Shown here: positions 1 to 64,000 of the stretch, piece after piece
Layout: every line of letters starts with the position of its first letter
How positions within the stretch are numbered: the first letter of the stretch is position 1
NCBI GenBank assembly: GCA_016793885.1
Contig: JAEUHE010000149.1
Location: 1-64,000, forward strand
Reading direction: 5' to 3'
Source of the DNA: Verrucomicrobiales bacterium
Lineage (GTDB): Bacteria; Verrucomicrobiota; Verrucomicrobiia; Limisphaerales; UBA11320
DNA: 64,000 bases
The notes under the pieces: model-generated
Databases searched by the model: none
What the model was told of the DNA's origin: nothing
The model's input: only the letters and a program-made list of their open reading frames with translations
Made by a program: the position numbers and the translations under genes

Positions 1-266
1 GGCAGCCGAAATTCCAAATCTCCAACGACACACCGAAACTAAAACATTGAGACTCCATCTCTGATGGACTACACCTTTCCCACACCAAGCCACCATAGCT
101 TAACTAACCCTCCAAGTGGCCGGACTATTGGGGCCACCTCAAAGTAAAGTATTACCTTTCGGACGACTTCCAGGATTCATTGGCCATCGTTGCAGAGAGC
201 GACAAGGGTGTCGGTTCGTTGCGGATCGAGGAGGAGGGCATCAAGCAGTGACATGGTGTGGTGGGG
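1..266. other. Left-edge non-coding region
   Basis: No gene is supported here. Short frames exist on both strands but none has protein-like composition or an N-terminal signal. The first 60 bases contain short imperfect repeats of the kind ATTCCAAATCTCC, which resemble low-complexity intergenic filler. The downstream side of the minus-strand gene ending at 267 lies here, but I see no strong terminator hairpin. Confidence 0.4.
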
Positions 267-1214
267 CTAGGGGAGCTGGGATGGTGCCGGAGAATCCGAG
301 TAAAGGCGGAAGTAGCGGGTATCGCCCAATGCGGACTTCTTGAGGGTTGCATAATTAGTGTCTAAATCATTGGGCCACTCCTCCGTCCCGTAGTCGCTCC
401 AAGCGAGGCTGTTTCCAACAACCTGGGCAGCTTGAAGACGAAAGTGAGGAAGCCTGTGAGACCATTTCAGCAATATCGAGTCTGCCTGATCCTGCACAGT
501 CAACGCAGGTCGCACGATAAAGAACTGAAAAATCAGCCCCGTGGTCAGAGCCTCCTTTGCAACTTCAGCGGTGTTTGGACACCCGTAAATCATCGATATC
601 CCATCTGCGAGGTCTGCTTGCGCGTCCATCGTGGGCCCAAGTCTATCGAAATCAGGCATCTTCCTTGAGTATTCGATATCGATTAGCAGGTTGCCTTTCA
701 GTGGCGAATAAGGAAAGGAGTTGCTGAGAATCCACCAGTTGTTGAGGAACCTTGCCGGCCCACCCACACAGTCGCCCCCTCCATATACGCCAACCGAGCC
801 TCGAAGCACAACCCTTTCATCCGGACCGATGTTCTCAGCAAACCTCAGCGAGAGGTTGTCCGGTTCCTTCGAAGTCGTGGAGAGCCTTATCACGACGCCA
901 TCGAGTGAAGTGCCCTCCTGATTGCAAGTATCCCCCCTGGGGAGTATAGAGTAAATAAAGCCATTTTCCTGCGGTCCCTCGCTGAATTCACTTGCAGCGA
1001 TGACCTGTTGAAATCGACACGATTCGCATTCATGAAAGTTAGGGGATGGAAAAGTGCCAAATGGGATAACCGTGGCTCCTGCTCCCTCGGTGGTCTCGTT
1101 CAGGTTTTTAGGAACAACTGGTGCAAAGAACCACGGAGGAGGAGAGGCAGCGAAGCTCTGCGCAGCGGAGAGCAGACAAACCAGCCCGAAATAATACAAA
1201 CGAAGTGTCTTCAT
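267..1214 (-). CDS. Secreted protein of unknown function
   Basis: I do not recognise the family. The 315-residue product starts with a clear Sec signal peptide (positively charged MKTLR start, hydrophobic core, cleavage after about residue 23 at SFAAS), so it is exported. The rest is polar with no obvious repeat. The central part, about residues 110-200, includes a Cys-containing stretch (GGGDCVGGP). The last 25 residues end in a short segment with the motif DTRYFRLY; several other secreted proteins in this window also end in an aromatic-Phe/Tyr-Arg-Val/Leu segment, which suggests a common C-terminal beta module. The gene lies 7 bp downstream of the beta-helix gene that begins at 3918, so the two are probably cotranscribed. 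The function is unknown; the call of a real secreted gene rests on the signal peptide, length and spacing. Confidence 0.7.
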   Translation of the reverse strand: MKTLRLYYFGLVCLLSAAQSFAASPPPWFFAPVVPKNLNETTEGAGATVIPFGTFPSPNFHECESCRFQQVIAASEFSEGPQENGFIYSILPRGDTCNQEGTSLDGVVIRLSTTSKEPDNLSLRFAENIGPDERVVLRGSVGVYGGGDCVGGPARFLNNWWILSNSFPYSPLKGNLLIDIEYSRKMPDFDRLGPTMDAQADLADGISMIYGCPNTAEVAKEALTTGLIFQFFIVRPALTVQDQADSILLKWSHRLPHFRLQAAQVVGNSLAWSDYGTEEWPNDLDTNYATLKKSALGDTRYFRLYSDSPAPSQLP

Positions 1215-1221
1215 ACATTAC

Positions 1222-3918
1222 CTACAAAAGCGCTAGTGCCATAGCGTCCTCAATCAACGTGCTCAACTCTTGGACCGGATAGAATGGCGAGCCAGCCGGA
1301 TCTTGCAGGGCCCCTTGAATCAGCTGCCCGGATGACTTGCGATTATTGAAATATACAACTGAGTTAGATCGCCAATGGCTCATGGGAAGCTGATTCGCTA
1401 CATCGATCACGTTGTTCTCAACATTGCCATTGATGACGTAAGCTAGGTCCACTGCCTTGTCTTGGGATACATCTCCAGGCAATGACGATCCGTCTGGAGA
1501 TGTCACGTACCGCACTAGGTTATTCTGGATCTGCACATTCCCGAAGGCCCTGAATCTATCGGGAACATAGGGATCCGGAGCAGGCGGATTGAACGGCCCA
1601 GTAGGGGTTGCAAGGCACCTGATGGCAATCGAGCGCTGCGACGACGAAACCCCGGTGGGAATGAGCTCGATCGCGTTGTTCTCAATCAAAAGGTCTCGAG
1701 TGAAATTGCATGAAATCACTTCCGGCGGACGTGTGGGGGGTGTGGGGTTGTCAGCCGTCACATTAAACATCGGTATGGTGTTCAAGGCATACGTGAACGA
1801 ATTATTATCGAGGCTTACACTCCGAACGGTGGAGATGATGTTGAAAAGCGCGCTAGGAACGCCACCCACTGTTGCCCCTATTATAGCTATCGGTTGGCCT
1901 ACTACCAGGCCATGCGGAACAGCGACCGGATTGGGACTACCACCTGTATTATCCAAATGCTTTACGGTGAACGTGGCGAATGTTTCTCCTGCTAGAGCTT
2001 CAAGTGAAGAGGCGGAAACCTGTGGAGCGGCCCCAAGTTCGGTGTTCGAATTCCGTCCCATGTTGTAATTCGGCCCCCGTCGCACCCACCTAAACTGATT
2101 GTTCCGGATCACCAAACTTCCAGTCGCGGCCGTGTCGTTGTAGGGACCCGCAGACTGACAGTGGGAGATCTGATTCCCTTCGATGACTGAAGACGTGGCT
2201 CCAGACATAGCAAGCGCTTGGAAAACAACTCCGCAAGCACCCTGTGTGAGGTCGGAAAGTGTGCCGGAGAGGGAAGGGTCCTTCCCCGTTGCGTAGATCC
2301 GCCTACACTTGAATCCTCTTCGAGTCAGACCGTTCCCATTCGCCACAACGGTCCATTCAGCGTTAATGGTTTGATTATCCCCAGAGGTAGGGGCAGCGGG
2401 CTTGGTTCCCTCTATCACTACGGTGCTACCGGGGAGCAAGAAGTGTGCAGTCTCAGTTGCCACCGTCAATTCCCACTCGTTCGGTGTGGTCGTGATCTGT
2501 GTGAGGCTGGGAAATGGCGTGGTTTGGCTCACCGCCACTCGCATGCTCGGAAATCTGCCTAACCACATTTGGCTGCCAGCCATGGGTGAAGTATTGCGAG
2601 GGATGCTGCCCGATGGAGTGTAGCTGAAGGTGGTGGCAGTGGGGACCGGGCTCGCGTCGACCTGAAACGAGCCTACAAAGTCATTGTCGTAGCCATTATT
2701 GTAGAAAGCGCCATACAGTCGAAACCAATTCCCAGCTGAGAGTCCGTGGGACGTTCGAGTGGTCACCGTGGCCTGCGTTCCCGTCGCGGGAGTCACCAGG
2801 GACCCAATAGAAACCGGATTCTCCACGTACTCGCAGTTGACGTAGTTATTGCGGAACACGCACGATCGGTTAAAGGCGCTGAAACCGTTATACACCGTCG
2901 GCGATCCTCCCCGGGACAAAGCCGCTCGGCTACTGAACAGATGGAGGCAGGTCGTTTCCCGCACACTTCTGAGCCCGGGCTGTTCAATCACGCATTCCTC
3001 CACAACGCAGTTGTAGCGCTGTCCGTCCGTCAGACTGGTGATGTATTCAGATCCACCGACCCCGATCACGAAACATTCCTGAGTATTGGGAACCGGGTTA
3101 CCCTGTCGTCCGAAGTTAATCACTCGAATTCTCCGGATCCGCGTCTGACTCCCTCGGATGAAGATCGCGGCACAGGAAAGTTGTGAATTCACCTGTCCAG
3201 CGATGTTACAATCGATGGTGAAATCTTCAGCGCTGAACGCGATCAAGGGTTGAAAAGCCAAGGTCATCGTCGCACGTCCAATGGCATAATAAGGTCGATT
3301 AAGAAACGCCGCCTGCACCAGCTTCAAGGTCGTCACACGCATGCCAGAGCCCCTGATCTTCAGCCCCGACCACGGTCTCCAACTGGCGGCTGGCTGTCCA
3401 CCGGCTAGAACCCCACCCAAGCAATCTTCGCTTCCCTTGGTCTCGAAGGTCCCGGGTCCCAGCCATACCGCAATAGGTCCCAGTGTCGACAACGACCGCA
3501 TCACCGCATCGAACCGATATGGGTCCTTGCGGCAGGTACCTCCAGAGTATGTACCAGCAGTGGTAGCATCTGCAGGCACGAAGGTCCTGAATGTAAAGGT
3601 TTTCGCTCCAGTCTTGGTGATCGAAAAAGCCCCCAGAATCTGATAAGCTGCGCTTGTCGAAAAGCCTTCTAGAAGGATGATATCGCCGCTTTCATAGCCG
3701 TGGTCAACCGTCGTGGTTGCGACAGCCGTGGTTGCAATAGTCGGATCCAAGGAGCTCGTCCTTACAACGGTCACACTGGCCGGCGGCGATAGGTTTTGCA
3801 GGACGGACCCGTCAAAAGGTTGCGCTTCGGTACCATCCCCGGCTTGACCGTCGGTCCTGAGCGCAACATACACGTTCATCCGAACCGGATCTTGGATCAG
3901 TGCTTGTAAGAGCGACAT
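1222..3918 (-). CDS. Parallel beta-helix (pectate lyase-like fold) protein with HGL/FCCH-like modules
   Basis: The 898-residue product opens with NVYVALRTDGQAGDGT, an entry sequence often seen before right-handed beta-helix domains, and continues with DAVMRSL and an LGPGTFETKG segment. Repeated N-rich turns such as VIEGNQISHCQ and LVIRNNQF support a stacked beta-helix. Interspersed are four segments, near residues 55-128, 372-455, 475-545 and 640-715. Most carry the pattern HG(L/Y)..G..(V/I).(I/L).G followed by a T-F-T/S-Y strand (the third is more divergent), resembling the FCCH-like modules found in phage tail proteins. No signal peptide is visible and the start MSLLQAL is not followed by a hydrophobic core, so export would need another route. 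Carbohydrate binding or cleavage is possible for this fold, but no catalytic residues could be assigned. It shares a short 7-bp junction with the secreted gene downstream. Confidence 0.65.
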   Translation of the reverse strand: MSLLQALIQDPVRMNVYVALRTDGQAGDGTEAQPFDGSVLQNLSPPASVTVVRTSSLDPTIATTAVATTTVDHGYESGDIILLEGFSTSAAYQILGAFSITKTGAKTFTFRTFVPADATTAGTYSGGTCRKDPYRFDAVMRSLSTLGPIAVWLGPGTFETKGSEDCLGGVLAGGQPAASWRPWSGLKIRGSGMRVTTLKLVQAAFLNRPYYAIGRATMTLAFQPLIAFSAEDFTIDCNIAGQVNSQLSCAAIFIRGSQTRIRRIRVINFGRQGNPVPNTQECFVIGVGGSEYITSLTDGQRYNCVVEECVIEQPGLRSVRETTCLHLFSSRAALSRGGSPTVYNGFSAFNRSCVFRNNYVNCEYVENPVSIGSLVTPATGTQATVTTRTSHGLSAGNWFRLYGAFYNNGYDNDFVGSFQVDASPVPTATTFSYTPSGSIPRNTSPMAGSQMWLGRFPSMRVAVSQTTPFPSLTQITTTPNEWELTVATETAHFLLPGSTVVIEGTKPAAPTSGDNQTINAEWTVVANGNGLTRRGFKCRRIYATGKDPSLSGTLSDLTQGACGVVFQALAMSGATSSVIEGNQISHCQSAGPYNDTAATGSLVIRNNQFRWVRRGPNYNMGRNSNTELGAAPQVSASSLEALAGETFATFTVKHLDNTGGSPNPVAVPHGLVVGQPIAIIGATVGGVPSALFNIISTVRSVSLDNNSFTYALNTIPMFNVTADNPTPPTRPPEVISCNFTRDLLIENNAIELIPTGVSSSQRSIAIRCLATPTGPFNPPAPDPYVPDRFRAFGNVQIQNNLVRYVTSPDGSSLPGDVSQDKAVDLAYVINGNVENNVIDVANQLPMSHWRSNSVVYFNNRKSSGQLIQGALQDPAGSPFYPVQELSTLIEDAMALALL

Positions 3919-4167
3919 GCGTGATGTGAATTGTGCGCAGCGTCAAAGCCCGGACGCTCATTGCATCTTTACCTCTTGATTCTGGAATCAACCTAATCTG
4001 TACCCCCCCCCCATTTGTCAAAATATTTTCAAAACTTTTTTCGAGCTATCTAAATATGATGCAGGAGTATCGAAAGTGCTAGTGCGGAATGGGTGCTGGG
4101 GCTGGACGGGAACTATCTGCTCCGATGACTGGGGGGGGGACGAGGGACGAGTTTCCGACGGAGGGGG

Positions 4168-4200
4168 CGATTACGATTACGATTACGATCACGATCACGA
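4168..4200. repeat. TTACGA hexanucleotide array
   Basis: CGATTACGATTACGATTACG continues into two TCACGA units, giving about five hexamer units. A shorter version of the same array (CGATTACGATTACGA) occurs at 36864-36878 inside another composite intergenic repeat, so this is part of a dispersed family and not only local slippage. Confidence 0.7.
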
Positions 4201-4222
4201 GGGGGAGGGAGAGATGTTGCCC

Positions 4223-4312
4223 GCGGATCACACGGAACACACGGATCAGGAACAGGATCCCTGAGCACATGAATTATTTCCCATCCGAGTCATCCGTGAA
4301 ATCCGTGGTTAC
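4223..4312. repeat. CACGGAT-type intergenic element, short copy
   Basis: The left end carries ACACGGATCAGG and the right end TCATCCGTGAAATCCGTGG, which are inverted relative to each other. The same right-end wording is found in the full copies at 16419-16580 and 40001-40160. This copy has a shorter, unrelated centre. Confidence 0.6.
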
Positions 4313-4408
4313 CTTTCCTGCTTCCCAGTTGGTTCCTCTCCGCGCCTTTGTGGCTTAGTGTGAGACCATCGGGTTAGGCCGTGCCCTTCTCTGGGTCACT
4401 CGTCACTC

Positions 4409-5566
4409 TCAATCCTTTCGCCGCTCGGAGGCTGCCAACTCCAGCACTTGGAGGGTCTCCTCCACATTGCGCTCCAGGCGGAGCTGGTCTGAGTCCACCG
4501 GGCGCAGCATGAATCGCTGGGAAAACCAATAGGCGATCGCATTCACCAGTCCGGGGACGTTGGAGGGATCCGAAACCACGGTGCCATTGACCCCTTCAAC
4601 GATGAGCTCGGACGAGCCATTCTGAACCGAACTGATCACCGGCAAACCCGCGGCCATGGCCTCGAACACGACGTTTGCCGACGGCTCGTATATGGGGGGG
4701 AACAGAAAAAGATCCGCGGCAGCGTAAGCGTTCTCCACATCCGGCATCGCACCCGCAAAGACAAAATCCTTCGACGTCAAATAGGGCAGACGCCCTTTGC
4801 CAACCACCAACAACTTGACGGGAGTTTTGGCCATGCGACGGGGCGGCTTACCTTCCCCGTTCCATTCATTCTCCAAGATCTCAAGGCCTTGTTTGACTCC
4901 AAACTGATCCACAGCCTGCAGCACATACTTCAGCCCCTTGCGCTCCCATCCTGACCCCACGAACAGAATCACGAAGTCCTTTTCAGTAAAACCAAAGCGC
5001 TTGCGCGTCTCGTCACGACGGCCGCTCTGAAATCGCGGGACATCGATGCCATTTCGCACCAGATGGATGCGTTCCTCCGGAAAGGGAAAGAACTCCAGGA
5101 TCTCCCGTCGCACCATCTCGGAATTGACAATGATTCGTCGGGTGCGGCTGGGGTCGAAGGTCTGGGCTTCCAACGCCAGCATGTTGCGGTGAAACCCACC
5201 CCATTGAGTGAAGGGCTTCTGATACCAGGGGGCAAAGCGCCGACGCTGGTTCAGCCACGCACGATGCACCCCATCTCCCGCGCGATACACATCCTGCCGA
5301 AGCGTGCGCTCGAAGCTGAACACACAGTCAAAGCGTTGGGATTGAAGCCTGCGGTCGACCTGCTCGGCGAAACCGACGCTACGCAAAGCTCGCGATGCGC
5401 TGGCTGACACGAGATAAACCCTTGTTCCCTCCGGAGGCGAATCCCACTCTTCGGTAAAAAAATGAAGCTCGTGACCAGCTTCTGCCAAACTGGCAACGAG
5501 GCGCTGCACGTACAGCTCCGCTCCTCCTACGGAGGAAAAGCGACGTCGAATCAGCGCAAGTTTCAC
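4409..5566 (-). CDS. GT4-family glycosyltransferase (WaaG/RfaG-like)
   Basis: This 385-residue protein has the GT-B fold layout of family 4 retaining glycosyltransferases. The N-terminal half starts KLALIRRRFSSVGGAELYV, with the conserved GGAE loop. The C-terminal half has FVGSGWERKGL near residues 200-210 and the nucleotide-sugar site motif YEPSANVVFEAMAAGLPVI near 295-315, including the EPS...E pair expected for donor binding. The N-terminal wording resembles lipopolysaccharide core glucosyltransferase I, so a role in LPS or another surface glycan is likely, but acceptor and donor are not decided by sequence. The start is a GTG codon with no Shine-Dalgarno sequence. It stands alone, with repeat-rich DNA on its downstream side and the CotH gene on its other side. 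Confidence 0.88.
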   Translation of the reverse strand: MKLALIRRRFSSVGGAELYVQRLVASLAEAGHELHFFTEEWDSPPEGTRVYLVSASASRALRSVGFAEQVDRRLQSQRFDCVFSFERTLRQDVYRAGDGVHRAWLNQRRRFAPWYQKPFTQWGGFHRNMLALEAQTFDPSRTRRIIVNSEMVRREILEFFPFPEERIHLVRNGIDVPRFQSGRRDETRKRFGFTEKDFVILFVGSGWERKGLKYVLQAVDQFGVKQGLEILENEWNGEGKPPRRMAKTPVKLLVVGKGRLPYLTSKDFVFAGAMPDVENAYAAADLFLFPPIYEPSANVVFEAMAAGLPVISSVQNGSSELIVEGVNGTVVSDPSNVPGLVNAIAYWFSQRFMLRPVDSDQLRLERNVEETLQVLELAASERRKD

Positions 5567-5618
5567 TGCCGAAGAAACTAGAGACCGACAGCGGCGGCTT
5601 CAAGCTCTGCCTCGAGAG

Positions 5619-5671
5619 CCGTGGGCTCGTCAGGGCTCGACGGAGTCTCTCCCTACCCCCAATCGTCACAC
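5619..5671. repeat. Direct repeat, copy 1 (flanks the CotH gene)
   Basis: A 27-base block (5630-5656), containing GGGCTCGACGGAGTCTCTCC, is exactly repeated at 12613-12639, and similarity extends on both sides to about 50 bases. The two copies bracket the 6.7-kb CotH/lamin-tail gene in the same orientation. Confidence 0.8.
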
Positions 5672-5697
5672 GGTGGGGCGAGAGTCCATTGAGACCA

Positions 5698-8600
5698 TTA
5701 CCGCCAGACCGGCCAGGGTGTGATCAACCGATAGATGCGCACAGGATCCGGTGAAGCGGGATCGGCCAGGACTTCCGTTCTATTCGTGCTGCGAGGCAGC
5801 AAATGGACCCAATTACTCCACGAGGATCCAGCGGTCTGCGCACTGACTTGGACGGTGTAGGTTCGGTTGGACCGGGCCACAAACGAAAGGATCACCCGCC
5901 CGGCATCGTCCGCAACGGCACTCAACCGCAGCTGACTCTCGTGATCGTTCGGATCCGTGTCCGCCAGATACTCCTGAAGATTGCTCATTCCGTCGTTATC
6001 GGGGTCCAAAGCCGCATCGGCCGCGGTGCTGGTCGACAACCCATGCGCCACCTCCCAAACATCCGCCATATGATCTCCGTCGGCGTCGGACAGGATGGTG
6101 AGGGACGCCGATGAACTCGTCGCCACTCCGACCTGATTGGACACATTGACCGAGTAGAAACCTCCATGGCCGGATTGCACGTTGGTGATGACGTAGAATG
6201 CGGAGCTGAGAAACTCGAGATAGTTGGTTACCGCAGCTGCTCCCTTTCGCCACCGATAAGTCAACGGTTCTCCCCCCGTGGTTTCGACGACGAAGATCAC
6301 GGTCTCGCCCTCCACCGCGGTAAGGCTTAACGGATGCTGAATCACAGCCGGCTTGGTCAAGGTCCGGAGCGACACCGCCGGGCTGGTTTCTGACCTGAGA
6401 TCGTCGCGCACGACCACGTCATAGTTCCCTTCGCTCGTCGGCTGAGCGCTCGCGATGGTGAACACGTTGCTGGTTGCGCCGTTGATGGGAGCTCCGTTGA
6501 ACCGCCACTGGTATTGAAGGGTTCCAACTCCGACCGCCGCGACGCTAAAACTGGCAGAAGCACCGACTGCAACCGCCAGCGGTTGCGGAGGAGTCAGCAG
6601 CAAGGGCGACTCCAGTTCACCGGCGATGGGGTAGAGCTGGGATGTGGGGATGACTTGTTTCGGGAGATTCGGTGCCGACCACGCCAGCGAAGCCGTCGCT
6701 CCGCCACCGTTTTCGTAATATTCCAGACGCAGCTCATACCGCTGTCCCGCGATCAAGCTGATGGTTCCGCTGTTCTCGGTGTCGCCATGGTCCGTCCAGT
6801 TATCGACCAGCGGCTCATTATTAATCCACAATCGAATCCCGTCGTCGGAGATCGTAAAGAAGCTGTGCTCGCCGGAATACTGCGCCTGCACAAATCCGGA
6901 CCACCGTATTGAGAACTGATCCACCGGTAGTCCCGACGCCGGCGAGCCAGCGCCCCAATGGTTGTCCACCACCGGATCTACCCGCGTCAGCCGGGCCCGG
7001 GTCGATCCGGGACGCGTGCCGGTAAAGTACTCCGCCTTGAGACCAATGCCATTGCCCGGCGGGGCCGGATTGACCCGCAGTTGCAGCGGCTCAGAGAGGG
7101 CGCTCGAAAAGCCATCGTCAGTCACTCGAGCGGTGATGGTTAGGGAACCGGTGGGAACATTCATCCACCGAAAATCAAAGGGGCTGGTGCTCGTTTCACC
7201 AATCTTCTGCCCATCGACGAAGTATTCAACCAGCACCGGCTCGCCATCGGAGTCGCCTACCAACACTGTCAGAGTGAGGTCTACGGGAGCGGTATAGATG
7301 GATCCGCCCGCTGGGGAAGTCAGGCTGACCTGTGGGAGCTGATTGACCCGATTCGTTCGGCCGGGCGACATTCCCGAGACAAACCAATTAGCCGGGTCGT
7401 CAGCATACTGATCGAGACGAACGCGTTGGAGAGAAGGCCCTTGACCATTAGCAGCCGCTGGCCAAGGAACCTGGGGCGCATAGCGAAGGGTATCGATGGT
7501 GATCGAAGGAACTCCATTGGTGGATGGTTGCCCGGGCATGGATAGCTCGAGTCGTTCGCCATCATCCTGTAGCGCGCCGGTCCACGGACCGAACACGGAG
7601 ACGGAAGCCGGCACCCGGTACTTGGCACGGAAGAGATCCGGCTCGATCCCCACCACCAGGAGCGTTTCCCCAGGCGACAAGGTCACATTGGCTGGGAACG
7701 AGAAACCAAGACCGCTCAACCTCCAGGTGTTGGTCGGATACGCCGCATCGTAAAGCAGCACAGGCTGGCTCGAAATGTTTCCCAGCTCTACAAACTCATC
7801 CTGTCCTGGGCGCGGATGATACATGACCTCGGAGATAACGATCGGACCGATCTGCGGTCCCAAATTGACTGCCCCGAAACTGTGCGCGACCTGGGCGGGG
7901 TAGTGCACCTCGGGAATGCTGGTAAGGTATCGTCCGAAGGACACGCCCTTCTGAGCGGCGCCGAATCCAAATCCATCACTGTAGCCCGTCAACTCGCCAC
8001 TGGCATCGCCAGAGAATAGGTAAACCGAGTCTCCTTCGCTGTTGAACGAAAAACTCGTGAGCGAACCTGGGCTGGGATTGAACTGAGCCTCGCTCAGAAC
8101 CGTGAAGCCGCCTGCAGCAATGGACGCCCCGGCGGGGAAGCGGAACTTGCGGGGGACCGCGGGGTCATCCGTCAACCACCATCCCGCGAGGCTCACCGAG
8201 GAAGCCGTTGGGTTGAAGAGTTCCACTTGATCCGTCTGGTTCCCCAAGCCCGCGGTCAGAATCTCGTTGATGACAATGGGAGGTATCGTGTTGGCCGGAT
8301 CGTCCTTCCCGGGGGAGCCCCCGGGGAGGCTGCTCGTCCGCCAGGCGAGGGGATGGTTGAAGCCAGTGCGGGCGTCGGGATCCTTTAGCACCAAGGAAAA
8401 TCCCAGACCGTCGGGAGTCACCGGCCACGGTGCTCGATCCCCATAAGAGAAAGACCAGACTGCCCCGGCCACCGGATGACTCAGCGTCAGGGCCTCGCCT
8501 GCGTTGTCCAGACGCCCGACGTACGCCCCCGTCACTTTCAGCCCGGGATAACGTGACTCCAACAGCGCCTGGTTGCGACCCAGAACGATGAACTGGCCGG

Positions 8601-11600
8601 GCGAGACCGCGGTACCCGCGGCGAATTCAAAGGTCACGCCCGAGCCGAAGAAAAACCCGGTCAAATCCAACGTCTCCAACCCGACATTTTTGAGCTCGAT
8701 GAATTCCAGTTCATCGCCCGAAACATCTCCGAGATCGGCGGGATGATACATAACCTCAGTCAACCGCAGCGCGGAGAAGTCTTGATCAGCGTAAAACTCA
8801 GGTTCAACCAGGGCGCTCCAATTCGATCCACTCTTAACCCGTGCGCGAATCTTGGTGTAGCCCAACAGGGAAATGGGCGTCGAGTAAGGTGTGGCCGAAG
8901 CGGCAATCTCCCCCCCACGTCGGCGTGGGTCCGATCCATCCAGCGTGTAGACAATAGTCCCTTCGCCGTTGGGGTTGCTCAGGCTCACAAGCCCGCCTAG
9001 GGGGAGCAGTCCGCCGAACTGACTAAACACGGGAGGAGCGAGATCCGGATAGAGGCCGTCGGCGATCAACTGATCCATCATCACGGTGGTCCGATTGACC
9101 AAGAAATCATTGAGCACAGTCTCGCACGCCGCCCGCCAATCAGCCTGCGTAAACGGGGCCGTCGGGCGCTTGGAGTCCCCCCAACGCGCCGATTCACAAA
9201 TGACCGCCCGCTCGATCTCCGCCATGCGCCTTTGGAATCGAACCCGGGCCGCCTCGGCCGTCAGCGGCCCTCCGTTAAAGCAATACTTCTGCAGACGGTC
9301 GGCCACTTTCAGCCGAAACTCCGGATTAGAATGCAATTTGAACCACAACCGTTGCGGATTGCTCGTATCGACACTCGCTCCGGCGCCGAAATCAATGACG
9401 TAGCCAGTCCCTTGCCGATGGATGCCGGTGCGGTCCTCAAACAGGTTCAGCAAGGTGTGCTCCGAGTCATGAACCACAAAGCGGAATCCACCCTCTCCTT
9501 CCCGATCCCGCATCCCGTACCAGTTGTTGGGAGAATTGTTGCCCAGAAACGCGGAGATGGGGGCATCCAGGTTTCCGCCGAAAAGAATCACCAGCATGTA
9601 GTCGATGAGATTTCCAACATCCAATAAAACCGGGTAGTCGGGGTTGCGCGTGCCGTCGGGATTATTCCCTTGAATCCGCTCATAAGCGGCATCAGTTGCC
9701 AGACCCAACTCGGCCTGTTTCCAAAGATTCGTCCAGGCGGTCATGTTGCCATCCGTTGCATTAATCGTGTAGGGGCCAGCCTCCACCTTGACCACGTCGT
9801 AGTTCTCTTCCTTACCCCCAAAGTAGGATTCTCCAAACGACGCCTCGGGGCGTTCTTCGGTGTTGTAGAGACCCCAATAGACGCCATTGATGTAAAGATG
9901 ATAGTAGTCTCCGTGTGCTGAGGACTGTCCTAAAGCCAGTTGGGTGTCGCGCGAAAAGACGTCGCGAATAAAACACCCGCGCGCGTCTCCCTGAAAGGCC
10001 CAGGAATAGTTCTGAAAGGTTCGCAGATCGAACTTATCGAAGCTCGCGGCGGCGTCGGGTCCAAAGACCGGGAAATTCAGCTTCGCCGCTCCATACTCCT
10101 CGCGAAAGAAGAAGCGGAATGCATGTTTGGGGTTGTCCGTGCTTCGGCTGAACCCACCACGCAATCGGATCCCCCCGTTCACCTGAAATCCTTTGCGTCC
10201 ATCCGGATAGATCAGCTCCAACGACATGGCCCGCTCCCAAGCGGCTCCATCCTCGCTGGGATTGGCATAGATCCCACGCGTCGCGTTAAAGAGATCGTCG
10301 AGCCTCATGACGATCGAGAATGACGGAAGGCTCTTGAGGTCCTCGCGAATGGTCTGGCCATAGACCGGATGATTCACGATTCGGGGATCCATTCCATAAT
10401 CAACCGTGTTAGCCCCCCAAGTTGCAGGCCAGCCGGGAGGCGTCTGACGATTGGGGGACTGCTGCACCACATCCTCCACGAAGAGGTAGGTGTGAGTGTC
10501 GACCGCGGAGGGCGTGAAGCCTGGGGCGAACGCGGCCGCGCGGATGGTCGTGGTGCGGGCGATGGGAATGGGGGAGGAGTAGACAAAACCGTTGGTCAGC
10601 GAAGGCGGCGATCCGTTGGTCGTAAACCGGATCACAGCTCCCGGGGTTTCACAGGTGATGCTCAGGCTGAAATTGGTTTCGTAGAACCCGCGGTCGTGGC
10701 TGAACTTGGTATCCGAGACGAAAGCATACCCCGGAGCTTCGTTGAACGTTCCCGGAGAAGCTTGAGCGAAGTATTGATTCGTGCTGTTGGCATAACGATA
10801 CCCGACGAGTTCTCCGGTCCAGAGCTGCTCCGCATCGGTGCTGGAGCGAACAAGCCCCTGAATGGCGAGCACGTTCGCCCCGGGCTTGAGAAGACCCAGG
10901 TGGGGAGTTAGATTTATCGTTTCCGGGAATACGGCCAAAGACGGACTTCGGGCAGCCGACGCGGCCGAGTTCCATACGGGAGCGAGGGGCGCCAATCGAG
11001 AGGCCGTTGGAGTGCCGTTGAGGGAGACAACGAAGCCATCGTCGTAGCGGGCCAGGAGAGCCAGTCCCGAATGCTGCCCCACCTCACCCGTCGCTGCGAA
11101 AGGGATCCGCAGATAGACCGTGGTGCTTTGCCCGGCCAGTGAATCCGCCAAGTCGGTTCGGATCAGTGGCGCGTAGGCAATCACTTGATTCTCCACGACC
11201 ACAGTGGACCGCACCGGCAATCCCCCACGACCCGCGTCACCCACCAGGGCGAAATCGTTGCTGCTCCATGCCGTTCGGTTGCCGGCGGCCGCATAAAGCT
11301 CGACCTCCGAGCCCCCCAGACGATCATACATCATCAAGCGCACGGGATAGTCTCCGGCGACTCCGAAATTGAAGGCCGCCAAGGTTTCAGAAGCGGTCGT
11401 GCGATTGCTCGACACGGTAAAGTTCCCAACCGTCAGGCGAAATCCAGCATCACTGTGCACCCCGAAGGTCCAAAAACCAGGTGACGGAATAGAAAGCATG
11501 CCCGTGGCCTCCAGGACAAAGTCATCCACATTCACATTGGTGGCGACGCTTCCCGGAAACGGTGCGTCCAGGCGATAGCGTCCCGAGTTGCCGGTGCCCA

Positions 11601-12354
11601 GGTAGTTGATGGTCGGCCGATTTTCCGCCGATTGCGAAACCTTCAGGGCGGCATTGGTAAGGACGGCCTCGGCAGTGTTGAGGTTCGTGACCGCCAGGCT
11701 GGCCTTGATCCATCGAACCGCGAACCCGGAACTCAATCGCTGATAGCCGACCCCGTTGGTTCCAATGAGCCAGGCGGAATCGTCGAACGCGGGGGAGGTC
11801 CAGGTGTCGCCCAGAGTGCCATCGGACGGAACCCGATAGCGAAGCGGCGCCTGATCGGTGACATAGACTGTGCGCTCAACCGATTGGCGAACACCGTAGG
11901 AGACATCCTGAACCTGGGGCGGATAAGCGTTGAATTCCGAGGCTTTGAGAACGCCCCCCGGTTTCACCAAAGCGAGGTAACCGCCCTTGGCCGACAGACT
12001 GAAGTTCGCGTGCAGGGGCGATCCGGCCGCAGTTCGATTCTTCCCGGAGGCGAAAACAACCAAGAAATCGTTGACCAAGAGGTTCGTGGAAGGCAGACGC
12101 CACTTCGTGAGAGCACCGGCGTCATCGGTTAAAAACCATCCCGCTAGATTTACCGGTCCAGGTCCCTGGTTCTGCAGCTCGATCCAATCCGAAGAGGCTC
12201 CATCCTCGTCTTTAAGGCCATGATCATTGCTGGCCACGAACTCGGTGATGATCACCTCCGCCACCACGGGATGGAAGCCCAGGACCGTCGCGGTAAGGAC
12301 AATCAGCATCCAGTTGGGTAACCGCAGGAATAAAGCAGGTTGAAGATAGCGCAT
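5698..12354 (-). CDS. Giant secreted CotH-kinase / lamin-tail / PA14 / Ig multidomain protein
   Basis: The product has about 2,218 residues from the ATG at 12354, which places a good signal peptide (MRYLQ, hydrophobic core, cleavage near FHPVVA) at the N-terminus; an in-frame ATG at 12420 would add 22 residues in front of it. Numbering from 12420, I see a lamin-tail domain (55-170), a PA14-like sheet (265-385), a chitobiase-type C-terminal module (580-650), a CotH-like domain (about 690-1090; DKFDLRTFQNYSWAFQGD, YHLYINGVYWGLYNTEERPE, NYDVVK), a second chitobiase-type module (1140-1215), three more lamin-tail domains (about 1220-1330, 1380-1480, 1530-1620), a bacterial Ig domain (1700-1780), PA14 (1785-1920), two Ig-like domains (1940-2110) and a DADGDHMAD calcium-binding repeat. 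CotH proteins elsewhere are secretory-pathway protein kinases; the substrate here is unknown. It is single-gene and flanked by a direct repeat. Confidence 0.9.
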   Translation of the reverse strand: MRYLQPALFLRLPNWMLIVLTATVLGFHPVVAEVIITEFVASNDHGLKDEDGASSDWIELQNQGPGPVNLAGWFLTDDAGALTKWRLPSTNLLVNDFLVVFASGKNRTAAGSPLHANFSLSAKGGYLALVKPGGVLKASEFNAYPPQVQDVSYGVRQSVERTVYVTDQAPLRYRVPSDGTLGDTWTSPAFDDSAWLIGTNGVGYQRLSSGFAVRWIKASLAVTNLNTAEAVLTNAALKVSQSAENRPTINYLGTGNSGRYRLDAPFPGSVATNVNVDDFVLEATGMLSIPSPGFWTFGVHSDAGFRLTVGNFTVSSNRTTASETLAAFNFGVAGDYPVRLMMYDRLGGSEVELYAAAGNRTAWSSNDFALVGDAGRGGLPVRSTVVVENQVIAYAPLIRTDLADSLAGQSTTVYLRIPFAATGEVGQHSGLALLARYDDGFVVSLNGTPTASRLAPLAPVWNSAASAARSPSLAVFPETINLTPHLGLLKPGANVLAIQGLVRSSTDAEQLWTGELVGYRYANSTNQYFAQASPGTFNEAPGYAFVSDTKFSHDRGFYETNFSLSITCETPGAVIRFTTNGSPPSLTNGFVYSSPIPIARTTTIRAAAFAPGFTPSAVDTHTYLFVEDVVQQSPNRQTPPGWPATWGANTVDYGMDPRIVNHPVYGQTIREDLKSLPSFSIVMRLDDLFNATRGIYANPSEDGAAWERAMSLELIYPDGRKGFQVNGGIRLRGGFSRSTDNPKHAFRFFFREEYGAAKLNFPVFGPDAAASFDKFDLRTFQNYSWAFQGDARGCFIRDVFSRDTQLALGQSSAHGDYYHLYINGVYWGLYNTEERPEASFGESYFGGKEENYDVVKVEAGPYTINATDGNMTAWTNLWKQAELGLATDAAYERIQGNNPDGTRNPDYPVLLDVGNLIDYMLVILFGGNLDAPISAFLGNNSPNNWYGMRDREGEGGFRFVVHDSEHTLLNLFEDRTGIHRQGTGYVIDFGAGASVDTSNPQRLWFKLHSNPEFRLKVADRLQKYCFNGGPLTAEAARVRFQRRMAEIERAVICESARWGDSKRPTAPFTQADWRAACETVLNDFLVNRTTVMMDQLIADGLYPDLAPPVFSQFGGLLPLGGLVSLSNPNGEGTIVYTLDGSDPRRRGGEIAASATPYSTPISLLGYTKIRARVKSGSNWSALVEPEFYADQDFSALRLTEVMYHPADLGDVSGDELEFIELKNVGLETLDLTGFFFGSGVTFEFAAGTAVSPGQFIVLGRNQALLESRYPGLKVTGAYVGRLDNAGEALTLSHPVAGAVWSFSYGDRAPWPVTPDGLGFSLVLKDPDARTGFNHPLAWRTSSLPGGSPGKDDPANTIPPIVINEILTAGLGNQTDQVELFNPTASSVSLAGWWLTDDPAVPRKFRFPAGASIAAGGFTVLSEAQFNPSPGSLTSFSFNSEGDSVYLFSGDASGELTGYSDGFGFGAAQKGVSFGRYLTSIPEVHYPAQVAHSFGAVNLGPQIGPIVISEVMYHPRPGQDEFVELGNISSQPVLLYDAAYPTNTWRLSGLGFSFPANVTLSPGETLLVVGIEPDLFRAKYRVPASVSVFGPWTGALQDDGERLELSMPGQPSTNGVPSITIDTLRYAPQVPWPAAANGQGPSLQRVRLDQYADDPANWFVSGMSPGRTNRVNQLPQVSLTSPAGGSIYTAPVDLTLTVLVGDSDGEPVLVEYFVDGQKIGETSTSPFDFRWMNVPTGSLTITARVTDDGFSSALSEPLQLRVNPAPPGNGIGLKAEYFTGTRPGSTRARLTRVDPVVDNHWGAGSPASGLPVDQFSIRWSGFVQAQYSGEHSFFTISDDGIRLWINNEPLVDNWTDHGDTENSGTISLIAGQRYELRLEYYENGGGATASLAWSAPNLPKQVIPTSQLYPIAGELESPLLLTPPQPLAVAVGASASFSVAAVGVGTLQYQWRFNGAPINGATSNVFTIASAQPTSEGNYDVVVRDDLRSETSPAVSLRTLTKPAVIQHPLSLTAVEGETVIFVVETTGGEPLTYRWRKGAAAVTNYLEFLSSAFYVITNVQSGHGGFYSVNVSNQVGVATSSSASLTILSDADGDHMADVWEVAHGLSTSTAADAALDPDNDGMSNLQEYLADTDPNDHESQLRLSAVADDAGRVILSFVARSNRTYTVQVSAQTAGSSWSNWVHLLPRSTNRTEVLADPASPDPVRIYRLITPWPVWR

Positions 12355-12536
12355 ACGTCGTGGCACAGGCTCGGCTTGGGAGTTACGGGACCTTACCCAC
12401 GGTGTTGGAGAAATGTCCATTCTTGCTTACTCTCTGGGGTCAAATCGGTCATTTCCAGCCTATGCTGGTCCGGTGGAGGTATCGGCATTTTACCGGAGAA
12501 AGTGAGCGGAGATAACCCTGAAGCCAGGGATGGACT

Positions 12537-12569
12537 AACCACGGATGGCACGGATCTCACGGATCAGGA
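12537..12569. repeat. CACGGAT-type element, half copy
   Basis: AACCACGGATGGCACGGATC and a third CACGGAT unit follow each other at 12537-12569. This matches the left arm of the full elements at 16419 and 40001; no right arm follows. Confidence 0.6.
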
Positions 12570-12601
12570 AAGCGATCCCCTTGGAAATGTGTTGCTGGGG
12601 A

Positions 12602-12656
12602 CCGTGGGCCCATCAGGGCTCGACGGAGTCTCTCCCTACCTCAAATCGAATGACAC
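12602..12656. repeat. Direct repeat, copy 2 (flanks the CotH gene)
   Basis: This is the second copy of the block at 5619-5671, identical over 27 bases (12613-12639) and similar beyond (CCGTGGGC at the left, AATCG and GACAC at the right). Confidence 0.8.
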
Positions 12657-12842
12657 CCCCCTTTTCCACCCGCCGCGTCTTTTTTCTTGTCCGCCCCGCC
12701 CACGGTTGCCCATATTCCGGAACCATCAGCCCCTCGAATCCAGGATTCAACCTGCCATTGCGGCAGGCACTGACGTAGTGTCATGGCCACAGGCAGGGGA
12801 TGTGGGATTGATGGGCGTACCCAAATAAGTAACCAGAAACCC

Positions 12843-15800
12843 ATGAAAACTCATCACCCCTCACGATCTGTCGCGGGAGCCAGGCGTGCTTGCCTCGGCC
12901 TGCTGCTGGCTGCCGGAGCGAGCTTACCTAGCCAAGCCCAGGACATTCCCAAGCTTTTTGCGCTTTGGGACTTCAACGATCCGGCCGTTTCAACCTCCAC
13001 GGCGGACAAGCTACGTGGTTTCCCCGGCCAGCTCGTGGGCGCCGTTTATAGCGCCGATGCGGAAGGCCGAACCGGTGCGGCGGGCGACTACGCCATGGAT
13101 CTAGGCCAGGCCGCTGGCGATGGTCAGTATGTTCTCGTCAACAACGCCAACTGGCTGAACTTCGCGGGCGCGGCGGACACCATGACCGTGGTCTACTGGC
13201 AGAAGCTCTCCGCCGTTGCAGCCAGCTCCGCCTACTGGATGGTATCTCCCTCCAGCTCGGGTAACTTCCGCGGCAACCAAGTGCATTCCACCTGGAGCGA
13301 CGGCACGATCTATTTTGACACCGCCGGCTGCTGTGGTGGCCCACAACGGTTGAACATCAGCGCCGGCGGGGCGGATCTCACCACCTGGCATCACTTCGCC
13401 TTGCTGAAGCGCGGGGAGCACAAGGAGATCTGGATGGATGGCGTGAAGCTGGCAGAGTCAGACAGTGCGGCGCCCCTCCCCACCGATTTCACGCAATTCC
13501 TCATGGGGGCGGAAGTGGGTGGTGCCAACAGCATGCGAGGCTGGTTGGATGACTTCGCAGTTTTCGGCAGCGGACTGAACGAAGCGGATATCGTAGCCCT
13601 AGCCTCAGGCAGCATCTCGCCGGATGCGCTTTCGCCGGACACCGATGGGGACGGAGTTCCCGATTGGTATGAGGACGAGAACGGGCTCAACAAGGCAGTC
13701 GCCGACGGCAATCTGGATGCGGATGCCGATGGTTTGAACAATCTGCAGGAGTATCTGGCCTTCACCGCGGCCAACAACCCCGACACGGACGGGGACGGCG
13801 CCAAGGACGGAGCGGAGACCGGGACGGGTGTGTTTGTGGATGCCAACAACACCGGCACCAACCGCCTCAACCCGGATACCGATGGGGATGGTGTTCAGGA
13901 CGGAGCCGAGACGGGAACCGGCACTTACGTGAGCGCCAGCAACACGGGCTCCAACCCGCTGCTGAAGGACAGCGATGGCGACACGTTTCCGGATGGAGCG
14001 GAGGTGCAGCTCGGATCTGATCCCACTAAGTCGAGCGCCACTCCGATCAAGGTCGACAACGTCAACCTGCTAGCCTACTGGGACTTCAACGACGCGAGCG
14101 TGGCTGGCTCGACCGCCGACAAGGCTCACGGCCTGGTGGCCAACCTCACTGGGAACGCCGACTTCTCGGCCGACAGCGCCGGTCGTACGGGTGCGGCAGG
14201 TGACCGTGCCCTTGACCTCGTGACCCTGGGTGGAACTCTGGCGAGAGCAGAGGCTCCCGGACAGTTCGCCTCTGCAGCTGGAGTGGGCGATGCCATCACG
14301 ATCTCCTACTGGCAATCCCTCAGCGAGACACCGGATACCATGTCCGCTTGGCTGAATTCTCCATCATCGGGAGGAGGCCGTGGAGCTGCCACTCACAACC
14401 CCTGGAGCAACCGCAACATTTACTGGGACACTGCGGGATGCTGCGATGCTGCCACTCAGCGGATCAACCAAGCGGTCGATGCCGAGTTCGACTTCTCGGT
14501 CTGGCATCACTACGTCTTTGTGAAACGCGGCAGCAAGAAGCAGATCTGGATTGACGGCGTGCTCTTCCTCGAAGGGAACAGCACGGCGAAGCTCCCGGTG
14601 GATTTCGATCGAGCGTATATCGGTGGCGGGCCTGGCTTTAACAGCGCTCGTGGACTGATCGATGATTTCGCGATTTTTGCCAAGGCCTTGGATCCCGCCG
14701 AGATCGCGGCACTCGCGAGCGGCGCGTTGCTGCCCACGCAGCTCTCCGCGGATACCGACGGTGATGGGATGAGCGATTTGTGGGAAAATGCGTTCGGCCT
14801 GAATCTGAACTCGCCGGCGGATGCGAGCAACGACCCAGATTCCGATGGAGCGACGAACCTTCAAGAATTCCGAGCGGGAACCGATCCTAAGAATCCGGAT
14901 TCTGACGGCGACGGGCTGCAGGATGGGGTCGAAACGGGCACCGGCATTTGGGTTAGCAATTCGAACCGAGGCACCAGTCCCAACTCGGTGGATTCCGACG
15001 CCGACGGTCTCGGCGATGCCGTCGAAACAAACACCGGCGTCTTCCTGGACAACACCAACCCCGGGACCAACCCCAACAAGGCGGATACCGATGGCGATCG
15101 ATTCAATGACGGGCTGGAGATCACCCTCGGTTTCTCGCCAGTTTCGGCAGATTCCGCGCCTCTTAAGGTTGGTAAAGTCAACCTGATGGCGCACTGGGAC
15201 TTCAACGATCCCTCGGCAGCAGATCTGGCGACCGACCGCATTCAAGGCCTCACGGGAACTCTGGAGAGCGGTGTGGTCTATACCGAGGATGCCGCCGGTC
15301 ATACCGGCCAATCTGGCGACTACGCCGTCGACTTCGGTGCCGACGGCGGCTCGCAGAAGATTCGAGTCGACGGAGTGTGGGCTCAGCCCCTTGGCGCATT
15401 GAATCAGGTCACCGTCGCCTACTGGCAACAGCTCACGACCGTCGGAAGCAGCTTCGGATTCTGGTTCCAATCTCCCATCTCGGGGGGTGGACGCGGGATT
15501 TCCGGGCATACGCCGTGGAGTGATCGGACCCTGTACTTCGACACCGCGGGTTGCTGCGGCGGAGACCAACGGATCAACAAGACCGCATCGGCCGAGTTCG
15601 ATTTCCTGACCTGGCACCACTATGCCTTTGTCAAGGACGGCTCGGTGAAGCGGATCTACATCGATGGTGAACTCTTCCTCGAAGGCACCGGCACGCTGCC
15701 TCTGCCGGGAGACTACACCGAGGTCATCATCGGAAACAGCACGACCACCCCGGCGACACGCGGTAAACTGGACGACTTCATGGTGTTCGGTAGCCCGTTG

Positions 15801-16052
15801 AGCACGGCGCAGATCGCCGGACTCGTGGCCGGGACCATCCCCACAGACGACGTCTCGACCACCGAACTGTTTAGCTCGGCTTCGGTAAATGGGCCGTTTG
15901 CCAAGGAAGCATCGGCCACGGTCGACCCCGCTGCCAAGACCATCAGCGTCGCGGTGAGCGGATCGGCCCGCTTCTACCGTGTGAGCTCGGAATCGGCGGT
16001 AACCATCAAGGGCATCACCGTTCAGGGCAACACGGTGACGATCACCTACTAA
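12843..16052 (+). CDS. Secreted protein with three LamG domains and calcium-binding TSP3-type linkers
   Basis: From the ATG at 12843 the product has 1,069 residues and a Sec signal peptide (MKTHHPSRS..., cleavage near PSQAQD at residue 30); an upstream in-frame ATG at 12783 would only add a polar leader. Three LamG/concanavalin-like domains begin near residues 38, 409 and 781, a spacing of about 372. Each has WDFND, a DTAGCC segment with two adjacent cysteines, WHH(F/Y), an I(W/Y).DG turn and a DDF.(I/V)F strand. The two linkers (about 265-400 and 636-775) consist of Asp-rich DTDGDG and DSDGDG loops typical of calcium-binding thrombospondin type 3 repeats. The C-terminal 60 residues form a final beta segment containing ARFYRVSSES. 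A role in surface or glycan binding is inferred. A strong terminator follows at 16084. Confidence 0.85.
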   Translation: MKTHHPSRSVAGARRACLGLLLAAGASLPSQAQDIPKLFALWDFNDPAVSTSTADKLRGFPGQLVGAVYSADAEGRTGAAGDYAMDLGQAAGDGQYVLVNNANWLNFAGAADTMTVVYWQKLSAVAASSAYWMVSPSSSGNFRGNQVHSTWSDGTIYFDTAGCCGGPQRLNISAGGADLTTWHHFALLKRGEHKEIWMDGVKLAESDSAAPLPTDFTQFLMGAEVGGANSMRGWLDDFAVFGSGLNEADIVALASGSISPDALSPDTDGDGVPDWYEDENGLNKAVADGNLDADADGLNNLQEYLAFTAANNPDTDGDGAKDGAETGTGVFVDANNTGTNRLNPDTDGDGVQDGAETGTGTYVSASNTGSNPLLKDSDGDTFPDGAEVQLGSDPTKSSATPIKVDNVNLLAYWDFNDASVAGSTADKAHGLVANLTGNADFSADSAGRTGAAGDRALDLVTLGGTLARAEAPGQFASAAGVGDAITISYWQSLSETPDTMSAWLNSPSSGGGRGAATHNPWSNRNIYWDTAGCCDAATQRINQAVDAEFDFSVWHHYVFVKRGSKKQIWIDGVLFLEGNSTAKLPVDFDRAYIGGGPGFNSARGLIDDFAIFAKALDPAEIAALASGALLPTQLSADTDGDGMSDLWENAFGLNLNSPADASNDPDSDGATNLQEFRAGTDPKNPDSDGDGLQDGVETGTGIWVSNSNRGTSPNSVDSDADGLGDAVETNTGVFLDNTNPGTNPNKADTDGDRFNDGLEITLGFSPVSADSAPLKVGKVNLMAHWDFNDPSAADLATDRIQGLTGTLESGVVYTEDAAGHTGQSGDYAVDFGADGGSQKIRVDGVWAQPLGALNQVTVAYWQQLTTVGSSFGFWFQSPISGGGRGISGHTPWSDRTLYFDTAGCCGGDQRINKTASAEFDFLTWHHYAFVKDGSVKRIYIDGELFLEGTGTLPLPGDYTEVIIGNSTTTPATRGKLDDFMVFGSPLSTAQIAGLVAGTIPTDDVSTTELFSSASVNGPFAKEASATVDPAAKTISVAVSGSARFYRVSSESAVTIKGITVQGNTVTITY

Positions 16053-16083
16053 TCGGACTGCTTTAGCAGCCCGACCGAATCGC

Positions 16084-16114
16084 AAGGCCACCTCCTCAGG
16101 GAGGTGGCCTTTTT
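16084..16114 (+). terminator. Intrinsic terminator of the triple-LamG gene
   Basis: AAGGCCACCTCC pairs with GGAGGTGGCCTT around a TCAG loop and is followed by a T-run (16110-16114). It sits 32 bases after the stop codon. Confidence 0.93.
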
Positions 16115-16418
16115 GCTGGTTGGGCCAGGCGGGGGCCCACCGGGATGCCGAGCGGCGGGGCAGGGTCCTGCCGGGTACCGAGGCCTTCGTTACAGAATTG
16201 TAACGAAGATCCTCGTGATAAATGGAGGGCAGCGGCGTCTATCACGTATCGTCCTGCTGATGGCCGCCTCGATCCCGGGCTTGGACCCGGACTTCTTCAA
16301 GCGGCCGTCGGCCGGACTTGTTTTTTGTACGAGTTCATCCCCGCCCAAAGCAAAACATCCATCCGGTCAATTGGGGTAGAGAGGGGAAGCGCCTCCTAAT
16401 CCTAAGCAGGAGAATGGA
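16115..16418. other. Gene-free stretch between convergent genes
   Basis: About 300 bases between the terminator and the CACGGAT element. Short frames are present but have no recognisable composition. I see no clear structure beyond GC-rich imperfect inverted repeats around 16290-16315 (GCGGCCGTCGGCCG). Confidence 0.4.
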
Positions 16419-16580
16419 AACCACGGGATTTCACAGATGCCACGGATCCGCAAAGACTTGGAGGCCAGACCCTCATCACTCTGAGAGGGAGTGCGAACTC
16501 GTGCTCAAGAATGTCACAACGCCTTCTGAATCCGTGTTATCCGTGCAATCCGTGGTGAGTCCATCTCCGGTTCTAGGCTA
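16419..16580. repeat. CACGGAT-type palindromic-ended element, full copy 1
   Basis: The left arm (AACCACGGGATTTCACAGAT) and right arm (GAATCCGTGTTATCCGTGCA, then ATCCGTGG) are inverted. The centre shares CCTCATCACTC, GGGAGTGCGA and AAGAATGTC with the copy at 40001-40160. The conserved tail CCGGTTCTAGGCTA ends with the stop codon of the minus-strand pyruvate kinase-like gene (16578-16580). Confidence 0.8.
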
Positions 16581-18560
16581 ATGGGCATCGAAGTGAACGC
16601 CCCTGCCATGCGAAAGTGCCGATGCCACCAGTTTGGGACGAGGGTCGCGAACTCGGCGTGGTCCTGGTTGGATGACGGGGTTGAAACTCCGCGCCACCTC
16701 TAAGGATCGCAGCATCGACGCTTTCTTATTCTGATGCGCCTCCATCCGGCGCAATATACCATCCAAGGCTCGTACCGCCGCCACCAACTGTGGGCCCTTA
16801 TTCAGCATCACGCACTCCGCACGAACACCCATAGCGGCATCGGTTACCTCCGCGCGCGAGGGCAGACCGTCGCGGGCGAGACTCTCCAACACCTGAGTAG
16901 CCCAGATCACCGGCATGTGGGCGGCTTCGCAAACCCAAAGAATCTCCTCCTGTATCTCCGCCAATCGTTCGTAACCACACTCGACGGCAAGATCCCCGCG
17001 GGCGATCATCACTCCCACCACCGGACAGCTCATGGCAGCCAACAGTAAGTAGGGCAATTGTTCGAAAGCGCTACGGGTTTCGATTTTGAGTACAAGCCCC
17101 AGGCGCTCTCCCTGGAGACCCTTCAACTGGGCTTGAATGGCCTCAACGTCGGCAGGCGTCTGCACAAAGGAGTAACCCACCAGATCCGCGTTTGTGACCA
17201 CGAAGGGAAGATCTTCGACGTCCTTCTCGGTCAAGGCCCGAAGGCGGAGACGGCTGCCGGGAAAGTTTATGCCCTTGTCCGCCCAGAGTTTTTCGCCCTT
17301 CGCTCTGGCATGCACTATCCGAACCTTGAGCCGATCCGGACGTGCTGACTCGATGATGCCACCGATCTTCCCATCATCGAACCAAACTTCCTCACCGGCC
17401 TTCACATCCAGAAAGACCTCTGGAGCGGTGCAACCGATTCTCGCTGGACGGGAGACTCGCCCCCCGGGTGTAACGCGAGCAGGCCGTCCGGGCCTGAGGG
17501 AACGGCTCAGGTGCAGCAAGTCGCCGACCTTGAGCACGATCGGTTGCCCCTCCGGAGCGAGCGCCGACACGCATGTTTCCGATTCCTTCGGCCGCTTCTG
17601 CTTACGATCGTCTGTCCCCCGAATCAGGCGGAGTTTGGTCCCAGCTCCAATGAACGCGGTCTTGCTCGATTCGGCCCACCATCCACTTCCCTCACGGGCC
17701 ACGATCACCAAGAGTCGGCGCTTGGCGCGCAGATCGGTGAAACGGACAGCATCGCCGACTCTTAATCTCGACAACCATTCCTTCGGGACAGGAACTGTCG
17801 CAGCGGCGTTGCTGGATGGAGGCTCAGGGTGATCATCAACCGTCATCCAGATCTTCGCGGCCTTTACCACGCGCCCCATGGCGTCGCGACTAGGTTTCCA
17901 CTTAATGACCGCGTCACAGGACTCGATGGGGCCAGTCCGAATTTTGGGTCCGGCCAGGTCCATATGTATCCGGCAGTTGCGACCCACCTTGGTTTCCGCT
18001 TGCCGCAGGTTCTGAATCATTTGCGACCAGACCCGGGAATCATCGTGGGCACAATTGATTCTGAGGCAGTTCATTCCTGCCAGGAGCAATTCCTCCATCA
18101 ACAGCGGGCAGGTCGCCGCCTCCTCAGACATCGTCACCATGATGCGGACAAATCGCGGGGCAGGCTTTCGGCCTAACAACTCCTCCGCCCGCGTTTTCAA
18201 CAGAGATCGGCCCTCCCGAAAACTTACTTCTAGCGAACGAACCGCGGTCTGGCGCTTCTTCGAGAGCAAACTTTCCAAGATAGCGATGACTGAGTCGATA
18301 GTCGCCAGCACATGAGACTCAGCTCTTCCCAGGGATGATAGCCCCACTGCGGCCAACCCCTCTTGCAAGCTGCGCAAATCATGCTGGCGCATCGCGAGAT
18401 AGTGCACCAAATTCTTGGCACTGGCCAACTGGGTAGGATGCACCTGGCGCAGCAGACGTTCCGCCCGCCGTTCCGCCTGCTCAAGGTCTGAACGGAGCGA
18501 TGTCAGTTGCCGCCAGAGAAGATCCAGCAGCCCAGAATCCCAGTCGGGTGTCCCACTCAT
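16578..18560 (-). CDS. Pyruvate kinase-like protein with helical N-terminal region, lacking the C-terminal domain
   Basis: The 660-residue product (ATG at 18560; earlier in-frame starts only add a basic leader) begins with about 140 residues of charged helix, likely coiled coil (LRSDLEQAERRAERLL). A pyruvate kinase barrel follows from about 145: LRINCAH near 167 (family NFSHG), HMDLAGPKIRTGPI, an enlarged B-domain insertion, VWFDDGKIGG, LVLKIETR (family KIE), VMIARGDLAVECGYERL and VIWATQVLE near 557. The catalytic Lys, Glu, Asp and Thr positions therefore look present. It ends shortly after the barrel, without the C-terminal regulatory domain of standard pyruvate kinases. Phosphoenolpyruvate to pyruvate conversion is plausible but not proved; the wording APKIRTG in place of KGPEIRTG is atypical. 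It is divergent from an AAE transporter, and its stop codon lies in a dispersed repeat. Confidence 0.85.
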   Translation of the reverse strand: MSGTPDWDSGLLDLLWRQLTSLRSDLEQAERRAERLLRQVHPTQLASAKNLVHYLAMRQHDLRSLQEGLAAVGLSSLGRAESHVLATIDSVIAILESLLSKKRQTAVRSLEVSFREGRSLLKTRAEELLGRKPAPRFVRIMVTMSEEAATCPLLMEELLLAGMNCLRINCAHDDSRVWSQMIQNLRQAETKVGRNCRIHMDLAGPKIRTGPIESCDAVIKWKPSRDAMGRVVKAAKIWMTVDDHPEPPSSNAAATVPVPKEWLSRLRVGDAVRFTDLRAKRRLLVIVAREGSGWWAESSKTAFIGAGTKLRLIRGTDDRKQKRPKESETCVSALAPEGQPIVLKVGDLLHLSRSLRPGRPARVTPGGRVSRPARIGCTAPEVFLDVKAGEEVWFDDGKIGGIIESARPDRLKVRIVHARAKGEKLWADKGINFPGSRLRLRALTEKDVEDLPFVVTNADLVGYSFVQTPADVEAIQAQLKGLQGERLGLVLKIETRSAFEQLPYLLLAAMSCPVVGVMIARGDLAVECGYERLAEIQEEILWVCEAAHMPVIWATQVLESLARDGLPSRAEVTDAAMGVRAECVMLNKGPQLVAAVRALDGILRRMEAHQNKKASMLRSLEVARSFNPVIQPGPRRVRDPRPKLVASALSHGRGVHFDAH

Positions 18561-18730
18561 CGTGTGGTTCAATTTGTAGACAGTGAGTGGCAGCTTCACT
18601 GCTATTCGGTTACGAGTCCGTAACAGTCTCAGCGCGGTTCCGTGCTTGTCACGGCCTGCGTTTCGCCTCAGGATCCAGCTGGCGTGTGGCAAAATCCCCT
18701 GCCCCGCTTCCCCTTTTGTCCGTTCAATTT

Positions 18731-20407
18731 ATGACCGTGGTGTTCCATTTGTTAGATGAGCAACCGATCGCGAAAGCGCTGGTGGTGATCGCCTTGGTGG
18801 CCGCAGGTGGCCTGGCACTGGGCAGTTTGCGATTGGGGGGGATTCGCCTGGGAGTCGCTGGCGTGTTGTTTGTAGGCATCCTGGCCAGTCGACTAGGACT
18901 CTCGATTTCGCCGGAATTGCTGCCCTTCATTCGCGACTTCGGGCTCATCCTGTTCGTTTATACCATTGGGATGCAGGTAGGTCCTGGCTTCTTCACCTCG
19001 CTGCGACGGCAAGGACTCCCGTTGAATTTTCTTGCGGCGCTGGTCGTGTTGCTGGGTGCGCTGGTCACGATAAGCATCTCCTGGCTGCTGAACATCGATC
19101 TAGCAGCGGCCGTGGGAATTTTCACCGGGGCTACCACAAATACTCCGGCCTTGGGAGCGGCGCAGGAGGCACTACGCAGTCTGCCCGATGTTGAGGCCTC
19201 GCGCCAGGGCCTGCCGGCCATGGGTTACGCGGTGGCTTACCCTTTCGGCATCCTGGGCATCATCCTCGCCATGGTGGGGCTCCGCTGGGCGTTGAGGATC
19301 GATCTGCCGAGCGAAAGTGCCGCACTCAGCAAGGAACAAGCCTCCAAGACCGAGACCTTGGAGCGACGCAACCTAATCGTCACGAACCCCAACCTGAACG
19401 GGCTCAAACTCCATCAGATTCCGGGCAAATCCCAGCTTGAGATCGTCATCTCCCGCATCCGCTATGTTGGTGAGGTCGAAGTCTCCTCCGCCGACAGCAA
19501 TACCGTCATCCATGTGGGAGACGTAGTTCTGGCCGTTGGTACCCGGACGGCCCTGGATGACTTCAGCCTGATCGTCGGGCGGGAGACGAGCGAGGACCTC
19601 AAGAAAGGAGTAGGTGCCGTCACCGACCAAAGGTTTGTCGTCACCAACAAACAGATTTTGGGCAAAACCTTGCGCGAGCTGGGCTTTACGGAACGATTCG
19701 GCGTCACTATCACCCGTGTCACCAGAGCTGGCATCGAAATGACCGCGGTCCCCAACCTGCGATTGCAGTTCGGGGATATGCTTAGAATCGTTGGGCCTCA
19801 GGAGGATATGTCCAAAGCCGCAGTCCTGCTGGGCAATTCGCTCAAAGACCTCAGCTACACGGACCTGATTCCCGTTTTCCTGGGCATCCTACTAGGCGTG
19901 CTAGCCGGTCTCTATCCCATCTCCCTCCCGGGTGTCCCCACCCCGGTGCGCTTGGGTTTGGCTGGAGGACCGCTGATCGTCGCCATCCTCCTGAGCCGGA
20001 TTGGCCGCATTGGACCTCTGGTTTGGCACATGCCAGCCAACGCCAACGTGCTGCTGCGGGAGTTCGGCATCGCCCTGTTTCTGGCCTGCGCGGGCTTGAA
20101 AGCGGGAGAGCACTTTTTCCACGTGCTACTGAGCGGGGAGGGCCTCGTTTGGCTGGCAACCGGAGCTTGCATCACACTCATTCCACTCCTGGTGGTGTCT
20201 CTGCTGGCGCGTCGAGTGATGAAGCTCAACTTTGTGTCCCTCTGTGGGTTGCTGGCGGGGAGCATGACCGATCCACCTGCGTTGGCCTTCGCTAACGCTG
20301 TCAACAAATCTGATGCTCCGTCGGTAGCCTACGCCACGGTTTACCCCTTCACGATGCTGTTGCGTATCCTGGTCGCGCAACTGATCGTCCTTTTCTTCTG
20401 TCGCTAG
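18731..20407 (+). CDS. AAE-family (aspartate-alanine exchanger type) transporter
   Basis: From the ATG at 18731 the protein has 558 residues and the full layout of the AAE family: an N-terminal half with about five membrane segments and the motif GIFTGATTNTPALGAAQ, two cytoplasmic RCK-C/TrkA-C-like domains (about residues 215-375, with GKTLRELGFTERFGV in the second), and a C-terminal half repeating the membrane domain (LAGSMTDPPALAFAN, the partner of the first TTNTPAL motif). The inverted duplication of these motifs is the family hallmark. Members exchange or export amino or dicarboxylic acids; the substrate cannot be told here. The N-terminal extension up to 18587 is rejected because it is basic and lies over the divergent promoter region. 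A pyruvate kinase-like gene diverges 170 bp upstream. Confidence 0.9.
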   Translation: MTVVFHLLDEQPIAKALVVIALVAAGGLALGSLRLGGIRLGVAGVLFVGILASRLGLSISPELLPFIRDFGLILFVYTIGMQVGPGFFTSLRRQGLPLNFLAALVVLLGALVTISISWLLNIDLAAAVGIFTGATTNTPALGAAQEALRSLPDVEASRQGLPAMGYAVAYPFGILGIILAMVGLRWALRIDLPSESAALSKEQASKTETLERRNLIVTNPNLNGLKLHQIPGKSQLEIVISRIRYVGEVEVSSADSNTVIHVGDVVLAVGTRTALDDFSLIVGRETSEDLKKGVGAVTDQRFVVTNKQILGKTLRELGFTERFGVTITRVTRAGIEMTAVPNLRLQFGDMLRIVGPQEDMSKAAVLLGNSLKDLSYTDLIPVFLGILLGVLAGLYPISLPGVPTPVRLGLAGGPLIVAILLSRIGRIGPLVWHMPANANVLLREFGIALFLACAGLKAGEHFFHVLLSGEGLVWLATGACITLIPLLVVSLLARRVMKLNFVSLCGLLAGSMTDPPALAFANAVNKSDAPSVAYATVYPFTMLLRILVAQLIVLFFCR

Positions 20408-20655
20408 CAGCCTGTCCGCTGTTGGTTTCCTTGAAGACGGAGCGAGATGAGTTGAGGCAAAAAGACCGATTCTGACCCGGCAGCCGGATTTTGAATTCTG
20501 GCAGGCCGACGTCCAGAGACCCTGGAATCAAGGAATAGCCATGGTGGTCAACTTATAAAACGATATTCTTAGTCCGACGGCCTGCTAGAAGGCACAGCGT
20601 GCGGTTCGAAGTTGGTTTGAGCGTCAAGAGCAATAGGTGGATGGGGGGGATAGCC

Positions 20656-22047
20656 TTAGGGGCGTTGGGCGCCTGCCAAGGCCGGATCGTCCAGATCGAG
20701 TCGGTAAAGGATCTGATTGTAGTTATAGCGGGGGGTAGGAACCGGCCGATCGGCGAATTCGGCTGTATATGTCCCTTCGAAAATAAGAATCGGGGAGTTC
20801 GTCGGCGTGAATTCAGGGTGCAAACGCGGGTTGTAAAAGGTGTAGTTGTCGTGCGAAAGAACCTTCACCGCACGGCCCCATGGTCCTGTCGGCGCATCCG
20901 CCTCCGCATACCACAGCTCGCCGAGACTCGACGGCTTGCCACCTTTCTCCATAAAGACGGTCACCCAACGCTTTCGGTAGTCGTTCCAGGCAATGTGACC
21001 GGTATGGGGCTTGACGGGCTGCAAATCCTTCGCGGAGGAAAGTGTCGGCTGGGGCTTAAGAAGCTCCCAACGCGAAGGATTCTGCCAGTCCTCGAATGTA
21101 GCAGGACAACGCAATACCGGAAGCGGATTGCCGAAGAGAACCCAATCCCGACCCTGGCCGTCCTTCCAGAGCGCCGGCTGACCTTCGGGGGCTGGAGGCT
21201 GCCTAGGAGACTCCTGGGTCTTGGTCCAGAGCACCCGGAGCTTGTCAAATTCCTGCGTCCGGTCGTTCCAAACGCAAAGACCCGATTCATAGGCCTCGAG
21301 ATGTCCCTTTACCTTGATATAACACGCGCAGAGCCGGGAAGTGCCGCTGCGGTCCGGCAGGCTGACATAGCCACTCATCCAGGTGGGACCGGTTCCGGGC
21401 ATTTTAGCAACGCCACGCAGTTTCCCGTCGGAGTCACGAAAGTAATCGAGTTTCAGACGCAAGGGAGGCTCAAAGGAGGCCAACGGCTGCGGGGAGGTCG
21501 TCGCACTGCTCATGTCAAAGATTCCGAGTGGGTAGTGCGGCAGCGTGGTGTCTCCCCAAGCCCAGAAAAGCCTTCCTCGATGCACCGCATTCTGGACGCT
21601 GTCACTTCCGAAAACGCCGGATTCCCGCCAGTCCAGCTCACGCCCCAGCTTTTGACTCTCAGCGAAGATCCCAGCCCCGGTCGACCGACCTAAGCGCTTG
21701 GCGACGATGGAGCGATGAACCTCGACTCGCAGTGTTCCGCCACTTTCGGGCTTAAGGCGAACTCCCGACATTCCGAACCCGTCCTTAGGCAGGCCATACC
21801 CATGGCCGATGACATCAAACCACACTTCACGACCCAACAACTCCGGTGCGTCCAATGCGATCACCCCAGCGTTGTCCGTCACAAAGGTGACCAGATGCGT
21901 GGTGCGAAGCTGCACCAAAGGGACAGGCCACCCGTTTTGCCGATCCACCACCTCAATCCGGCAGGGTTGGATCGCGGCCGGAAGGCGGACAGCCAGACTC
22001 AAGGAACCGATGAGAGCCAGGGCCACTAAATGAATATGGTTTGCCAT
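20656..22047 (-). CDS. Secreted beta-propeller-like protein, third gene of the DUF1549/1501 operon
   Basis: 463 residues with a Sec signal peptide (cleavage near RLPAAIQP, residue 24). Residues 28-110 resemble a carboxypeptidase-regulatory-like sandwich (VVDRQNGWPVPLVQLRTT, then FVTDNAGVIALDAPEL). From about 130 the sequence shows propeller-like strands: VHRGRLFWAWGDTTLPHY, GHIAWNDYRKRWVTVFM, ELWYAEADAPTGPW, FYNPRLHPEF and ILIFEGTYTAEF. This is the layout of DUF4185-like or GH43-like five-bladed propellers, but no catalytic residues were identified. It begins 8 bp after the stop codon of the upstream DUF1501 gene, so it is very likely cotranscribed with it. The molecular function is unknown. 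Confidence 0.75.
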   Translation of the reverse strand: MANHIHLVALALIGSLSLAVRLPAAIQPCRIEVVDRQNGWPVPLVQLRTTHLVTFVTDNAGVIALDAPELLGREVWFDVIGHGYGLPKDGFGMSGVRLKPESGGTLRVEVHRSIVAKRLGRSTGAGIFAESQKLGRELDWRESGVFGSDSVQNAVHRGRLFWAWGDTTLPHYPLGIFDMSSATTSPQPLASFEPPLRLKLDYFRDSDGKLRGVAKMPGTGPTWMSGYVSLPDRSGTSRLCACYIKVKGHLEAYESGLCVWNDRTQEFDKLRVLWTKTQESPRQPPAPEGQPALWKDGQGRDWVLFGNPLPVLRCPATFEDWQNPSRWELLKPQPTLSSAKDLQPVKPHTGHIAWNDYRKRWVTVFMEKGGKPSSLGELWYAEADAPTGPWGRAVKVLSHDNYTFYNPRLHPEFTPTNSPILIFEGTYTAEFADRPVPTPRYNYNQILYRLDLDDPALAGAQRP

Positions 22048-22055
22048 GTTTGCGC

Positions 22056-23456
22056 CTAACCGGCTGATCGCAGGACCGCCTGGATCACTTCGCCCGAAAC
22101 ATCTGTCAGCCGAAAGTCTCGACCGCCATAGCGATAGGTCAATCGGGTGTGCTCCAGCCCCATTAGATGCAGAATCGTGGCATGATAGTCGTGAACATGA
22201 ACCGGATCCTTCACGATCGAAGCACCAAACTCGTCCGTCTCACCATGCGCCATTCCACCTTTTACTCCCGCCCCAGCCAGGAGGCAGCTAAACGCCTTGG
22301 CAAAATGGTTTCGCCCCTTGCCGTTGCTGCTGTCCGTCCAAGGCGTCCGACCAAACTCAGTGCAAATCACGACCAAGGTTTGCTCGAACAAACCTCGCTG
22401 CTTCAGATCCGTGAGCAGCGCCGTCAAGGCCCGATCCACCCGGAGCGCCTTGGGTCGGTGCGCCTGCATATCGCCATGCGAGTCCCAGTTATCGTGCGAC
22501 CCGGTATCAATAAGCTCGACCACACGCACCCCGCGCTCGACCAAACGACGCGCCATCAGGCATTGCCAGGCAAACGATGTGCGATCTCCCGCCTTCACTC
22601 CATAGGCCTCCAGCGTCTCTGGCCGCTCCGCAGCCAAATCGAACACCTGGGGTGCTTCCAGCATCATGCCACGCCCCGTCGCGAAGCTCTGAATTCGAGC
22701 CTTCACACTCAGGTCGCCAGGACGTCGAGCGGCATGGGCCGCATTCACATCGTCCAACATCCGCCGCTCCAGCTCGGCCAAAGTGCCAGGGCGTGGGATC
22801 GGCTTGAGGTTCGGAATCGGGTCCTCACCCGGAACCACTCGCACTCCCTGGTGGTGAGGTGGCAGAAATTGGGAATCCCAGACCTGGGCTCCAGCATAGG
22901 GCAAATGCTCAGCCAGGACGAGATAAGAGGGCAGGTTCGGGTTTGTTGTGCCCAGGGCATGGCTCAACCACGCGCCGATGCTCGGCAGCGGAATCGTCGC
23001 GGACCCCGTGTGCATGGCCAGAGTCGCCTGAAAGTGTTCGACGATATCAGTGTGCAAACTCCGGATCACACAAAGATCATCAGCAACCGTACGCAAGTTG
23101 GGGAACAGATCACTGAGCCAAAGACCCGATTGTCCGCACTGTCGGAACGCAAAGGGCGAGGCCAGCAACGGCTGTTTCTTCGCTTCGTCGGGTCGCAGCC
23201 CAAAAGCAGGGATCGCCTCTCCGTTCATCGCTTGGAGGCGGGGTTTGGGATCAAACGTGTCCACGTGTGAGAACCCGCCGGTCAGAAAGACGAACAGCAG
23301 ATTCTTGGCAGGCGCAGGAAAATGAGTGGCGCGTGGGGCCAGGATTCGTGCTTCCCCTTGCACCGCCGCCTGCATGAGCCCAGGCCAGCAGCCAAGACCG
23401 GCGGAACCAACGCAGCCTGCGGCAGACCTCAAAAATCGACGACGGTTAATCGACAT
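22056..23456 (-). CDS. DUF1501 family protein, Tat-exported
   Basis: 466 residues. The N-terminus SINRRRFLRSAAGCVGSAGL is a twin-arginine signal, so the folded protein is exported. Typical DUF1501 segments are FLTGGFSHVDTFDPKPRLQ, LCVIRSLHTDIVEH, GVRVVELIDTGSHDNWDSH, VVICTEFGRTPWTDSS and the C-terminal TILHLMGLEHTRLTYRYGGRDFRLTD. The family has an alkaline phosphatase/sulfatase-like fold with putative metal ligands (the D/H and TEFGR positions), but no activity is established. Its start overlaps the end of the DUF1549/DUF1553 gene by 11 bp, which shows tight coupling, and a propeller-like gene follows 8 bp downstream. Confidence 0.92.
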   Translation of the reverse strand: MSINRRRFLRSAAGCVGSAGLGCWPGLMQAAVQGEARILAPRATHFPAPAKNLLFVFLTGGFSHVDTFDPKPRLQAMNGEAIPAFGLRPDEAKKQPLLASPFAFRQCGQSGLWLSDLFPNLRTVADDLCVIRSLHTDIVEHFQATLAMHTGSATIPLPSIGAWLSHALGTTNPNLPSYLVLAEHLPYAGAQVWDSQFLPPHHQGVRVVPGEDPIPNLKPIPRPGTLAELERRMLDDVNAAHAARRPGDLSVKARIQSFATGRGMMLEAPQVFDLAAERPETLEAYGVKAGDRTSFAWQCLMARRLVERGVRVVELIDTGSHDNWDSHGDMQAHRPKALRVDRALTALLTDLKQRGLFEQTLVVICTEFGRTPWTDSSNGKGRNHFAKAFSCLLAGAGVKGGMAHGETDEFGASIVKDPVHVHDYHATILHLMGLEHTRLTYRYGGRDFRLTDVSGEVIQAVLRSAG

Positions 23457-25596
23457 AGACGAATTCGCTGGAGTTCAACACAACGCGGACGTAACTCGTC
23501 CAGGCTTCCCTCTCCGCCTGGTCCGCCGTCAACCCGGCCATCCGCCCGGCTTCCCGGCAAGTTCTCAAAAACTCTCGCATTCTCTTGACCTCGCCCGAAT
23601 GCGGGCGCCGACACCAAGCTTGTTCAATGGTGGACTCGATCCGCGCCGCCTCGCCATCCACCCCGACCGGCAGTTGCTGCGCCCAGGCTTGGGCCGCCTC
23701 CGCGATGAAGGGGCTGTTCATGAAGTACAGCGCCTGGAGCGGCACCGTCGAGGCAGTTCGCACATCGGTGGATAGATTGGCATCCGGAGCATCGAACAGT
23801 CCCAGATAAGGATGCCTCTGCAGTCGTTGCCGCATCAGGTAGACGCTTCGGTGACGGGACTCATACACCGTTTTGAAAGGATTGTGCTGCGTCCAATGCC
23901 ACTCCTCGATCGGCGGAAATGGATGCGGTCCGGGCCGATTCGTATCCAAGAGTCCTGAGACAGCGAGAATCGAATCGCGCAAGGCCTCCGCATCCAGCCG
24001 ACGCCGGTCAAATCTGCTGTACCACACATTCCCTGGATCCTTGGCGACGGAAGACTCCGATTCGGCGCTCGCTTGTTGCCATACGGCAGAGTTTAGGATC
24101 AACCGATGCATGGCCTTGATCGACCATCCGTGTTGAACGAACGAAAAGGCCAAGTAGTCGAGCAGCTCCGGATGCGACGGTGGCTCGCTGCGCATGCCCA
24201 AGTTTGAGGGGGTGCTCACCAGCCCTTTCCCGAAATGATGATGCCACAGCCGATTGACCATCACCCGCGCCGTGAGCGGGTTCCCAGCCTGCGTAACCCA
24301 GTCGGCAAACTCGCGGCGGCCACTGGTCCCGGGCGCGATATGCAAAGACGCTCCTTGGCCGAAAACCGCCGGAAGGCAGCGCGGCACTATCGGCCCCGGC
24401 TGTGATGGCTCCCCCTTCTCATGAATGAACTGGTCAACAGGCTTGTCGTCGACCACTGCGTAAGCCACCGGCAGATTAGGCAACGCGCCCGATCGCTCGC
24501 GACGTTTGAGCTCGGTACGCAACACCTTCAGCTCAACTTCCAGATGGTCTCGACTTTGCGCATTGGTGTTGCCCGCCGCGATCTCCTTCTCCAGACGAGC
24601 CAGCTCCGCTCTCAAGGTCTCCAATCGAACACGGTTGAGCTCCAGCGGACGCGCGGCACTCCCGGGTGGCAACAAAGGAACAAACCCCATCCTCGGCAAA
24701 TTCTTCGATTGAAATTCCTCGGAACCGGCATAGGGGAATCGGGTGCTGGCAAAAAGCCCGTACATGCCATAGTAGTCCTGCTTGGTTAGAGGATCGAACT
24801 TGTGATCGTGGCAGCGAGCGCAACGCATCGAGAGCCCCAAAAAAGTGCGGGACGTTGTGTCAATCGCATCCTCGATCGTCAGGTGCATCAGCTCGAACGG
24901 CGCGGTAGCGTATCGACGCGATAACGCCAGGAAACCGGTAGCAACAATGCGTTCTGCGTAGCGGTCGGCGGGCCCATCCTTCGCCAACACATCCCCCGCC
25001 AGCTGCTCCTGGACGAACTGATCGTAGGGCTTGTCCTGATTGAATGAATCGATGACATAATCGCGGTAACGGGAGGCCTCCGGCACCGGATAGTCGGCAT
25101 TGTCTCCCGCGGTGTCCGCGTAACGGGCAACATCCAGCCAGTGACGTCCCCACCGCTCGCCATAGCGCGGCGAGGCGAGTAAACGCTCGACGAGGTTACT
25201 AAACGCGGCTGGAGAGGTGTCAGTCAGAAAAGCCCGCACCTCGGCGGAGGTCGGTGGGAGGCCCACGAGGTCGAAGGTGGCTCGCCTGAGCAAAGTGAAC
25301 TTGTCCGCCGTTGGCGCCGGCTTGAGATGGACAGCTTCCAGCCTGTTAAGAATGAATGAGTCGATAGGTGTGCGGCACCATCGCTGGTTTTGGGGTGAAG
25401 GAATCTGCGGCGTCCGGACAGGTTGAAACGACCACCACGAAGTCGAATTGGTTGGAATCACGTCCCCTGCCATCACGCGCGTTGCGAGCAGGAAGAAGCA
25501 CACCACTCGGAGAATGGAGGCCTGCCACCTCCAAGACTCCAAGGCTCCCCTCGCCAGGGACGCAACGCCGTGTGGACTCGGAATGCGCCTATGCAT
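23446..25596 (-). CDS. DUF1549/DUF1553 (planctomycete cytochrome-type) protein
   Basis: 716 residues with an N-terminal hydrophobic segment (ILRVVCFFLLATRVMAG) that is probably a signal peptide with a long polar leader. The DUF1549 part (about 70-270) has PIDSFILNRL, LRRATFDLVGLPPT, YGERWGRHWLDVARYADT and a single haem-binding-like CARCHDHKFDP. The DUF1553 part (about 405-715) has FADWVTQAGNPLTARVMVNR, LWHHHFGKGLV, NLGMRSEPPSHPELLDYL and ends RVVLNSSEFVYVD. No separate N-terminal cytochrome PSCyt1 domain is present. In this family the partner is almost always DUF1501, as here. Its function is undetermined; an extracytoplasmic redox or hydrolytic role is inferred from the CxxCH motif and export. 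Confidence 0.92.
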   Translation of the reverse strand: MHRRIPSPHGVASLARGALESWRWQASILRVVCFFLLATRVMAGDVIPTNSTSWWSFQPVRTPQIPSPQNQRWCRTPIDSFILNRLEAVHLKPAPTADKFTLLRRATFDLVGLPPTSAEVRAFLTDTSPAAFSNLVERLLASPRYGERWGRHWLDVARYADTAGDNADYPVPEASRYRDYVIDSFNQDKPYDQFVQEQLAGDVLAKDGPADRYAERIVATGFLALSRRYATAPFELMHLTIEDAIDTTSRTFLGLSMRCARCHDHKFDPLTKQDYYGMYGLFASTRFPYAGSEEFQSKNLPRMGFVPLLPPGSAARPLELNRVRLETLRAELARLEKEIAAGNTNAQSRDHLEVELKVLRTELKRRERSGALPNLPVAYAVVDDKPVDQFIHEKGEPSQPGPIVPRCLPAVFGQGASLHIAPGTSGRREFADWVTQAGNPLTARVMVNRLWHHHFGKGLVSTPSNLGMRSEPPSHPELLDYLAFSFVQHGWSIKAMHRLILNSAVWQQASAESESSVAKDPGNVWYSRFDRRRLDAEALRDSILAVSGLLDTNRPGPHPFPPIEEWHWTQHNPFKTVYESRHRSVYLMRQRLQRHPYLGLFDAPDANLSTDVRTASTVPLQALYFMNSPFIAEAAQAWAQQLPVGVDGEAARIESTIEQAWCRRPHSGEVKRMREFLRTCREAGRMAGLTADQAEREAWTSYVRVVLNSSEFVYVD

Positions 25597-25669
25597 GGTT
25601 ATCGTGACAGCCCGACTCTAGTCAGAAACCGCGCGCCGGCGCAATGCACGGATTAGGGGGGGGTAGCGT

Positions 25670-25878
25670 GTGTGATTTGAAGTGGGTGAGGCTTGGTCTG
25701 TTGTACGGAGTTCCGCCTTTAGGCGGTCCCCTGAGGCTTGAGGATCATGGAAACGCTAGATCCTAAACCACTGGGCCAATTTCAGCGCCTTTTCCGCCTG
25801 AAGGCGGAACTCCATGCGCCCGACGATCGTTGGGTCCGCGGTTGGATAGTTCCCCGCCTCACCCACTTCTAATCACAC
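25670..25878. repeat. 209-bp nested inverted-repeat element between divergent operons
   Basis: The outer arms 25670-25692 and 25856-25878 are inverted copies with 22 of 23 matches (GTGTGATTTGAAGTGGGTGA at the left). Inside, 25707-25726 and 25794-25813 are inverted with 19 of 20 matches, and each of these is itself a small palindrome (CCGCCTTTAGGCGG). It encodes no protein. It occupies most of the 351-bp gap between two DUF1549/1553 genes, where the divergent promoters must lie. The size and ends resemble a miniature inverted-repeat element; no flanking target duplication was obvious. Confidence 0.8.
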
Positions 25879-25947
25879 CCGATTGGCTGGGGCCACTATG
25901 AATTTGCGTTGCCCACGGAACGTCTCAACCGGCACAATAGCACTCTC

Positions 25948-28620
25948 ATGAAACTCTCCGGCGTTTGGGCTCTAGCCTGGATTCTTGCCTCGCTGCAGGC
26001 CGGAGGAGTCACAAACTCCTGGTGGGCGATCCAGCCGCTGAAGGCTCCCAAGCCTCCCGTGATCCCAGGAAACCCAAAGACGGCGCATCCCATCGATGCC
26101 TTCATTCAGGCTCAGTGCCTTCAACGCGGACTTACTCCGTCACCCGAAGCTGACGCACGCACCCTGATCCGACGATTGAGCTTTGATCTCATCGGCCTTC
26201 CCCCCGCACCGGAAGCGGCCGAAAACTTCGTAAACAGTGGTTCCACCCAAGCCTACGAGACGCTCATCGAGAAACTCTTGAACAGCCCCCGCTACGGAGA
26301 ACGCTGGGCTCGCCATTGGATGGATACCGCCCATTTTGCCGAGACGCACGGCCACGACCAGGATCGCATCCGAGCGCACGCCTGGCCCTATCGCGATTAT
26401 CTCATCCAAGCGTTCAACACCGACACTCCTTACCCGCGCTTCGTGCAGGAGCAGGTCGCGGGGGACGTGCTGTTCCCCGAAAGGCCCGATTTGATTCCCG
26501 CCCTGGGGTTTCTAGCGGCCGGCCCTTGGGATGAGAGCTCCCTGCGCGACATTCGAGAAGACACCTTGGATCGTCAGATCGCCCGGTATTTGGATCGAGA
26601 CGACGTCGTGACCACCGTCATGCAAACCTTCACCAGCACCACGGTGCAATGCGCCCGCTGCCACGATCACAAGTTCGACCCCATCAGCCAGGAAGACTAT
26701 TATTCCTTGCAAGCCACCTTCGCGGGAGTCGACCGCGCCAGCCGTCCCTACGATCCAGATCCAGCCATCGCTCGAAGGCGCAACCAAATCAAAGGCGATC
26801 TGGCAAGGGTGGAGAAGCGAGATCGTGAACTCTTGTTTTCTTCGAAGACCGAAAACTCGCTTGCGCAGTGGGAATCGACTCGAAACCAAACCCCGGTGAA
26901 ATGGCAAATCGTCGAATCTGAGGTATTCCTGTCCGCCGCAGGTGCCACACTGCGGCGTCAGAAGGATGGATCCTTACTCGCCAGCGGGCAGCATGGTCCG
27001 ACGGATATTTACACCATCACGGCTCGCGCCCAGGTTTCGCGCGTTTCTGCGGTCCGACTGGAGGTCCTCGCCGACGACAGCCTGCCCCGCCGCGGGCCAG
27101 GACGTGAACCCAACGGAAACCTGCATCTCTCCGAATTTCAGCTGTGGGCGTTTGATGCCGCGAGCCCGACCGGAAGAATCGTGAGTCTTAAGAACCCCAG
27201 CGCTGACTATAACCAACCCGATTGGACCATCGCGCACGCCCTGGACGGCAACGACAAATCCGCCTGGGGGATCTACCCTCGAGTCGGCGAGGCTCATCAA
27301 GCCGTGTTCACCTTGATTACCCCTCTGGAAATCCGACCGGATACAAAGCTGGTCTTCGTGCTCAAGCAGCTCCATGGAGGCCACTGCATCGGCCGACTTC
27401 GCCTTTCGGTGACCGACGCCTCCTCGCTCGAAAGTCTGATCCTTCTGCCCGAAGAACTTCAAACCGCTCTGGCCGCCCCTCGTTCGGATAGAACCGAAAG
27501 CCAGAAAGTCCTCCTGGCGGCATGGCACCTAAAGGCCGCGCTTGATCGGGATCTGGCCTCCCTGCCTCCACCATCCTTCGTCTATGCGGCAGCCAGCGAT
27601 TTTCCGCCGGATGGCTCGCACAAGCCAGCGGGGGCTCCCCGTCCTGTTCAGATTCTACATCGAGGTGAGATTACCAGGCCCGGGCAGTTGGCCAACCCCG
27701 GAAGTCTAAGCTGCATCGACTCGCTATCGGGGCGATTTGCCGATCTACCCCCTCAGGACGAGGGTGCCCGGCGAGCCGCCCTGGCCCGATGGCTGACCGA
27801 CCGCAACAACCCTTTGGTCTGGAGGTCTATCGTCAACCGAGTCTGGCACTATCATTTCGGTCGAGGCCTGGTGGAAACCCTCAACGATTTCGGATCCATG
27901 GGAAGCCAACCGACCCACCCGGAGCTGCTCGATTGGCTGGCTGTTTGGTTTCGAGACGAAGCGAAAGGATCCCTGAAGCAGCTGCATCGTCTTCTGGTCA
28001 CCAGCCACACTTACAAACAAGCCTCGGCTGTGCGGACAGCATCCGGGGCCCAAGCACTCGACACCGAAAACCGCTATCTGTCCCGAATGCATCGCCGACG
28101 GCTGGATGCAGAGCAAGTGCGCGATGCGCTCCTCCAAATCTCGGGCCAGCTGGATTTGCGAATGGGCGGCCCCAGCGACCAACAGTTCGATCTTCAACCC
28201 GGCATCCATGTGACACCCCGGATCGACTACAGCAAATTCGATCTCGATCAAGCGGCAGGTCGTCGAAGGGGTGTCTATCGCTTTCTCTTCCGAACCCTAC
28301 CCGATCCCTTCATGGATGCGCTGGACTGTCCGGCCGGAGATCAGCTCACCCCCGTGAGGATGGAGGGTGTGACCGTGCAGCAAGCACTCGCGCTTTGGAA
28401 CAACGCGTTCGCCGCCCGTCAAGCCGAGCATCTCGGTTCGCGTCTAGGTCGCGAGCATCAAGGCTTGGCGGCACAAATCGCAGCCGCCTTCGAACTCGCC
28501 CTCAACCGCGGTCCCCGGTCGGAAGAGCAGGCAGAGGCCGCGGAGTATGCCAAGCGCCATGGCCTTAACAACTTCGTGAGGGTTTTGATTAACAGCAACG
28601 AGTTCATGTTCCTCGATTAA
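25948..28620 (+). CDS. DUF1549/DUF1553 protein with central discoidin-like insert
   Basis: 890 residues from the ATG at 25948, which gives a signal peptide (MKLSGVWALAWILASLQAGG); the frame extends 13 codons further up. The DUF1549 domain (about 45-270) has PIDAFIQAQCL, RRLSFDLIGLPPAPE, YGERWARHWMDTAHFAETHG and CARCHDHKFDPISQEDYY with one CxxCH. The middle (about 310-500) differs from the paralogue at 23446 by a sandwich-like insert (VRLEVLADDSLP, GNLHLSEFQLW, WTIAHALDGNDKSAWG) of the F5/8 discoidin type. The DUF1553 domain (about 610-890) has LARWLTDRNNPLVWRSIVNR, VWHYHFGRGLV and MHRRRLDAEQVRDALL. It is followed 15 bp later by its DUF1501 partner. Confidence 0.92.
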   Translation: MKLSGVWALAWILASLQAGGVTNSWWAIQPLKAPKPPVIPGNPKTAHPIDAFIQAQCLQRGLTPSPEADARTLIRRLSFDLIGLPPAPEAAENFVNSGSTQAYETLIEKLLNSPRYGERWARHWMDTAHFAETHGHDQDRIRAHAWPYRDYLIQAFNTDTPYPRFVQEQVAGDVLFPERPDLIPALGFLAAGPWDESSLRDIREDTLDRQIARYLDRDDVVTTVMQTFTSTTVQCARCHDHKFDPISQEDYYSLQATFAGVDRASRPYDPDPAIARRRNQIKGDLARVEKRDRELLFSSKTENSLAQWESTRNQTPVKWQIVESEVFLSAAGATLRRQKDGSLLASGQHGPTDIYTITARAQVSRVSAVRLEVLADDSLPRRGPGREPNGNLHLSEFQLWAFDAASPTGRIVSLKNPSADYNQPDWTIAHALDGNDKSAWGIYPRVGEAHQAVFTLITPLEIRPDTKLVFVLKQLHGGHCIGRLRLSVTDASSLESLILLPEELQTALAAPRSDRTESQKVLLAAWHLKAALDRDLASLPPPSFVYAAASDFPPDGSHKPAGAPRPVQILHRGEITRPGQLANPGSLSCIDSLSGRFADLPPQDEGARRAALARWLTDRNNPLVWRSIVNRVWHYHFGRGLVETLNDFGSMGSQPTHPELLDWLAVWFRDEAKGSLKQLHRLLVTSHTYKQASAVRTASGAQALDTENRYLSRMHRRRLDAEQVRDALLQISGQLDLRMGGPSDQQFDLQPGIHVTPRIDYSKFDLDQAAGRRRGVYRFLFRTLPDPFMDALDCPAGDQLTPVRMEGVTVQQALALWNNAFAARQAEHLGSRLGREHQGLAAQIAAAFELALNRGPRSEEQAEAAEYAKRHGLNNFVRVLINSNEFMFLD

Positions 28621-28635
28621 TCTCCCTACACCGCC

Positions 28636-30120
28636 ATGCATCCCCACTCCTCGCCAGTTCAAAGGTCCCTCGGCACTGCCGCCCGCCAGGCAACCCGACG
28701 TGCCTTCCTGGAAAGGCTCGCGGGAGGCTTTGGTGGAGTTGCACTCGCCCAGGTGCTGGCAGCGGATCAATCCCTAGCGGCTCCGACATCGGAGCGTGCG
28801 GCCTTGCTGCCAGACAACCCCCTGCCTCACCATCTGTCCAAGGCGCGCCGCGTCATTCAACTCTTCATGAACGGCGGAGCGAGTCAGATGGATCTGTTCG
28901 ATTACAAACCTGCCCTCTTCCAACGAGCGGGGGAGTCTTTCAACCCCGGCGCTGGGGTCAGGGTCGAAGCTCCCACCAGTGAGCCGGGCAAGATACTCAA
29001 GCCGCCTTTCGAATTCCGTCGACACGGTCAGAGCGGGAGATGGGTTAGCAGCCTCCTGCCTCACCTGAGCACATGCGTCGATGACATCGCGTTTCTGATG
29101 TCCATGGTCTCCAAGACCAATGTCCATGGCCCGGGAAGCTATCTGCTTAACACCGGGTTTCTCTTGCCTGGGTTCCCTTGCTTCGGTTCCTGGGTCAGCT
29201 ACGCGCTCGGGCGGATCGCCGACAACCTGCCGACGTTCGTGGTCCTACCCGATTCGCGCGGCCTGCCCTACAATCAAAAGGGCAATTTCTCGAGCGGCTT
29301 TCTGCCCGTTCAACACCAGGGGACAATCATCCAAGCACAGGCAGCCGCCCCCATGACCGACTTAAGCCCGCCAAGCAGCGCAACCTACATCACTCCCGAG
29401 GCCAGCCGGGATGGCCTGGCGCTCCTCAACCGATGGAATCGATCGCATTGGGAGGACCATGGTCGGGATGGCCGTCTGGACGCGCGAATTAGGGCCTACG
29501 AGTTGGCTGCCAAAATGCAACTGAGCGCACCCGAGGCCTTCGATGTCACTCGGGAAAGTGAAGTCACCCGCAAGCTCTATGGCCTGGATGAGAAGGTCAC
29601 CGAGGATTTTGGCAAGCGCTGCCTCATCGCCAGGCGTTTGATCGAGCGAGGCGTGCGATTCGTGCAGGTCTGGAGTGGCGCTGGTGGGCCCACCGGCAAC
29701 TGGGACAACCATTCCAGCATCGTCAAGGAGTTGCCGCCGATGTGCGCGGCCACCGACCGCCCAGCCGCCGCGCTACTCCGGGATCTGGAGTCCCGAGGAC
29801 TTCTGGAAGATACGCTCGTATTGTGGAACACCGAGTTTGGCCGAATGCCGTTTAGCCAAAGTGGCGATGGGCGTGATCACAACGGTGGAACCTTCGTAGG
29901 CTGGATGGCCGGAGCCGGGGTCCGAGGAGGAACATCTGTCGGCGAGAGCGACGAGTGGTCCTGGAAGGCCGCGAACGCCGCCGTCACGAACTACGATTTT
30001 CATGCGACGGCTCTGCATCTCCTCGGAATCGATCACGAAAAATTGACCTTCCGAGCGAACGGAGCGAACCGCCGGTTAACGGATGTGCATGGCCAGGTCA
30101 TTCGCGAAGTGTTGGCGTGA
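28636..30120 (+). CDS. DUF1501 family protein, Tat-exported (second copy)
   Basis: 494 residues. The N-terminus has a twin-arginine motif (TRRAFLERLAGG) in a longer leader. Family segments are IQLFMNGGASQMDLFDYKPA, FPCFGSWVSYALGR, GVRFVQVWSGAGGPTGNWDN, LWNTEFGRMPFSQ followed by GDGRDHN, and a C-terminus DFHATALHLLGIDHEKLTFR. The wording differs clearly from the DUF1501 copy at 22056, so the two are diverged paralogues of different subtypes, not a recent duplication. The gene starts 15 bp after the DUF1549/1553 gene and is the last of that operon. Confidence 0.92.
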   Translation: MHPHSSPVQRSLGTAARQATRRAFLERLAGGFGGVALAQVLAADQSLAAPTSERAALLPDNPLPHHLSKARRVIQLFMNGGASQMDLFDYKPALFQRAGESFNPGAGVRVEAPTSEPGKILKPPFEFRRHGQSGRWVSSLLPHLSTCVDDIAFLMSMVSKTNVHGPGSYLLNTGFLLPGFPCFGSWVSYALGRIADNLPTFVVLPDSRGLPYNQKGNFSSGFLPVQHQGTIIQAQAAAPMTDLSPPSSATYITPEASRDGLALLNRWNRSHWEDHGRDGRLDARIRAYELAAKMQLSAPEAFDVTRESEVTRKLYGLDEKVTEDFGKRCLIARRLIERGVRFVQVWSGAGGPTGNWDNHSSIVKELPPMCAATDRPAAALLRDLESRGLLEDTLVLWNTEFGRMPFSQSGDGRDHNGGTFVGWMAGAGVRGGTSVGESDEWSWKAANAAVTNYDFHATALHLLGIDHEKLTFRANGANRRLTDVHGQVIREVLA

Positions 30121-30355
30121 GACTGGATGTCAGTCCGAAGGGCTGTCCATGAACCAGGCCTCGTTACCTCGGCTTCTTCACTATCAACGGCTGTAGGGGA
30201 CGAGATCACTTCCTGGATCCGCTGCCTAGAACCCACAGGGTTCAAAGAAATTAGCCGGGCGATCGCAGATCCCCGGTCACCCGTTCCCATTTCACCGCAC
30301 CCCGCAGGGCGTGCCACGTCCCTTTCCCCGGTCAAAGGGACGGCCATAGGCTTGG

Positions 30356-30375
30356 TGGCTTAGTGTGAGACCATC
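30356..30375. repeat. 20-base block shared with 4351-4370
   Basis: TGGCTTAGTGTGAGACCATC is identical at both places, and both lie in gene-free DNA downstream of a minus-strand gene (ugd here, the glycosyltransferase there). Confidence 0.7.
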
Positions 30376-30408
30376 CGGCTCGCTGTGCTCGGAGCCGGGG
30401 AATCGTCC

Positions 30409-30435
30409 ACCACCCCGACTCGGCGTCGGGGTGGT
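30409..30435 (-). terminator. Perfect hairpin downstream of ugd
   Basis: ACCACCCCGAC pairs with GTCGGGGTGGT around TCGGC. It starts 5 bases beyond the ugd stop codon. There is no T-run on either strand, so it is a hairpin of terminator size rather than a canonical intrinsic terminator. Confidence 0.55.
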
Positions 30436-30440
30436 TGCTG

Positions 30441-31730
30441 CTAGCGGCCGATCGATTTGTAAATAAAGCCGAGCCTCTCCATCTCAATGGGATCGAAGAG
30501 ATTTCGGCCATCAAACAGGATCGGATGCGTCAGCTCGCGACGCGCCCTGTCGAGGTCGAGTTTCTTAAACTCCGGCCATTCCGTAGCGACGACCAACGCA
30601 TCACATCCAACCGCCACCTCGTTCATGTCCTTGACGTAAGTCACGTCCTTAAGAACACTTTTAGCCTTCTCCATCGCCTGCGGGTCGTAAACACGAAGAG
30701 CGGCGCCTTCCGCCTGTAGCCGGTGACAGAGTTCGATCGCGGGCGACTGTCGAACGTCGTCGGTGTTTTGCTTGAAGGCAAGCCCCAGGACACCGAGTGT
30801 TTTGTCCTTGGCCACCCACAACGTTTCGATGATTTTCTTAACGAACCGATCCATCTGTGCGCTATTGATGGTCTGGACCTCCTTGAGCAATCGAAAATCA
30901 TAGCCGAGCTGCTCAGAGATCTTCACAAAGGCGCTGATGTCCTTGGGGAAGCAGCTACCGCCATATCCGAGACCCGCGTCGAGGAAGCGGCGCCCGATCC
31001 GGGCATCCATTCCCATACCGTTGGCCACCTCGAGAACGTTGGCACCGGAAGCCTCACAAATCACCGACACCGCGTTGATATAGGAAATCTTCAGGGCCAA
31101 AAACGAATTGGCCGCGTGCTTGATAAGCTCGGCAGAGTTGATGTCCGTGATGATGAGCGGCGCCTTGATCGGCTCATAGATTTCGCGCATCGCCGGAACC
31201 GCCCGCTGGGATTTTACACCGATCACAATCCGATCCGGCTTGAGGAAATCCTCGATAGCAAAGCCTTCTCGAAGGAACTCCGGATTACTGACGACATCAA
31301 ACTCCACCTTGGCTTTGCAGTAACGCTTGATGGTCTCGGAAACCTTGTCGCCCGTCTTGACCGGAACCGTGCTCTTATCGACCACGATTTTGTAGGAGGT
31401 CATGCAACTGGCGATCTCGCGCGCCACCCCTTCGATGAAACTCAGATCGACCGATCCATCCGCGTGCGGGGGGGTAGGAACCGCGATGAAGATGACGTCC
31501 CCGCCTTCCACTCCTTCCTGGGTTGACGCAGTAAAGCGCAGGCGGCCGGCGGTTACGTTCTTGCGCACCAACTCATCCAGTCCTGGTTCATAGATGGGCA
31601 TTCCGCCCGCCTGAAGCACTTTGACCTTCGCCACATCCTTGTCGACGCAAACAACCTCATGACCAATTTCCGCGAAACAGGTACCGGTCACCAACCCGAC
31701 ATAACCTGTCCCAATAATACAGACCTTCAT
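30441..31730 (-). CDS. ugd: UDP-glucose 6-dehydrogenase
   Basis: 429 residues, the usual length. It oxidises UDP-glucose to UDP-glucuronate with two NAD+ in the cytoplasm, supplying surface polysaccharide synthesis. The N-terminal Rossmann motif is IIGTGYVGLVTG (residues 5-16). The middle has EFLREGFAIEDFLKPDRIVI and NSFLALKISYINAV. The catalytic cysteine lies in GYGGSCFPKD near residue 260, and the C-terminal NAD/UDP domain has LGLAFKQNTDDVRQSPAIEL. All signature positions are intact. The leader shows no Shine-Dalgarno sequence. It lies 96 bp downstream of the TPR gene, with a hairpin between them, and no other sugar nucleotide genes are adjacent. Confidence 0.96.
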   Translation of the reverse strand: MKVCIIGTGYVGLVTGTCFAEIGHEVVCVDKDVAKVKVLQAGGMPIYEPGLDELVRKNVTAGRLRFTASTQEGVEGGDVIFIAVPTPPHADGSVDLSFIEGVAREIASCMTSYKIVVDKSTVPVKTGDKVSETIKRYCKAKVEFDVVSNPEFLREGFAIEDFLKPDRIVIGVKSQRAVPAMREIYEPIKAPLIITDINSAELIKHAANSFLALKISYINAVSVICEASGANVLEVANGMGMDARIGRRFLDAGLGYGGSCFPKDISAFVKISEQLGYDFRLLKEVQTINSAQMDRFVKKIIETLWVAKDKTLGVLGLAFKQNTDDVRQSPAIELCHRLQAEGAALRVYDPQAMEKAKSVLKDVTYVKDMNEVAVGCDALVVATEWPEFKKLDLDRARRELTHPILFDGRNLFDPIEMERLGFIYKSIGR

Positions 31731-31756
31731 ATGTGTAGCGAATCAGACCATGGAAA

Positions 31757-31781
31757 CGGCGAGAATGTTCGATTCTCGCCG
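31757..31781 (-). terminator. Hairpin between the TPR gene and ugd
   Basis: CGGCGAGAAT pairs perfectly with ATTCTCGCCG around a five-base loop. On the minus strand it is followed by only three Ts, so it is a weak intrinsic terminator after the TPR gene ending at 31827. Confidence 0.5.
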
Positions 31782-31826
31782 AATCATCTCACCCGAGTCC
31801 GGTTTTGCGTTAGCTCAAGGAGAGCC

Positions 31827-32645
31827 TCACGGCTTCGCGGCCGGAGTTGCCGGCGCGCCCGAGCTGGCAGCAGCGTTAGTTGCTCCCGCAACGATGTTCG
31901 TCAGCGACTTCTTGACCGCATCAACCGCCTTGGCGGCATTGGTACCCAGAATAGTGGTCGGAGTCGTCAAGGATGGGGTATTGGAACGCAGGTAAGGGAA
32001 CTTCTGCGCCAACTCCTCTCGCTTCATGAACGCTTCCTGCCCGGCCGTCCCGCCGCGGCTGCCTTGGGTGATCTCCTCAAAAAGCTTGTAAGCCAGCTCG
32101 GGCTTATTCTGAGCCACGTAGAGCTTGGCCATGGACAGTTTGGCATCCTCAGCCACTCCTTCGGTGGAGTAGCGCTTGGCGACTTCATCGTACTTCGCGA
32201 GAGCCTCCGTCGTCTTACCCTGAGCATCCAAGCAGGCAGCCACCCCGAAGGCGGCTTGAGAAGCGAACGGGCTGCCAGAGCTGTTGCTTAGGAACTTTTC
32301 AAATTGAGCCTGAGCCTCCGCATATTTGCCATCGCCGAACAGCGCGCTCGCTGCTCGTAGCACGGCCTGCCGGCCAGCCACGGTGCCCGGATGATCGGCG
32401 GCCACTTTGAGGTAGCCTGCCGCCAATTCACCGGCCGGCGGATTCTCGCGAGGCCGAACCGGCTGAACATTGGTCAGAGCTTCCGCCGCTTTGGTTTCGC
32501 TGCCTTCTTGGTAGCTCACGTAGCCGTAAATCATCAAACCACCGGCAGCGACCATGCCGACACCCGTGATGATTAAGTTACGATTGGCATGAACCCAGGC
32601 CTCGAAACGAAGCATGCCATCCGACTGACTGACTTCCGGTTGCAT
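31827..32645 (-). CDS. Membrane-anchored TPR protein (YfgM-like)
   Basis: 272 residues. A cytoplasmic leader of about 24 residues precedes a single membrane segment (NLIITGVGMVAAGGLMIYGY), the layout of YfgM-type proteins, which are ancillary to envelope protein handling. Residues 75-225 form TPR-like helical pairs: LAAGYLKVAADHPGT, ALFGDGKYAEAQAQFEKFLS, AACLDAQGKTTEALAKYDEV and KLYVAQNKPELAYKLFEEI. The C-terminal 45 residues are Ala/Pro/Thr-rich and low complexity. The YfgM assignment is by architecture; direct function is not known. The gene is upstream of ugd. Confidence 0.8.
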   Translation of the reverse strand: MQPEVSQSDGMLRFEAWVHANRNLIITGVGMVAAGGLMIYGYVSYQEGSETKAAEALTNVQPVRPRENPPAGELAAGYLKVAADHPGTVAGRQAVLRAASALFGDGKYAEAQAQFEKFLSNSSGSPFASQAAFGVAACLDAQGKTTEALAKYDEVAKRYSTEGVAEDAKLSMAKLYVAQNKPELAYKLFEEITQGSRGGTAGQEAFMKREELAQKFPYLRSNTPSLTTPTTILGTNAAKAVDAVKKSLTNIVAGATNAAASSGAPATPAAKP

Positions 32646-32840
32646 AAGGGGCCAAAATGTCCGTTTCTACACCCCAAAACGCAAGCTCGAAAATGAATCA
32701 ATCCCATGAAGAATCAATTCCCTTCTCTCAGACGCCCTACCCTCGATAACGTTAATCGCCAATCATGGTCCCTTCGGGGCCTCATTCTGGCCCCGATTGG
32801 CCAACGTCCTCGATTTCGTCCAAAACCTGGGCACCCCAAC

Positions 32841-32871
32841 AAAAAGCCCGATGGAGCAAGCTCCATCGGGC
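32841..32871 (-). terminator. Intrinsic terminator of the LamG gene at 32929
   Basis: GCCCGATGGAGC pairs with GCTCCATCGGGC around an AA loop; on the minus strand the stem is followed by five Ts (AAAAA at 32841-32845 on the plus strand). It lies 58 bases beyond the stop codon. Confidence 0.92.
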
Positions 32872-32928
32872 GTCAAGTCCGGACACCGAAATGCCTCTAC
32901 AGCATAACGGAGCGGATTGATTGAGGAA

Positions 32929-35061
32929 TTACTGAGCCACGCGGAAGAACGCCTTGTCGCCGGAAGGCGTCACCGTGTAGGGACTGGCAGCCCCCACCAC
33001 ATCGGTCCACTCGCCGGTGATGGATGATTTCGATTGGAGCTTGCCCCCAGCGAACGTGAGGGTAAGTCCACCGACGGTGCTAAAGCTGAGGCTAGGAGAA
33101 ACCGAGGCCGGCTTGCTGTAGAACCCGACATTATCAATGCCGAAGTACCAGCTACCAGTGCCAGCGTGAGCGAAGCGCAGACGCACCTTGGGTTGGTTGT
33201 CAGCCAAGGGCAGTCGATAGATTTCGACCCGCTTACTCTCCACGGAATCATCGTCCACGCGCCCGCTGATGTAGGGAGCCAAGGAGCCCCAGCGATCTTC
33301 GGTGACGCCGATAAAGCTGCCGTAGTTACCCTCACCGGTCACTCCGGTTTCGGGGTCGGAGAACTTCGCCGTATCCCCCCGAGGGCTGGACAACGTGTTG
33401 GCGGCATCCGTGAGACCGTCCTCTCCAAGGATGATATCCTTAGCGTCGATCATATACAGAACAGGCTCCCAGGTGGCACCTTCGTCGATGGAGTACTCAA
33501 CGCCGCCCAACGAATCCTGGTTCTGTTCATAAATGCTATTCCAGGAGAGATACACATCGGTTTTGCCGGTCAGGTCATAGTCCGGGCTGTACAGGAGCTG
33601 GAACTGATTGCCTGAGCGATTGTCGGATTCACCGTAGCAGAGTTTCCCCTCGATCAAGGTGGTGAGGACTTTGCCGTTCACGACCTGATAAGGACGAACG
33701 CTCAGCCGCCGGGTGTCGAACACTTGAGCAAATCGCTCCTTGGTGATGACGGTAAAGTCGAGGTAGCTATCGGAGTTAGGACTGTTGAGGTCCAAAGTAC
33801 CATTAGACCCGGACGTGTAGTTCTTTCGGGTCCAGCCGGCAGGAATATCTCCTTCCTCGGCACTCTCAAAGGTCTCGAGGTGGATGGCAGTGGGCAGCGT
33901 GATGTCGGTGTAGTCAGCGACCGTAAACGCGGTGCTTTGCACCTTCTTCACCACCGGGGAACCATTATCGCTGAACTCCAGACGGTAGGTGTGAGCCGAG
34001 TTGGCGGCCAGCAGCCCAGCAGGGCTGTAAGTGATCACATTTTTTCCAGCGGCTGGAACGGTGAGCACATGGGGAACCACATTGCCATCGAAGAACAGCT
34101 TAACCGATGCGGGATCCAGCGCGGTTCCAGCATTCTCGACGGTAGCACTGAAGGAGCCGTCCGGGCTAGCAGCAGTGGCACCATCCGTCGGGATCATCGA
34201 GACAATCGCCGGGGTCTTGGGATCAGGCACCGCGCTGATATTGATGCCCTCGAGAGCGGCTGAATAGATACGCCCAACCTCACTCGCAGCGAGTTCACGA
34301 TGCCAAAGTCCGAAATCGTCCATCTGTCCATCAGCGATTCCAACTGAGCCGCCATCGGTGTAGGATCCGGTTCCATCCTGGCCGAGATTGATTCCCAAGC
34401 CGCTCCGAAGCGAATTCTGGACCCAGTTGCCATCGACGTCACGCGTCACAACGGGGCGTGAATCGACTTGAACACCATCGAGGTAGGTGGTGGCGTTCCC
34501 GTCGCGCTTTACGGTCACCACAATGTGGTGCCAGGATCCACCATCAATGGTGTGAGCGCCGCCATCATAGTCCAATCGGGGATTACCACTTTCACGGTAG
34601 TTCCACTGAAATCCCCCGTTGCCTGCGGTCGCCAGCACGTAACCCACATTGCCGCCGCTGTTCCAGTTCTTGTTACCGAAAAAGGAAGGATCTCCGCTCC
34701 AGGAGTTAAACTTAACCCAGAAGGCGGCGGAAAAATCCTTGTCCACCCCAAAATCCAAGGTGCCGGATGGCTCGTCCTCGCTTGCGCCGAGCTGCAGGAA
34801 GTTGAACTGTTCCTCTCCTTCTGGCACGAGATCCGCAGTCTTGTAAGACCAAAATTTGAGCGCACCACTGCCGATGCGGCCTTCACCTTCGGTGTTCGCT
34901 TGTCCCACCAGCCGCGGGGCAAAATCACCAACGAGGTGTCCGGTAGTGTCGTCGATGTTGCCATCGAAGTTCAGGTGGACAACTAGACCTTCCTGAAGAG
35001 TGCCAGCGAACGCTCCGCCGGCCAGGGACAGGCCCATCATGGTGGTGAGGACCCGTTTCAT
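32929..35061 (-). CDS. Secreted LamG-domain protein
   Basis: 710 residues from the ATG at 35061, which gives a signal peptide (MKRVLTTMMGLSLAGGAFAG); in-frame ATGs up to 35106 only add a polar leader. A LamG domain spans about residues 22-260: LVVHLNFDGNIDDTTG, AFWVKFNSWSGDPSF, SWHHIVVTVKRDGNATTYLD and DDFGLWHRELAASEVGRIYS. An Ig-like segment follows (about 275-370; IVSMIPTDGATAASPDG), then a jelly-roll type domain (about 385-640) containing VYLSWNSIYEQNQDSLGGVE and HAGTGSWYFGIDNVGFYS. The last 50 residues end in GDKAFFRVAQ, the same kind of terminal segment as the triple-LamG protein. Possibly a surface glycan-binding protein; no enzyme signature is seen. Confidence 0.85.
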   Translation of the reverse strand: MKRVLTTMMGLSLAGGAFAGTLQEGLVVHLNFDGNIDDTTGHLVGDFAPRLVGQANTEGEGRIGSGALKFWSYKTADLVPEGEEQFNFLQLGASEDEPSGTLDFGVDKDFSAAFWVKFNSWSGDPSFFGNKNWNSGGNVGYVLATAGNGGFQWNYRESGNPRLDYDGGAHTIDGGSWHHIVVTVKRDGNATTYLDGVQVDSRPVVTRDVDGNWVQNSLRSGLGINLGQDGTGSYTDGGSVGIADGQMDDFGLWHRELAASEVGRIYSAALEGINISAVPDPKTPAIVSMIPTDGATAASPDGSFSATVENAGTALDPASVKLFFDGNVVPHVLTVPAAGKNVITYSPAGLLAANSAHTYRLEFSDNGSPVVKKVQSTAFTVADYTDITLPTAIHLETFESAEEGDIPAGWTRKNYTSGSNGTLDLNSPNSDSYLDFTVITKERFAQVFDTRRLSVRPYQVVNGKVLTTLIEGKLCYGESDNRSGNQFQLLYSPDYDLTGKTDVYLSWNSIYEQNQDSLGGVEYSIDEGATWEPVLYMIDAKDIILGEDGLTDAANTLSSPRGDTAKFSDPETGVTGEGNYGSFIGVTEDRWGSLAPYISGRVDDDSVESKRVEIYRLPLADNQPKVRLRFAHAGTGSWYFGIDNVGFYSKPASVSPSLSFSTVGGLTLTFAGGKLQSKSSITGEWTDVVGAASPYTVTPSGDKAFFRVAQ

Positions 35062-35484
35062 GTGAATACTTCTGTTTTTCATGACTACTGTTTTCATGCC
35101 CGCCATCGGGCTTTGGATGAGGTTAGGGTTTACTGAGGAAGGAGAATAAGCATGGGCTCGGACGAATCGTCGCTCGCAGGGGAAACCGGTCGGAGACCGG
35201 GATCGGAGCTAAAATAGTACGGCGCAACATCTTCATACATCCCATTCCTGAAAATCACGCAACCGTGGTCACCAGTCGCATCGACAAACCAGGTTCGCTG
35301 CTGAAATCCAGAACTTCGCTAATGCCTGAATATATACCAAAATCCGCAAATTGGAACAAGCTCAATCACGTGGCGACGAGGTCAAAACGACATGTCGCTC
35401 CCGCAACAATCAACGCATAGGTCTGGACAACGGGCCGGCTCGTGCTTCCATTCAATCTACAGCTTCACAAGCTGTGTCTCATTC
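35062..35484. other. 423-bp region between divergent genes
   Basis: Between the LamG gene and cinA. It should hold both promoters, but I could not pick convincing boxes. The only structure I see is a small perfect hairpin CCGGTC/GACCGG at 35186-35200. In-frame starts of cinA up to 35392 exist but lack CinA-like sequence. Confidence 0.4.
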
Positions 35485-36747
35485 ATGTACACCGAATTGA
35501 TCAACACTGGATCAGAGCTGATGCTCGGTCGCGTTCTCAACACGCACCAACAATGGATTTGCCGTCGGATGGCTGACCACGGCTACACGGTGACACGACA
35601 GGTCGCCGTCTCGGACGAAGCGCACGCCATTCAAGGAGCAGTTCGGGAGGCCTTGGAAAGAGCTGACCTGATCCTAACCACCGGCGGCCTCGGACCGACC
35701 AGCGATGATCTGACACGTGACTTGATCGCACAGCTGCTAGGCCGGCCACTCCGCGAGGACCCCGCAGCCCTGGCCAACATCGAGTCTTTTTTCACTTCAC
35801 GCAAACGGCCCATGCCAGCCAGCACTCGAGTGCAGGCCATGGTTCCCGAGGGCGCTCAAGTGCTACCGAACGGGCATGGCACTGCTCCCGGGCTCGCGAT
35901 ACCCCTGGAGCCACGGCCCGGGAGCCGTCTTCCCCGCTGGCTGATCATGCTGCCAGGTCCGCCGCGCGAGCTGCACCCGATGTTCCTGAACCAAGCCCTG
36001 CCGCTCATCCAAAAGGCCTATCCTCTCGGAGAAGAGTATGTCTGCCGGACTTTGAAGACCGCCGGGCTCGGGGAATCGTGGGTCGAGGAGAAGGTCTCTC
36101 TCCCCCTCAAACCTTGGACCGACTCGGGCATGGACCTGGGCTACTGCGCGCGCACCGGAGAGGTCGACGTGCGATTTGTCTGCCGCGGCCCGGACGCCAA
36201 GACCCGAGTCAACGGGGCAGAAAAGCTCTGTCGCGAACTGCTGGGTGGCTATGTATTCGGCGTCGATGATGAGACCTTAGAGGGAGTGCTCGTCCGGCTG
36301 CTCACCGAGCGAAAGCGGACGGTTGGACTGGCGGAATCCTGCACCGGAGGGTTTGTTTCCCATCGCCTCACCAACGTCCCCGGGGCCTCCGAAGTCTTCC
36401 GAGGGTCGATCGTGTCGTACCACAACGAGATCAAACACTCGGCACTCGGAGTCTCCTCGGAAATCCTTCGAGAGCACGGCGCCGTCAGCGAACCCTGCGC
36501 TCGCCTCATGGCCGAGGGTGCTCGCCGCGCGCTTGGAGTGGACTATGCACTGTCGATGACGGGTATCGCCGGACCCGGTGGCGGGACGCCCGAGAAACCA
36601 GTCGGCACCGTCTTCATCGGCCTTGCTTCAGCAACGGGAACTACAGTGGTCAAGAATCTGAATCGTTTCGATCGGGAGACCTTCAAGTTCGTGACTTCCC
36701 AACAGGCCCTCAACTTATTACGTCATACGATCCTGGGCACAGAGTAG
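35485..36747 (+). CDS. cinA: CinA family protein (NMN deamidase / competence-damage protein)
   Basis: 420 residues from the ATG at 35485. The N-terminal MoaB-like domain has NTGSELMLGRVLNTHQQWI, LILTTGGLGPTSDDLTRD and LPGPPRELHPMF. The C-terminal domain (about 260-415) has the nicotinamide-nucleotide amidohydrolase signatures VGLAESCTGGFVSHRLTNVP, GASEVFRGSIVSYHNEIK and SMTGIAGPGGGTPEKPVGTV. Both domains of full-length CinA are present, so pyridine nucleotide salvage (NMN to NaMN) and possibly ADP-ribose hydrolysis are expected. It precedes proB by 280 bp of repetitive DNA, so the two are probably separate transcription units. Confidence 0.95.
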   Translation: MYTELINTGSELMLGRVLNTHQQWICRRMADHGYTVTRQVAVSDEAHAIQGAVREALERADLILTTGGLGPTSDDLTRDLIAQLLGRPLREDPAALANIESFFTSRKRPMPASTRVQAMVPEGAQVLPNGHGTAPGLAIPLEPRPGSRLPRWLIMLPGPPRELHPMFLNQALPLIQKAYPLGEEYVCRTLKTAGLGESWVEEKVSLPLKPWTDSGMDLGYCARTGEVDVRFVCRGPDAKTRVNGAEKLCRELLGGYVFGVDDETLEGVLVRLLTERKRTVGLAESCTGGFVSHRLTNVPGASEVFRGSIVSYHNEIKHSALGVSSEILREHGAVSEPCARLMAEGARRALGVDYALSMTGIAGPGGGTPEKPVGTVFIGLASATGTTVVKNLNRFDRETFKFVTSQQALNLLRHTILGTE

Positions 36748-37027
36748 AGCAACACTCGTCACTCTCCTCGTGCCTGAGTTATGAGTTGGAGTGAGTGATG
36801 AGTGATGAGTTGCGGAACGGGGGATCGTCCGGGGACGGACGACGCTACAAGGGGGAGGAGAAGCGATTACGATTACGATGGGGATGGGGACAGGCAAGCT
36901 CCCTCACGCCCCCAACTCGTCACTCGTCACTCGTCACTCGTCACTCGTCACTCGTCACTCATCACTCTCCTAGCCCCCTCCAATCCGAACTTCCATTCCC
37001 CGGCACTTCTCTGCTAAACACCCGGCC
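36748..37027. repeat. Composite intergenic repeat between cinA and proB
   Basis: Directly after the cinA stop codon comes ACTCGTCACTCTCC (36753-36766), then GAGTGAGTGATGAGTGATG (from 36789), a CGATTACGATTACGA array (36864-36878) and a TCGTCAC array (36917-36965). The GAGTGATGAGT parts are inverted relative to ACTCGTCACTC and can form a long imperfect hairpin. The same components occur at 4168-4408. No gene is present. Confidence 0.75.
36917..36965. repeat. TCGTCAC heptanucleotide tandem array
   Basis: Six perfect TCGTCAC units followed by one TCATCAC variant (49 bases). Confidence 0.9.
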
Positions 37028-38104
37028 GTGCGTTCGGAATTTCTTAAGTCAGCTCAGCGGTTGGTGGTCAAACTGGGAACCGGCGTGCTTACCGACAGCC
37101 AGAAGCAGCCCGATCTCGGACAAATGCGCCAGCTCGTCGCCCAGCTCGCAGCTCAGCGAAAGGCTGGTCGGCAGGTGGTCCTGGTCACCTCCGGGGCCGT
37201 CGGCTCGGGCATGGGCGTGCTGGGGTTTCAAAAGCGGCCTGAGGACCTCGCCGCTCTCCAGGCGTGCGCGGCAGTGGGACAGAGCCGACTCATGTCCACC
37301 TATGAAAAGCTCTTCGCCCGCCACAAGCTATCCGTCGCTCAGGTGCTCCTCACCCACGATGATGTGGCGGATCACGACCGCCATTTCAATGTGCGCGGAA
37401 CTCTGCGCCAGCTTCTTGAACGCGGCATTGTGCCCATCATCAATGAGAACGATGCGGTCTCGACCACCGAGCTTAAGTTTGGTGACAACGACAAGCTTAG
37501 CGCCCTGGTGGCAACGCTACTGGCCGCGGATCTGCTGGTCATCCTCACCACGGTGGACGGAGTCATCGATCACTTCGGGGAGCCAGACGCCCGCCGGATT
37601 TCGAGCATCGAGAACATCACCTCTCGTGTGGAAGGTCTGGCGGGCGGAACCTCCAGCGCCACTGCGGTCGGGGGAATGAAGACCAAAATCCAAGCGGCTC
37701 GAATCGTGGTTCGCGCTGGGATTCCCCTGGTGATCGCCGCCGGTCATAAGCGACACGTGCTAAGGGATGTGCTCGCAGGCAAGGACGAAGGCACGCTGTT
37801 TCAACCCGACAACCGCCCCCTCAGCTCGCGGGAGAAGTGGATCGCCTTCTTTAACCGCCCCCAAGGAAAACTGAGGGTGGATGAAGGAGCGGTCCGGGCT
37901 CTGTCGGAGAAGCCGAGCAGCCTGCTGCTCCCCGGCATCCGACGTTGTGAAGGCGAGTTTACCAAGGGTGCCGTGGTGAGCATTTGCACCCCGAAGGGCA
38001 AGGAGTTTGCCCGAGGAATCGCACGACAGGATTCAACCGTTCTGCGGCAGCGCAAATCCGATGACAGTGTGGCCATCCACCGGGATCACCTGGTTTTGCT
38101 CTAA
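37028..38104 (+). CDS. proB: Glutamate 5-kinase
   Basis: 358 residues from a GTG start. It phosphorylates glutamate with ATP at the first step of proline synthesis. The amino acid kinase domain (1-260) has VVKLGTGVLTD, VLVTSGAVGSGMGVL, GIVPIINENDAVSTTELKFG, DNDKLSALVATLLAADLLVI and GGMKTKIQAA. A PUA domain follows (about 275-355; KLRVDEGAVRAL, SSLLLPGI, GAVVSICTPKGKEFARGIA), as in E. coli ProB. proA is not adjacent. A mazG gene follows 20 bp downstream and an aminopeptidase gene after that, so the three are probably one operon. Confidence 0.96.
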   Translation: MRSEFLKSAQRLVVKLGTGVLTDSQKQPDLGQMRQLVAQLAAQRKAGRQVVLVTSGAVGSGMGVLGFQKRPEDLAALQACAAVGQSRLMSTYEKLFARHKLSVAQVLLTHDDVADHDRHFNVRGTLRQLLERGIVPIINENDAVSTTELKFGDNDKLSALVATLLAADLLVILTTVDGVIDHFGEPDARRISSIENITSRVEGLAGGTSSATAVGGMKTKIQAARIVVRAGIPLVIAAGHKRHVLRDVLAGKDEGTLFQPDNRPLSSREKWIAFFNRPQGKLRVDEGAVRALSEKPSSLLLPGIRRCEGEFTKGAVVSICTPKGKEFARGIARQDSTVLRQRKSDDSVAIHRDHLVLL

Positions 38105-38124
38105 TCCCGCGCTGACGATTTCGC

Positions 38125-38811
38125 ATGAAACGCCCACGAGCCCCCAAGCCCGCCATCGTCGACCTTCTGGCCGTGATGGCACGACTGCGTTCCCCCACCG
38201 GTTGTCCATGGGACCAGGAGCAGGATCACATGTCGCTGCGATTCCATGCCGTGGAGGAAGTCTACGAACTCATGGACGCGATCGAGGCGGGCGACGACGA
38301 GGAGATGATGGAAGAGTTGGGGGACCTCCTGCTGCAGGTAGTCTTCCATGCTCAGCTGGCTCGGGAGCGGAAGGCGTTCAACTTCGAGAAACTCACTCGC
38401 AACCTGGTGGATAAGCTCATCCGCCGTCATCCGCATGTATTCGGGGACAGCAAAGCCAAGGATGTGGATGCGGTTTGGGCCCAATGGGAGAAGATTAAAC
38501 GCGCAGAGAAGAAGGGAACTGCTCATGACCGGCCCTCGGCGTTGGATGGCATCCCTCGTCACCTGCCAGCCTTGCTGCGAGCCGAGAAGGTGACCAAGAA
38601 GGCCCGCAAGGCCAAACTACTCCCGACCAAGGCGGCGGCCACCCGAATATCTCGATCGGCCCTCGCGGCCAGCCTCTTCGACCTGGCCGAAATCGCACAA
38701 GCCCGCGGCTGGTCGGCCGAGGAGCTGCTGCGAAGCGAAACCAAACGTCGTGAACGTGCCTATCGAAAAGCAGAAGTCTCCCACATCCAATCTGCATCTC
38801 ACTCCCGCTAA
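38125..38811 (+). CDS. mazG: MazG nucleoside triphosphate pyrophosphohydrolase
   Basis: 228 residues. It hydrolyses (d)NTPs to NMPs and pyrophosphate, a nucleotide pool cleaning role. The signature is complete: [19 protein letters not shown], the metal-binding [21 protein letters not shown] then [13 protein letters not shown], and a [16 protein letters not shown] segment. It carries one MazG domain with a divergent second half (about 130-215), ending in a basic tail, so it is shorter than E. coli MazG (263). The position between proB and an aminopeptidase suggests a housekeeping operon. Confidence 0.93.
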
Positions 38812-38830
38812 CCTCCTGCTCACCACTTCT

Positions 38831-39943
38831 ATGGACCAACGTTATCAAAAGCTCGCCGAACTCCTGACTCAGTATTCGCTCAAGCTCAAACGCGGTGAAG
38901 TGGTCTTCATCGACGCCACGGATATCCCGGAGACCTTCTGCATCGAGATGGTCAGGGCCGTCCGACGCGCCGGGGCCCACCCCCTGATCGAACTGCGTCA
39001 AAGCAGAATCTCGCGCGAACTCCTGCTGGAGACGAACGAGGAACACGCCCGGCTCATCCGCGACGTGGAGATGTTTCGCATGAAAAAGGTCGACGCTTAC
39101 ATCGCGCTTCGCGGAAGCCAAAACGCGAATGAGTCGTCGGACGTCCCGGGAGCCCTTTCCTCCCTGTTCTCGCGAACATTGCGGCCAGTGCTCAATTATC
39201 GGGTCAACCAAACTCGATGGGTCGTGCTCCGATGGCCAACCCCGAGCATGGCGCAGGGCGCTGGAATGAGCACAGAAGCCTTCGACAACCTCTTCTTTGA
39301 CGTCTGCACCATGGACTACGGACGGATGGCCAAGGCCATGATCCCGCTCGAGCGGCGCATGAAGCGGGCGGACCAGGTCAGAATCGAGGGCCCGGGCACA
39401 GAGCTTAGTTTCAGCATCAAAGGCATCGGCGCGAAAATGTGCCGAGGCGATCGGAATATCCCCGACGGTGAAGTCTTCAGCTGCCCGGTCAAAGACTCGG
39501 TCAACGGCTACATCCAGTTCAACACCCCCACCATCTACGCCGGAACCCGCTTCGATAACATCCGGCTCGCGTTCCGCGATGGACGCATCGTGGAGGCCAC
39601 TGGCAGCAACTCCAAGCGTCTGAACGAGATTTTGGATACGGACCCCGGAGCACGTTATATCGGGGAGTTCTCGCTTGGGTTCAATCCTTACATCCTAAAT
39701 CCCATGTGCGACATTCTCTTTGATGAGAAGATCGCCGGGTCCTTCCATTTCACACCTGGTCAGGCTTATGAGGGTATCGCCGACAACGGCAACCGCTCGG
39801 CGGTCCATTGGGATATGGTGATGATTCAGCGCGCAGACTGGGGCGGCGGAGAGATCTGGTTTGACGACGAATTAATCCGCAAGGACGGCCTCTTTTTGCC
39901 GAAAGATCTGCGCGGCCTGAACCCAGACCAGCTGAAGCGCTAA
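38831..39943 (+). CDS. M29 family aminopeptidase
   Basis: 370 residues from the ATG at 38831; in-frame extension to 38750 overlaps mazG. The family is the thermophilic-type (AmpS/PepS) metallo-aminopeptidases, cytosolic enzymes using two Zn or Co ions. Signatures are [20 protein letters not shown], the ligand-bearing [30 protein letters not shown] and [11 protein letters not shown], with ligands expected among these E, H and D residues. Substrate range is broad for the family. It lies 19 bp after mazG in a likely operon with proB. Confidence 0.93.
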
Positions 39944-40000
39944 TCTCCACCTGGGGAAACGGAGCTGGCCGCTGATCTTTATCCTGAAAACGGCGGTTGT

Positions 40001-40160
40001 AACCACGGATTTCGCGGATCGCACGGATGGGCGAAGATTTGAAGAGATCACCTCATCACTCGGAAGGAGAGTGCGATCTGTCGTTGAAGAATGTCCCAAA
40101 CCCTTCCGAATCCGTGTCATCCGTTCAATCCGTGGTTAGTGCATTCCCGGTTTTCGGTTA
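40001..40160. repeat. CACGGAT-type palindromic-ended element, full copy 2
   Basis: The left arm AACCACGGATTTCGCGGATC and right arm GAATCCGTGTCATCCGTTCA, then ATCCGTGG, are inverted. The centre CCTCATCACTC, GGAGAGTGCGA, AAGAATGTC matches copy 1 at 16419-16580. The tail CCGGTTTTCGGTTA ends with the stop codon of the minus-strand PrsW gene (40158-40160), the same relation as in copy 1. Confidence 0.8.
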
Positions 40161-41249
40161 AATAGTTTCTTCCCCCCGAGCCCGCCCTTCGCGCAAAAGG
40201 CGGTCCAATTCCATACTGCGCGCCATATAGAGATTCAGCGCGAAGACGCTGAACACTGCCACAAAGAGGCCGAATCCATGCCGGGAGAAGGTGTTGTAGG
40301 TACCGTGCAACACTGCTGGCAAACCAATGGCGGTCATCCAAAGCCCCACTCGACGTTCCGGGTAGCGCAGAGCGAAACCCAGGAAGTATCCGGCGATGCC
40401 AGTCCAAACCGCGTGTAGAAAGGGAAGCGACGTCAGTCGGAGGACGTTGAGAAGGTAATAACCCTGGGCACTCTGGGTCATGTTCAGATTGAACTGCCAC
40501 TGGTAGCGCACCCCCTCGAAGAGCCCAAAGCCCAGGCCAGCCATCAGTCCGTAGAAGAGCATGGTGTGCGGTGAGAGTTGATCCTTCCGCCGAAACATAA
40601 TGATGAGCACCATTGCCTTGCACAACTCTTCAGCAACTCCCACTCCGCCGACAAATCCGATCCAGGTTCGAAGCAAGGAAGGCGATTGAATCCAGGGTAG
40701 AAGGAATCCGGTAGGTGTGAGCCGATACACCCCATAGAGAATCAGAGTGCAGCTGAGAGCACTGCCAAACAGACAGAAAGCGGCGTCTCGCAGTTTTACG
40801 TCCGGAGCCGGAAACGCGTGATAGAAAAACCCCCCCCAGAGCAGCGAGAAGTAGACTGCCATTGCCCAGTACGCCTTCTGAATCCCCGCGTCCTCGCCAA
40901 AATAGGCGAGGATTGCCAAGGGCATGAGGCCTACCCCGGCGATCAATAGAGCCCGACGCTGTCGCAACCATCGGCCCGACCTGAGCTCATCCCATGGCAC
41001 CAACAAATGAGCCGTCAAACGCCGGAGGTCTTCCTTGGGTGCGACTGAGGAGCTAGGCCCCGTGGTAAAGGCATCGAAAAAGCGCCGATCGCGGTCCAGA
41101 AGCTCCCCGAGCTTGACCCGCACTGCTCCGTCCTCGGATTCGACCGGAGTGTTAGGTCCGATCGCCCCCTTGCGGTAAAGACTGACAAGCTCGTCAACGG
41201 TCCAGGGTCCCTGGGCCGGCTGATCAGGAATAATGGAATAGTAGCGCAC
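40158..41249 (-). CDS. PrsW-like intramembrane protease with N-terminal GYF_2 domain
   Basis: 363 residues from a GTG start. Residues 1-55 form a GYF_2/DUF4339-like domain (YYSIIPDQPAQGPWTVDELV). After a polar linker there are about eight membrane segments from residue 100. PrsW signatures are GVGVAEELCKAMVLIIMF (near 205, EE..K), GLGFGLFEGVRYQW, HAVWTGIAGYFLGFALR and HGTYNTF, giving the expected Glu and His metal ligands inside the membrane. PrsW in Bacillus cleaves anti-sigma factors, but the substrate here is unknown. GYF-like domains bind proline-rich segments, so substrate recruitment is a reasonable inference. Its stop codon lies inside a dispersed repeat and it is convergent with the aminopeptidase. 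Confidence 0.85.
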   Translation of the reverse strand: MRYYSIIPDQPAQGPWTVDELVSLYRKGAIGPNTPVESEDGAVRVKLGELLDRDRRFFDAFTTGPSSSVAPKEDLRRLTAHLLVPWDELRSGRWLRQRRALLIAGVGLMPLAILAYFGEDAGIQKAYWAMAVYFSLLWGGFFYHAFPAPDVKLRDAAFCLFGSALSCTLILYGVYRLTPTGFLLPWIQSPSLLRTWIGFVGGVGVAEELCKAMVLIIMFRRKDQLSPHTMLFYGLMAGLGFGLFEGVRYQWQFNLNMTQSAQGYYLLNVLRLTSLPFLHAVWTGIAGYFLGFALRYPERRVGLWMTAIGLPAVLHGTYNTFSRHGFGLFVAVFSVFALNLYMARSMELDRLLREGRARGEETI

Positions 41250-41376
41250 GAGAGGACCCCACTTTTAAGACAACGTAGCTCGCTGTCAACGGCCTGGGAG
41301 ATCCCGCATCAACATCCTTGACGTTCCCTCAACGGATCGTTGAACTGGATCCCAACAGCTCTCATCCAAAAGTCAC

Positions 41377-42387
41377 ATGAAAACACTGCAAGTCTTCCTC
41401 GCTGCTCTGATGGTTCTCGGCGCCACATCCCTTCCGGCAGCCGACCGCGTGGTTTATGAAGGAACGAAGGGCCCTGGGCGTGGGAAGCACATCGTCTTTC
41501 TGAGCGGCGACGAGGAATACCGCTCCGAGGAGGCACTGCCGATGCTCGCCAAAATTCTGGCGGTGCACCATGGTTTCAAATGCACGGTACTTTTCCCACT
41601 GAACCCGGCGGATGGAACCATCGACCCCAACAACCAAACGAACGTCGTGGGTCTGGAGGCGATCCAAACGGCGGACCTAGTGATTATGCTGCTGCGTTTT
41701 CGCGAGTTTCCTGACGCCCAGATGAAGTATTTCGTCGACTACTACAACGCCGGCAAACCGATCATCGGCCTGCGCACCTCGACCCACGCCTTCTCCTACG
41801 AAAGAAACAAGAAAAGCCCATACGCCAAGTTCGATTGGCGAAGTAAGGAATGGCCGGGCGGGTTTGGCCAGCAAGTCCTGGGGGACACTTGGATCAGTCA
41901 CCATGGTAACCATGGGAGCCAGAGCACCCGCGGGATCATCAACGAGCAGCTGAAAAAGCACCCGATCCTTAAAGGAGTTACCGACATCTGGGGACCGAGT
42001 GATGTTTATGGCATCACCCACCTGCCGGCCGACGCCCAAGTACTTGCCTATGGACAAATCCTGGCCGGCATGAAGCCAACGGATGCGGCCATCGAAGGCC
42101 CCAAAAACAATCCGATGATGCCCCTGATTTGGGTGCGTGAACGCAAGAATGAAGACGGGAAAGTCAACCGGATCCTCTGCAGCACCATCGGCGCAGCCTC
42201 GGACTTTGAGAGCGAAGGCCTTCGACGCCTGATGGTGAACGCCTCCTATTGGTGTTTGGGCATGGAAAAGAAGATCAAGGCCAGCAGCAAGGCGGACGTT
42301 GTGGGCGAGTATCACCCCACTTTCTTCGGATTTGGCAAGTTCAAGAAGGGCCTGAAACCGTCGGACTACGAGCTCGAGTCGAAGTGA
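41377..42387 (+). CDS. Secreted ThuA-domain protein
   Basis: 336 residues with a Sec signal peptide (MKTLQVFLAALMVLGATSLP, cleavage near AAD). The body is a ThuA-like class I glutamine amidotransferase-type fold: HIVFLSGDEEYRSEEALPML, ADLVIMLLRFREFPDAQMKY, KPIIGLRTSTHAFSY, VTDIWGPSDVYGITHLPADA and NRILCSTIGAASDFE. ThuA proteins occur in sugar (trehalose-type) utilisation loci of PVC bacteria, but a catalytic residue is not obvious; the GLRTSTHAF turn lacks a cysteine nucleophile. It ends 9 bp from the convergent murJ gene. Function is uncertain. Confidence 0.85.
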   Translation: MKTLQVFLAALMVLGATSLPAADRVVYEGTKGPGRGKHIVFLSGDEEYRSEEALPMLAKILAVHHGFKCTVLFPLNPADGTIDPNNQTNVVGLEAIQTADLVIMLLRFREFPDAQMKYFVDYYNAGKPIIGLRTSTHAFSYERNKKSPYAKFDWRSKEWPGGFGQQVLGDTWISHHGNHGSQSTRGIINEQLKKHPILKGVTDIWGPSDVYGITHLPADAQVLAYGQILAGMKPTDAAIEGPKNNPMMPLIWVRERKNEDGKVNRILCSTIGAASDFESEGLRRLMVNASYWCLGMEKKIKASSKADVVGEYHPTFFGFGKFKKGLKPSDYELESK

Positions 42388-42396
42388 AGCGGTCTG

Positions 42397-43965
42397 TCAG
42401 CGACTCCAGCGTGCACGCAGCTTGGCCATCGCCTGATCGATGGCCTCGCTGCCGTAACCGATGTGGAAGAGGCGGATCAGCGCGAGGTAGACGATGGCCG
42501 CGCACGCGGTAGGAACAAACACCGCGCCGGTTTTTACCCAGAATTGAGCGTGTCCGAAGTGACGCTCCCACCCTTGAAAAATCAGCCAGGCCACTGCCCC
42601 GCTGACCAAGGCTACTCCCGCCAGCGCGGTGACACTTCCCTGCAAGCGCTGAAAATCCAGGCGGCCCAGCTTCTTGCGTAAGGCAAACAGCAACAAACCC
42701 GCATTCATCGCAGCGGTCATCGAATTGGCCAAGCCCATGCCGGCCTGCTCCAGGGGTCCCAGAAACAGGGCGGTTAAGACCAAATTCAAAAAGAGACAAC
42801 AGATGCTGATGCGCGCGGGGGTTGAGGTGTCACCCAGCGCGTAGAATGCCCGGGCGAGAATATTCACCGTCGAATAGGCGATCAGCGCCGGAGCGAGAAA
42901 GACCAAGGCTTTGGTGACCCTGGTGGTGGCAACGACATCAAAACTTCCCCGCTCAAAAAGCAGGCGGATGATCGGCTCGGCCAGAACCATTAACAAGACT
43001 GCGGCCATGATGTTGGAGGTGAGCACATAGCCCAACCCTTGTTGTAACGTTGAACGAAACTCCGGATACTTCTTGTCGGTCGCCAAGCCTGAAAGCGTCG
43101 GCAGAAGATAAGTGGCCAGGGAAACGCCAAATAGACCTTGCGGCAGTTCCATGAGGCGCACGGCGTAATCAAAAGAGGAAACGATATGATCGGCGAACCA
43201 AAAGCCAAGGCCCTGACTCACCAGCACATTGATCTGAAACGCGGCCACTCCCAGGATACCAGGCACCATCTGCCGCCCCACAAAAAGCACCGATTTATCC
43301 TTCCAAGGGGTAATCCAGCGAAATCGAAAACCCTCACGTCGCAGCAGCGGCAGTTGGTAGATCGCCTGAGCAGCCCCCGCCAATACCACCCCCAGAGCAA
43401 TTCCGAAGACTTGGCGCTCCTTGGTTTGCCCCATCATGGGAGCGATGAGAAACACCGAACCAATCATGACCACGTTCAGCATCACCGAGCCGAACGCAGG
43501 AACGAAAAAGTGTCCTCGAGCGTTCAGGATGCCCATGAAAAAGGCAGCCACGCAGACCAGGAGCAGGTAGGGACACATGCACCTCATCAAATCCAGCATC
43601 AACACCGTCTTGAGTTTAAACCATCCTGACCACATCAACAGCGTCGCCACGGCCATCATCAGCAGCACCACCCCAGTCGCAACCACCAGCAGCGCCGACA
43701 GCACCGCGTTCGCCACACGCCACATTTCCTGTTCTCCCTCCAGCTTCTGTTTCTCCTTAAAGTGGGGGATGAAAGCCGCAGTCAACACCCCCTCGCCCAG
43801 CAAGCGTCGGAATAGATTCGGAATGCTGAATGCATAGGTGAAGGCACTCGCCACCAGGCCCGTGCCCATCAGGTGAGCATAAGCCATCACACGAACCAGA
43901 CCCAGGATCCGGCTTAACAAAGTGGCCAGCGCGATCGCACCGGAGGACTTCAGCATTTGAGACAT
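42397..43965 (-). CDS. murJ: Lipid II flippase MurJ
   Basis: 522 residues with about 14 membrane segments. It flips lipid II across the inner membrane for peptidoglycan synthesis. N-terminal signatures are SSGAIALATLLSRILGLVRV and NLFRRLLGEGVLTAAFIPHF; RLMELPQGLFGVSLATYLLP and ARAFYALGDTSTPARIS follow, typical of the MviN family. Length and motif order match other MurJ proteins, and the conserved Arg/Glu/Asp-bearing early segments look intact. It is downstream of the amidase gene on the same strand (50 bp), and the pair is consistent with cell wall maintenance. Confidence 0.95.
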   Translation of the reverse strand: MSQMLKSSGAIALATLLSRILGLVRVMAYAHLMGTGLVASAFTYAFSIPNLFRRLLGEGVLTAAFIPHFKEKQKLEGEQEMWRVANAVLSALLVVATGVVLLMMAVATLLMWSGWFKLKTVLMLDLMRCMCPYLLLVCVAAFFMGILNARGHFFVPAFGSVMLNVVMIGSVFLIAPMMGQTKERQVFGIALGVVLAGAAQAIYQLPLLRREGFRFRWITPWKDKSVLFVGRQMVPGILGVAAFQINVLVSQGLGFWFADHIVSSFDYAVRLMELPQGLFGVSLATYLLPTLSGLATDKKYPEFRSTLQQGLGYVLTSNIMAAVLLMVLAEPIIRLLFERGSFDVVATTRVTKALVFLAPALIAYSTVNILARAFYALGDTSTPARISICCLFLNLVLTALFLGPLEQAGMGLANSMTAAMNAGLLLFALRKKLGRLDFQRLQGSVTALAGVALVSGAVAWLIFQGWERHFGHAQFWVKTGAVFVPTACAAIVYLALIRLFHIGYGSEAIDQAMAKLRARWSR

Positions 43966-44015
43966 TTGGAAAGGGGCGATCTAAAGTTGCTGCGGTGTAG
44001 CAAGCAAGATTTCAC

Positions 44016-45368
44016 CTAGTTAGCACCACGGTCCACAGCTGGCTCACCACTCTGCCCGATGGTCGGTTCCAAGACCGGCACCGGATCCAGCGCCGCGATC
44101 CCGGCAGCGACACCCTCAGCCAATCGCTGGCGATAGGCGGCCTCACCGATTCGCTTGGCATCCTCCGGGTTGGACAAATACCCTCCTTCGATCAGGATGG
44201 CGGGGCGAGACTGTCCTCGAAGAACGCCCATGAAGCGAGCCCGCTGCACCCCACGGTCTATCGCTCCGGATCGCGCGATCACCGATTTGTGCACACGCCA
44301 AGCCAGGTTGAGGTTTTCAAGATCGAACCCGTTGTTTGGAAAAGCCAACCGCAGATTGTCTTCTCCATCCCGAACAACCGAGGAGGCCAGACCGGGCGGA
44401 GTCAGAACAAAGGTCTCCAAGCCGCGTTTGTGATTGACCGGATACGCCGAGTTAAAATGGAGGCTGACAAACAGATCCGCCTTAAGGGTCTCAGCGAAAA
44501 GCACTCGTTCCGCCAGAGACATGTCAGCATCGTTGGTTCGTGTCAGCGCGACCCGATACCCGTGCTTCTGCAACACCAAGGCTAAACGGTGCGCCCAATC
44601 CAGGGTGACTCGCTCCTCAAAGTAGCGGCGATCGACACTCTCACTCCCGGCGTCTTTGCCGCCATGCCCCGGATCGATGACAATCAGCCGATTCGTAGAC
44701 CACCAGACCGGCTGGATGGGCCAGAGGAGGGGGTGAAGGGTTTTCTGGTAATCCACGCGATGCACGCAAGGCTGCCCATTCACGAACTGCGGTAAATGCC
44801 CGAGCATGACATCCACACCTCGAATGGTCGCTCGGGTCGATCCCACACGGATCAGCGCTCTCCCCATGGCCGTCGCGACCTCGTAGGTTGGCTGGGGATT
44901 CTCCGCCACACGTCGAGGAGCCACCAATCCCAGGTTTCCCGCCCACTCGAACAGCGAGATCAGCGGATTGCGCATGGGGTTCGCTTGGATGAGCGGCTGG
45001 AGGGGATGCCTGGCGGTCGAAACCGGCGGGGGCGCTGGAGGAAACGCGACCAGCCCGTTGGTCAGGGGCGAGGAGGATGGCACCAGCGAGTTGCTCATGC
45101 TTCCAAGCTGGGATGCCGGAACAGCGAGCCGAGAGAATCCCGAACCCACACTGCCCGCACCAACCATTAGGTTCGAGGAGGTTCCCGTCGACACTGACAG
45201 GGGTGAGGAGATTTGCGGAGAGGTCTCCGGATGCTTCGGATAGGCCAGCAACAAAGGCGCGGCCACCTCCTGGGTAACCAAAGGAGGCAACGAGCCTGCT
45301 GCAAACCCTGAGCTGGCTGATACGAGCCAAACCAGAGTCAAAATAGTGTGGCATCCTGCCTGACTCAC
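44016..45368 (-). CDS. N-acetylmuramoyl-L-alanine amidase (Amidase_3)
   Basis: 450 residues from a GTG at 45368, where the signal peptide SQAGCHTILTLVWLVSASSGFAAG begins; a TTG at 45386 would add six residues. Residues 30-215 are Pro/Ser-rich with a RVAENPQPTYEVATAMGRALIRV segment that may be an AMIN-like or other unassigned domain. The catalytic Amidase_3 domain (about 225-440) has RLIVIDPGHGGKDAG (Zn His), YFEERVTLDWAHRLAL (Zn Glu), LFVSLHFNSAY (Zn His) and AILIEGGYLSNPEDAKR (catalytic Glu). It cleaves the bond between MurNAc and the stem peptide during cell separation. The 39-bp gap from the ABC permease gene and 50 bp to murJ suggest cotranscription. Confidence 0.92.
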   Translation of the reverse strand: MSQAGCHTILTLVWLVSASSGFAAGSLPPLVTQEVAAPLLLAYPKHPETSPQISSPLSVSTGTSSNLMVGAGSVGSGFSRLAVPASQLGSMSNSLVPSSSPLTNGLVAFPPAPPPVSTARHPLQPLIQANPMRNPLISLFEWAGNLGLVAPRRVAENPQPTYEVATAMGRALIRVGSTRATIRGVDVMLGHLPQFVNGQPCVHRVDYQKTLHPLLWPIQPVWWSTNRLIVIDPGHGGKDAGSESVDRRYFEERVTLDWAHRLALVLQKHGYRVALTRTNDADMSLAERVLFAETLKADLFVSLHFNSAYPVNHKRGLETFVLTPPGLASSVVRDGEDNLRLAFPNNGFDLENLNLAWRVHKSVIARSGAIDRGVQRARFMGVLRGQSRPAILIEGGYLSNPEDAKRIGEAAYRQRLAEGVAAGIAALDPVPVLEPTIGQSGEPAVDRGAN

Positions 45369-45425
45369 GGGAGCGTCATTCTGCAAAAGCCGCCAGTGCG
45401 CAGCAATATGTTTTAGGAATACTTG

Positions 45426-47981
45426 CTAGGAAGCCTCCTCCCGCAACAGCTCGAGCGGCGGAAGCTCCGATGCGGTTCGACTGCTGAGCAGTCCAGTAAC
45501 TACTGTCAGTAAAGCGACACTTAGCGGAGCAATCAAGATCGGCAGCACCGAGAGCAGGTAGGAGGTTCGAAAAACGAAGTGGGCCAGCGCCCAGGATGCA
45601 GCGATCGCCAAAACGGTCCCCGTGGAGCCGGCCAGGAACCCGAGGCTGGCGTATTCCCACACCAGAATCCGCTGCAGCTGGGCCCGCGAAGCGCCCAAGG
45701 TCCGGAGCAGTACGGATTCCTTCATGCGCTGATGCCGACTCACCAGCACCGCCCCAGCTAAGACCAACAGCCCCGTTGCCACCGTAAAAAGCGCCATGAA
45801 ACGCAACGCCAGCGAAACCTTGCTGAGGATCGCGTCCAGGGTGTTCAGCACCAAGGTCAGGTCGATTGCCGAAACATTGGGAAACCGCTCCACAACACTC
45901 CTTTGAATCTCGGCTGATTCTTCCGCGGACTTGGTGCGGGTCACAAACACATGAAACGCCGGCGCCCCTTCCAAAGACCCGGGCGGGAAGACGACAAAAA
46001 AGTTGGGCTGCATGCGCCGCCAATCCACCTTGCGGAGGCTAGCAACCCGGGTGCTCAAAGGCACGCCCTGGAGATCAAAGACCAATTCGTCTCCGAGACC
46101 GACACCCAGCTCTCGAGCAATCCCCTCCTCGACCGATACCGGGATGAACTCCCGCGAGGGATCGAAGGGGGGATGCCAGGATCCCACCACCAGACTCTCG
46201 GAATTGGCCAACTCGGCCCTCCACGTCGAGCGGTATTCCCTCCTCAGAGCCCACTTCGCCACCACACGATTCGTATCGGCCAGCAACTCATCCACAGTCC
46301 TCTCCTTCAGCTTGGAAAGGCGCATGGTAACAATGGGAGCCTGTTCCATTAAGGGAATGCCCCGGCTTTGAAGTAATTCTGTGACCCCTGCTTGTTGATC
46401 AGGCTGAATGTCAAAGAAGATTGTGTTTGGGCGATCCGACCCCCGATCCTTAATCAGCTGCGTCAGCAGCGTGTTTTGGGCGAGGTACAAAGTCAGGAGC
46501 ACGAACGTGCCCAAGCCCAGGGAGAGCATGAGGAGGGTGGTGCGATTGTTGGGGCGATGCAGATTCGCGACCCCCTGCCTCCCCGCAAAGGGGAGAAAGC
46601 GCGGCGCTATCGCCCGCGCCGCAAGCATCAGTCCGCGCGCTAGTGAAGCCAGGAGAGCAAACGCCGCCAGCAAACCGACGGCAAACCCGATACCATGTCG
46701 CCACTTTTGAGTGTGCTGAACCGCAAACGTGCCGGCAGCGAATAGGATTAGAAGGTAGACCGCCACTGCGTCCCAGGGGACGCGCCTTCCTCCTTCGCTG
46801 CCGGCGGCCAAGCGTAAGGCCGCCAGCGGGGAGGTGCGACGCACGGCCAGCAGAGGCAAGAGGGCGAAGATTAAACAGAAAACAGTCCCCAGCAACAGTC
46901 CCTGAAGCCCGCGCCACAGGTTCAGTGAGGAATCTATCTTCAACTGGAGGAAATCTCCCATTACCCAGGGCAAAACTCGCTCGGTTGCCAGACCCAGGAT
47001 CACACCCACCAAAGAAGCCAGCACGCCCAGAGCCATGGCCTGCGCCAGATAGATGGAGAATGTTTGCGCCTGGGAAGCCCCGAGGCAGCGCAGCATCGCG
47101 ACACCGGGAAGTTTCTCACGAATGTGGGTATGGATGGCACTGGACACCCCGATACCGCCTAACAGGAGAGCAACGAACCCAATCAGGCTCAAAAAGTTCG
47201 CCAGATTCTCCATGGAGTCACCGAGGTCCTCCTGCCGTTTCTCAACGGTGGTATGACCCAGTCGCAGCCGATCGAGCTCCGGTTTGAGCTGCTTAGCCCA
47301 CGCCTCCGCAGACTCTCCAGGTGCCAGTCGAAAATAGACCTTATATCGAGCCAAGCTACCTTCCCTAAGCAAGTTTCCCCGGGCCAGATCGCTCTTCCGT
47401 AGATAGACCCGAGGAGCCAGGGTGGTGAAGGCCATGGAGTCCCCAGGGACGCGCTGTAAGCGCCCCACCACTTTGAGTGAAAGATCCCCCACTCTCAGAT
47501 CATCACCAACCTGCGCCTGGAATTGAGCCAGCAGACTCTCCTCGACTAGAGCCCCTCCCGTCTCACGCCAACGATCCAGGCTACCCGGGGGCAAGGATTC
47601 CAGCTCTCCGTAAAAAGGAAAATCACCCTCGATGACGCGCACCTGAACCAATCGGGTACCACGGGAGGCTGGAAAAATAACCATGGAGGAGAAATCGACC
47701 TCCCGGGCCTGCTCCCCACCGATCGACCTAAACAACGCCTCCTCCTCCACCCCGAACCGACTGCGCCCAGCGAGGACCAAGTCCGCTCCGAGCAAGGATT
47801 TAGCCTGAACTTCAATCGATTGGTTAATCTGATCTCGCAGCGAGCCAATCGCTGTGAGCGCCGCTATGCCCAAAACGATGGAGCTGCCGAAAAGAGCCAG
47901 CCTGCGGCGGCGCTGCCGGCTTTCGCGCCAGGCCATCGTCCACGTCCAGGGCCGCAGCAAGGCACGAATCATGGCGATCAT
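45426..47981 (-). CDS. ABC transporter permease, FtsX/YbbP type
   Basis: 851 residues with two FtsX-type permease domains and a long periplasmic region. The first transmembrane segment is near residues 25-45 (RLALFGSSIVLGIAALTAIG). The first FtsX domain is at about 255-345 (IGFVALLLGGIGVSSAIHTH, KLPGVAMLRCLGASQAQTF), with more helices to about 490. The second is at about 700-815 (TGLLVLAGAVLVSRHQRMKE, VLLRTLGASRAQLQRILVWE). Both ...LR.LGAS..Q... loops are the FtsX/MacB-family hallmark. Homologues export lipoproteins or lipids or act as mechanotransmission complexes with cell wall enzymes; an amidase gene follows directly, so control of the amidase is a possibility. The ATP-binding partner overlaps its start by 4 bp. 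Confidence 0.92.
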   Translation of the reverse strand: MIAMIRALLRPWTWTMAWRESRQRRRRLALFGSSIVLGIAALTAIGSLRDQINQSIEVQAKSLLGADLVLAGRSRFGVEEEALFRSIGGEQAREVDFSSMVIFPASRGTRLVQVRVIEGDFPFYGELESLPPGSLDRWRETGGALVEESLLAQFQAQVGDDLRVGDLSLKVVGRLQRVPGDSMAFTTLAPRVYLRKSDLARGNLLREGSLARYKVYFRLAPGESAEAWAKQLKPELDRLRLGHTTVEKRQEDLGDSMENLANFLSLIGFVALLLGGIGVSSAIHTHIREKLPGVAMLRCLGASQAQTFSIYLAQAMALGVLASLVGVILGLATERVLPWVMGDFLQLKIDSSLNLWRGLQGLLLGTVFCLIFALLPLLAVRRTSPLAALRLAAGSEGGRRVPWDAVAVYLLILFAAGTFAVQHTQKWRHGIGFAVGLLAAFALLASLARGLMLAARAIAPRFLPFAGRQGVANLHRPNNRTTLLMLSLGLGTFVLLTLYLAQNTLLTQLIKDRGSDRPNTIFFDIQPDQQAGVTELLQSRGIPLMEQAPIVTMRLSKLKERTVDELLADTNRVVAKWALRREYRSTWRAELANSESLVVGSWHPPFDPSREFIPVSVEEGIARELGVGLGDELVFDLQGVPLSTRVASLRKVDWRRMQPNFFVVFPPGSLEGAPAFHVFVTRTKSAEESAEIQRSVVERFPNVSAIDLTLVLNTLDAILSKVSLALRFMALFTVATGLLVLAGAVLVSRHQRMKESVLLRTLGASRAQLQRILVWEYASLGFLAGSTGTVLAIAASWALAHFVFRTSYLLSVLPILIAPLSVALLTVVTGLLSSRTASELPPLELLREEAS

Positions 47982-48658
47982 TCGGAGCCTACCACCTTTC
48001 CTCCACGCAACCGGATCATCTGTCCCGCACGGGCGGCAAGCTCCCGATCATGAGTCACCAAAACGAGCGCGGTTTTCTCGCCTGCGTTGAGCTCGAAAAG
48101 CATTTCCACGATCTGCTGAGCGGTGGCATGATCCAGGTTGCCGGTCGGTTCATCAGCAAACAGGACCTTCGGGCGATTCACAAAGGCCCGGGCGATGGCC
48201 ACGCGCTGTTGCTCCCCTCCAGAGAGTTGGGAAGGATAGTGATCCAACCGAGCTCCCAGCCCCACCCTCTCCAGCAGCGCGCGAGCCGGACCCGCGGCAT
48301 CAGCAGTGCCCCGAAGCTCCAACGGGATCATCACATTTTCCCAGGCGGTGAGAGTCGGAAGCAGCTGAAAGCTCTGAAAAATAAACCCAACACTTTCGTT
48401 TCGGATGCGGGCACGCCCATCCTCGTCCAGAGAGCTCAGGAGAGTCCCGCCCAACCATACGTCACCGGTGCTTGGGCGATCGAGGCCGGCGGCCAATCCC
48501 AGCAAGGTGGTCTTGCCGCTGCCTGAAGGGCCGACAATGGCACAGGAGTCACCGGCGCAGAGCGAAAAACTCACCTCGCTGAGCACAGTGAGCGTCCCAT
48601 GGCTGGAGGCATAGGTTTTGGACAATCGCTCCACGCGGAGCACAGGATCAAATTGCAC
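47978..48658 (-). CDS. ABC transporter ATP-binding protein (LolD/YbbA-like)
   Basis: 226 residues from a GTG start. Walker A is [18 protein letters not shown]; the signature loop is [17 protein letters not shown], Walker [13 protein letters not shown], and the H-loop LVTHDRELA. The wording and length fit the LolD/YbbA/MacB subfamily that pairs with FtsX-type permeases. The 4-bp overlap with the permease gene shows one translational unit. It is divergent from lpxA, with about 90 bp between start codons. Confidence 0.95.
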
Positions 48659-48746
48659 AGCTCCACTTTCACCCAGCCTAACTCCAGGTCAAATGCGAAT
48701 TGTTTTGATCCCCCCTGATATTCCTGTGTTCAATTCTGCTAGCCAA

Positions 48747-49553
48747 ATGAGCCTTATTCATCCGACGGCTACTATCGATGCGCGTGCGACGCTGGATCCT
48801 TCGGTTCAGGTGGGTCCCTATGTCGTGATCGATGCTCATGTCACCGTGGGGCCAGGGTGCCGAATCGGACCGCACGTACACCTCACCGGCCATACAACCA
48901 TCGGAGCCAACAACCTCTTTCATTCGGGGGCTGTGATCGGGGATGCCCCGCAGGATTTGAAGTACGACGGCGCACCCACCAGGCTCACCATTGGAGACAA
49001 TAACGTCTTCCGCGAGCACACCACCGTTCACCGCTCCAACAAGCTGGCGGATGCGACACGCATCGGCCACTCGAACTTTCTGATGGCAAATAGCCATATC
49101 GGCCACAACACGATTCTCGGTGACCACAACATCATCGCCAACGGGGCACTCATCGCCGGGCATGTCACCGTCATGGATCGCGCGTTCATTTCCGGAAATT
49201 GTCTAGTTCACCAGTTCGTGAGGGTCGGTACGCTGTCACTCATGCAGGGAGGCTCGGCGATCAGCAAAGACCTACCCCCGTTCGCCATCGCGAGGGGCGA
49301 CAACCGGATTTGCGGACTGAACATCATCGGGCTAAGGCGCGCCGGCTTCACTCCCGAACAGAGACTGGAGCTCAAGCGTCTGTACCACCTACTTTTCCGC
49401 AGGGGCAACCAGCTCAGGGCGGCTGTTGACGAAGCCTCTATTGCATTCCAAAGCCCGGCCGCCCAGCAGCTCTTGGACTTTGTGAAAGCGACACGCCGAG
49501 GAGTTTGTGCGGACAGAAGCCGCCGACCGGATTCCCCGGAAGAAAACGACTGA
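48747..49553 (+). CDS. lpxA: UDP-N-acetylglucosamine acyltransferase LpxA
   Basis: 268 residues from the ATG at 48747, close to the usual 262; earlier in-frame starts add a non-conserved leader. It transfers a 3-hydroxyacyl chain to UDP-GlcNAc, the first step of lipid A synthesis. The left-handed beta-helix hexapeptides begin at once (MSLIHPTATIDARATLDPSV). The active-site histidine lies in ANSHIGHN, matching the known His125 site. The C-terminal helical part has ICGLNIIGLRRAGFTPEQRL. No lpxB, lpxD or fabZ is adjacent. The gene shows the organism makes lipid A and is convergent with the SprT-like gene. Confidence 0.95.
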   Translation: MSLIHPTATIDARATLDPSVQVGPYVVIDAHVTVGPGCRIGPHVHLTGHTTIGANNLFHSGAVIGDAPQDLKYDGAPTRLTIGDNNVFREHTTVHRSNKLADATRIGHSNFLMANSHIGHNTILGDHNIIANGALIAGHVTVMDRAFISGNCLVHQFVRVGTLSLMQGGSAISKDLPPFAIARGDNRICGLNIIGLRRAGFTPEQRLELKRLYHLLFRRGNQLRAAVDEASIAFQSPAAQQLLDFVKATRRGVCADRSRRPDSPEEND

Positions 49554-49570
49554 TTTCGAAGCGGCGGCTC

Positions 49571-50665
49571 CTAACTCAGAAGCCCACGGACCACGCCGGA
49601 ACTGGAATTTCCGACGGGACGATTCAGTCGAACCTGTCGCCCATCTTGAACCCCATCCTGGAAAGTGCCATGAACCCGGACTGCGGCCGATTGTCGGGCG
49701 ATGGTTCGCGGATGAACATATCGGTAAAACTCTGTCAATCGAGGGTCTTGCTTCCAGACTAGTGCCTGCTCCCGAGCCAACCGATCCGTTTGCCCGCGAA
49801 GCTTCTCGGAGAAACCCACCACCACACCCCAGTAGTAGTGTAGTCGGCCGGCATTGGAACGCAGCCCCACCGCTCTTTGGTGCGCTCGCCACAGCTGAGG
49901 AAGCAGGTTCTCCAGGAAAGCCGCAACATACTCCGCCATGTCGAGATTGAGTTTCGTTCCGTGGATTTTCAAAAAAGTCCCCCGCTTCTGAGAAAGCGGA
50001 TCGTAACCTCGATCCCAAATGACCTCCACGAAAAAGAAGTCCCGCAGCAAACTCGCGATGGCATTTTCGTAGCGCTGCACCCGACTTCGAGGTCGTCCCA
50101 GTTGACGCACACCATAGCGAGAGCCAGCCTCACCCACATCCTGGAGCGATAGATTGTACTTCAGCAGAAGATAGCGAGCCTTCTCCATGGCCAGCTGAGC
50201 TTCATGCTCATTGGAGCTGGTGGCAAGTGACAGGAGCTTCGAGATCTTTTCCCGAATCGGGTTGTCGCCCTCCAGGATGCCACCGACGACCGGCGTGACC
50301 TCTCCGCCGTTGCCTGATGCGTGAGGACTCACCCGAAGCAGCTGACAGGCCTCTTTAAACTTAGGACCATGAGGAGCCGGGTCATCGCCGCCCAAAATCT
50401 CATCCACGTATTGATGCGCCATCTCGTGGCGAAGAGTCTCCATGACCCCCATCCAGGGATCACGAAGAACGTGCGCCTCTGAGAGCGAGATCATCCGCGT
50501 CTCACGATGCCAGGCACCCAGGCGAGTGGCAGCACCATCGAGACGAAAACTGGGTTGCGTCAGTCTTTCCCCCAGATAGCACCAATTGTAGTGACGCCAA
50601 AACGAGGCTATCTCGACCAGGAGCGGCGGACTTTCAGCAGGTTCTGAAGGGAACCGCGGGTTCAT
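49571..50665 (-). CDS. SprT-like metalloprotease-domain protein with DUF2786
   Basis: 364 residues. The N-terminal half carries a zincin motif MGVMETLRHEMAHQYVDE (HEMAH near residue 80) in a SprT-like context: LGAWHRETRMISLSEAHVLR ahead of it and the downstream APHGPKFKEAC. Residues 130-170 are a DUF2786 module (REKISKLLSLATSSNEHEAQ, AMEKARYLLLKYNL). The C-terminal 160 residues are less conserved, with a charged tail. SprT homologues act on DNA-associated or cytosolic proteins, but the substrate here is unknown. The same SprT-DUF2786 combination is known in several bacteria. It is convergent with lpxA and follows pyrB by 24 bp. Confidence 0.88.
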   Translation of the reverse strand: MNPRFPSEPAESPPLLVEIASFWRHYNWCYLGERLTQPSFRLDGAATRLGAWHRETRMISLSEAHVLRDPWMGVMETLRHEMAHQYVDEILGGDDPAPHGPKFKEACQLLRVSPHASGNGGEVTPVVGGILEGDNPIREKISKLLSLATSSNEHEAQLAMEKARYLLLKYNLSLQDVGEAGSRYGVRQLGRPRSRVQRYENAIASLLRDFFFVEVIWDRGYDPLSQKRGTFLKIHGTKLNLDMAEYVAAFLENLLPQLWRAHQRAVGLRSNAGRLHYYWGVVVGFSEKLRGQTDRLAREQALVWKQDPRLTEFYRYVHPRTIARQSAAVRVHGTFQDGVQDGRQVRLNRPVGNSSSGVVRGLLS

Positions 50666-50689
50666 AGGTGCTCAACCTATCATGGATGG

Positions 50690-51631
50690 TCAGTGAGCCA
50701 CCTCCAAGGGCCCCTTTCCACCATTGACCAGAAACAGCACCGCCATGCGTATGGCGAGGCCATTGGTGACCTGTTCCAAAATCACCGACCGACCACAATC
50801 GGCCACCTCGCTATTAATCTCCACCCCGCGATTGATGGGCCCGGGATGCATAATCAGCACATCCGGTTTGGTCCGAGCAAAGCGCGCACGAGAGAGACCA
50901 AAGAGTGTGCTATACTCACCGATGCTGGGAAACATCGTCTTGCGCTGTCGCTCGTGCTGAATTCGAAGCAGGTTGATGACATCGGCGTTCTCAATAGCCG
51001 CATTGACATCATAGGTCACCTGGCAGCCCATCTCCTCGAAAACTTTGGGAACCAAGGTACTCGGGCCACAAAGAGTGACCTTGGCGCCTAATTTCAGGAG
51101 CGCCCAGATGTTGGATCGAGCTACGCGGCTGTACAAGATGTCCCCAAGAATGGTGACGTTCAGGCCTTCAATCTTTCCTTTATGCTCACGTATCGTGAAC
51201 ACATCGAGCAGCGCCTGAGTAGGATGTTCATGGGCTCCATCTCCAGCGTTGATCACACTGCCTTTCAAGAAGCGGCTCAAGAAGTGCGGGGCACCGGTAG
51301 CGCTATGTCGAATAATGATGATGTCCGCATTGAGCGCCTCGAGGTTCTTCGCGGTGTCCTTTAGGCTCTCGCCCTTCTTGAGCGAGGAAGCCTCCGCAGT
51401 GAAATTAATGATGTCGGCGGTAAGGCGCAGAGCCGCGAGCTCGAAACTGATTCGAGTGCGGGTGGAGGGCTCGATAAACAAATTCACCACCGTCTTACCC
51501 CGGAGTGCAGGCACTTTCTTAATGGCACGCTCACCCACAGCTTTGAAGGCGCGAGCGGTATCCAGGACCGCGTTGATCTCTGCCGACGAAAGCGATTGGA
51601 TATCCAGAAGATGTTTTCGAGTCCAGCTCAT
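50690..51631 (-). CDS. pyrB: Aspartate carbamoyltransferase catalytic subunit
   Basis: 313 residues. Condenses carbamoyl phosphate with aspartate, the committed step of pyrimidine synthesis. Carbamoyl phosphate binding motif [18 protein letters not shown] (STRT, near 52-70), then the [17 protein letters not shown] segment and [20 protein letters not shown]. All signature residues are present. No pyrI regulatory subunit is adjacent, so a PyrB trimer or PyrB-PyrC-type complex is likely. Its start codon overlaps the pyrR stop codon as ATGA. Confidence 0.96.
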
Positions 51632-52149
51632 GGGGGAGATAAACGATGCAAATGAACGGAGTCCTGACCGTGTTCTTCAAGAAAACACACGTCCACCCGC
51701 TCCTGCCGGGCGGTAGGAACGTTTTTGCCAACGAAATCAGGCTTGATCGGCAGTTCCCGGTGCCCTCGGTCAATCAGAACAGCCAACTGAATTCGATGCG
51801 GCCGTCCCAGATCGTGAAGTGCGTCCAGAGCCGCGCGCGCCGTGCGACCACTGAAGAGGACATCATCCACGATGACCACGGTCTTGCCATTGATGTCCGA
51901 GGGCAAGTCAGTGGCATGCACGACCATAACCCCTTGTTGATCAAGGTCATCACGATGCATGCTTACATCCAAGCTTCCGTATTCCACGGGATGTTGCCAA
52001 ATGCCTTCCAATAGCTTCGCCAAGCGAGTAGCGAGCAACGCCCCGCCTCGAGGGACGCCTGCCAAGATGACTTGTCGACCATCTTCATTTCGTTCGGCGA
52101 TCTCGTGGGCAATACGCGCCAAGGCTCGCTGCATCGCTTGTCCGGTCAT
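51628..52149 (-). CDS. pyrR: PyrR bifunctional regulator / uracil phosphoribosyltransferase
   Basis: 173 residues from the ATG at 52149, the usual size; an in-frame start 22 codons further up (52215) adds a hydrophobic non-conserved leader. Signatures are [20 protein letters not shown] and the PRPP-binding loop [20 protein letters not shown]. In Gram-positive bacteria PyrR binds leader RNA and attenuates pyr operons; in this lineage the RNA role is not established. The stop codon overlaps the pyrB start (ATGA), so the two are translationally coupled. No attenuator hairpin pair was obvious in the 150 bp upstream. Confidence 0.94.
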
Positions 52150-52297
52150 GAGTATGGTGGCGCTCGTCGTCACGGGTGGCAGTAAAAATGAAAAAGCACC
52201 GGAATGGAAATCCATTCGGTGTCCTAGGAAAGAATTGATACTGAAAACTTAGCCCCGTCTGACCGCCAAACTGCCGCCCCCCCGCAGGCGACGGAGC

Positions 52298-52690
52298 TTA
52301 GTTCTGGGCAGCAAAAGGACTCGTCGAGTGGCGAGACCGACGCCACTTCGCACGATGCTTGATAATCCAGTCGGTCAGCGCTCTTTCGAAGCCGATATCG
52401 TAGCCCAACTTCTCAGATTCAAGCCACTTATGGCGGAGGATCTCCTCCCGCTCGGCCTGAAACTCCCGGTAGAGTGATGAGTTCCTAACGACGTCACTCA
52501 CACCGGCGGTACCAGCAAAATGGTTGCTCATACTTGGTTTCGTCTTGTGATAGCGTCCGGAATGTAACATGAGGCGCATAGGTGACAACTCGTTTCTGGA
52601 GGTGGACTTTCGACCCCTCTTCTTGGGGCTTGCCTTTTGAACCAAGGTTCGATTCATCGGGACATGGATATTGTGGTGACCCACGGTCAT
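52298..52690 (-). CDS. Small conserved protein, possibly coupled to gspB
   Basis: About 130 residues if it starts at the ATG at 52690, where the upstream gspB-like gene's stop codon overlaps as TAATG; another candidate start at 52531 would give 77 residues and contain all of the conserved-looking part. The C-terminal half (about residues 64-115) has LYREFQAEREEILRHKWLES and GYDIGFERALTDWIIKHRAK, which looks like a conserved charged helical motif found in small proteins of several phyla. The N-terminal half is basic and low complexity. The function is unknown. It ends 148 bp before the pyrR start on the same strand. Confidence 0.6.
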   Translation of the reverse strand: MTVGHHNIHVPMNRTLVQKASPKKRGRKSTSRNELSPMRLMLHSGRYHKTKPSMSNHFAGTAGVSDVVRNSSLYREFQAEREEILRHKWLESEKLGYDIGFERALTDWIIKHRAKWRRSRHSTSPFAAQN

Positions 52691-53403
52691 TATTGGAATG
52701 CGAGAACCCGCACTTCGTTGTTCCATTGAACCGTAACCTCATAACGATCAATGGCTAAGATCTTGGCCTGTTGAACTCTGTCCCCCACAAAAACCGTCTT
52801 CGAATTGATCACGGCGGAGGGTCGGGAAGGCCGATAGTAGATTCCCTGGAGGCTCAGCTTAGGGAATGTGTTGGGAGGCGAAGAGGGAGTGGAGCCTGCG
52901 ACGGCTGGAGCAGGAGGAGTCGCCGGGGCCACTGACGCAGGCGAGTCCGTCTTCGGCGCTAGGGCCGCACGAGCCTGAGGGGCAGGCAGAGGAGCAAGCG
53001 GGAGAACTGGCGGAGCCTCCGAGGTAGGAAGGGCACGCGGTGGGGTGAAGGCGGTGACTTTTGCGGGATCCGGAGCCAGGGGTTCCACCGTCCCGACCGC
53101 AGACCGGAGGCCGGTAGAGTCAGGAGAAGCTGTAGGGGGTGGAGCCAGCGCGGGTTCGGTTACCCGGGCATTGACTTCGGTTGGACCTGGGTTCTCGGGC
53201 TCTGGAGACGAACCAGAGTGGATCCCACTCCACCCAAGCCAAAGCGCCCCGACGAGGAGCACCGCAAAGAGTGCGATGGGCCACAGCCTGGTTTCATCGG
53301 ACGAGGCCTCCACCGTCTGCATCGTAGAGCCAAGCTCTCCTGCACTGACGTGCTTCGCCTTCTGTTCATTCGCCCTCTTGAGGGCGTCGTTGATAAGACT
53401 CAT
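52690..53403 (-). CDS. GspB-like general secretion protein
   Basis: 237 residues. The N-terminus MSLINDALKRANEQK is the GspB/ExeB hallmark, followed by one membrane segment (LWPIALFAVLLVGALWLGW, about 40-60). A Pro/Ala-rich spacer of about 110 residues crosses the periplasm, and the C-terminal 50 residues (LSLQGIYYRPSRPSAVINSK, VFVGDRVQQAKILAIDRYEV) match the conserved GspB domain that meets ExeA/peptidoglycan partners. It helps assemble the type II secretin. Its start overlaps the exeA stop codon by 4 bp, as is usual for the pair. No other gsp genes lie in the window. Confidence 0.85.
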   Translation of the reverse strand: MSLINDALKRANEQKAKHVSAGELGSTMQTVEASSDETRLWPIALFAVLLVGALWLGWSGIHSGSSPEPENPGPTEVNARVTEPALAPPPTASPDSTGLRSAVGTVEPLAPDPAKVTAFTPPRALPTSEAPPVLPLAPLPAPQARAALAPKTDSPASVAPATPPAPAVAGSTPSSPPNTFPKLSLQGIYYRPSRPSAVINSKTVFVGDRVQQAKILAIDRYEVTVQWNNEVRVLAFQ

Positions 53404-54215
53404 ATGCTAATTTTTCCCTCCAACTCACTGATTGCTCTACCCACGGTGCCAAAATCAATCTGATCGGTATGCTTGACGAATCCAGCCAACAAACACTTGT
53501 CGCAGAGCGCGTTGACCAATCGCGGAATCCCCTTGGAGTAATGGTAAAGCCGCCAAATTGCGGGGCCGGTGAAAGTAGGAGTGCCCTTGGCTCCGGATAC
53601 CGTCAGTCGATGTTGCACATACTGCCGAATCTCTTGACGACTGAGGGGAGTGAGATGGTAGCGAATCGTGATCCGCTGACGGAGTTGACGGAGCGAGTGA
53701 TCTTCCAGACGGTCGCGCAATTCAGGTTGGCCCATTAGGACAATCTGAAGCAACTTGCGATCATTGGTCTCCAGATTTGAGAGCAGGCGGATCTGCTCCA
53801 ATGACTCGTTGCTCAGGTTCTGCGCCTCATCAATGATCAGCAGCACCTCCCGCTCCTTCTGCGCCTCAGAAAGCAAAAAGCGATTGATCTCCGCCAGAAC
53901 TTCCAAGCGGGTGGCACCCTTGACTTCAAGCCCGAATTCCGTCGCAACCGCCCGCAGAAGCTCGTCGTTGTTTAGCACCGGGTTCAATATCAGCGCAGTG
54001 GAGAAATTTTTGCCGAGCTCTTCCAACAATGCTCGGCAGAGAGTGGTCTTGCCAGCTCCCACCTCCCCAGTCAGCTGAACGAACCCTTTGCGTTCCCGAA
54101 TGCCGTAGAGCATGTGGTTGAACGCTTCCCGATGGCGCGCGCTATAGAATAAAAACCGCGGATTAGGTGTAATCGTGAACGGCGGTTCAGTTAGACCATA
54201 GTATTCCAAATACAC
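53400..54215 (-). CDS. ExeA/GspA-like AAA ATPase
   Basis: 271 residues. The N-terminus MYLEYYGLTEPPFTITPNPR and FLFYSARHREAFNHMLYGI are the ExeA hallmark. Walker A GEVGAGKTTL (about 49-58), Walker B VLLIIDEAQNLS (about 123-134) and a sensor segment (LRQRITIRYHLTPLSRQEI). It is shorter than full ExeA, which has a C-terminal membrane and peptidoglycan-binding part, so it matches the cytoplasmic ATPase version common in other phyla. With gspB it likely assists secretin or type IV pilus-like assembly. It starts upstream of gspB and overlaps it by 4 bp. Confidence 0.9.
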   Translation of the reverse strand: MYLEYYGLTEPPFTITPNPRFLFYSARHREAFNHMLYGIRERKGFVQLTGEVGAGKTTLCRALLEELGKNFSTALILNPVLNNDELLRAVATEFGLEVKGATRLEVLAEINRFLLSEAQKEREVLLIIDEAQNLSNESLEQIRLLSNLETNDRKLLQIVLMGQPELRDRLEDHSLRQLRQRITIRYHLTPLSRQEIRQYVQHRLTVSGAKGTPTFTGPAIWRLYHYSKGIPRLVNALCDKCLLAGFVKHTDQIDFGTVGRAISELEGKISI

Positions 54216-54342
54216 ACTGCCTTGGGAGCAAACTACGGGCCGATCTTCGAAACGAGCCTAGAGCGGCATATATTGCCCCCTAGCTGACCGATGCCAACTG
54301 GGATTCGGGCCGCAGGCAGACGTGGCGCAATAGGCCACCCTC

Positions 54343-54370
54343 AAAAAAAAGAACGGCCCCGAAGGGCCGT
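54343..54370 (-). terminator. Intrinsic terminator of the long greA gene
   Basis: ACGGCCC pairs with GGGCCGT around a CGAA loop. On the minus strand it is followed by a T-run (AAAAAAAA at 54343-54350 on the plus strand). It lies 38 bases beyond the stop codon of the gene ending at 54408. Confidence 0.92.
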
Positions 54371-54407
54371 CCCTAAATCTACACTTAACCTATTCTCTAA
54401 TAGAATA

Positions 54408-56228
54408 TTACGCCTTAAAGAACAACTCAATAGACTCCACTTTGAGGGCCCGTTTTTGTCCCTCGAGCTCAAACTCTACCGACTCACCCGGTTTCTTGTT
54501 GAGCAAAGCTTGGGCGACAGGGGTAAGGTAGCTAATAATGTTCTTCTCGGGAGCTGAGTCCCAAGCTCCAAGAATCGTATAGCGCTCCCGCTGGTTGGAA
54601 ATCAGGTTCGAAACGTCGACATGAGTTCCTATGCTGACGATGTCGGATTTTGCGTTGGCAAAATCCGTGCCCCGAGCTCGAATGAGTTGAGCCTCTAGTT
54701 CGGCCTTGCGTCGCATGAGAATCTTCTGCATCTCCTTCGCCGCCTTATACTCATGGTTCTCGCGCAAGTCCCCATAACTTCGAGCAATGGCGATTTCCTT
54801 CGAGTTGGCGGGGATGGTCTTCTGAACGAGTTCGTTGTATTCGAGTTTGCGTCGTTCGAGGCTCTCCCAGGATACCACGAGCCCGTTGTCCTGCTTGGAT
54901 TGCTCGCCAGAGATGAGACTTTGGACCGCCGGGTAGCTCTTGACGATCCGCGCGAGCAAGGAGCGCTTGTCCATGTCGTCGAAGCAGGGCGAGAGTTGAA
55001 GAGCCCGCGTCAAGTCCTTGATCACCTCCAAATCGGCTGAACCGATCAAGTCGACCAGCAACTGCTGATCATCCATGATGTAATCCCGCAAGCGGTTGGA
55101 CTTTTTCTCATTAAACTGGTCGCGCTCGATCGCGGTGAGCATGGCCCGAAACACTTCCGGACCGAGGATGTCCGCGAAGGAGTCTGAGCGCTCCTTGGCC
55201 AACCAGAGAAGCAATTCACTACTGGCGCTGTGGCGACTGATCAGCATCGCCAATGCGTCCTTGAGTTGAGGCATCTTTCCTTCGGAGATCAGCATCGTCG
55301 CACATTCACCGGTCGCCTTTGCGGAGAGGCTGTTCAAGGATCCGAGCAACGCCTCGTGCCAAAGAGTGGGAGCCGAATCACGGAACGACTGCAACGCCCT
55401 CTTGTGCTTCCCAATGGAGATCTGCTCAAAAATTTGAGCAAACTTGATGTCCTGACTCCAAACTGCCGTGGTCTTGATTTCGTCAGCAGACGGGGTCAAC
55501 CCAGCAGCGGCACACAGATCGTCCCGAACGAAGATGCCTTCGAGTGCCACGGAGGGTTGGGTCCGAAGATAGGTCGCAATTTCGCCGTTGAGGGCAGCGA
55601 TCATCTCATTCGCAACCGTGGCCCGATCCGTCAAGTCTGAGAAGCTCTTGAGAGCCTCGTTGCAAGACGTAGTCTTGGCTTTCAAACCTTTGGCCGATCG
55701 GAATTCGGAAAGCAGTCGTTCGGATAGCGCCGTTTCCTGCACTTGATAGATGATGGCGTCAGACTTCTTGGCAGGGATCTGGAAATGCCCATCCTTCTTC
55801 ATTTCTTTCTTCGCAACCTCCCACCATTTGCGCCAATCGTCGGCAATAACGTCAGGCACCAACACCTGTTGGATCTGCTCGAGAGTAGCCCGGCCACTGA
55901 AGCTCTGGATTACCAACTTAATCAAGTCTAGATGATGCAGGGCTGCCATTTGCCGCAACCCCTCAAGATCAGCCGCCTTGCGCGCCAGGATATGGTCCCG
56001 AGGAATGGGGCGAAGAGATTCGGCCGCAAATCCGAGATCCATGTAGTGTCCAGACTTGGTCTGGAAATCGATGGTAAATCTCGAAAAGACCGTATCAATG
56101 GCTTTGATGCGGCCAAACCCCCAACTGCGGTGATGGCAATACCCACTGGTGGTAAGAGCAACCAAGGCCTCGATGTGCTTTACTTCGAGCTTCCCGGCTG
56201 CGGCCAGCTTTTCAAACTCTTCTCTCAT
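54408..56228 (-). CDS. greA: GreA/GreB-type transcription elongation factor with long N-terminal extension
   Basis: 606 residues, against about 158 for standard GreA. The last 165 residues are the Gre part: LEYNELVQKTIPANSKEIA, then the coiled-coil tip ARSYGDLRENHEYKAAKEMQ with the conserved Asp and Glu (near 485 and 488) that stimulate cleavage by RNA polymerase, then the FKBP-like C-terminal domain (VSNLISNQRERYTILGAWDS, KKPGESVEFELEGQKRALKV). The first 430 residues are helical and charged, with no motif I recognise. Chlamydial GreA also has a long N-terminal extension. The cytoplasmic role is rescue of backtracked RNA polymerase; the extra domain may regulate it. A strong terminator follows. 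It is divergent from rsmB. Confidence 0.93.
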   Translation of the reverse strand: MREEFEKLAAAGKLEVKHIEALVALTTSGYCHHRSWGFGRIKAIDTVFSRFTIDFQTKSGHYMDLGFAAESLRPIPRDHILARKAADLEGLRQMAALHHLDLIKLVIQSFSGRATLEQIQQVLVPDVIADDWRKWWEVAKKEMKKDGHFQIPAKKSDAIIYQVQETALSERLLSEFRSAKGLKAKTTSCNEALKSFSDLTDRATVANEMIAALNGEIATYLRTQPSVALEGIFVRDDLCAAAGLTPSADEIKTTAVWSQDIKFAQIFEQISIGKHKRALQSFRDSAPTLWHEALLGSLNSLSAKATGECATMLISEGKMPQLKDALAMLISRHSASSELLLWLAKERSDSFADILGPEVFRAMLTAIERDQFNEKKSNRLRDYIMDDQQLLVDLIGSADLEVIKDLTRALQLSPCFDDMDKRSLLARIVKSYPAVQSLISGEQSKQDNGLVVSWESLERRKLEYNELVQKTIPANSKEIAIARSYGDLRENHEYKAAKEMQKILMRRKAELEAQLIRARGTDFANAKSDIVSIGTHVDVSNLISNQRERYTILGAWDSAPEKNIISYLTPVAQALLNKKPGESVEFELEGQKRALKVESIELFFKA

Positions 56229-56287
56229 AGATTACGGTGCTGAAAATTCGTGAGTCCTGACGTATTTCCCTTTATTAAAGCTTGCGC

Positions 56288-57646
56288 GTGGAAAAACCAA
56301 GACAAATTGCCTTCAGGGTACTTCAGCGCCATGCTGAAAGTGATGAGTATGTCGAAGATGTACTCTCGGCCGAACTGAGAAACAGCCCGCTCGCAGGGAG
56401 CGACCGTGGCCTGACTCATGAACTCGTGTGCGGAGTGGTTCGGCTTCAGCGAGCTCTGGATTGGATGATCGACCGGCGTACCGATGGCAGACCCCAGCAA
56501 CCCATCATCCGCACGATTCTTCGGCTGGGCTTGTACCAGCTTCTATGGCTCGAGCGAGTGCCTCCACATGCCGCAGTGAACGAAACCGTGGAGCTCGCGA
56601 AGGCGCTCAACTTGGGACCCATCGCCGGCTTCATCAACGCTGTAATGCGCGGTGTCGCAGGATCACTGCCTGAGACCAGACTCGCTCTCAAGGAACTCGA
56701 AAGCACAAATCCGGATATCGCCTTCTCCCATCCAGGGTGGTTGTGCCGAAGATGGGAGGAACATTGGGGTCGGGAGAACATGCTCAAACTGATTCAATGG
56801 AATAATTTGCCGCCCCGTATCTACGCCCGATTGAACACCCTGAAGATCACCCAAGCCGCCCTCGAAGAAGCGTGGCGTGATGAGAAAGTGGTTTTTGAGC
56901 GACGCAGCTTCCCTTGGGCCACCAGATTTGTAATTTACGAGCTGATTGAACACCCTCCCATCGCCCACCTGAAGTCGTTTCTAGAGGGGGGTTTTTACAT
57001 TCAGGACCCCAGTACGTTGCTGGCCGTCGAAACCATGGACCCGCAGCCTGGAGAAACCGTGCTCGACCTCTGCGCCGCCCCCGGAGGCAAGACAAGTTTG
57101 ATTGCTCAGCAGATGCAGAACCGCGGGCAAATCATCGCGCAGGACACGCACCGAGCTCGACTTCTGCGATTGCGAGATAACTGTTCAAGGCTGGGCGTAA
57201 GCATCGTCCGAGCATCCTCCAGCACAGGGGTAACTCATCCGGAACTTAGCCTCAGTTTCGATCGCATTCTGGTCGATGCGCCATGCTCCAACACCGGAGT
57301 TACGCGGCGTCGTGTCGACCTCCGCTGGCGCGTCAAAGCTGAGGAGATCTACCGACTTCAATCCACCCAGCAAGAATTGCTCGCCGATGCGGCGGTCCAA
57401 CTCAAGCCAGGGGGATTGCTGGTCTACAGCACCTGCAGCCTTGAGCCAGAGGAGAACCAAGCCGTCAGCAAGTGGTTTGTCTCTCAGCACCAGGACTTTA
57501 GGTGTGTGCAGGAACAACAGCTAAAACCCTTCGAACACGCGGTTGATGGAGCTTTTGTAGCGGCCTTCCGCAAGCGACCCCATCCCGGAACCCATTCCGC
57601 TGTTGACAATATCAGCAGGAGGCCCGATGGTTCATCGGTAAGTTAA
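56288..57646 (+). CDS. rsmB: 16S rRNA m5C967 methyltransferase RsmB
   Basis: 452 residues from the GTG at 56288; a TTG two codons earlier is also possible. The N-terminal NusB-like domain (1-140) has AFRVLQRHAESDEYVEDVLS and VPPHAAVNETVELAKALNLG. The SAM-dependent domain (about 230-440) has VLDLCAAPGGKTSLIAQQMQ, FDRILVDAPCSNTGVTRRR and LVYSTCSLEPEENQAV, with the two cysteines of the RNA m5C methyltransferase mechanism. It methylates C967 of 16S rRNA. It is divergent from greA by about 60 bp. The cys genes begin 16 bp downstream, so readthrough is possible. Confidence 0.95.
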   Translation: MEKPRQIAFRVLQRHAESDEYVEDVLSAELRNSPLAGSDRGLTHELVCGVVRLQRALDWMIDRRTDGRPQQPIIRTILRLGLYQLLWLERVPPHAAVNETVELAKALNLGPIAGFINAVMRGVAGSLPETRLALKELESTNPDIAFSHPGWLCRRWEEHWGRENMLKLIQWNNLPPRIYARLNTLKITQAALEEAWRDEKVVFERRSFPWATRFVIYELIEHPPIAHLKSFLEGGFYIQDPSTLLAVETMDPQPGETVLDLCAAPGGKTSLIAQQMQNRGQIIAQDTHRARLLRLRDNCSRLGVSIVRASSSTGVTHPELSLSFDRILVDAPCSNTGVTRRRVDLRWRVKAEEIYRLQSTQQELLADAAVQLKPGGLLVYSTCSLEPEENQAVSKWFVSQHQDFRCVQEQQLKPFEHAVDGAFVAAFRKRPHPGTHSAVDNISRRPDGSSVS

Positions 57647-57662
57647 TCAAATTACTAATGAT

Positions 57663-59339
57663 ATGAGCGCGTCTTCCGAAGCCAAACTCTCGCACAACGA
57701 GATAATCAAGCAGGCCATCCCTACGCTTGCTGGCAACATTGGCAGTACTTTGGCGGATGCATCTCTGGATCGCTTTTCGGAGGACGACACTCAGTTCCTT
57801 AAGTTCCACGGCATCTACCAACAGGACGACCGGGACAAGCGCAAGACCGGGAAGTTCTTCATGTTCATGATCCGGGGGCGCATTCCGGGTGGTGTGTTGA
57901 ACGCGAACCAATATGGAGTGTTTGACGATTTGGCCAACCAGTATGGCAACTCGACCTTGCGGATCACCTCGCGACAGAGCTTCCAGTTCCATGGCGTCGT
58001 CAAGCAGGGGCTCGGAAAAGTGATGAAGGGCATCAACGAGAGCTTGCTGGACACGCTGGCCGCTTGTGGGGACGTCAATCGTAATGTCATGTCTCCCCCC
58101 ACCCCGGCCACCAATGCACTGGGTGCACAAGTATTGGAAGATGCCCGCCTCGTTTCTCAGGCGCTCCTACCTAAAACCAAGGCGTATCACTCGATCTGGG
58201 TGGAAGGTGTGCAGCTAAACCTAGAGGATCCGGAGAACAAGGAGTTCAGCGATCCTCTCTACGGCAAGACCTATCTGCCGCGCAAATTTAAGGTCGCCTT
58301 CGCCATCCCACCGTTGAACGACACCGACGTGTTGACGAATTGCATGGGGTTCATTGCGATCGAAGAGCACGGGAAGCTGCTCGGCTACAACCTAACCGCT
58401 GGAGGCGGCCTGGGGATGAGCCACGGTAACGCTGAAACGTTCCCGCGGGTAGCCGATGTGATCGGATTCATAACGCCCGAGCAACTGGTCCCGATTTCCA
58501 AAGGCGTGCTCACCGTCCACCGGGATTTCGGCGACCGAACCAACCGCAAACATGCCCGTCTGAAATACGTGCTCGAAGATAAGGGCGTCGAGTGGTTCCG
58601 CAACGAACTCCAGCAGCGCACCGGCATCCAGCTTCAGCCGGCCAAGCCCTTCAGATTCGAGAAGCAGGGGGATCTCTTCGGCTGGCATCCTCAGCAGGAC
58701 GGCGGGCTCTTCCTCGGACTTTACGTGGAAACCGGCCGCATCAAGGACGAGGGGACCTACCAGCTCAAGACTGCATTGCGCAAAATCGTCGACGCCTATA
58801 AGCCCGAAATTCGGCTCACGCCATCCCAAAACATCGTCCTATCGAACCTGAAAGCCACCGACCGCGAGGCGATCACCAAGTTGCTAGCGCAGCACGGCAT
58901 CCCTGTGGACAACCAAGCAACCGCTATCCGGCGGGCCTCCATGGCCTGCCCTGCTCTGCCGACATGCGGATTGGCGCTGGCTGAATCAGAGCGTTATCTC
59001 CCGGGTTTGTTGAGCCGTGTAGAAAGTTTGCTTGCCGAACTCGGGCTGAGCCAACAGGAACTGGTGATCCGCATGACCGGCTGCCCCAACGGCTGCGCTC
59101 GCCCTTATATGGCCGAAATCGGATTCGTGGGCAGGGCTCCGGGCAAATATAACATCCTGCTCGGCGGAAACGAATCAAGCACCCGGCTCAACCGATCCTA
59201 CCGCGACAATGTCAAAGATGCCGATGTGATCCCGGAACTTAGGACAGTTCTGGGTCGCTACGCCAAGGAGCGACAACCGGCCGAGGCTTTCGGCGATTGG
59301 TGTGCTCGCGTGCTTTGGAACGAGACGGCCCAAGCTTGA
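57663..59339 (+). CDS. cysI: Sulfite reductase haemoprotein (CysI)
   Basis: 558 residues. Reduces sulfite to sulfide by six electrons in assimilatory sulfate metabolism. The siroheme/[4Fe-4S] cysteines are C429, C435, C474 and C478 (MACPALPTCGLA and MTGCPNGCARP), the same spacing as in E. coli CysI (434, 440, 479, 483). The N-terminal half has TSRQSFQFHGVVKQG-type substrate residues. No flavoprotein partner (CysJ) is adjacent, so the electron donor might be another reductase or ferredoxin. It leads the cluster, followed by cysH 49 bp later. Confidence 0.96.
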   Translation: MSASSEAKLSHNEIIKQAIPTLAGNIGSTLADASLDRFSEDDTQFLKFHGIYQQDDRDKRKTGKFFMFMIRGRIPGGVLNANQYGVFDDLANQYGNSTLRITSRQSFQFHGVVKQGLGKVMKGINESLLDTLAACGDVNRNVMSPPTPATNALGAQVLEDARLVSQALLPKTKAYHSIWVEGVQLNLEDPENKEFSDPLYGKTYLPRKFKVAFAIPPLNDTDVLTNCMGFIAIEEHGKLLGYNLTAGGGLGMSHGNAETFPRVADVIGFITPEQLVPISKGVLTVHRDFGDRTNRKHARLKYVLEDKGVEWFRNELQQRTGIQLQPAKPFRFEKQGDLFGWHPQQDGGLFLGLYVETGRIKDEGTYQLKTALRKIVDAYKPEIRLTPSQNIVLSNLKATDREAITKLLAQHGIPVDNQATAIRRASMACPALPTCGLALAESERYLPGLLSRVESLLAELGLSQQELVIRMTGCPNGCARPYMAEIGFVGRAPGKYNILLGGNESSTRLNRSYRDNVKDADVIPELRTVLGRYAKERQPAEAFGDWCARVLWNETAQA

Positions 59340-59388
59340 AGGGCAAGCCTCCCCCACACGAAACCTTAGGCTCCGCAGAGTCTCCGCC

Positions 59389-60120
59389 ATGCTCACTGCA
59401 TCCGAAGTCAAACGCCTCAACGAACGGTTCGACGTAGCTCCAACTCAGGAAATCCTGGCTTGGGCTTGGGAAAAGTTCGGCGCGCGCGCCGCTATCGGCA
59501 CGAGTTTTCAGGGGGCTGGGCTCGTGATGATGCACCTGGCCAAGGCCCATGGGCTCCCGTTCCCCGTTTTCACAGTAGATACCAATCTGCTCTTCCCCGA
59601 AACCTACGCTCTCAAGCGCCGGCTAGAGGACTTCTTTGGAGCGCCCATTGAAGGTCTCCAACCCGACCTCACCCTCAAACAGCAGGAGGAAGCTCAAGGG
59701 CCTGAACTCTGGAAACGGAACCCAGACTTGTGCTGCACCATGCGCAAGGTCATGCCCCTGCAAGCTAAGCTCTCGGATCTACACTGCTGGATTACCGGAC
59801 TCCGCCGCCAGCAATCTGCCACCCGATCCGAGATCGGGATCGTCGAGGTCTATGTGTTCGATGAGTCCGAGGGACGAGACATCGTCAAACTCAATCCCAT
59901 GGCCAATTGGAGCCGGGATGCAGTCTGGAAATACCTGCATGAACACGGGATACCCTACAACCCGCTCCACGACCAAGGCTATCGCTCCATCGGATGCCAA
60001 CCCTGCACAGAAAAGTCGGCGGGCGGCGAAAATGAGCGAGCCGGCCGCTGGACCGGCTTCAACAAGGTCGAGTGCGGTATCCACACCTTCCTGCCCAAAA
60101 AGGTCGATTTTCAGATCTGA
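59389..60120 (+). CDS. cysH: APS-type CysH reductase
   Basis: 243 residues from the ATG at 59389. It reduces activated sulfate to sulfite with thioredoxin. The iron-sulfur signature of APS reductases is complete: CC at 115-116 (DLCCTMRK) and CxxC at 203/206 (IGCQPCTEK), with the catalytic Cys229 in KVECGIH. Classic PAPS reductases lack the paired cysteines, so the substrate is likely APS, although some members accept PAPS as well. A longer in-frame start (59302) would overlap cysI and lacks conservation. cysD follows 22 bp later. Confidence 0.94.
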   Translation: MLTASEVKRLNERFDVAPTQEILAWAWEKFGARAAIGTSFQGAGLVMMHLAKAHGLPFPVFTVDTNLLFPETYALKRRLEDFFGAPIEGLQPDLTLKQQEEAQGPELWKRNPDLCCTMRKVMPLQAKLSDLHCWITGLRRQQSATRSEIGIVEVYVFDESEGRDIVKLNPMANWSRDAVWKYLHEHGIPYNPLHDQGYRSIGCQPCTEKSAGGENERAGRWTGFNKVECGIHTFLPKKVDFQI

Positions 60121-60142
60121 AATCTCTTAATCGCGAAACGTC

Positions 60143-60955
60143 ATGGACTACCTGTCTAAACTGGAAAATCAGAGTATTTATATTATGCGGGAGGCCTTCA
60201 ACAAGTTCGAGAACCTGGCCATGCTTTGGAGCATTGGCAAAGACTCGACAGTGTTGCTTTGGCTGGCGCGCAAAGCCTTCTTAGGGCACGTCCCGTTCCC
60301 TCTGGTTCATGTGGACACCACCTATAAGATCCCCTCGATGATCGAGTATCGCGATCGCTTGGCGAAGGAATGGGGACTGCAGCTGATCGTGGGCAAGAAT
60401 GAGGAGGTCCTGAAAACCGGTGTGACCTATCCGAACGGCAAGGCTACCCGTGTCGAATGCTGCGGCACGCTCAAGAAGGACGGACTGAAGCAAGTCCTCG
60501 AGAAACACCACTTCACGGGAGTGATCGTCGGAGTCCGCCGCGACGAGGAGCCAACCCGCGCCAAAGAGCGCTACTTTAGTCCGCGCGACAAGAACATGGA
60601 GTGGAATGTGGAGGACCAGCCGCCCGAGCTGTGGGACCAATTCAAGACTGACTTCGACAAAGACACCCACATTCGGATTCACCCGCTCCTCCACTGGACC
60701 GAGCTGAACATTTGGGAATACATCCAGCGGGAAAACATGCCCATCAGCCCCCTCTACTTCGCGAACGAGAAGGGCGAGCGCTACCGCAGCCTGGGATGCT
60801 ACCCCTGCACCTTCCCGATCAAGTCCAACGCCAAGACGATCAGCGAGATCATCACCGAACTCCGCGGCACCAAGGTCCCCGAGCGTTCGGGTCGGGCTCA
60901 AGACAAGGAAAGCGAGGACGCTTTCGAGAAGTTGCGCCGCGACGGCTACATGTAA
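60143..60955 (+). CDS. cysD: Sulfate adenylyltransferase subunit 2
   Basis: 270 residues. With CysN it makes APS from sulfate and ATP. The N-type ATP pyrophosphatase loop is [20 protein letters not shown] (SIGKDS). Further signatures are [40 protein letters not shown] and [20 protein letters not shown]. Length and motifs are normal for CysD. The gene is separated from cysNC by 17 bp, and both are read from the same strand as cysI and cysH. Confidence 0.97.
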
Positions 60956-60972
60956 CCCTGAACTTCCCATCC

Positions 60973-62868
60973 ATGCAGACCTCATCCATCCCCTCAGAGC
61001 AGCTGAAGATCGTGATCGTCGGACACGTCGATCATGGGAAATCAACTTTCGTAGGACGACTCTTTAACGACACTGGATCACTCCCCGAAGGCAAACTGGA
61101 ACAGCTCCAGAAGATTGCCGAACGCCGAGGCGTCCCGTTTGAATGGGCGAACCTGATGGACGCTCTCCAGTCTGAGCGAGATCAGAACATCACCATCGAC
61201 ACGGCACAGATCTGGTTTCAGACCCAGAGACGGCAATACGTCATCATCGACGCTCCGGGCCACAAGGAGTTCCTCAAGAACATGATCACGGGCGCAGCGA
61301 ACGCCGAGGCGGCCCTGCTCTTGATTGATGCCCATGAAGGAGTCCAGGAAAACTCGCGGCGGCACGGATACTTGCTCAATTTGCTCGGCATCCGCCAGAT
61401 CGCGGTGCTCGTGAACAAGATGGACCTGGAGAACTATTCGGAAGAAAAGTTCCGCTCCATCGAAGAAGAATACCGAGTCTGGCTTAAGAGCATCGGAGTC
61501 ACCCCCAAGGTCTTCATCCCGATCGCAGCGAAAATGGGGGACAACATCGCTACTCGCAGCACGAACATGAGCTGGTGGCAGGGCCCCACCGTTCTGGAAG
61601 CTCTCGATCAGTTCAACGTCACCGACCTCCCCGACCACCAACCCCTCCGCTTTCCGATTCAGGACGTCTATCGCTTTGATGATCGCCGGATCCTGGCCGG
61701 GCGCATCGAGGCCGGCCGGATCAAAGTGGGTGACAAGCTGGTTTTCGCGCCCAGCAATAAAACCAGCACGGTCAAAACGATCGAACGCTGGAACTCCCCC
61801 CAAAGCGACTCTGCCAGTGCCGGCGAATCCATCGGCGTTACCCTAACGGAGCAAGTCTTTGTGGAACGCGGTGCTGTCGCAGCCCTGGAGACTGATCCTC
61901 CCTACGAACTGACGCGCTTCAAGGCGCGGCTTTTTTGGCTTGGGAAGCAGCCCTTCCGTCCCGGAAAGACCTACAAGCTAAAACTGGCAACCCAGGAAGC
62001 GGAGTGCACGATCGAGTCCATCGAAACCATCATCGATGCCTCTACCCTAGGAACACTCGACCGTCCAAAGCACGATCGCTACATCGGTCGCCACGAGGTC
62101 GGGGAACTCACCCTTCGCACGAAGCGTCCAATCGCCTTCGACGCTCACGATGAGATCGTGGTCACCGGCCGCTTTGTGATCGTGGACGGTCTGGAAGTCT
62201 CGGGAGGTGGTATTGTCGTCAACGACAACTATCCCCGTCGCACCTCGGATTCCCTGCACAAGAGCCACAACATCTTCTGGAGTCACGGCAAAATCACCAC
62301 CGAGCAGCGCGTCGCGCGCAATGGACATCGAGGTCGCGTGGTGTGGCTGACCGGCCTCTCCGGTTCCGGTAAATCCACCCTCGCCACCGAATTGGAGCGG
62401 GAGCTGTTCATCCAGGGCAAACATGCCTACATCCTCGATGGCGACAACGTACGCCATGGCCTTTGCAAGGATCTGGGATTCTCGCCCGAGGACCGAACGG
62501 AAAATATTCGTCGAGTAGGTGAAGTCGCCAAGCTGATGGCCGATGCCGGCATCATCTGCATTACCGCCTTCATCTCCCCCTATCGCAGCGACCGCGATAT
62601 CGTTCGGAACATCATGAAGCCGGGCGAGTTCGTAGAGATTCACGTGAATGCGCCGTTGGAGATCTGCGAACAGCGCGATCCTAAGGGCCTTTACGCCAAA
62701 GCTCGTGCTAACGAGATCAAGGAGTTCACCGGCATCTCAGCTCCGTACGAGGCCCCGTTGAAGCCCGAAATCGAGCTCTGCACCGACAAACTCAGCGTCG
62801 CCGAGTCCATCTCCAAGGTTCTCGAATACCTACATATGCAGGACGACGATGCCCCTGCAATGATCTAG
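60973..62868 (+). CDS. cysNC: Bifunctional sulfate adenylyltransferase subunit 1 / adenylylsulfate kinase
   Basis: 631 residues from the ATG at 60973. Residues 1-440 are CysN, the GTPase that drives APS synthesis: P-loop GHVDHGKST (17-25), VIIDAPGHKEFLKN, VLVNKMDLENY, then EF-Tu-like barrels. Residues about 450-631 are APS kinase CysC: GLSGSGKSTLATELERELF (about 461-480), LDGDNVRHGLCKDLGF, the active-site FISPYRSDRD and NAPLEICEQRDPKGLYAKAR. It therefore makes PAPS from APS. The switch I wording ERDQNITID replaces the usual EREQGITID. The fusion is a common one. A tRNA gene follows after a promoter-like stretch. Confidence 0.96.
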   Translation: MQTSSIPSEQLKIVIVGHVDHGKSTFVGRLFNDTGSLPEGKLEQLQKIAERRGVPFEWANLMDALQSERDQNITIDTAQIWFQTQRRQYVIIDAPGHKEFLKNMITGAANAEAALLLIDAHEGVQENSRRHGYLLNLLGIRQIAVLVNKMDLENYSEEKFRSIEEEYRVWLKSIGVTPKVFIPIAAKMGDNIATRSTNMSWWQGPTVLEALDQFNVTDLPDHQPLRFPIQDVYRFDDRRILAGRIEAGRIKVGDKLVFAPSNKTSTVKTIERWNSPQSDSASAGESIGVTLTEQVFVERGAVAALETDPPYELTRFKARLFWLGKQPFRPGKTYKLKLATQEAECTIESIETIIDASTLGTLDRPKHDRYIGRHEVGELTLRTKRPIAFDAHDEIVVTGRFVIVDGLEVSGGGIVVNDNYPRRTSDSLHKSHNIFWSHGKITTEQRVARNGHRGRVVWLTGLSGSGKSTLATELERELFIQGKHAYILDGDNVRHGLCKDLGFSPEDRTENIRRVGEVAKLMADAGIICITAFISPYRSDRDIVRNIMKPGEFVEIHVNAPLEICEQRDPKGLYAKARANEIKEFTGISAPYEAPLKPEIELCTDKLSVAESISKVLEYLHMQDDDAPAMI

Positions 62869-62879
62869 AGCATCAAGGG

Positions 62880-62908
62880 TTGACTACGACTCAGGTTTTC
62901 GGTTAAAC
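62880..62908 (+). promoter_or_regulatory. Putative sigma-70 promoter of tRNA-Glu
   Basis: TTGACT at 62880-62885 and TTAAAC at 62903-62908 are spaced by 17 bases and lie about 16 bases before the tRNA. The -35 box matches consensus at five of six bases and the -10 box at three of six. Confidence 0.45.
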
Positions 62909-62923
62909 AAAGAACTTGGCTGT

Positions 62924-62998
62924 GGCCCGTTCGTCTATCAGTTAGGACGCAGCCCTCTCAAGGCTGAGAGACGGGTGCGATTCCCGTACGGGCTACCA
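62924..62998 (+). tRNA. tRNA-Glu (anticodon CUC)
   Basis: 75 bases ending in an encoded CCA. The acceptor stem GGCCCGT pairs with ACGGGCT (one G-U at the first pair). The D stem is GTCT/GGAC and the anticodon stem CAGCC/GGCTG with loop CTCTCAA, giving CTC. The T stem ACGGG/CCCGT is perfect, but the T loop reads TGCGATT, with G where position 55 is normally U. Confidence 0.93.
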
Positions 62999-63007
62999 AT
63001 CTTAGTC

Positions 63008-63391
63008 ATGCTGCCATTTCAGATCATCTTCAACCCCACGAGTGCGGCAGAGCTGGCAAAAATGCCGCGAGAGCTGCAGTTGGAGATTCTTGGACAGTTC
63101 CGAGGGCTCCCTCAGGCGGCGATGACCAGCGATTTGGAGAACCACGAGCGTTTCGGCAGGCTCGAAAGGGACGGCAAACTCCTCTACCGCTTCCGGATCG
63201 GAGATTACCGGGTCTATTTTGAGCGTCATGACCTTGGCATCGTGGTCCACCGGATCATGAACCGCAACACCCTGAAGGACTTCCTCTATCGCTCCAGCTT
63301 GCCTGTGCCGGAGGACTCGATGCTCCAGGAGAATCCGAAATTCTGGGAAACCATCGAGGCCGCGACTCGGGGCTCGAAGCCCGCTCGTTAG
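63008..63391 (+). CDS. RelE/ParE-like toxin-fold protein, solitary
   Basis: 127 residues from the ATG at 63008; an earlier in-frame start would lie inside the tRNA. The pattern FNPTSAAELAKMPRELQLEI, LYRFRIGDYRVYFERHD and VVHRIMNRNTLKDFLYRSS matches RelE-superfamily mRNA interferases or gyrase-inhibitor toxins in fold order (helical N-terminus, then R-G-Y/D-R-V beta strands). An antitoxin gene is expected next to such toxins, but none is visible on either side; the neighbours are tRNA-Glu (9 bp upstream) and a TPR gene. It may be an orphan, a non-toxic paralogue, or have a partner elsewhere. Whether it is active is unknown. Confidence 0.7.
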   Translation: MLPFQIIFNPTSAAELAKMPRELQLEILGQFRGLPQAAMTSDLENHERFGRLERDGKLLYRFRIGDYRVYFERHDLGIVVHRIMNRNTLKDFLYRSSLPVPEDSMLQENPKFWETIEAATRGSKPAR

Positions 63392-63444
63392 CATCAAGCA
63401 AATTCCCATTGTTTTCCCGTCCGGTGCCGAGCATTCTCGCACCC

Positions 63445-64000
63445 ATGGCCAGAAGTCGTCGGATTACGAGCAAGGCGATCGCGTTGGGATGGGCATGGCT
63501 GGCGGTGACAGTCTCCGCATCCGCTGCCGACCTTACCCAAAGCCGGGACGTTTTTCAGCGAGGGGATTACCAGAAGGCAATCAGCCTGTGCCAAGAGGCT
63601 CTCAAGACCGACACCGGTGAGGAAGATTGGCCACTGCTCCTGACCGAATCGCTGCTCACCCTCGGCCAGTACTCCAATGCCCAAGCGATCATCACCCGAG
63701 CCCTGGAGCAGTTCCCCTTTAGTTTAAGGACCAAACTACTCGCCCGCGAAGTGAGTCTCTACAACGGGGACGGTACAAAAGCACGCGAGTATCTGGAAGA
63801 GATGGCTGGCTTGGCAAACCGCCGGCAGTGGGCTTACCGCGATGCCCAAAGCTTGGTCGCCCTGGGAAAGGCCGCCCTCCTCATGGGAGTCGATCCCAAG
63901 AAAGTCCTCGAAAACACCTTCGACCGTGCCAAGAAAGCGGATCCCAATCTCCGCGATGCTCATGCCGCTTCCGTTCAGGTGGCTCTCGACAAGAGCGACT
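63445..64000 (+). CDS. Secreted TPR protein, 3' end outside the window
   Basis: At least 185 codons are open to the window edge. The N-terminus MARSRRITSKAIALGWAWLA and the following hydrophobic stretch form a signal peptide with cleavage near VSASAADL (residue 28). Helical TPR-like pairs follow (SRDVFQRGDYQKAISLCQEAL, TESLLTLGQYSNAQAIITRA, LVALGKAALLMGVDPKKVLE). It is probably an extracytoplasmic tetratricopeptide protein; the rest and any C-terminal domain cannot be seen. It is 53 bp downstream of the RelE-like gene on the same strand. Confidence 0.75.
   Translation, partial: MARSRRITSKAIALGWAWLAVTVSASAADLTQSRDVFQRGDYQKAISLCQEALKTDTGEEDWPLLLTESLLTLGQYSNAQAIITRALEQFPFSLRTKLLAREVSLYNGDGTKAREYLEEMAGLANRRQWAYRDAQSLVALGKAALLMGVDPKKVLENTFDRAKKADPNLRDAHAASVQVALDKSD

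Follow-up and report, generated by a model that had tools for sequence, protein, structure and literature searches.

A dispersed terminal-inverted-repeat element of a Verrucomicrobiales genome, probably mobile and MITE-like, that often adjoins stop codons

The window, that is, the whole stretch of 64,000 nucleotides analysed (positions 1 to 64,000 of contig JAEUHE010000149.1), harboured two copies of a dispersed repeat, hereafter family A, each adjoining the stop codon of a gene on the minus strand. Copy 1 (177 bp; 16401..16577, plus strand), delimited by sequence and alignment with a profile score of 183, began with CCTAAG at 16401 and finished with TAGG at 16577, and it comprised a tail, three iterons, a centre, three inverted iterons and an inverted tail. 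In particular, its left terminal inverted repeat (16401..16446, plus strand) consisted of the 18-bp tail CCTAAGCAGGAGAATGGA and then the iterons, and its right one (16530..16577, minus strand) of the inverted iterons ATCCGTGTTATCCGTGCAATCCGTGG and the tail. The target duplication CTAAT appeared on the left (16396..16400) and on the right (16578..16582), where its first three bases were the TAG stop (16578-16580) of a gene encoding a pyruvate kinase barrel (16578..18599, minus strand; gene call and Pfam PF00224), whose relatives were distant (33% identity). Copy 2 (175 bp; 39983..40157, plus strand; sequence, profile score 173) began with CCTGAA at 39983 and finished with TCGG at 40157, and was flanked on the left by TTTAT (39978..39982), which agreed with the TNA consensus, and on the right by TTAAA (40158..40162), the first three bases of which were the TAA stop (40158-40160) of a PrsW-like protease gene (40158..41249, minus strand; Pfam PF13367). 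Relatives of the latter in genomes of the same genus were 55-60% identical, and their ends lay no more than about 10 residues from that of the window protein, while the DNA downstream of them was unrelated and lacked the element. Thus, the PrsW gene naturally ends there, and homologues ending elsewhere, which would have spoken against a genuine gene end, were not seen in those genomes.

The original prediction had proposed two similar full copies at 16419-16580 and 40001-40160, with inverted AACCACGGA/ATCCGTGG ends and a stop codon within their last bases. Both copies and the inverted ends were found, and the search of the genome placed the family far beyond chance, but the element begins 18 bp to the left of the proposed start and stops 3 bp short of the proposed end. 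The stop codons do adjoin both copies, with Pfam matches supporting both genes, but they sit in the duplicated target, outside the element: the supposed tail CCGGTTCTAGGCTA was made up of half of the terminal inverted repeat (CCGGTTCTAGG) and the first 3 bp of the CTAAT duplication. As for the two proposed partial copies, they had only the iteron core in common with the full copies, and neither the tails nor the interior. One was a related short element of 90 bp with inverted iteron cores and other tails and centre (4220..4309), and the other a single iteron core (CACGGAT three times; 12538..12564, plus strand) for which no partner was found. Other repeats were also present in the window. An array of ATTACG-like hexamers (4160-4205) adjoined the iteron repeat at 4220, with the same neighbours in another contig (C154, locus L048), and a 28-bp repeat at 4346-4373 and 30351-30378 (minus strand, CACACTAAGCCACAAAG) looked like a second iteron word. 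Moreover, a 47-bp repeat, CCGTGGGCYCRTCAGGGCTCGACGGAGTCTCTCCCTACC, occurred at 5619-5665 and 12602-12648 (91% identical), with similar text near other iteron elements, and a tandem 7-bp repeat (ACTCGTC) was located at 36915-36967.

When all 274 contigs of the genome (8.7 Mb) were searched with a 160-bp copy, a total of 35 places matched with E<1e-10, most of them 73-84% identical, and this single genome held over 35 diverged copies of family A, which had their boundaries in common. The aligned copies defined an element of ~175 bp with terminal inverted repeats of ~48 bp, each consisting of a tail of 18-20 bp and three ~9-bp CACGGATNN iterons. Among the 17 long copies aligned, the order was a tail (CCTAAAAAGGAGAATGGA or CCTGAAAACGGCGGTTGT), the three ~9-bp iterons AACCACGGATTTCGCGGATGACACGGAT, a centre that was conserved over ~80 bp, and finally the iterons in inverse orientation with the inverted tail TAATCCATTCCCGGTTTTAGG. 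Other subfamilies of the same genome had the iterons in common with family A, but not the centre. The median identity between copies was only 72%, so that family A is mostly old, while the closest pairs reached 93%, one of the two being a segmental duplicate in contig C14. Furthermore, Rfam gave no match at the element.

The bases next to the element were in turn found to belong to a target duplication of ~5 bp with the consensus YTNAN. Among the 21 copies with both ends readable, which were those taken into the comparison, the left and right 5-bp flanks agreed at 65 positions, compared to 51.7 for shuffled pairs (P=0.00025), four flank pairs were perfect against 0.5 expected (P=0.0013), and TNA (as NTNAN) was present in 34 of the 42 flanks. 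Many of these duplications were imperfect, even among the least diverged copies. An empty site was found in the same genome: within a 2.7-kb segmental duplication of contig C14 (58160-61185), a family-A element was nested in a repeat of another family (family B) and split it in both duplicated copies, with an intact family-B paralogue (59573-59688) lying between them, 1.3 kb away, that aligned across both halves of the split repeat. The overlap was TTTAC, which appeared on both sides in one copy, while the other had TTAC as its right flank. The split repeat and its intact paralogue therefore establish that the family-A element inserted there, and family A is an element that inserted at ~5-bp T/A sites and duplicated them.

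Gene ends were analysed in 2.2 Mb of contigs, which were chosen to contain copies and in which genes were called by a home-made model of in-frame hexamers (87% coding). No predicted gene contained any of the long copies analysed, and the flanking gene ends were 3′ ends in 42 of 54 cases and 5′ ends in 12 of 54 (binomial P=5e-5). Of the 28 independent long copies, 11 had the stop codon of a flanking gene within the duplicated flank or adjoining it, compared to 8.4% of the TNA sites at which an insertion would leave genes unbroken (P=8.5e-6), and Pfam domains were present in 9 of the 11 genes concerned. These figures bear out the suggestion that insertion favours gene ends. The enrichment at stop codons that the original prediction had named as its support also emerged, but without a single orientation, as the stop adjoined the left end in seven copies and the right end in four; the common orientation relative to the gene thus held for the two window copies and was mixed across the genome. 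Whichever base stands in the middle, TNA (TAA, TGA, TTA or TCA) reads as a stop codon on one of the two strands. Hence, much of the coincidence with stop codons arises from this property of the target together with survival near gene 3′ ends, and most of the excess at stop codons follows from the preference for those ends. Of the 19 copies at most 60 bp away from a gene 3′ end, 11 were at the stop, compared to 32% of the TNA sites in this range (P=0.018), which is a modest excess; an extra preference for stop codons as such is possible, though weakly supported.

Two other explanations of this location were considered. That the coincidence was due to chance, or that the stop was carried in the element's own tail, would be conceivable from the two window copies, since TNA sites are common and two cases alone could be luck, yet it appears highly improbable given the 11 copies at stop codons, the stop bases that varied between copies while matching across each copy in the duplicated flank, and the empty site, which assigns the duplicated bases to the target. 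A role as a selected 3′-UTR structure or transcription terminator, with the hairpin acting on the upstream mRNA, had also been put forward, and the bias of the copies towards gene 3′ ends would suit it. In addition, the RNAs of both window copies folded far better than shuffled sequences (z of -4.99 and -4.88), and for the Yersinia YPAL repeats, joint expression with the genes upstream and a possible influence on these genes have been reported (PMC2229807). However, a strong fold is expected of any long terminal inverted repeat, the covariation term was ~0, with a compensatory change in only 3 of 30 pairs, and no terminator-like site (a GC stem followed by a U run) was found near the copy at 40 kb (window positions 39800-40400). 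Moreover, copies were found beside stops in either orientation and several lay more than 100 bp from any gene 3′ end. The selected structure or terminator is accordingly unlikely, although the element may have a secondary effect on the mRNA.

Instead, family A is very probably a MITE-like, non-autonomous mobile element of ~175 bp with terminal inverted repeats, which duplicates YTNAN targets. It presented several features of such elements, namely terminal inverted repeats, a target duplication, a short length (175 bp), the lack of a transposase gene and a multicopy state. An enzyme acting in trans would cut a TNA-centred site, and the subsequent fill-in would duplicate the target. Where this site is the stop of a gene, the gene would keep a complete stop and the insertion would be harmless and retained, whereas insertions in genes or promoters would be purged, and both effects together would give rise to the excess at stop codons. 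The triple CACGGATNN iterons would probably serve as binding sites for the mobilising enzyme or a partner of it, for which there were two candidates: an IS1380-type transposase, on account of the CC...GG termini and the 5-bp duplication, and the product of a gene of the same genome (L300) that is flanked by the same iteron word and encodes a PD-(D/E)XK-like protein of the GxxExxY family.

The distribution of the repeat differed between the full element and its core. The full family-A element was absent from four genomes of the same genus and, outside its own genome, from 293 genomes sampled within the order, so its spread is lineage-specific. A total of 67 of these 293 genomes had a match, its own genome included, but the matches elsewhere were short and essentially limited to the iteron core of ~28 bp. 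An exact scan for the core in 84,980 species found it mainly in Verrucomicrobiota and Planctomycetota, and also in one genome of Acidobacteria and one of Prevotella, mostly in inverted pairs that spanned 64-423 bp. Around the CACGGAT elements of other genomes, neither a target duplication nor an inverted tail was seen, and no bias towards 3′ ends was detected (57:61), with gene calls being less reliable there. Tails and duplication are therefore features of family A and not of the core in general, and mobility of the core alone may differ from that of family A. No description of CACGGAT repeats was found in the open-access literature, the strings of the core sequence included.

The inverted core pair of 423 bp held an open reading frame between the cores in two genomes, and its product was assigned to the GxxExxY family (TIGR04256, E=2.5e-36; PF13366, PD-(D/E)XK, E=5e-34). 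Such a frame lay between two CACGGAT cores in three loci (L255, L260 and L263), although L255 and L260 were discarded as independent insertions because their right flanks were homologous, and they probably represent one old locus. In the loci selected by the core, all five GxxExxY genes were within 60 bp of it. A comparison independent of the motif, in which the downstream flank was reverse-complemented and aligned with the upstream flank in the GxxExxY loci of the order (score of at least 28), detected inverted arms around 43 of 52 GxxExxY genes and 3 of 47 other genes of the same loci (P=1.5e-15). The arms were self-similar at a lag of 9 bp, and their words varied by locus (CACGAAG, CACAGAG, ACAGGATTA, CGCAAAG, CGCTAAT, CGCGGAG and CACGGAT). 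Family A has its triple ~9-bp inverted iterons in common with the GxxExxY-iteron elements. Of 116 genomes sampled from the order, 91 had GxxExxY genes. The genome of the window had three of them, and the one at L300 was bracketed by AACCACGGAT-type iterons like those of family A. The other two (L301 in contig C17 and L302 in contig C253) were flanked by inverted repeats of the CGCGGAGAC and CGCAAAG types.

Homologues of the L300 protein that were picked by protein similarity alone from 387 genomes of the phylum mostly had arms of the C(A/G)CGGAT type; this looser word fitted most arms as judged by eye, whereas the strict CACGGAT core separated the nuclease clades only to the extent of 11 of 29 against 5 of 52 loci (P=0.003). 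A Mantel comparison of 73 loci related the similarity of the arms to that of the proteins (r=0.43, P=0.0005), with the change occurring stepwise at a protein identity of ~50%. The nuclease clades and their iteron words go together, a correlation that common descent of the gene and its flanks could also produce. P-D, D-x-K and QxxxY motifs are expected of the PD-(D/E)XK-like nuclease superfamily, and the L255 protein had the residues P65-D66 and D76-x-K78 and a QxxxY motif. Only one of five GxxExxY structure models was confident (pLDDT of 88, against 52-61 for the others), and this best model, of the L255 protein, resembled the Cas4 nuclease SSO0001 with a Z of 10.3 and, with a Z of 6-8, Holliday-junction resolvases of archaea, while a sequence search of the PDB gave no significant match. 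Descriptions of GxxExxY genes flanked by repeats were not found in the open-access literature; one paper there mentions the family in passing beside a reverse transcriptase (PMC8934634).

Taken from the sequences, these associations suggest a nuclease-repeat partnership, in which the recognition and mobilisation of the iterons would fall to GxxExxY proteins and family A would depend on a nuclease of the L300 type, in the manner of REPINs and RAYTs. This reading is tentative: the flanking by iterons of 9-bp period, the frames between CACGGAT cores, the word shared by homologues chosen on protein alone, the correlation of protein and iterons, the PD-(D/E)XK-type fold predicted for the L255 protein and the L300-type gene with the iteron word of family A in its own genome all argue for it, but the generic iteron elements lack a target duplication, the L300 locus lacks the extra tails of family A, and the association might be regulatory or simple co-inheritance. 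Termini of the CC...GG type are typical of the IS1380 family at large. A similar degree of doubt applies to family A being a MITE of an IS1380-like DDE transposon with the iterons as incidental cargo, for which the termini CC(T)...(A)GG and the T/A-rich 5-bp duplication speak, together with the IS1380 transposases of the same genome, one of them with CCCGAAC/GTTCGGG ends adjoining TTTAA; a characterised IS1380 member likewise produces 5-bp duplications (PMC3281130 Table 2). Against it, family A has no transposase within the element and no IS1380 copy of the assembly had its terminal sequence. Two intact and two partial IS1380 genes were examined as parents, but the ends of the L239/L240 genes differed, and a 12-bp resemblance of L239 to the family-A end was restricted to one end and failed at the other. 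Transposition of family A by an IS1380-type enzyme and by a GxxExxY enzyme is thus considered about equally likely.

No autonomous copy with family-A tails (CCTAAAACCGGGAATGG ends) was found in the searched parts of the 274-contig assembly. Five genes between long-range pairs of ends were inspected, and none was a transposase by its sequence; a Doc-like gene (L059, judged by eye) was also dismissed, as its one degenerate end was considered coincidental. As a separate observation, nested inverted repeats with GGAGTTCCGCCTTTAGGCGG occupied window positions 25667-25881, and the same sequence recurred at numerous further places and flanked the IS1380 transposase gene of contig C186 (L239) on either side.

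Regarding known systems, REPs have a Y1 transposase as their partner. Six Y1 transposase genes were found in the genome, none with an iteron core within its flanks of ~1.5 kb, so a RAYT/REPIN system was rejected. Family A resembles REPINs in having two inverted short words around a variable centre and in having as candidate partner a single gene that those words flank as well, but its word consists of three direct iterons, whereas PMC3733652 describes REPs as short palindromes tagged GTAG or CGTC. The RUP (IS630-Spn1) and Correia/NEMIS MITEs are likewise short and non-coding, with terminal inverted repeats, target duplication and presumed mobilisation in trans, but RUP has a TA target and a known parent IS (PMC2229807), while the target of family A is YTNAN. 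Mobile repeats at gene ends are already known from YPAL and ERIC (PMC2229807). YPAL/RU-2 (168 bp), an intergenic palindromic mobile repeat of Yersinia with target duplications and empty and filled sites, is similar to family A, but by its description the inverted repeats are internal and the duplications span 3 to 26 bp (PMC2229807), in contrast to the terminal repeats, ~5-bp duplication, YTNAN target and triple iterons found here. If an element duplicates TNA upon insertion, a stop codon can serve as its target at no cost, which is a simple account of a puzzling coincidence. The YPAL repeats reportedly tend to sit just downstream of stop codons (De Gregorio 2006).

Finally, these common and unnamed dispersed repeats become linked to the GxxExxY proteins, a large family of unknown function whose genes are common in the order and almost absent from the open-access literature. 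It might be, although this is a tentative proposal, that GxxExxY proteins are the recombination enzymes of widespread undescribed mobile elements, each lineage recognising its own triple 9-bp word set as inverted ends, and that the many short iteron palindromes of Verrucomicrobiota, Planctomycetota and other groups, those of the window included, are non-autonomous satellites of them. If nuclease and word are indeed cognate, they would provide natural pairs of protein-DNA specificity and a testable origin for the repeats.
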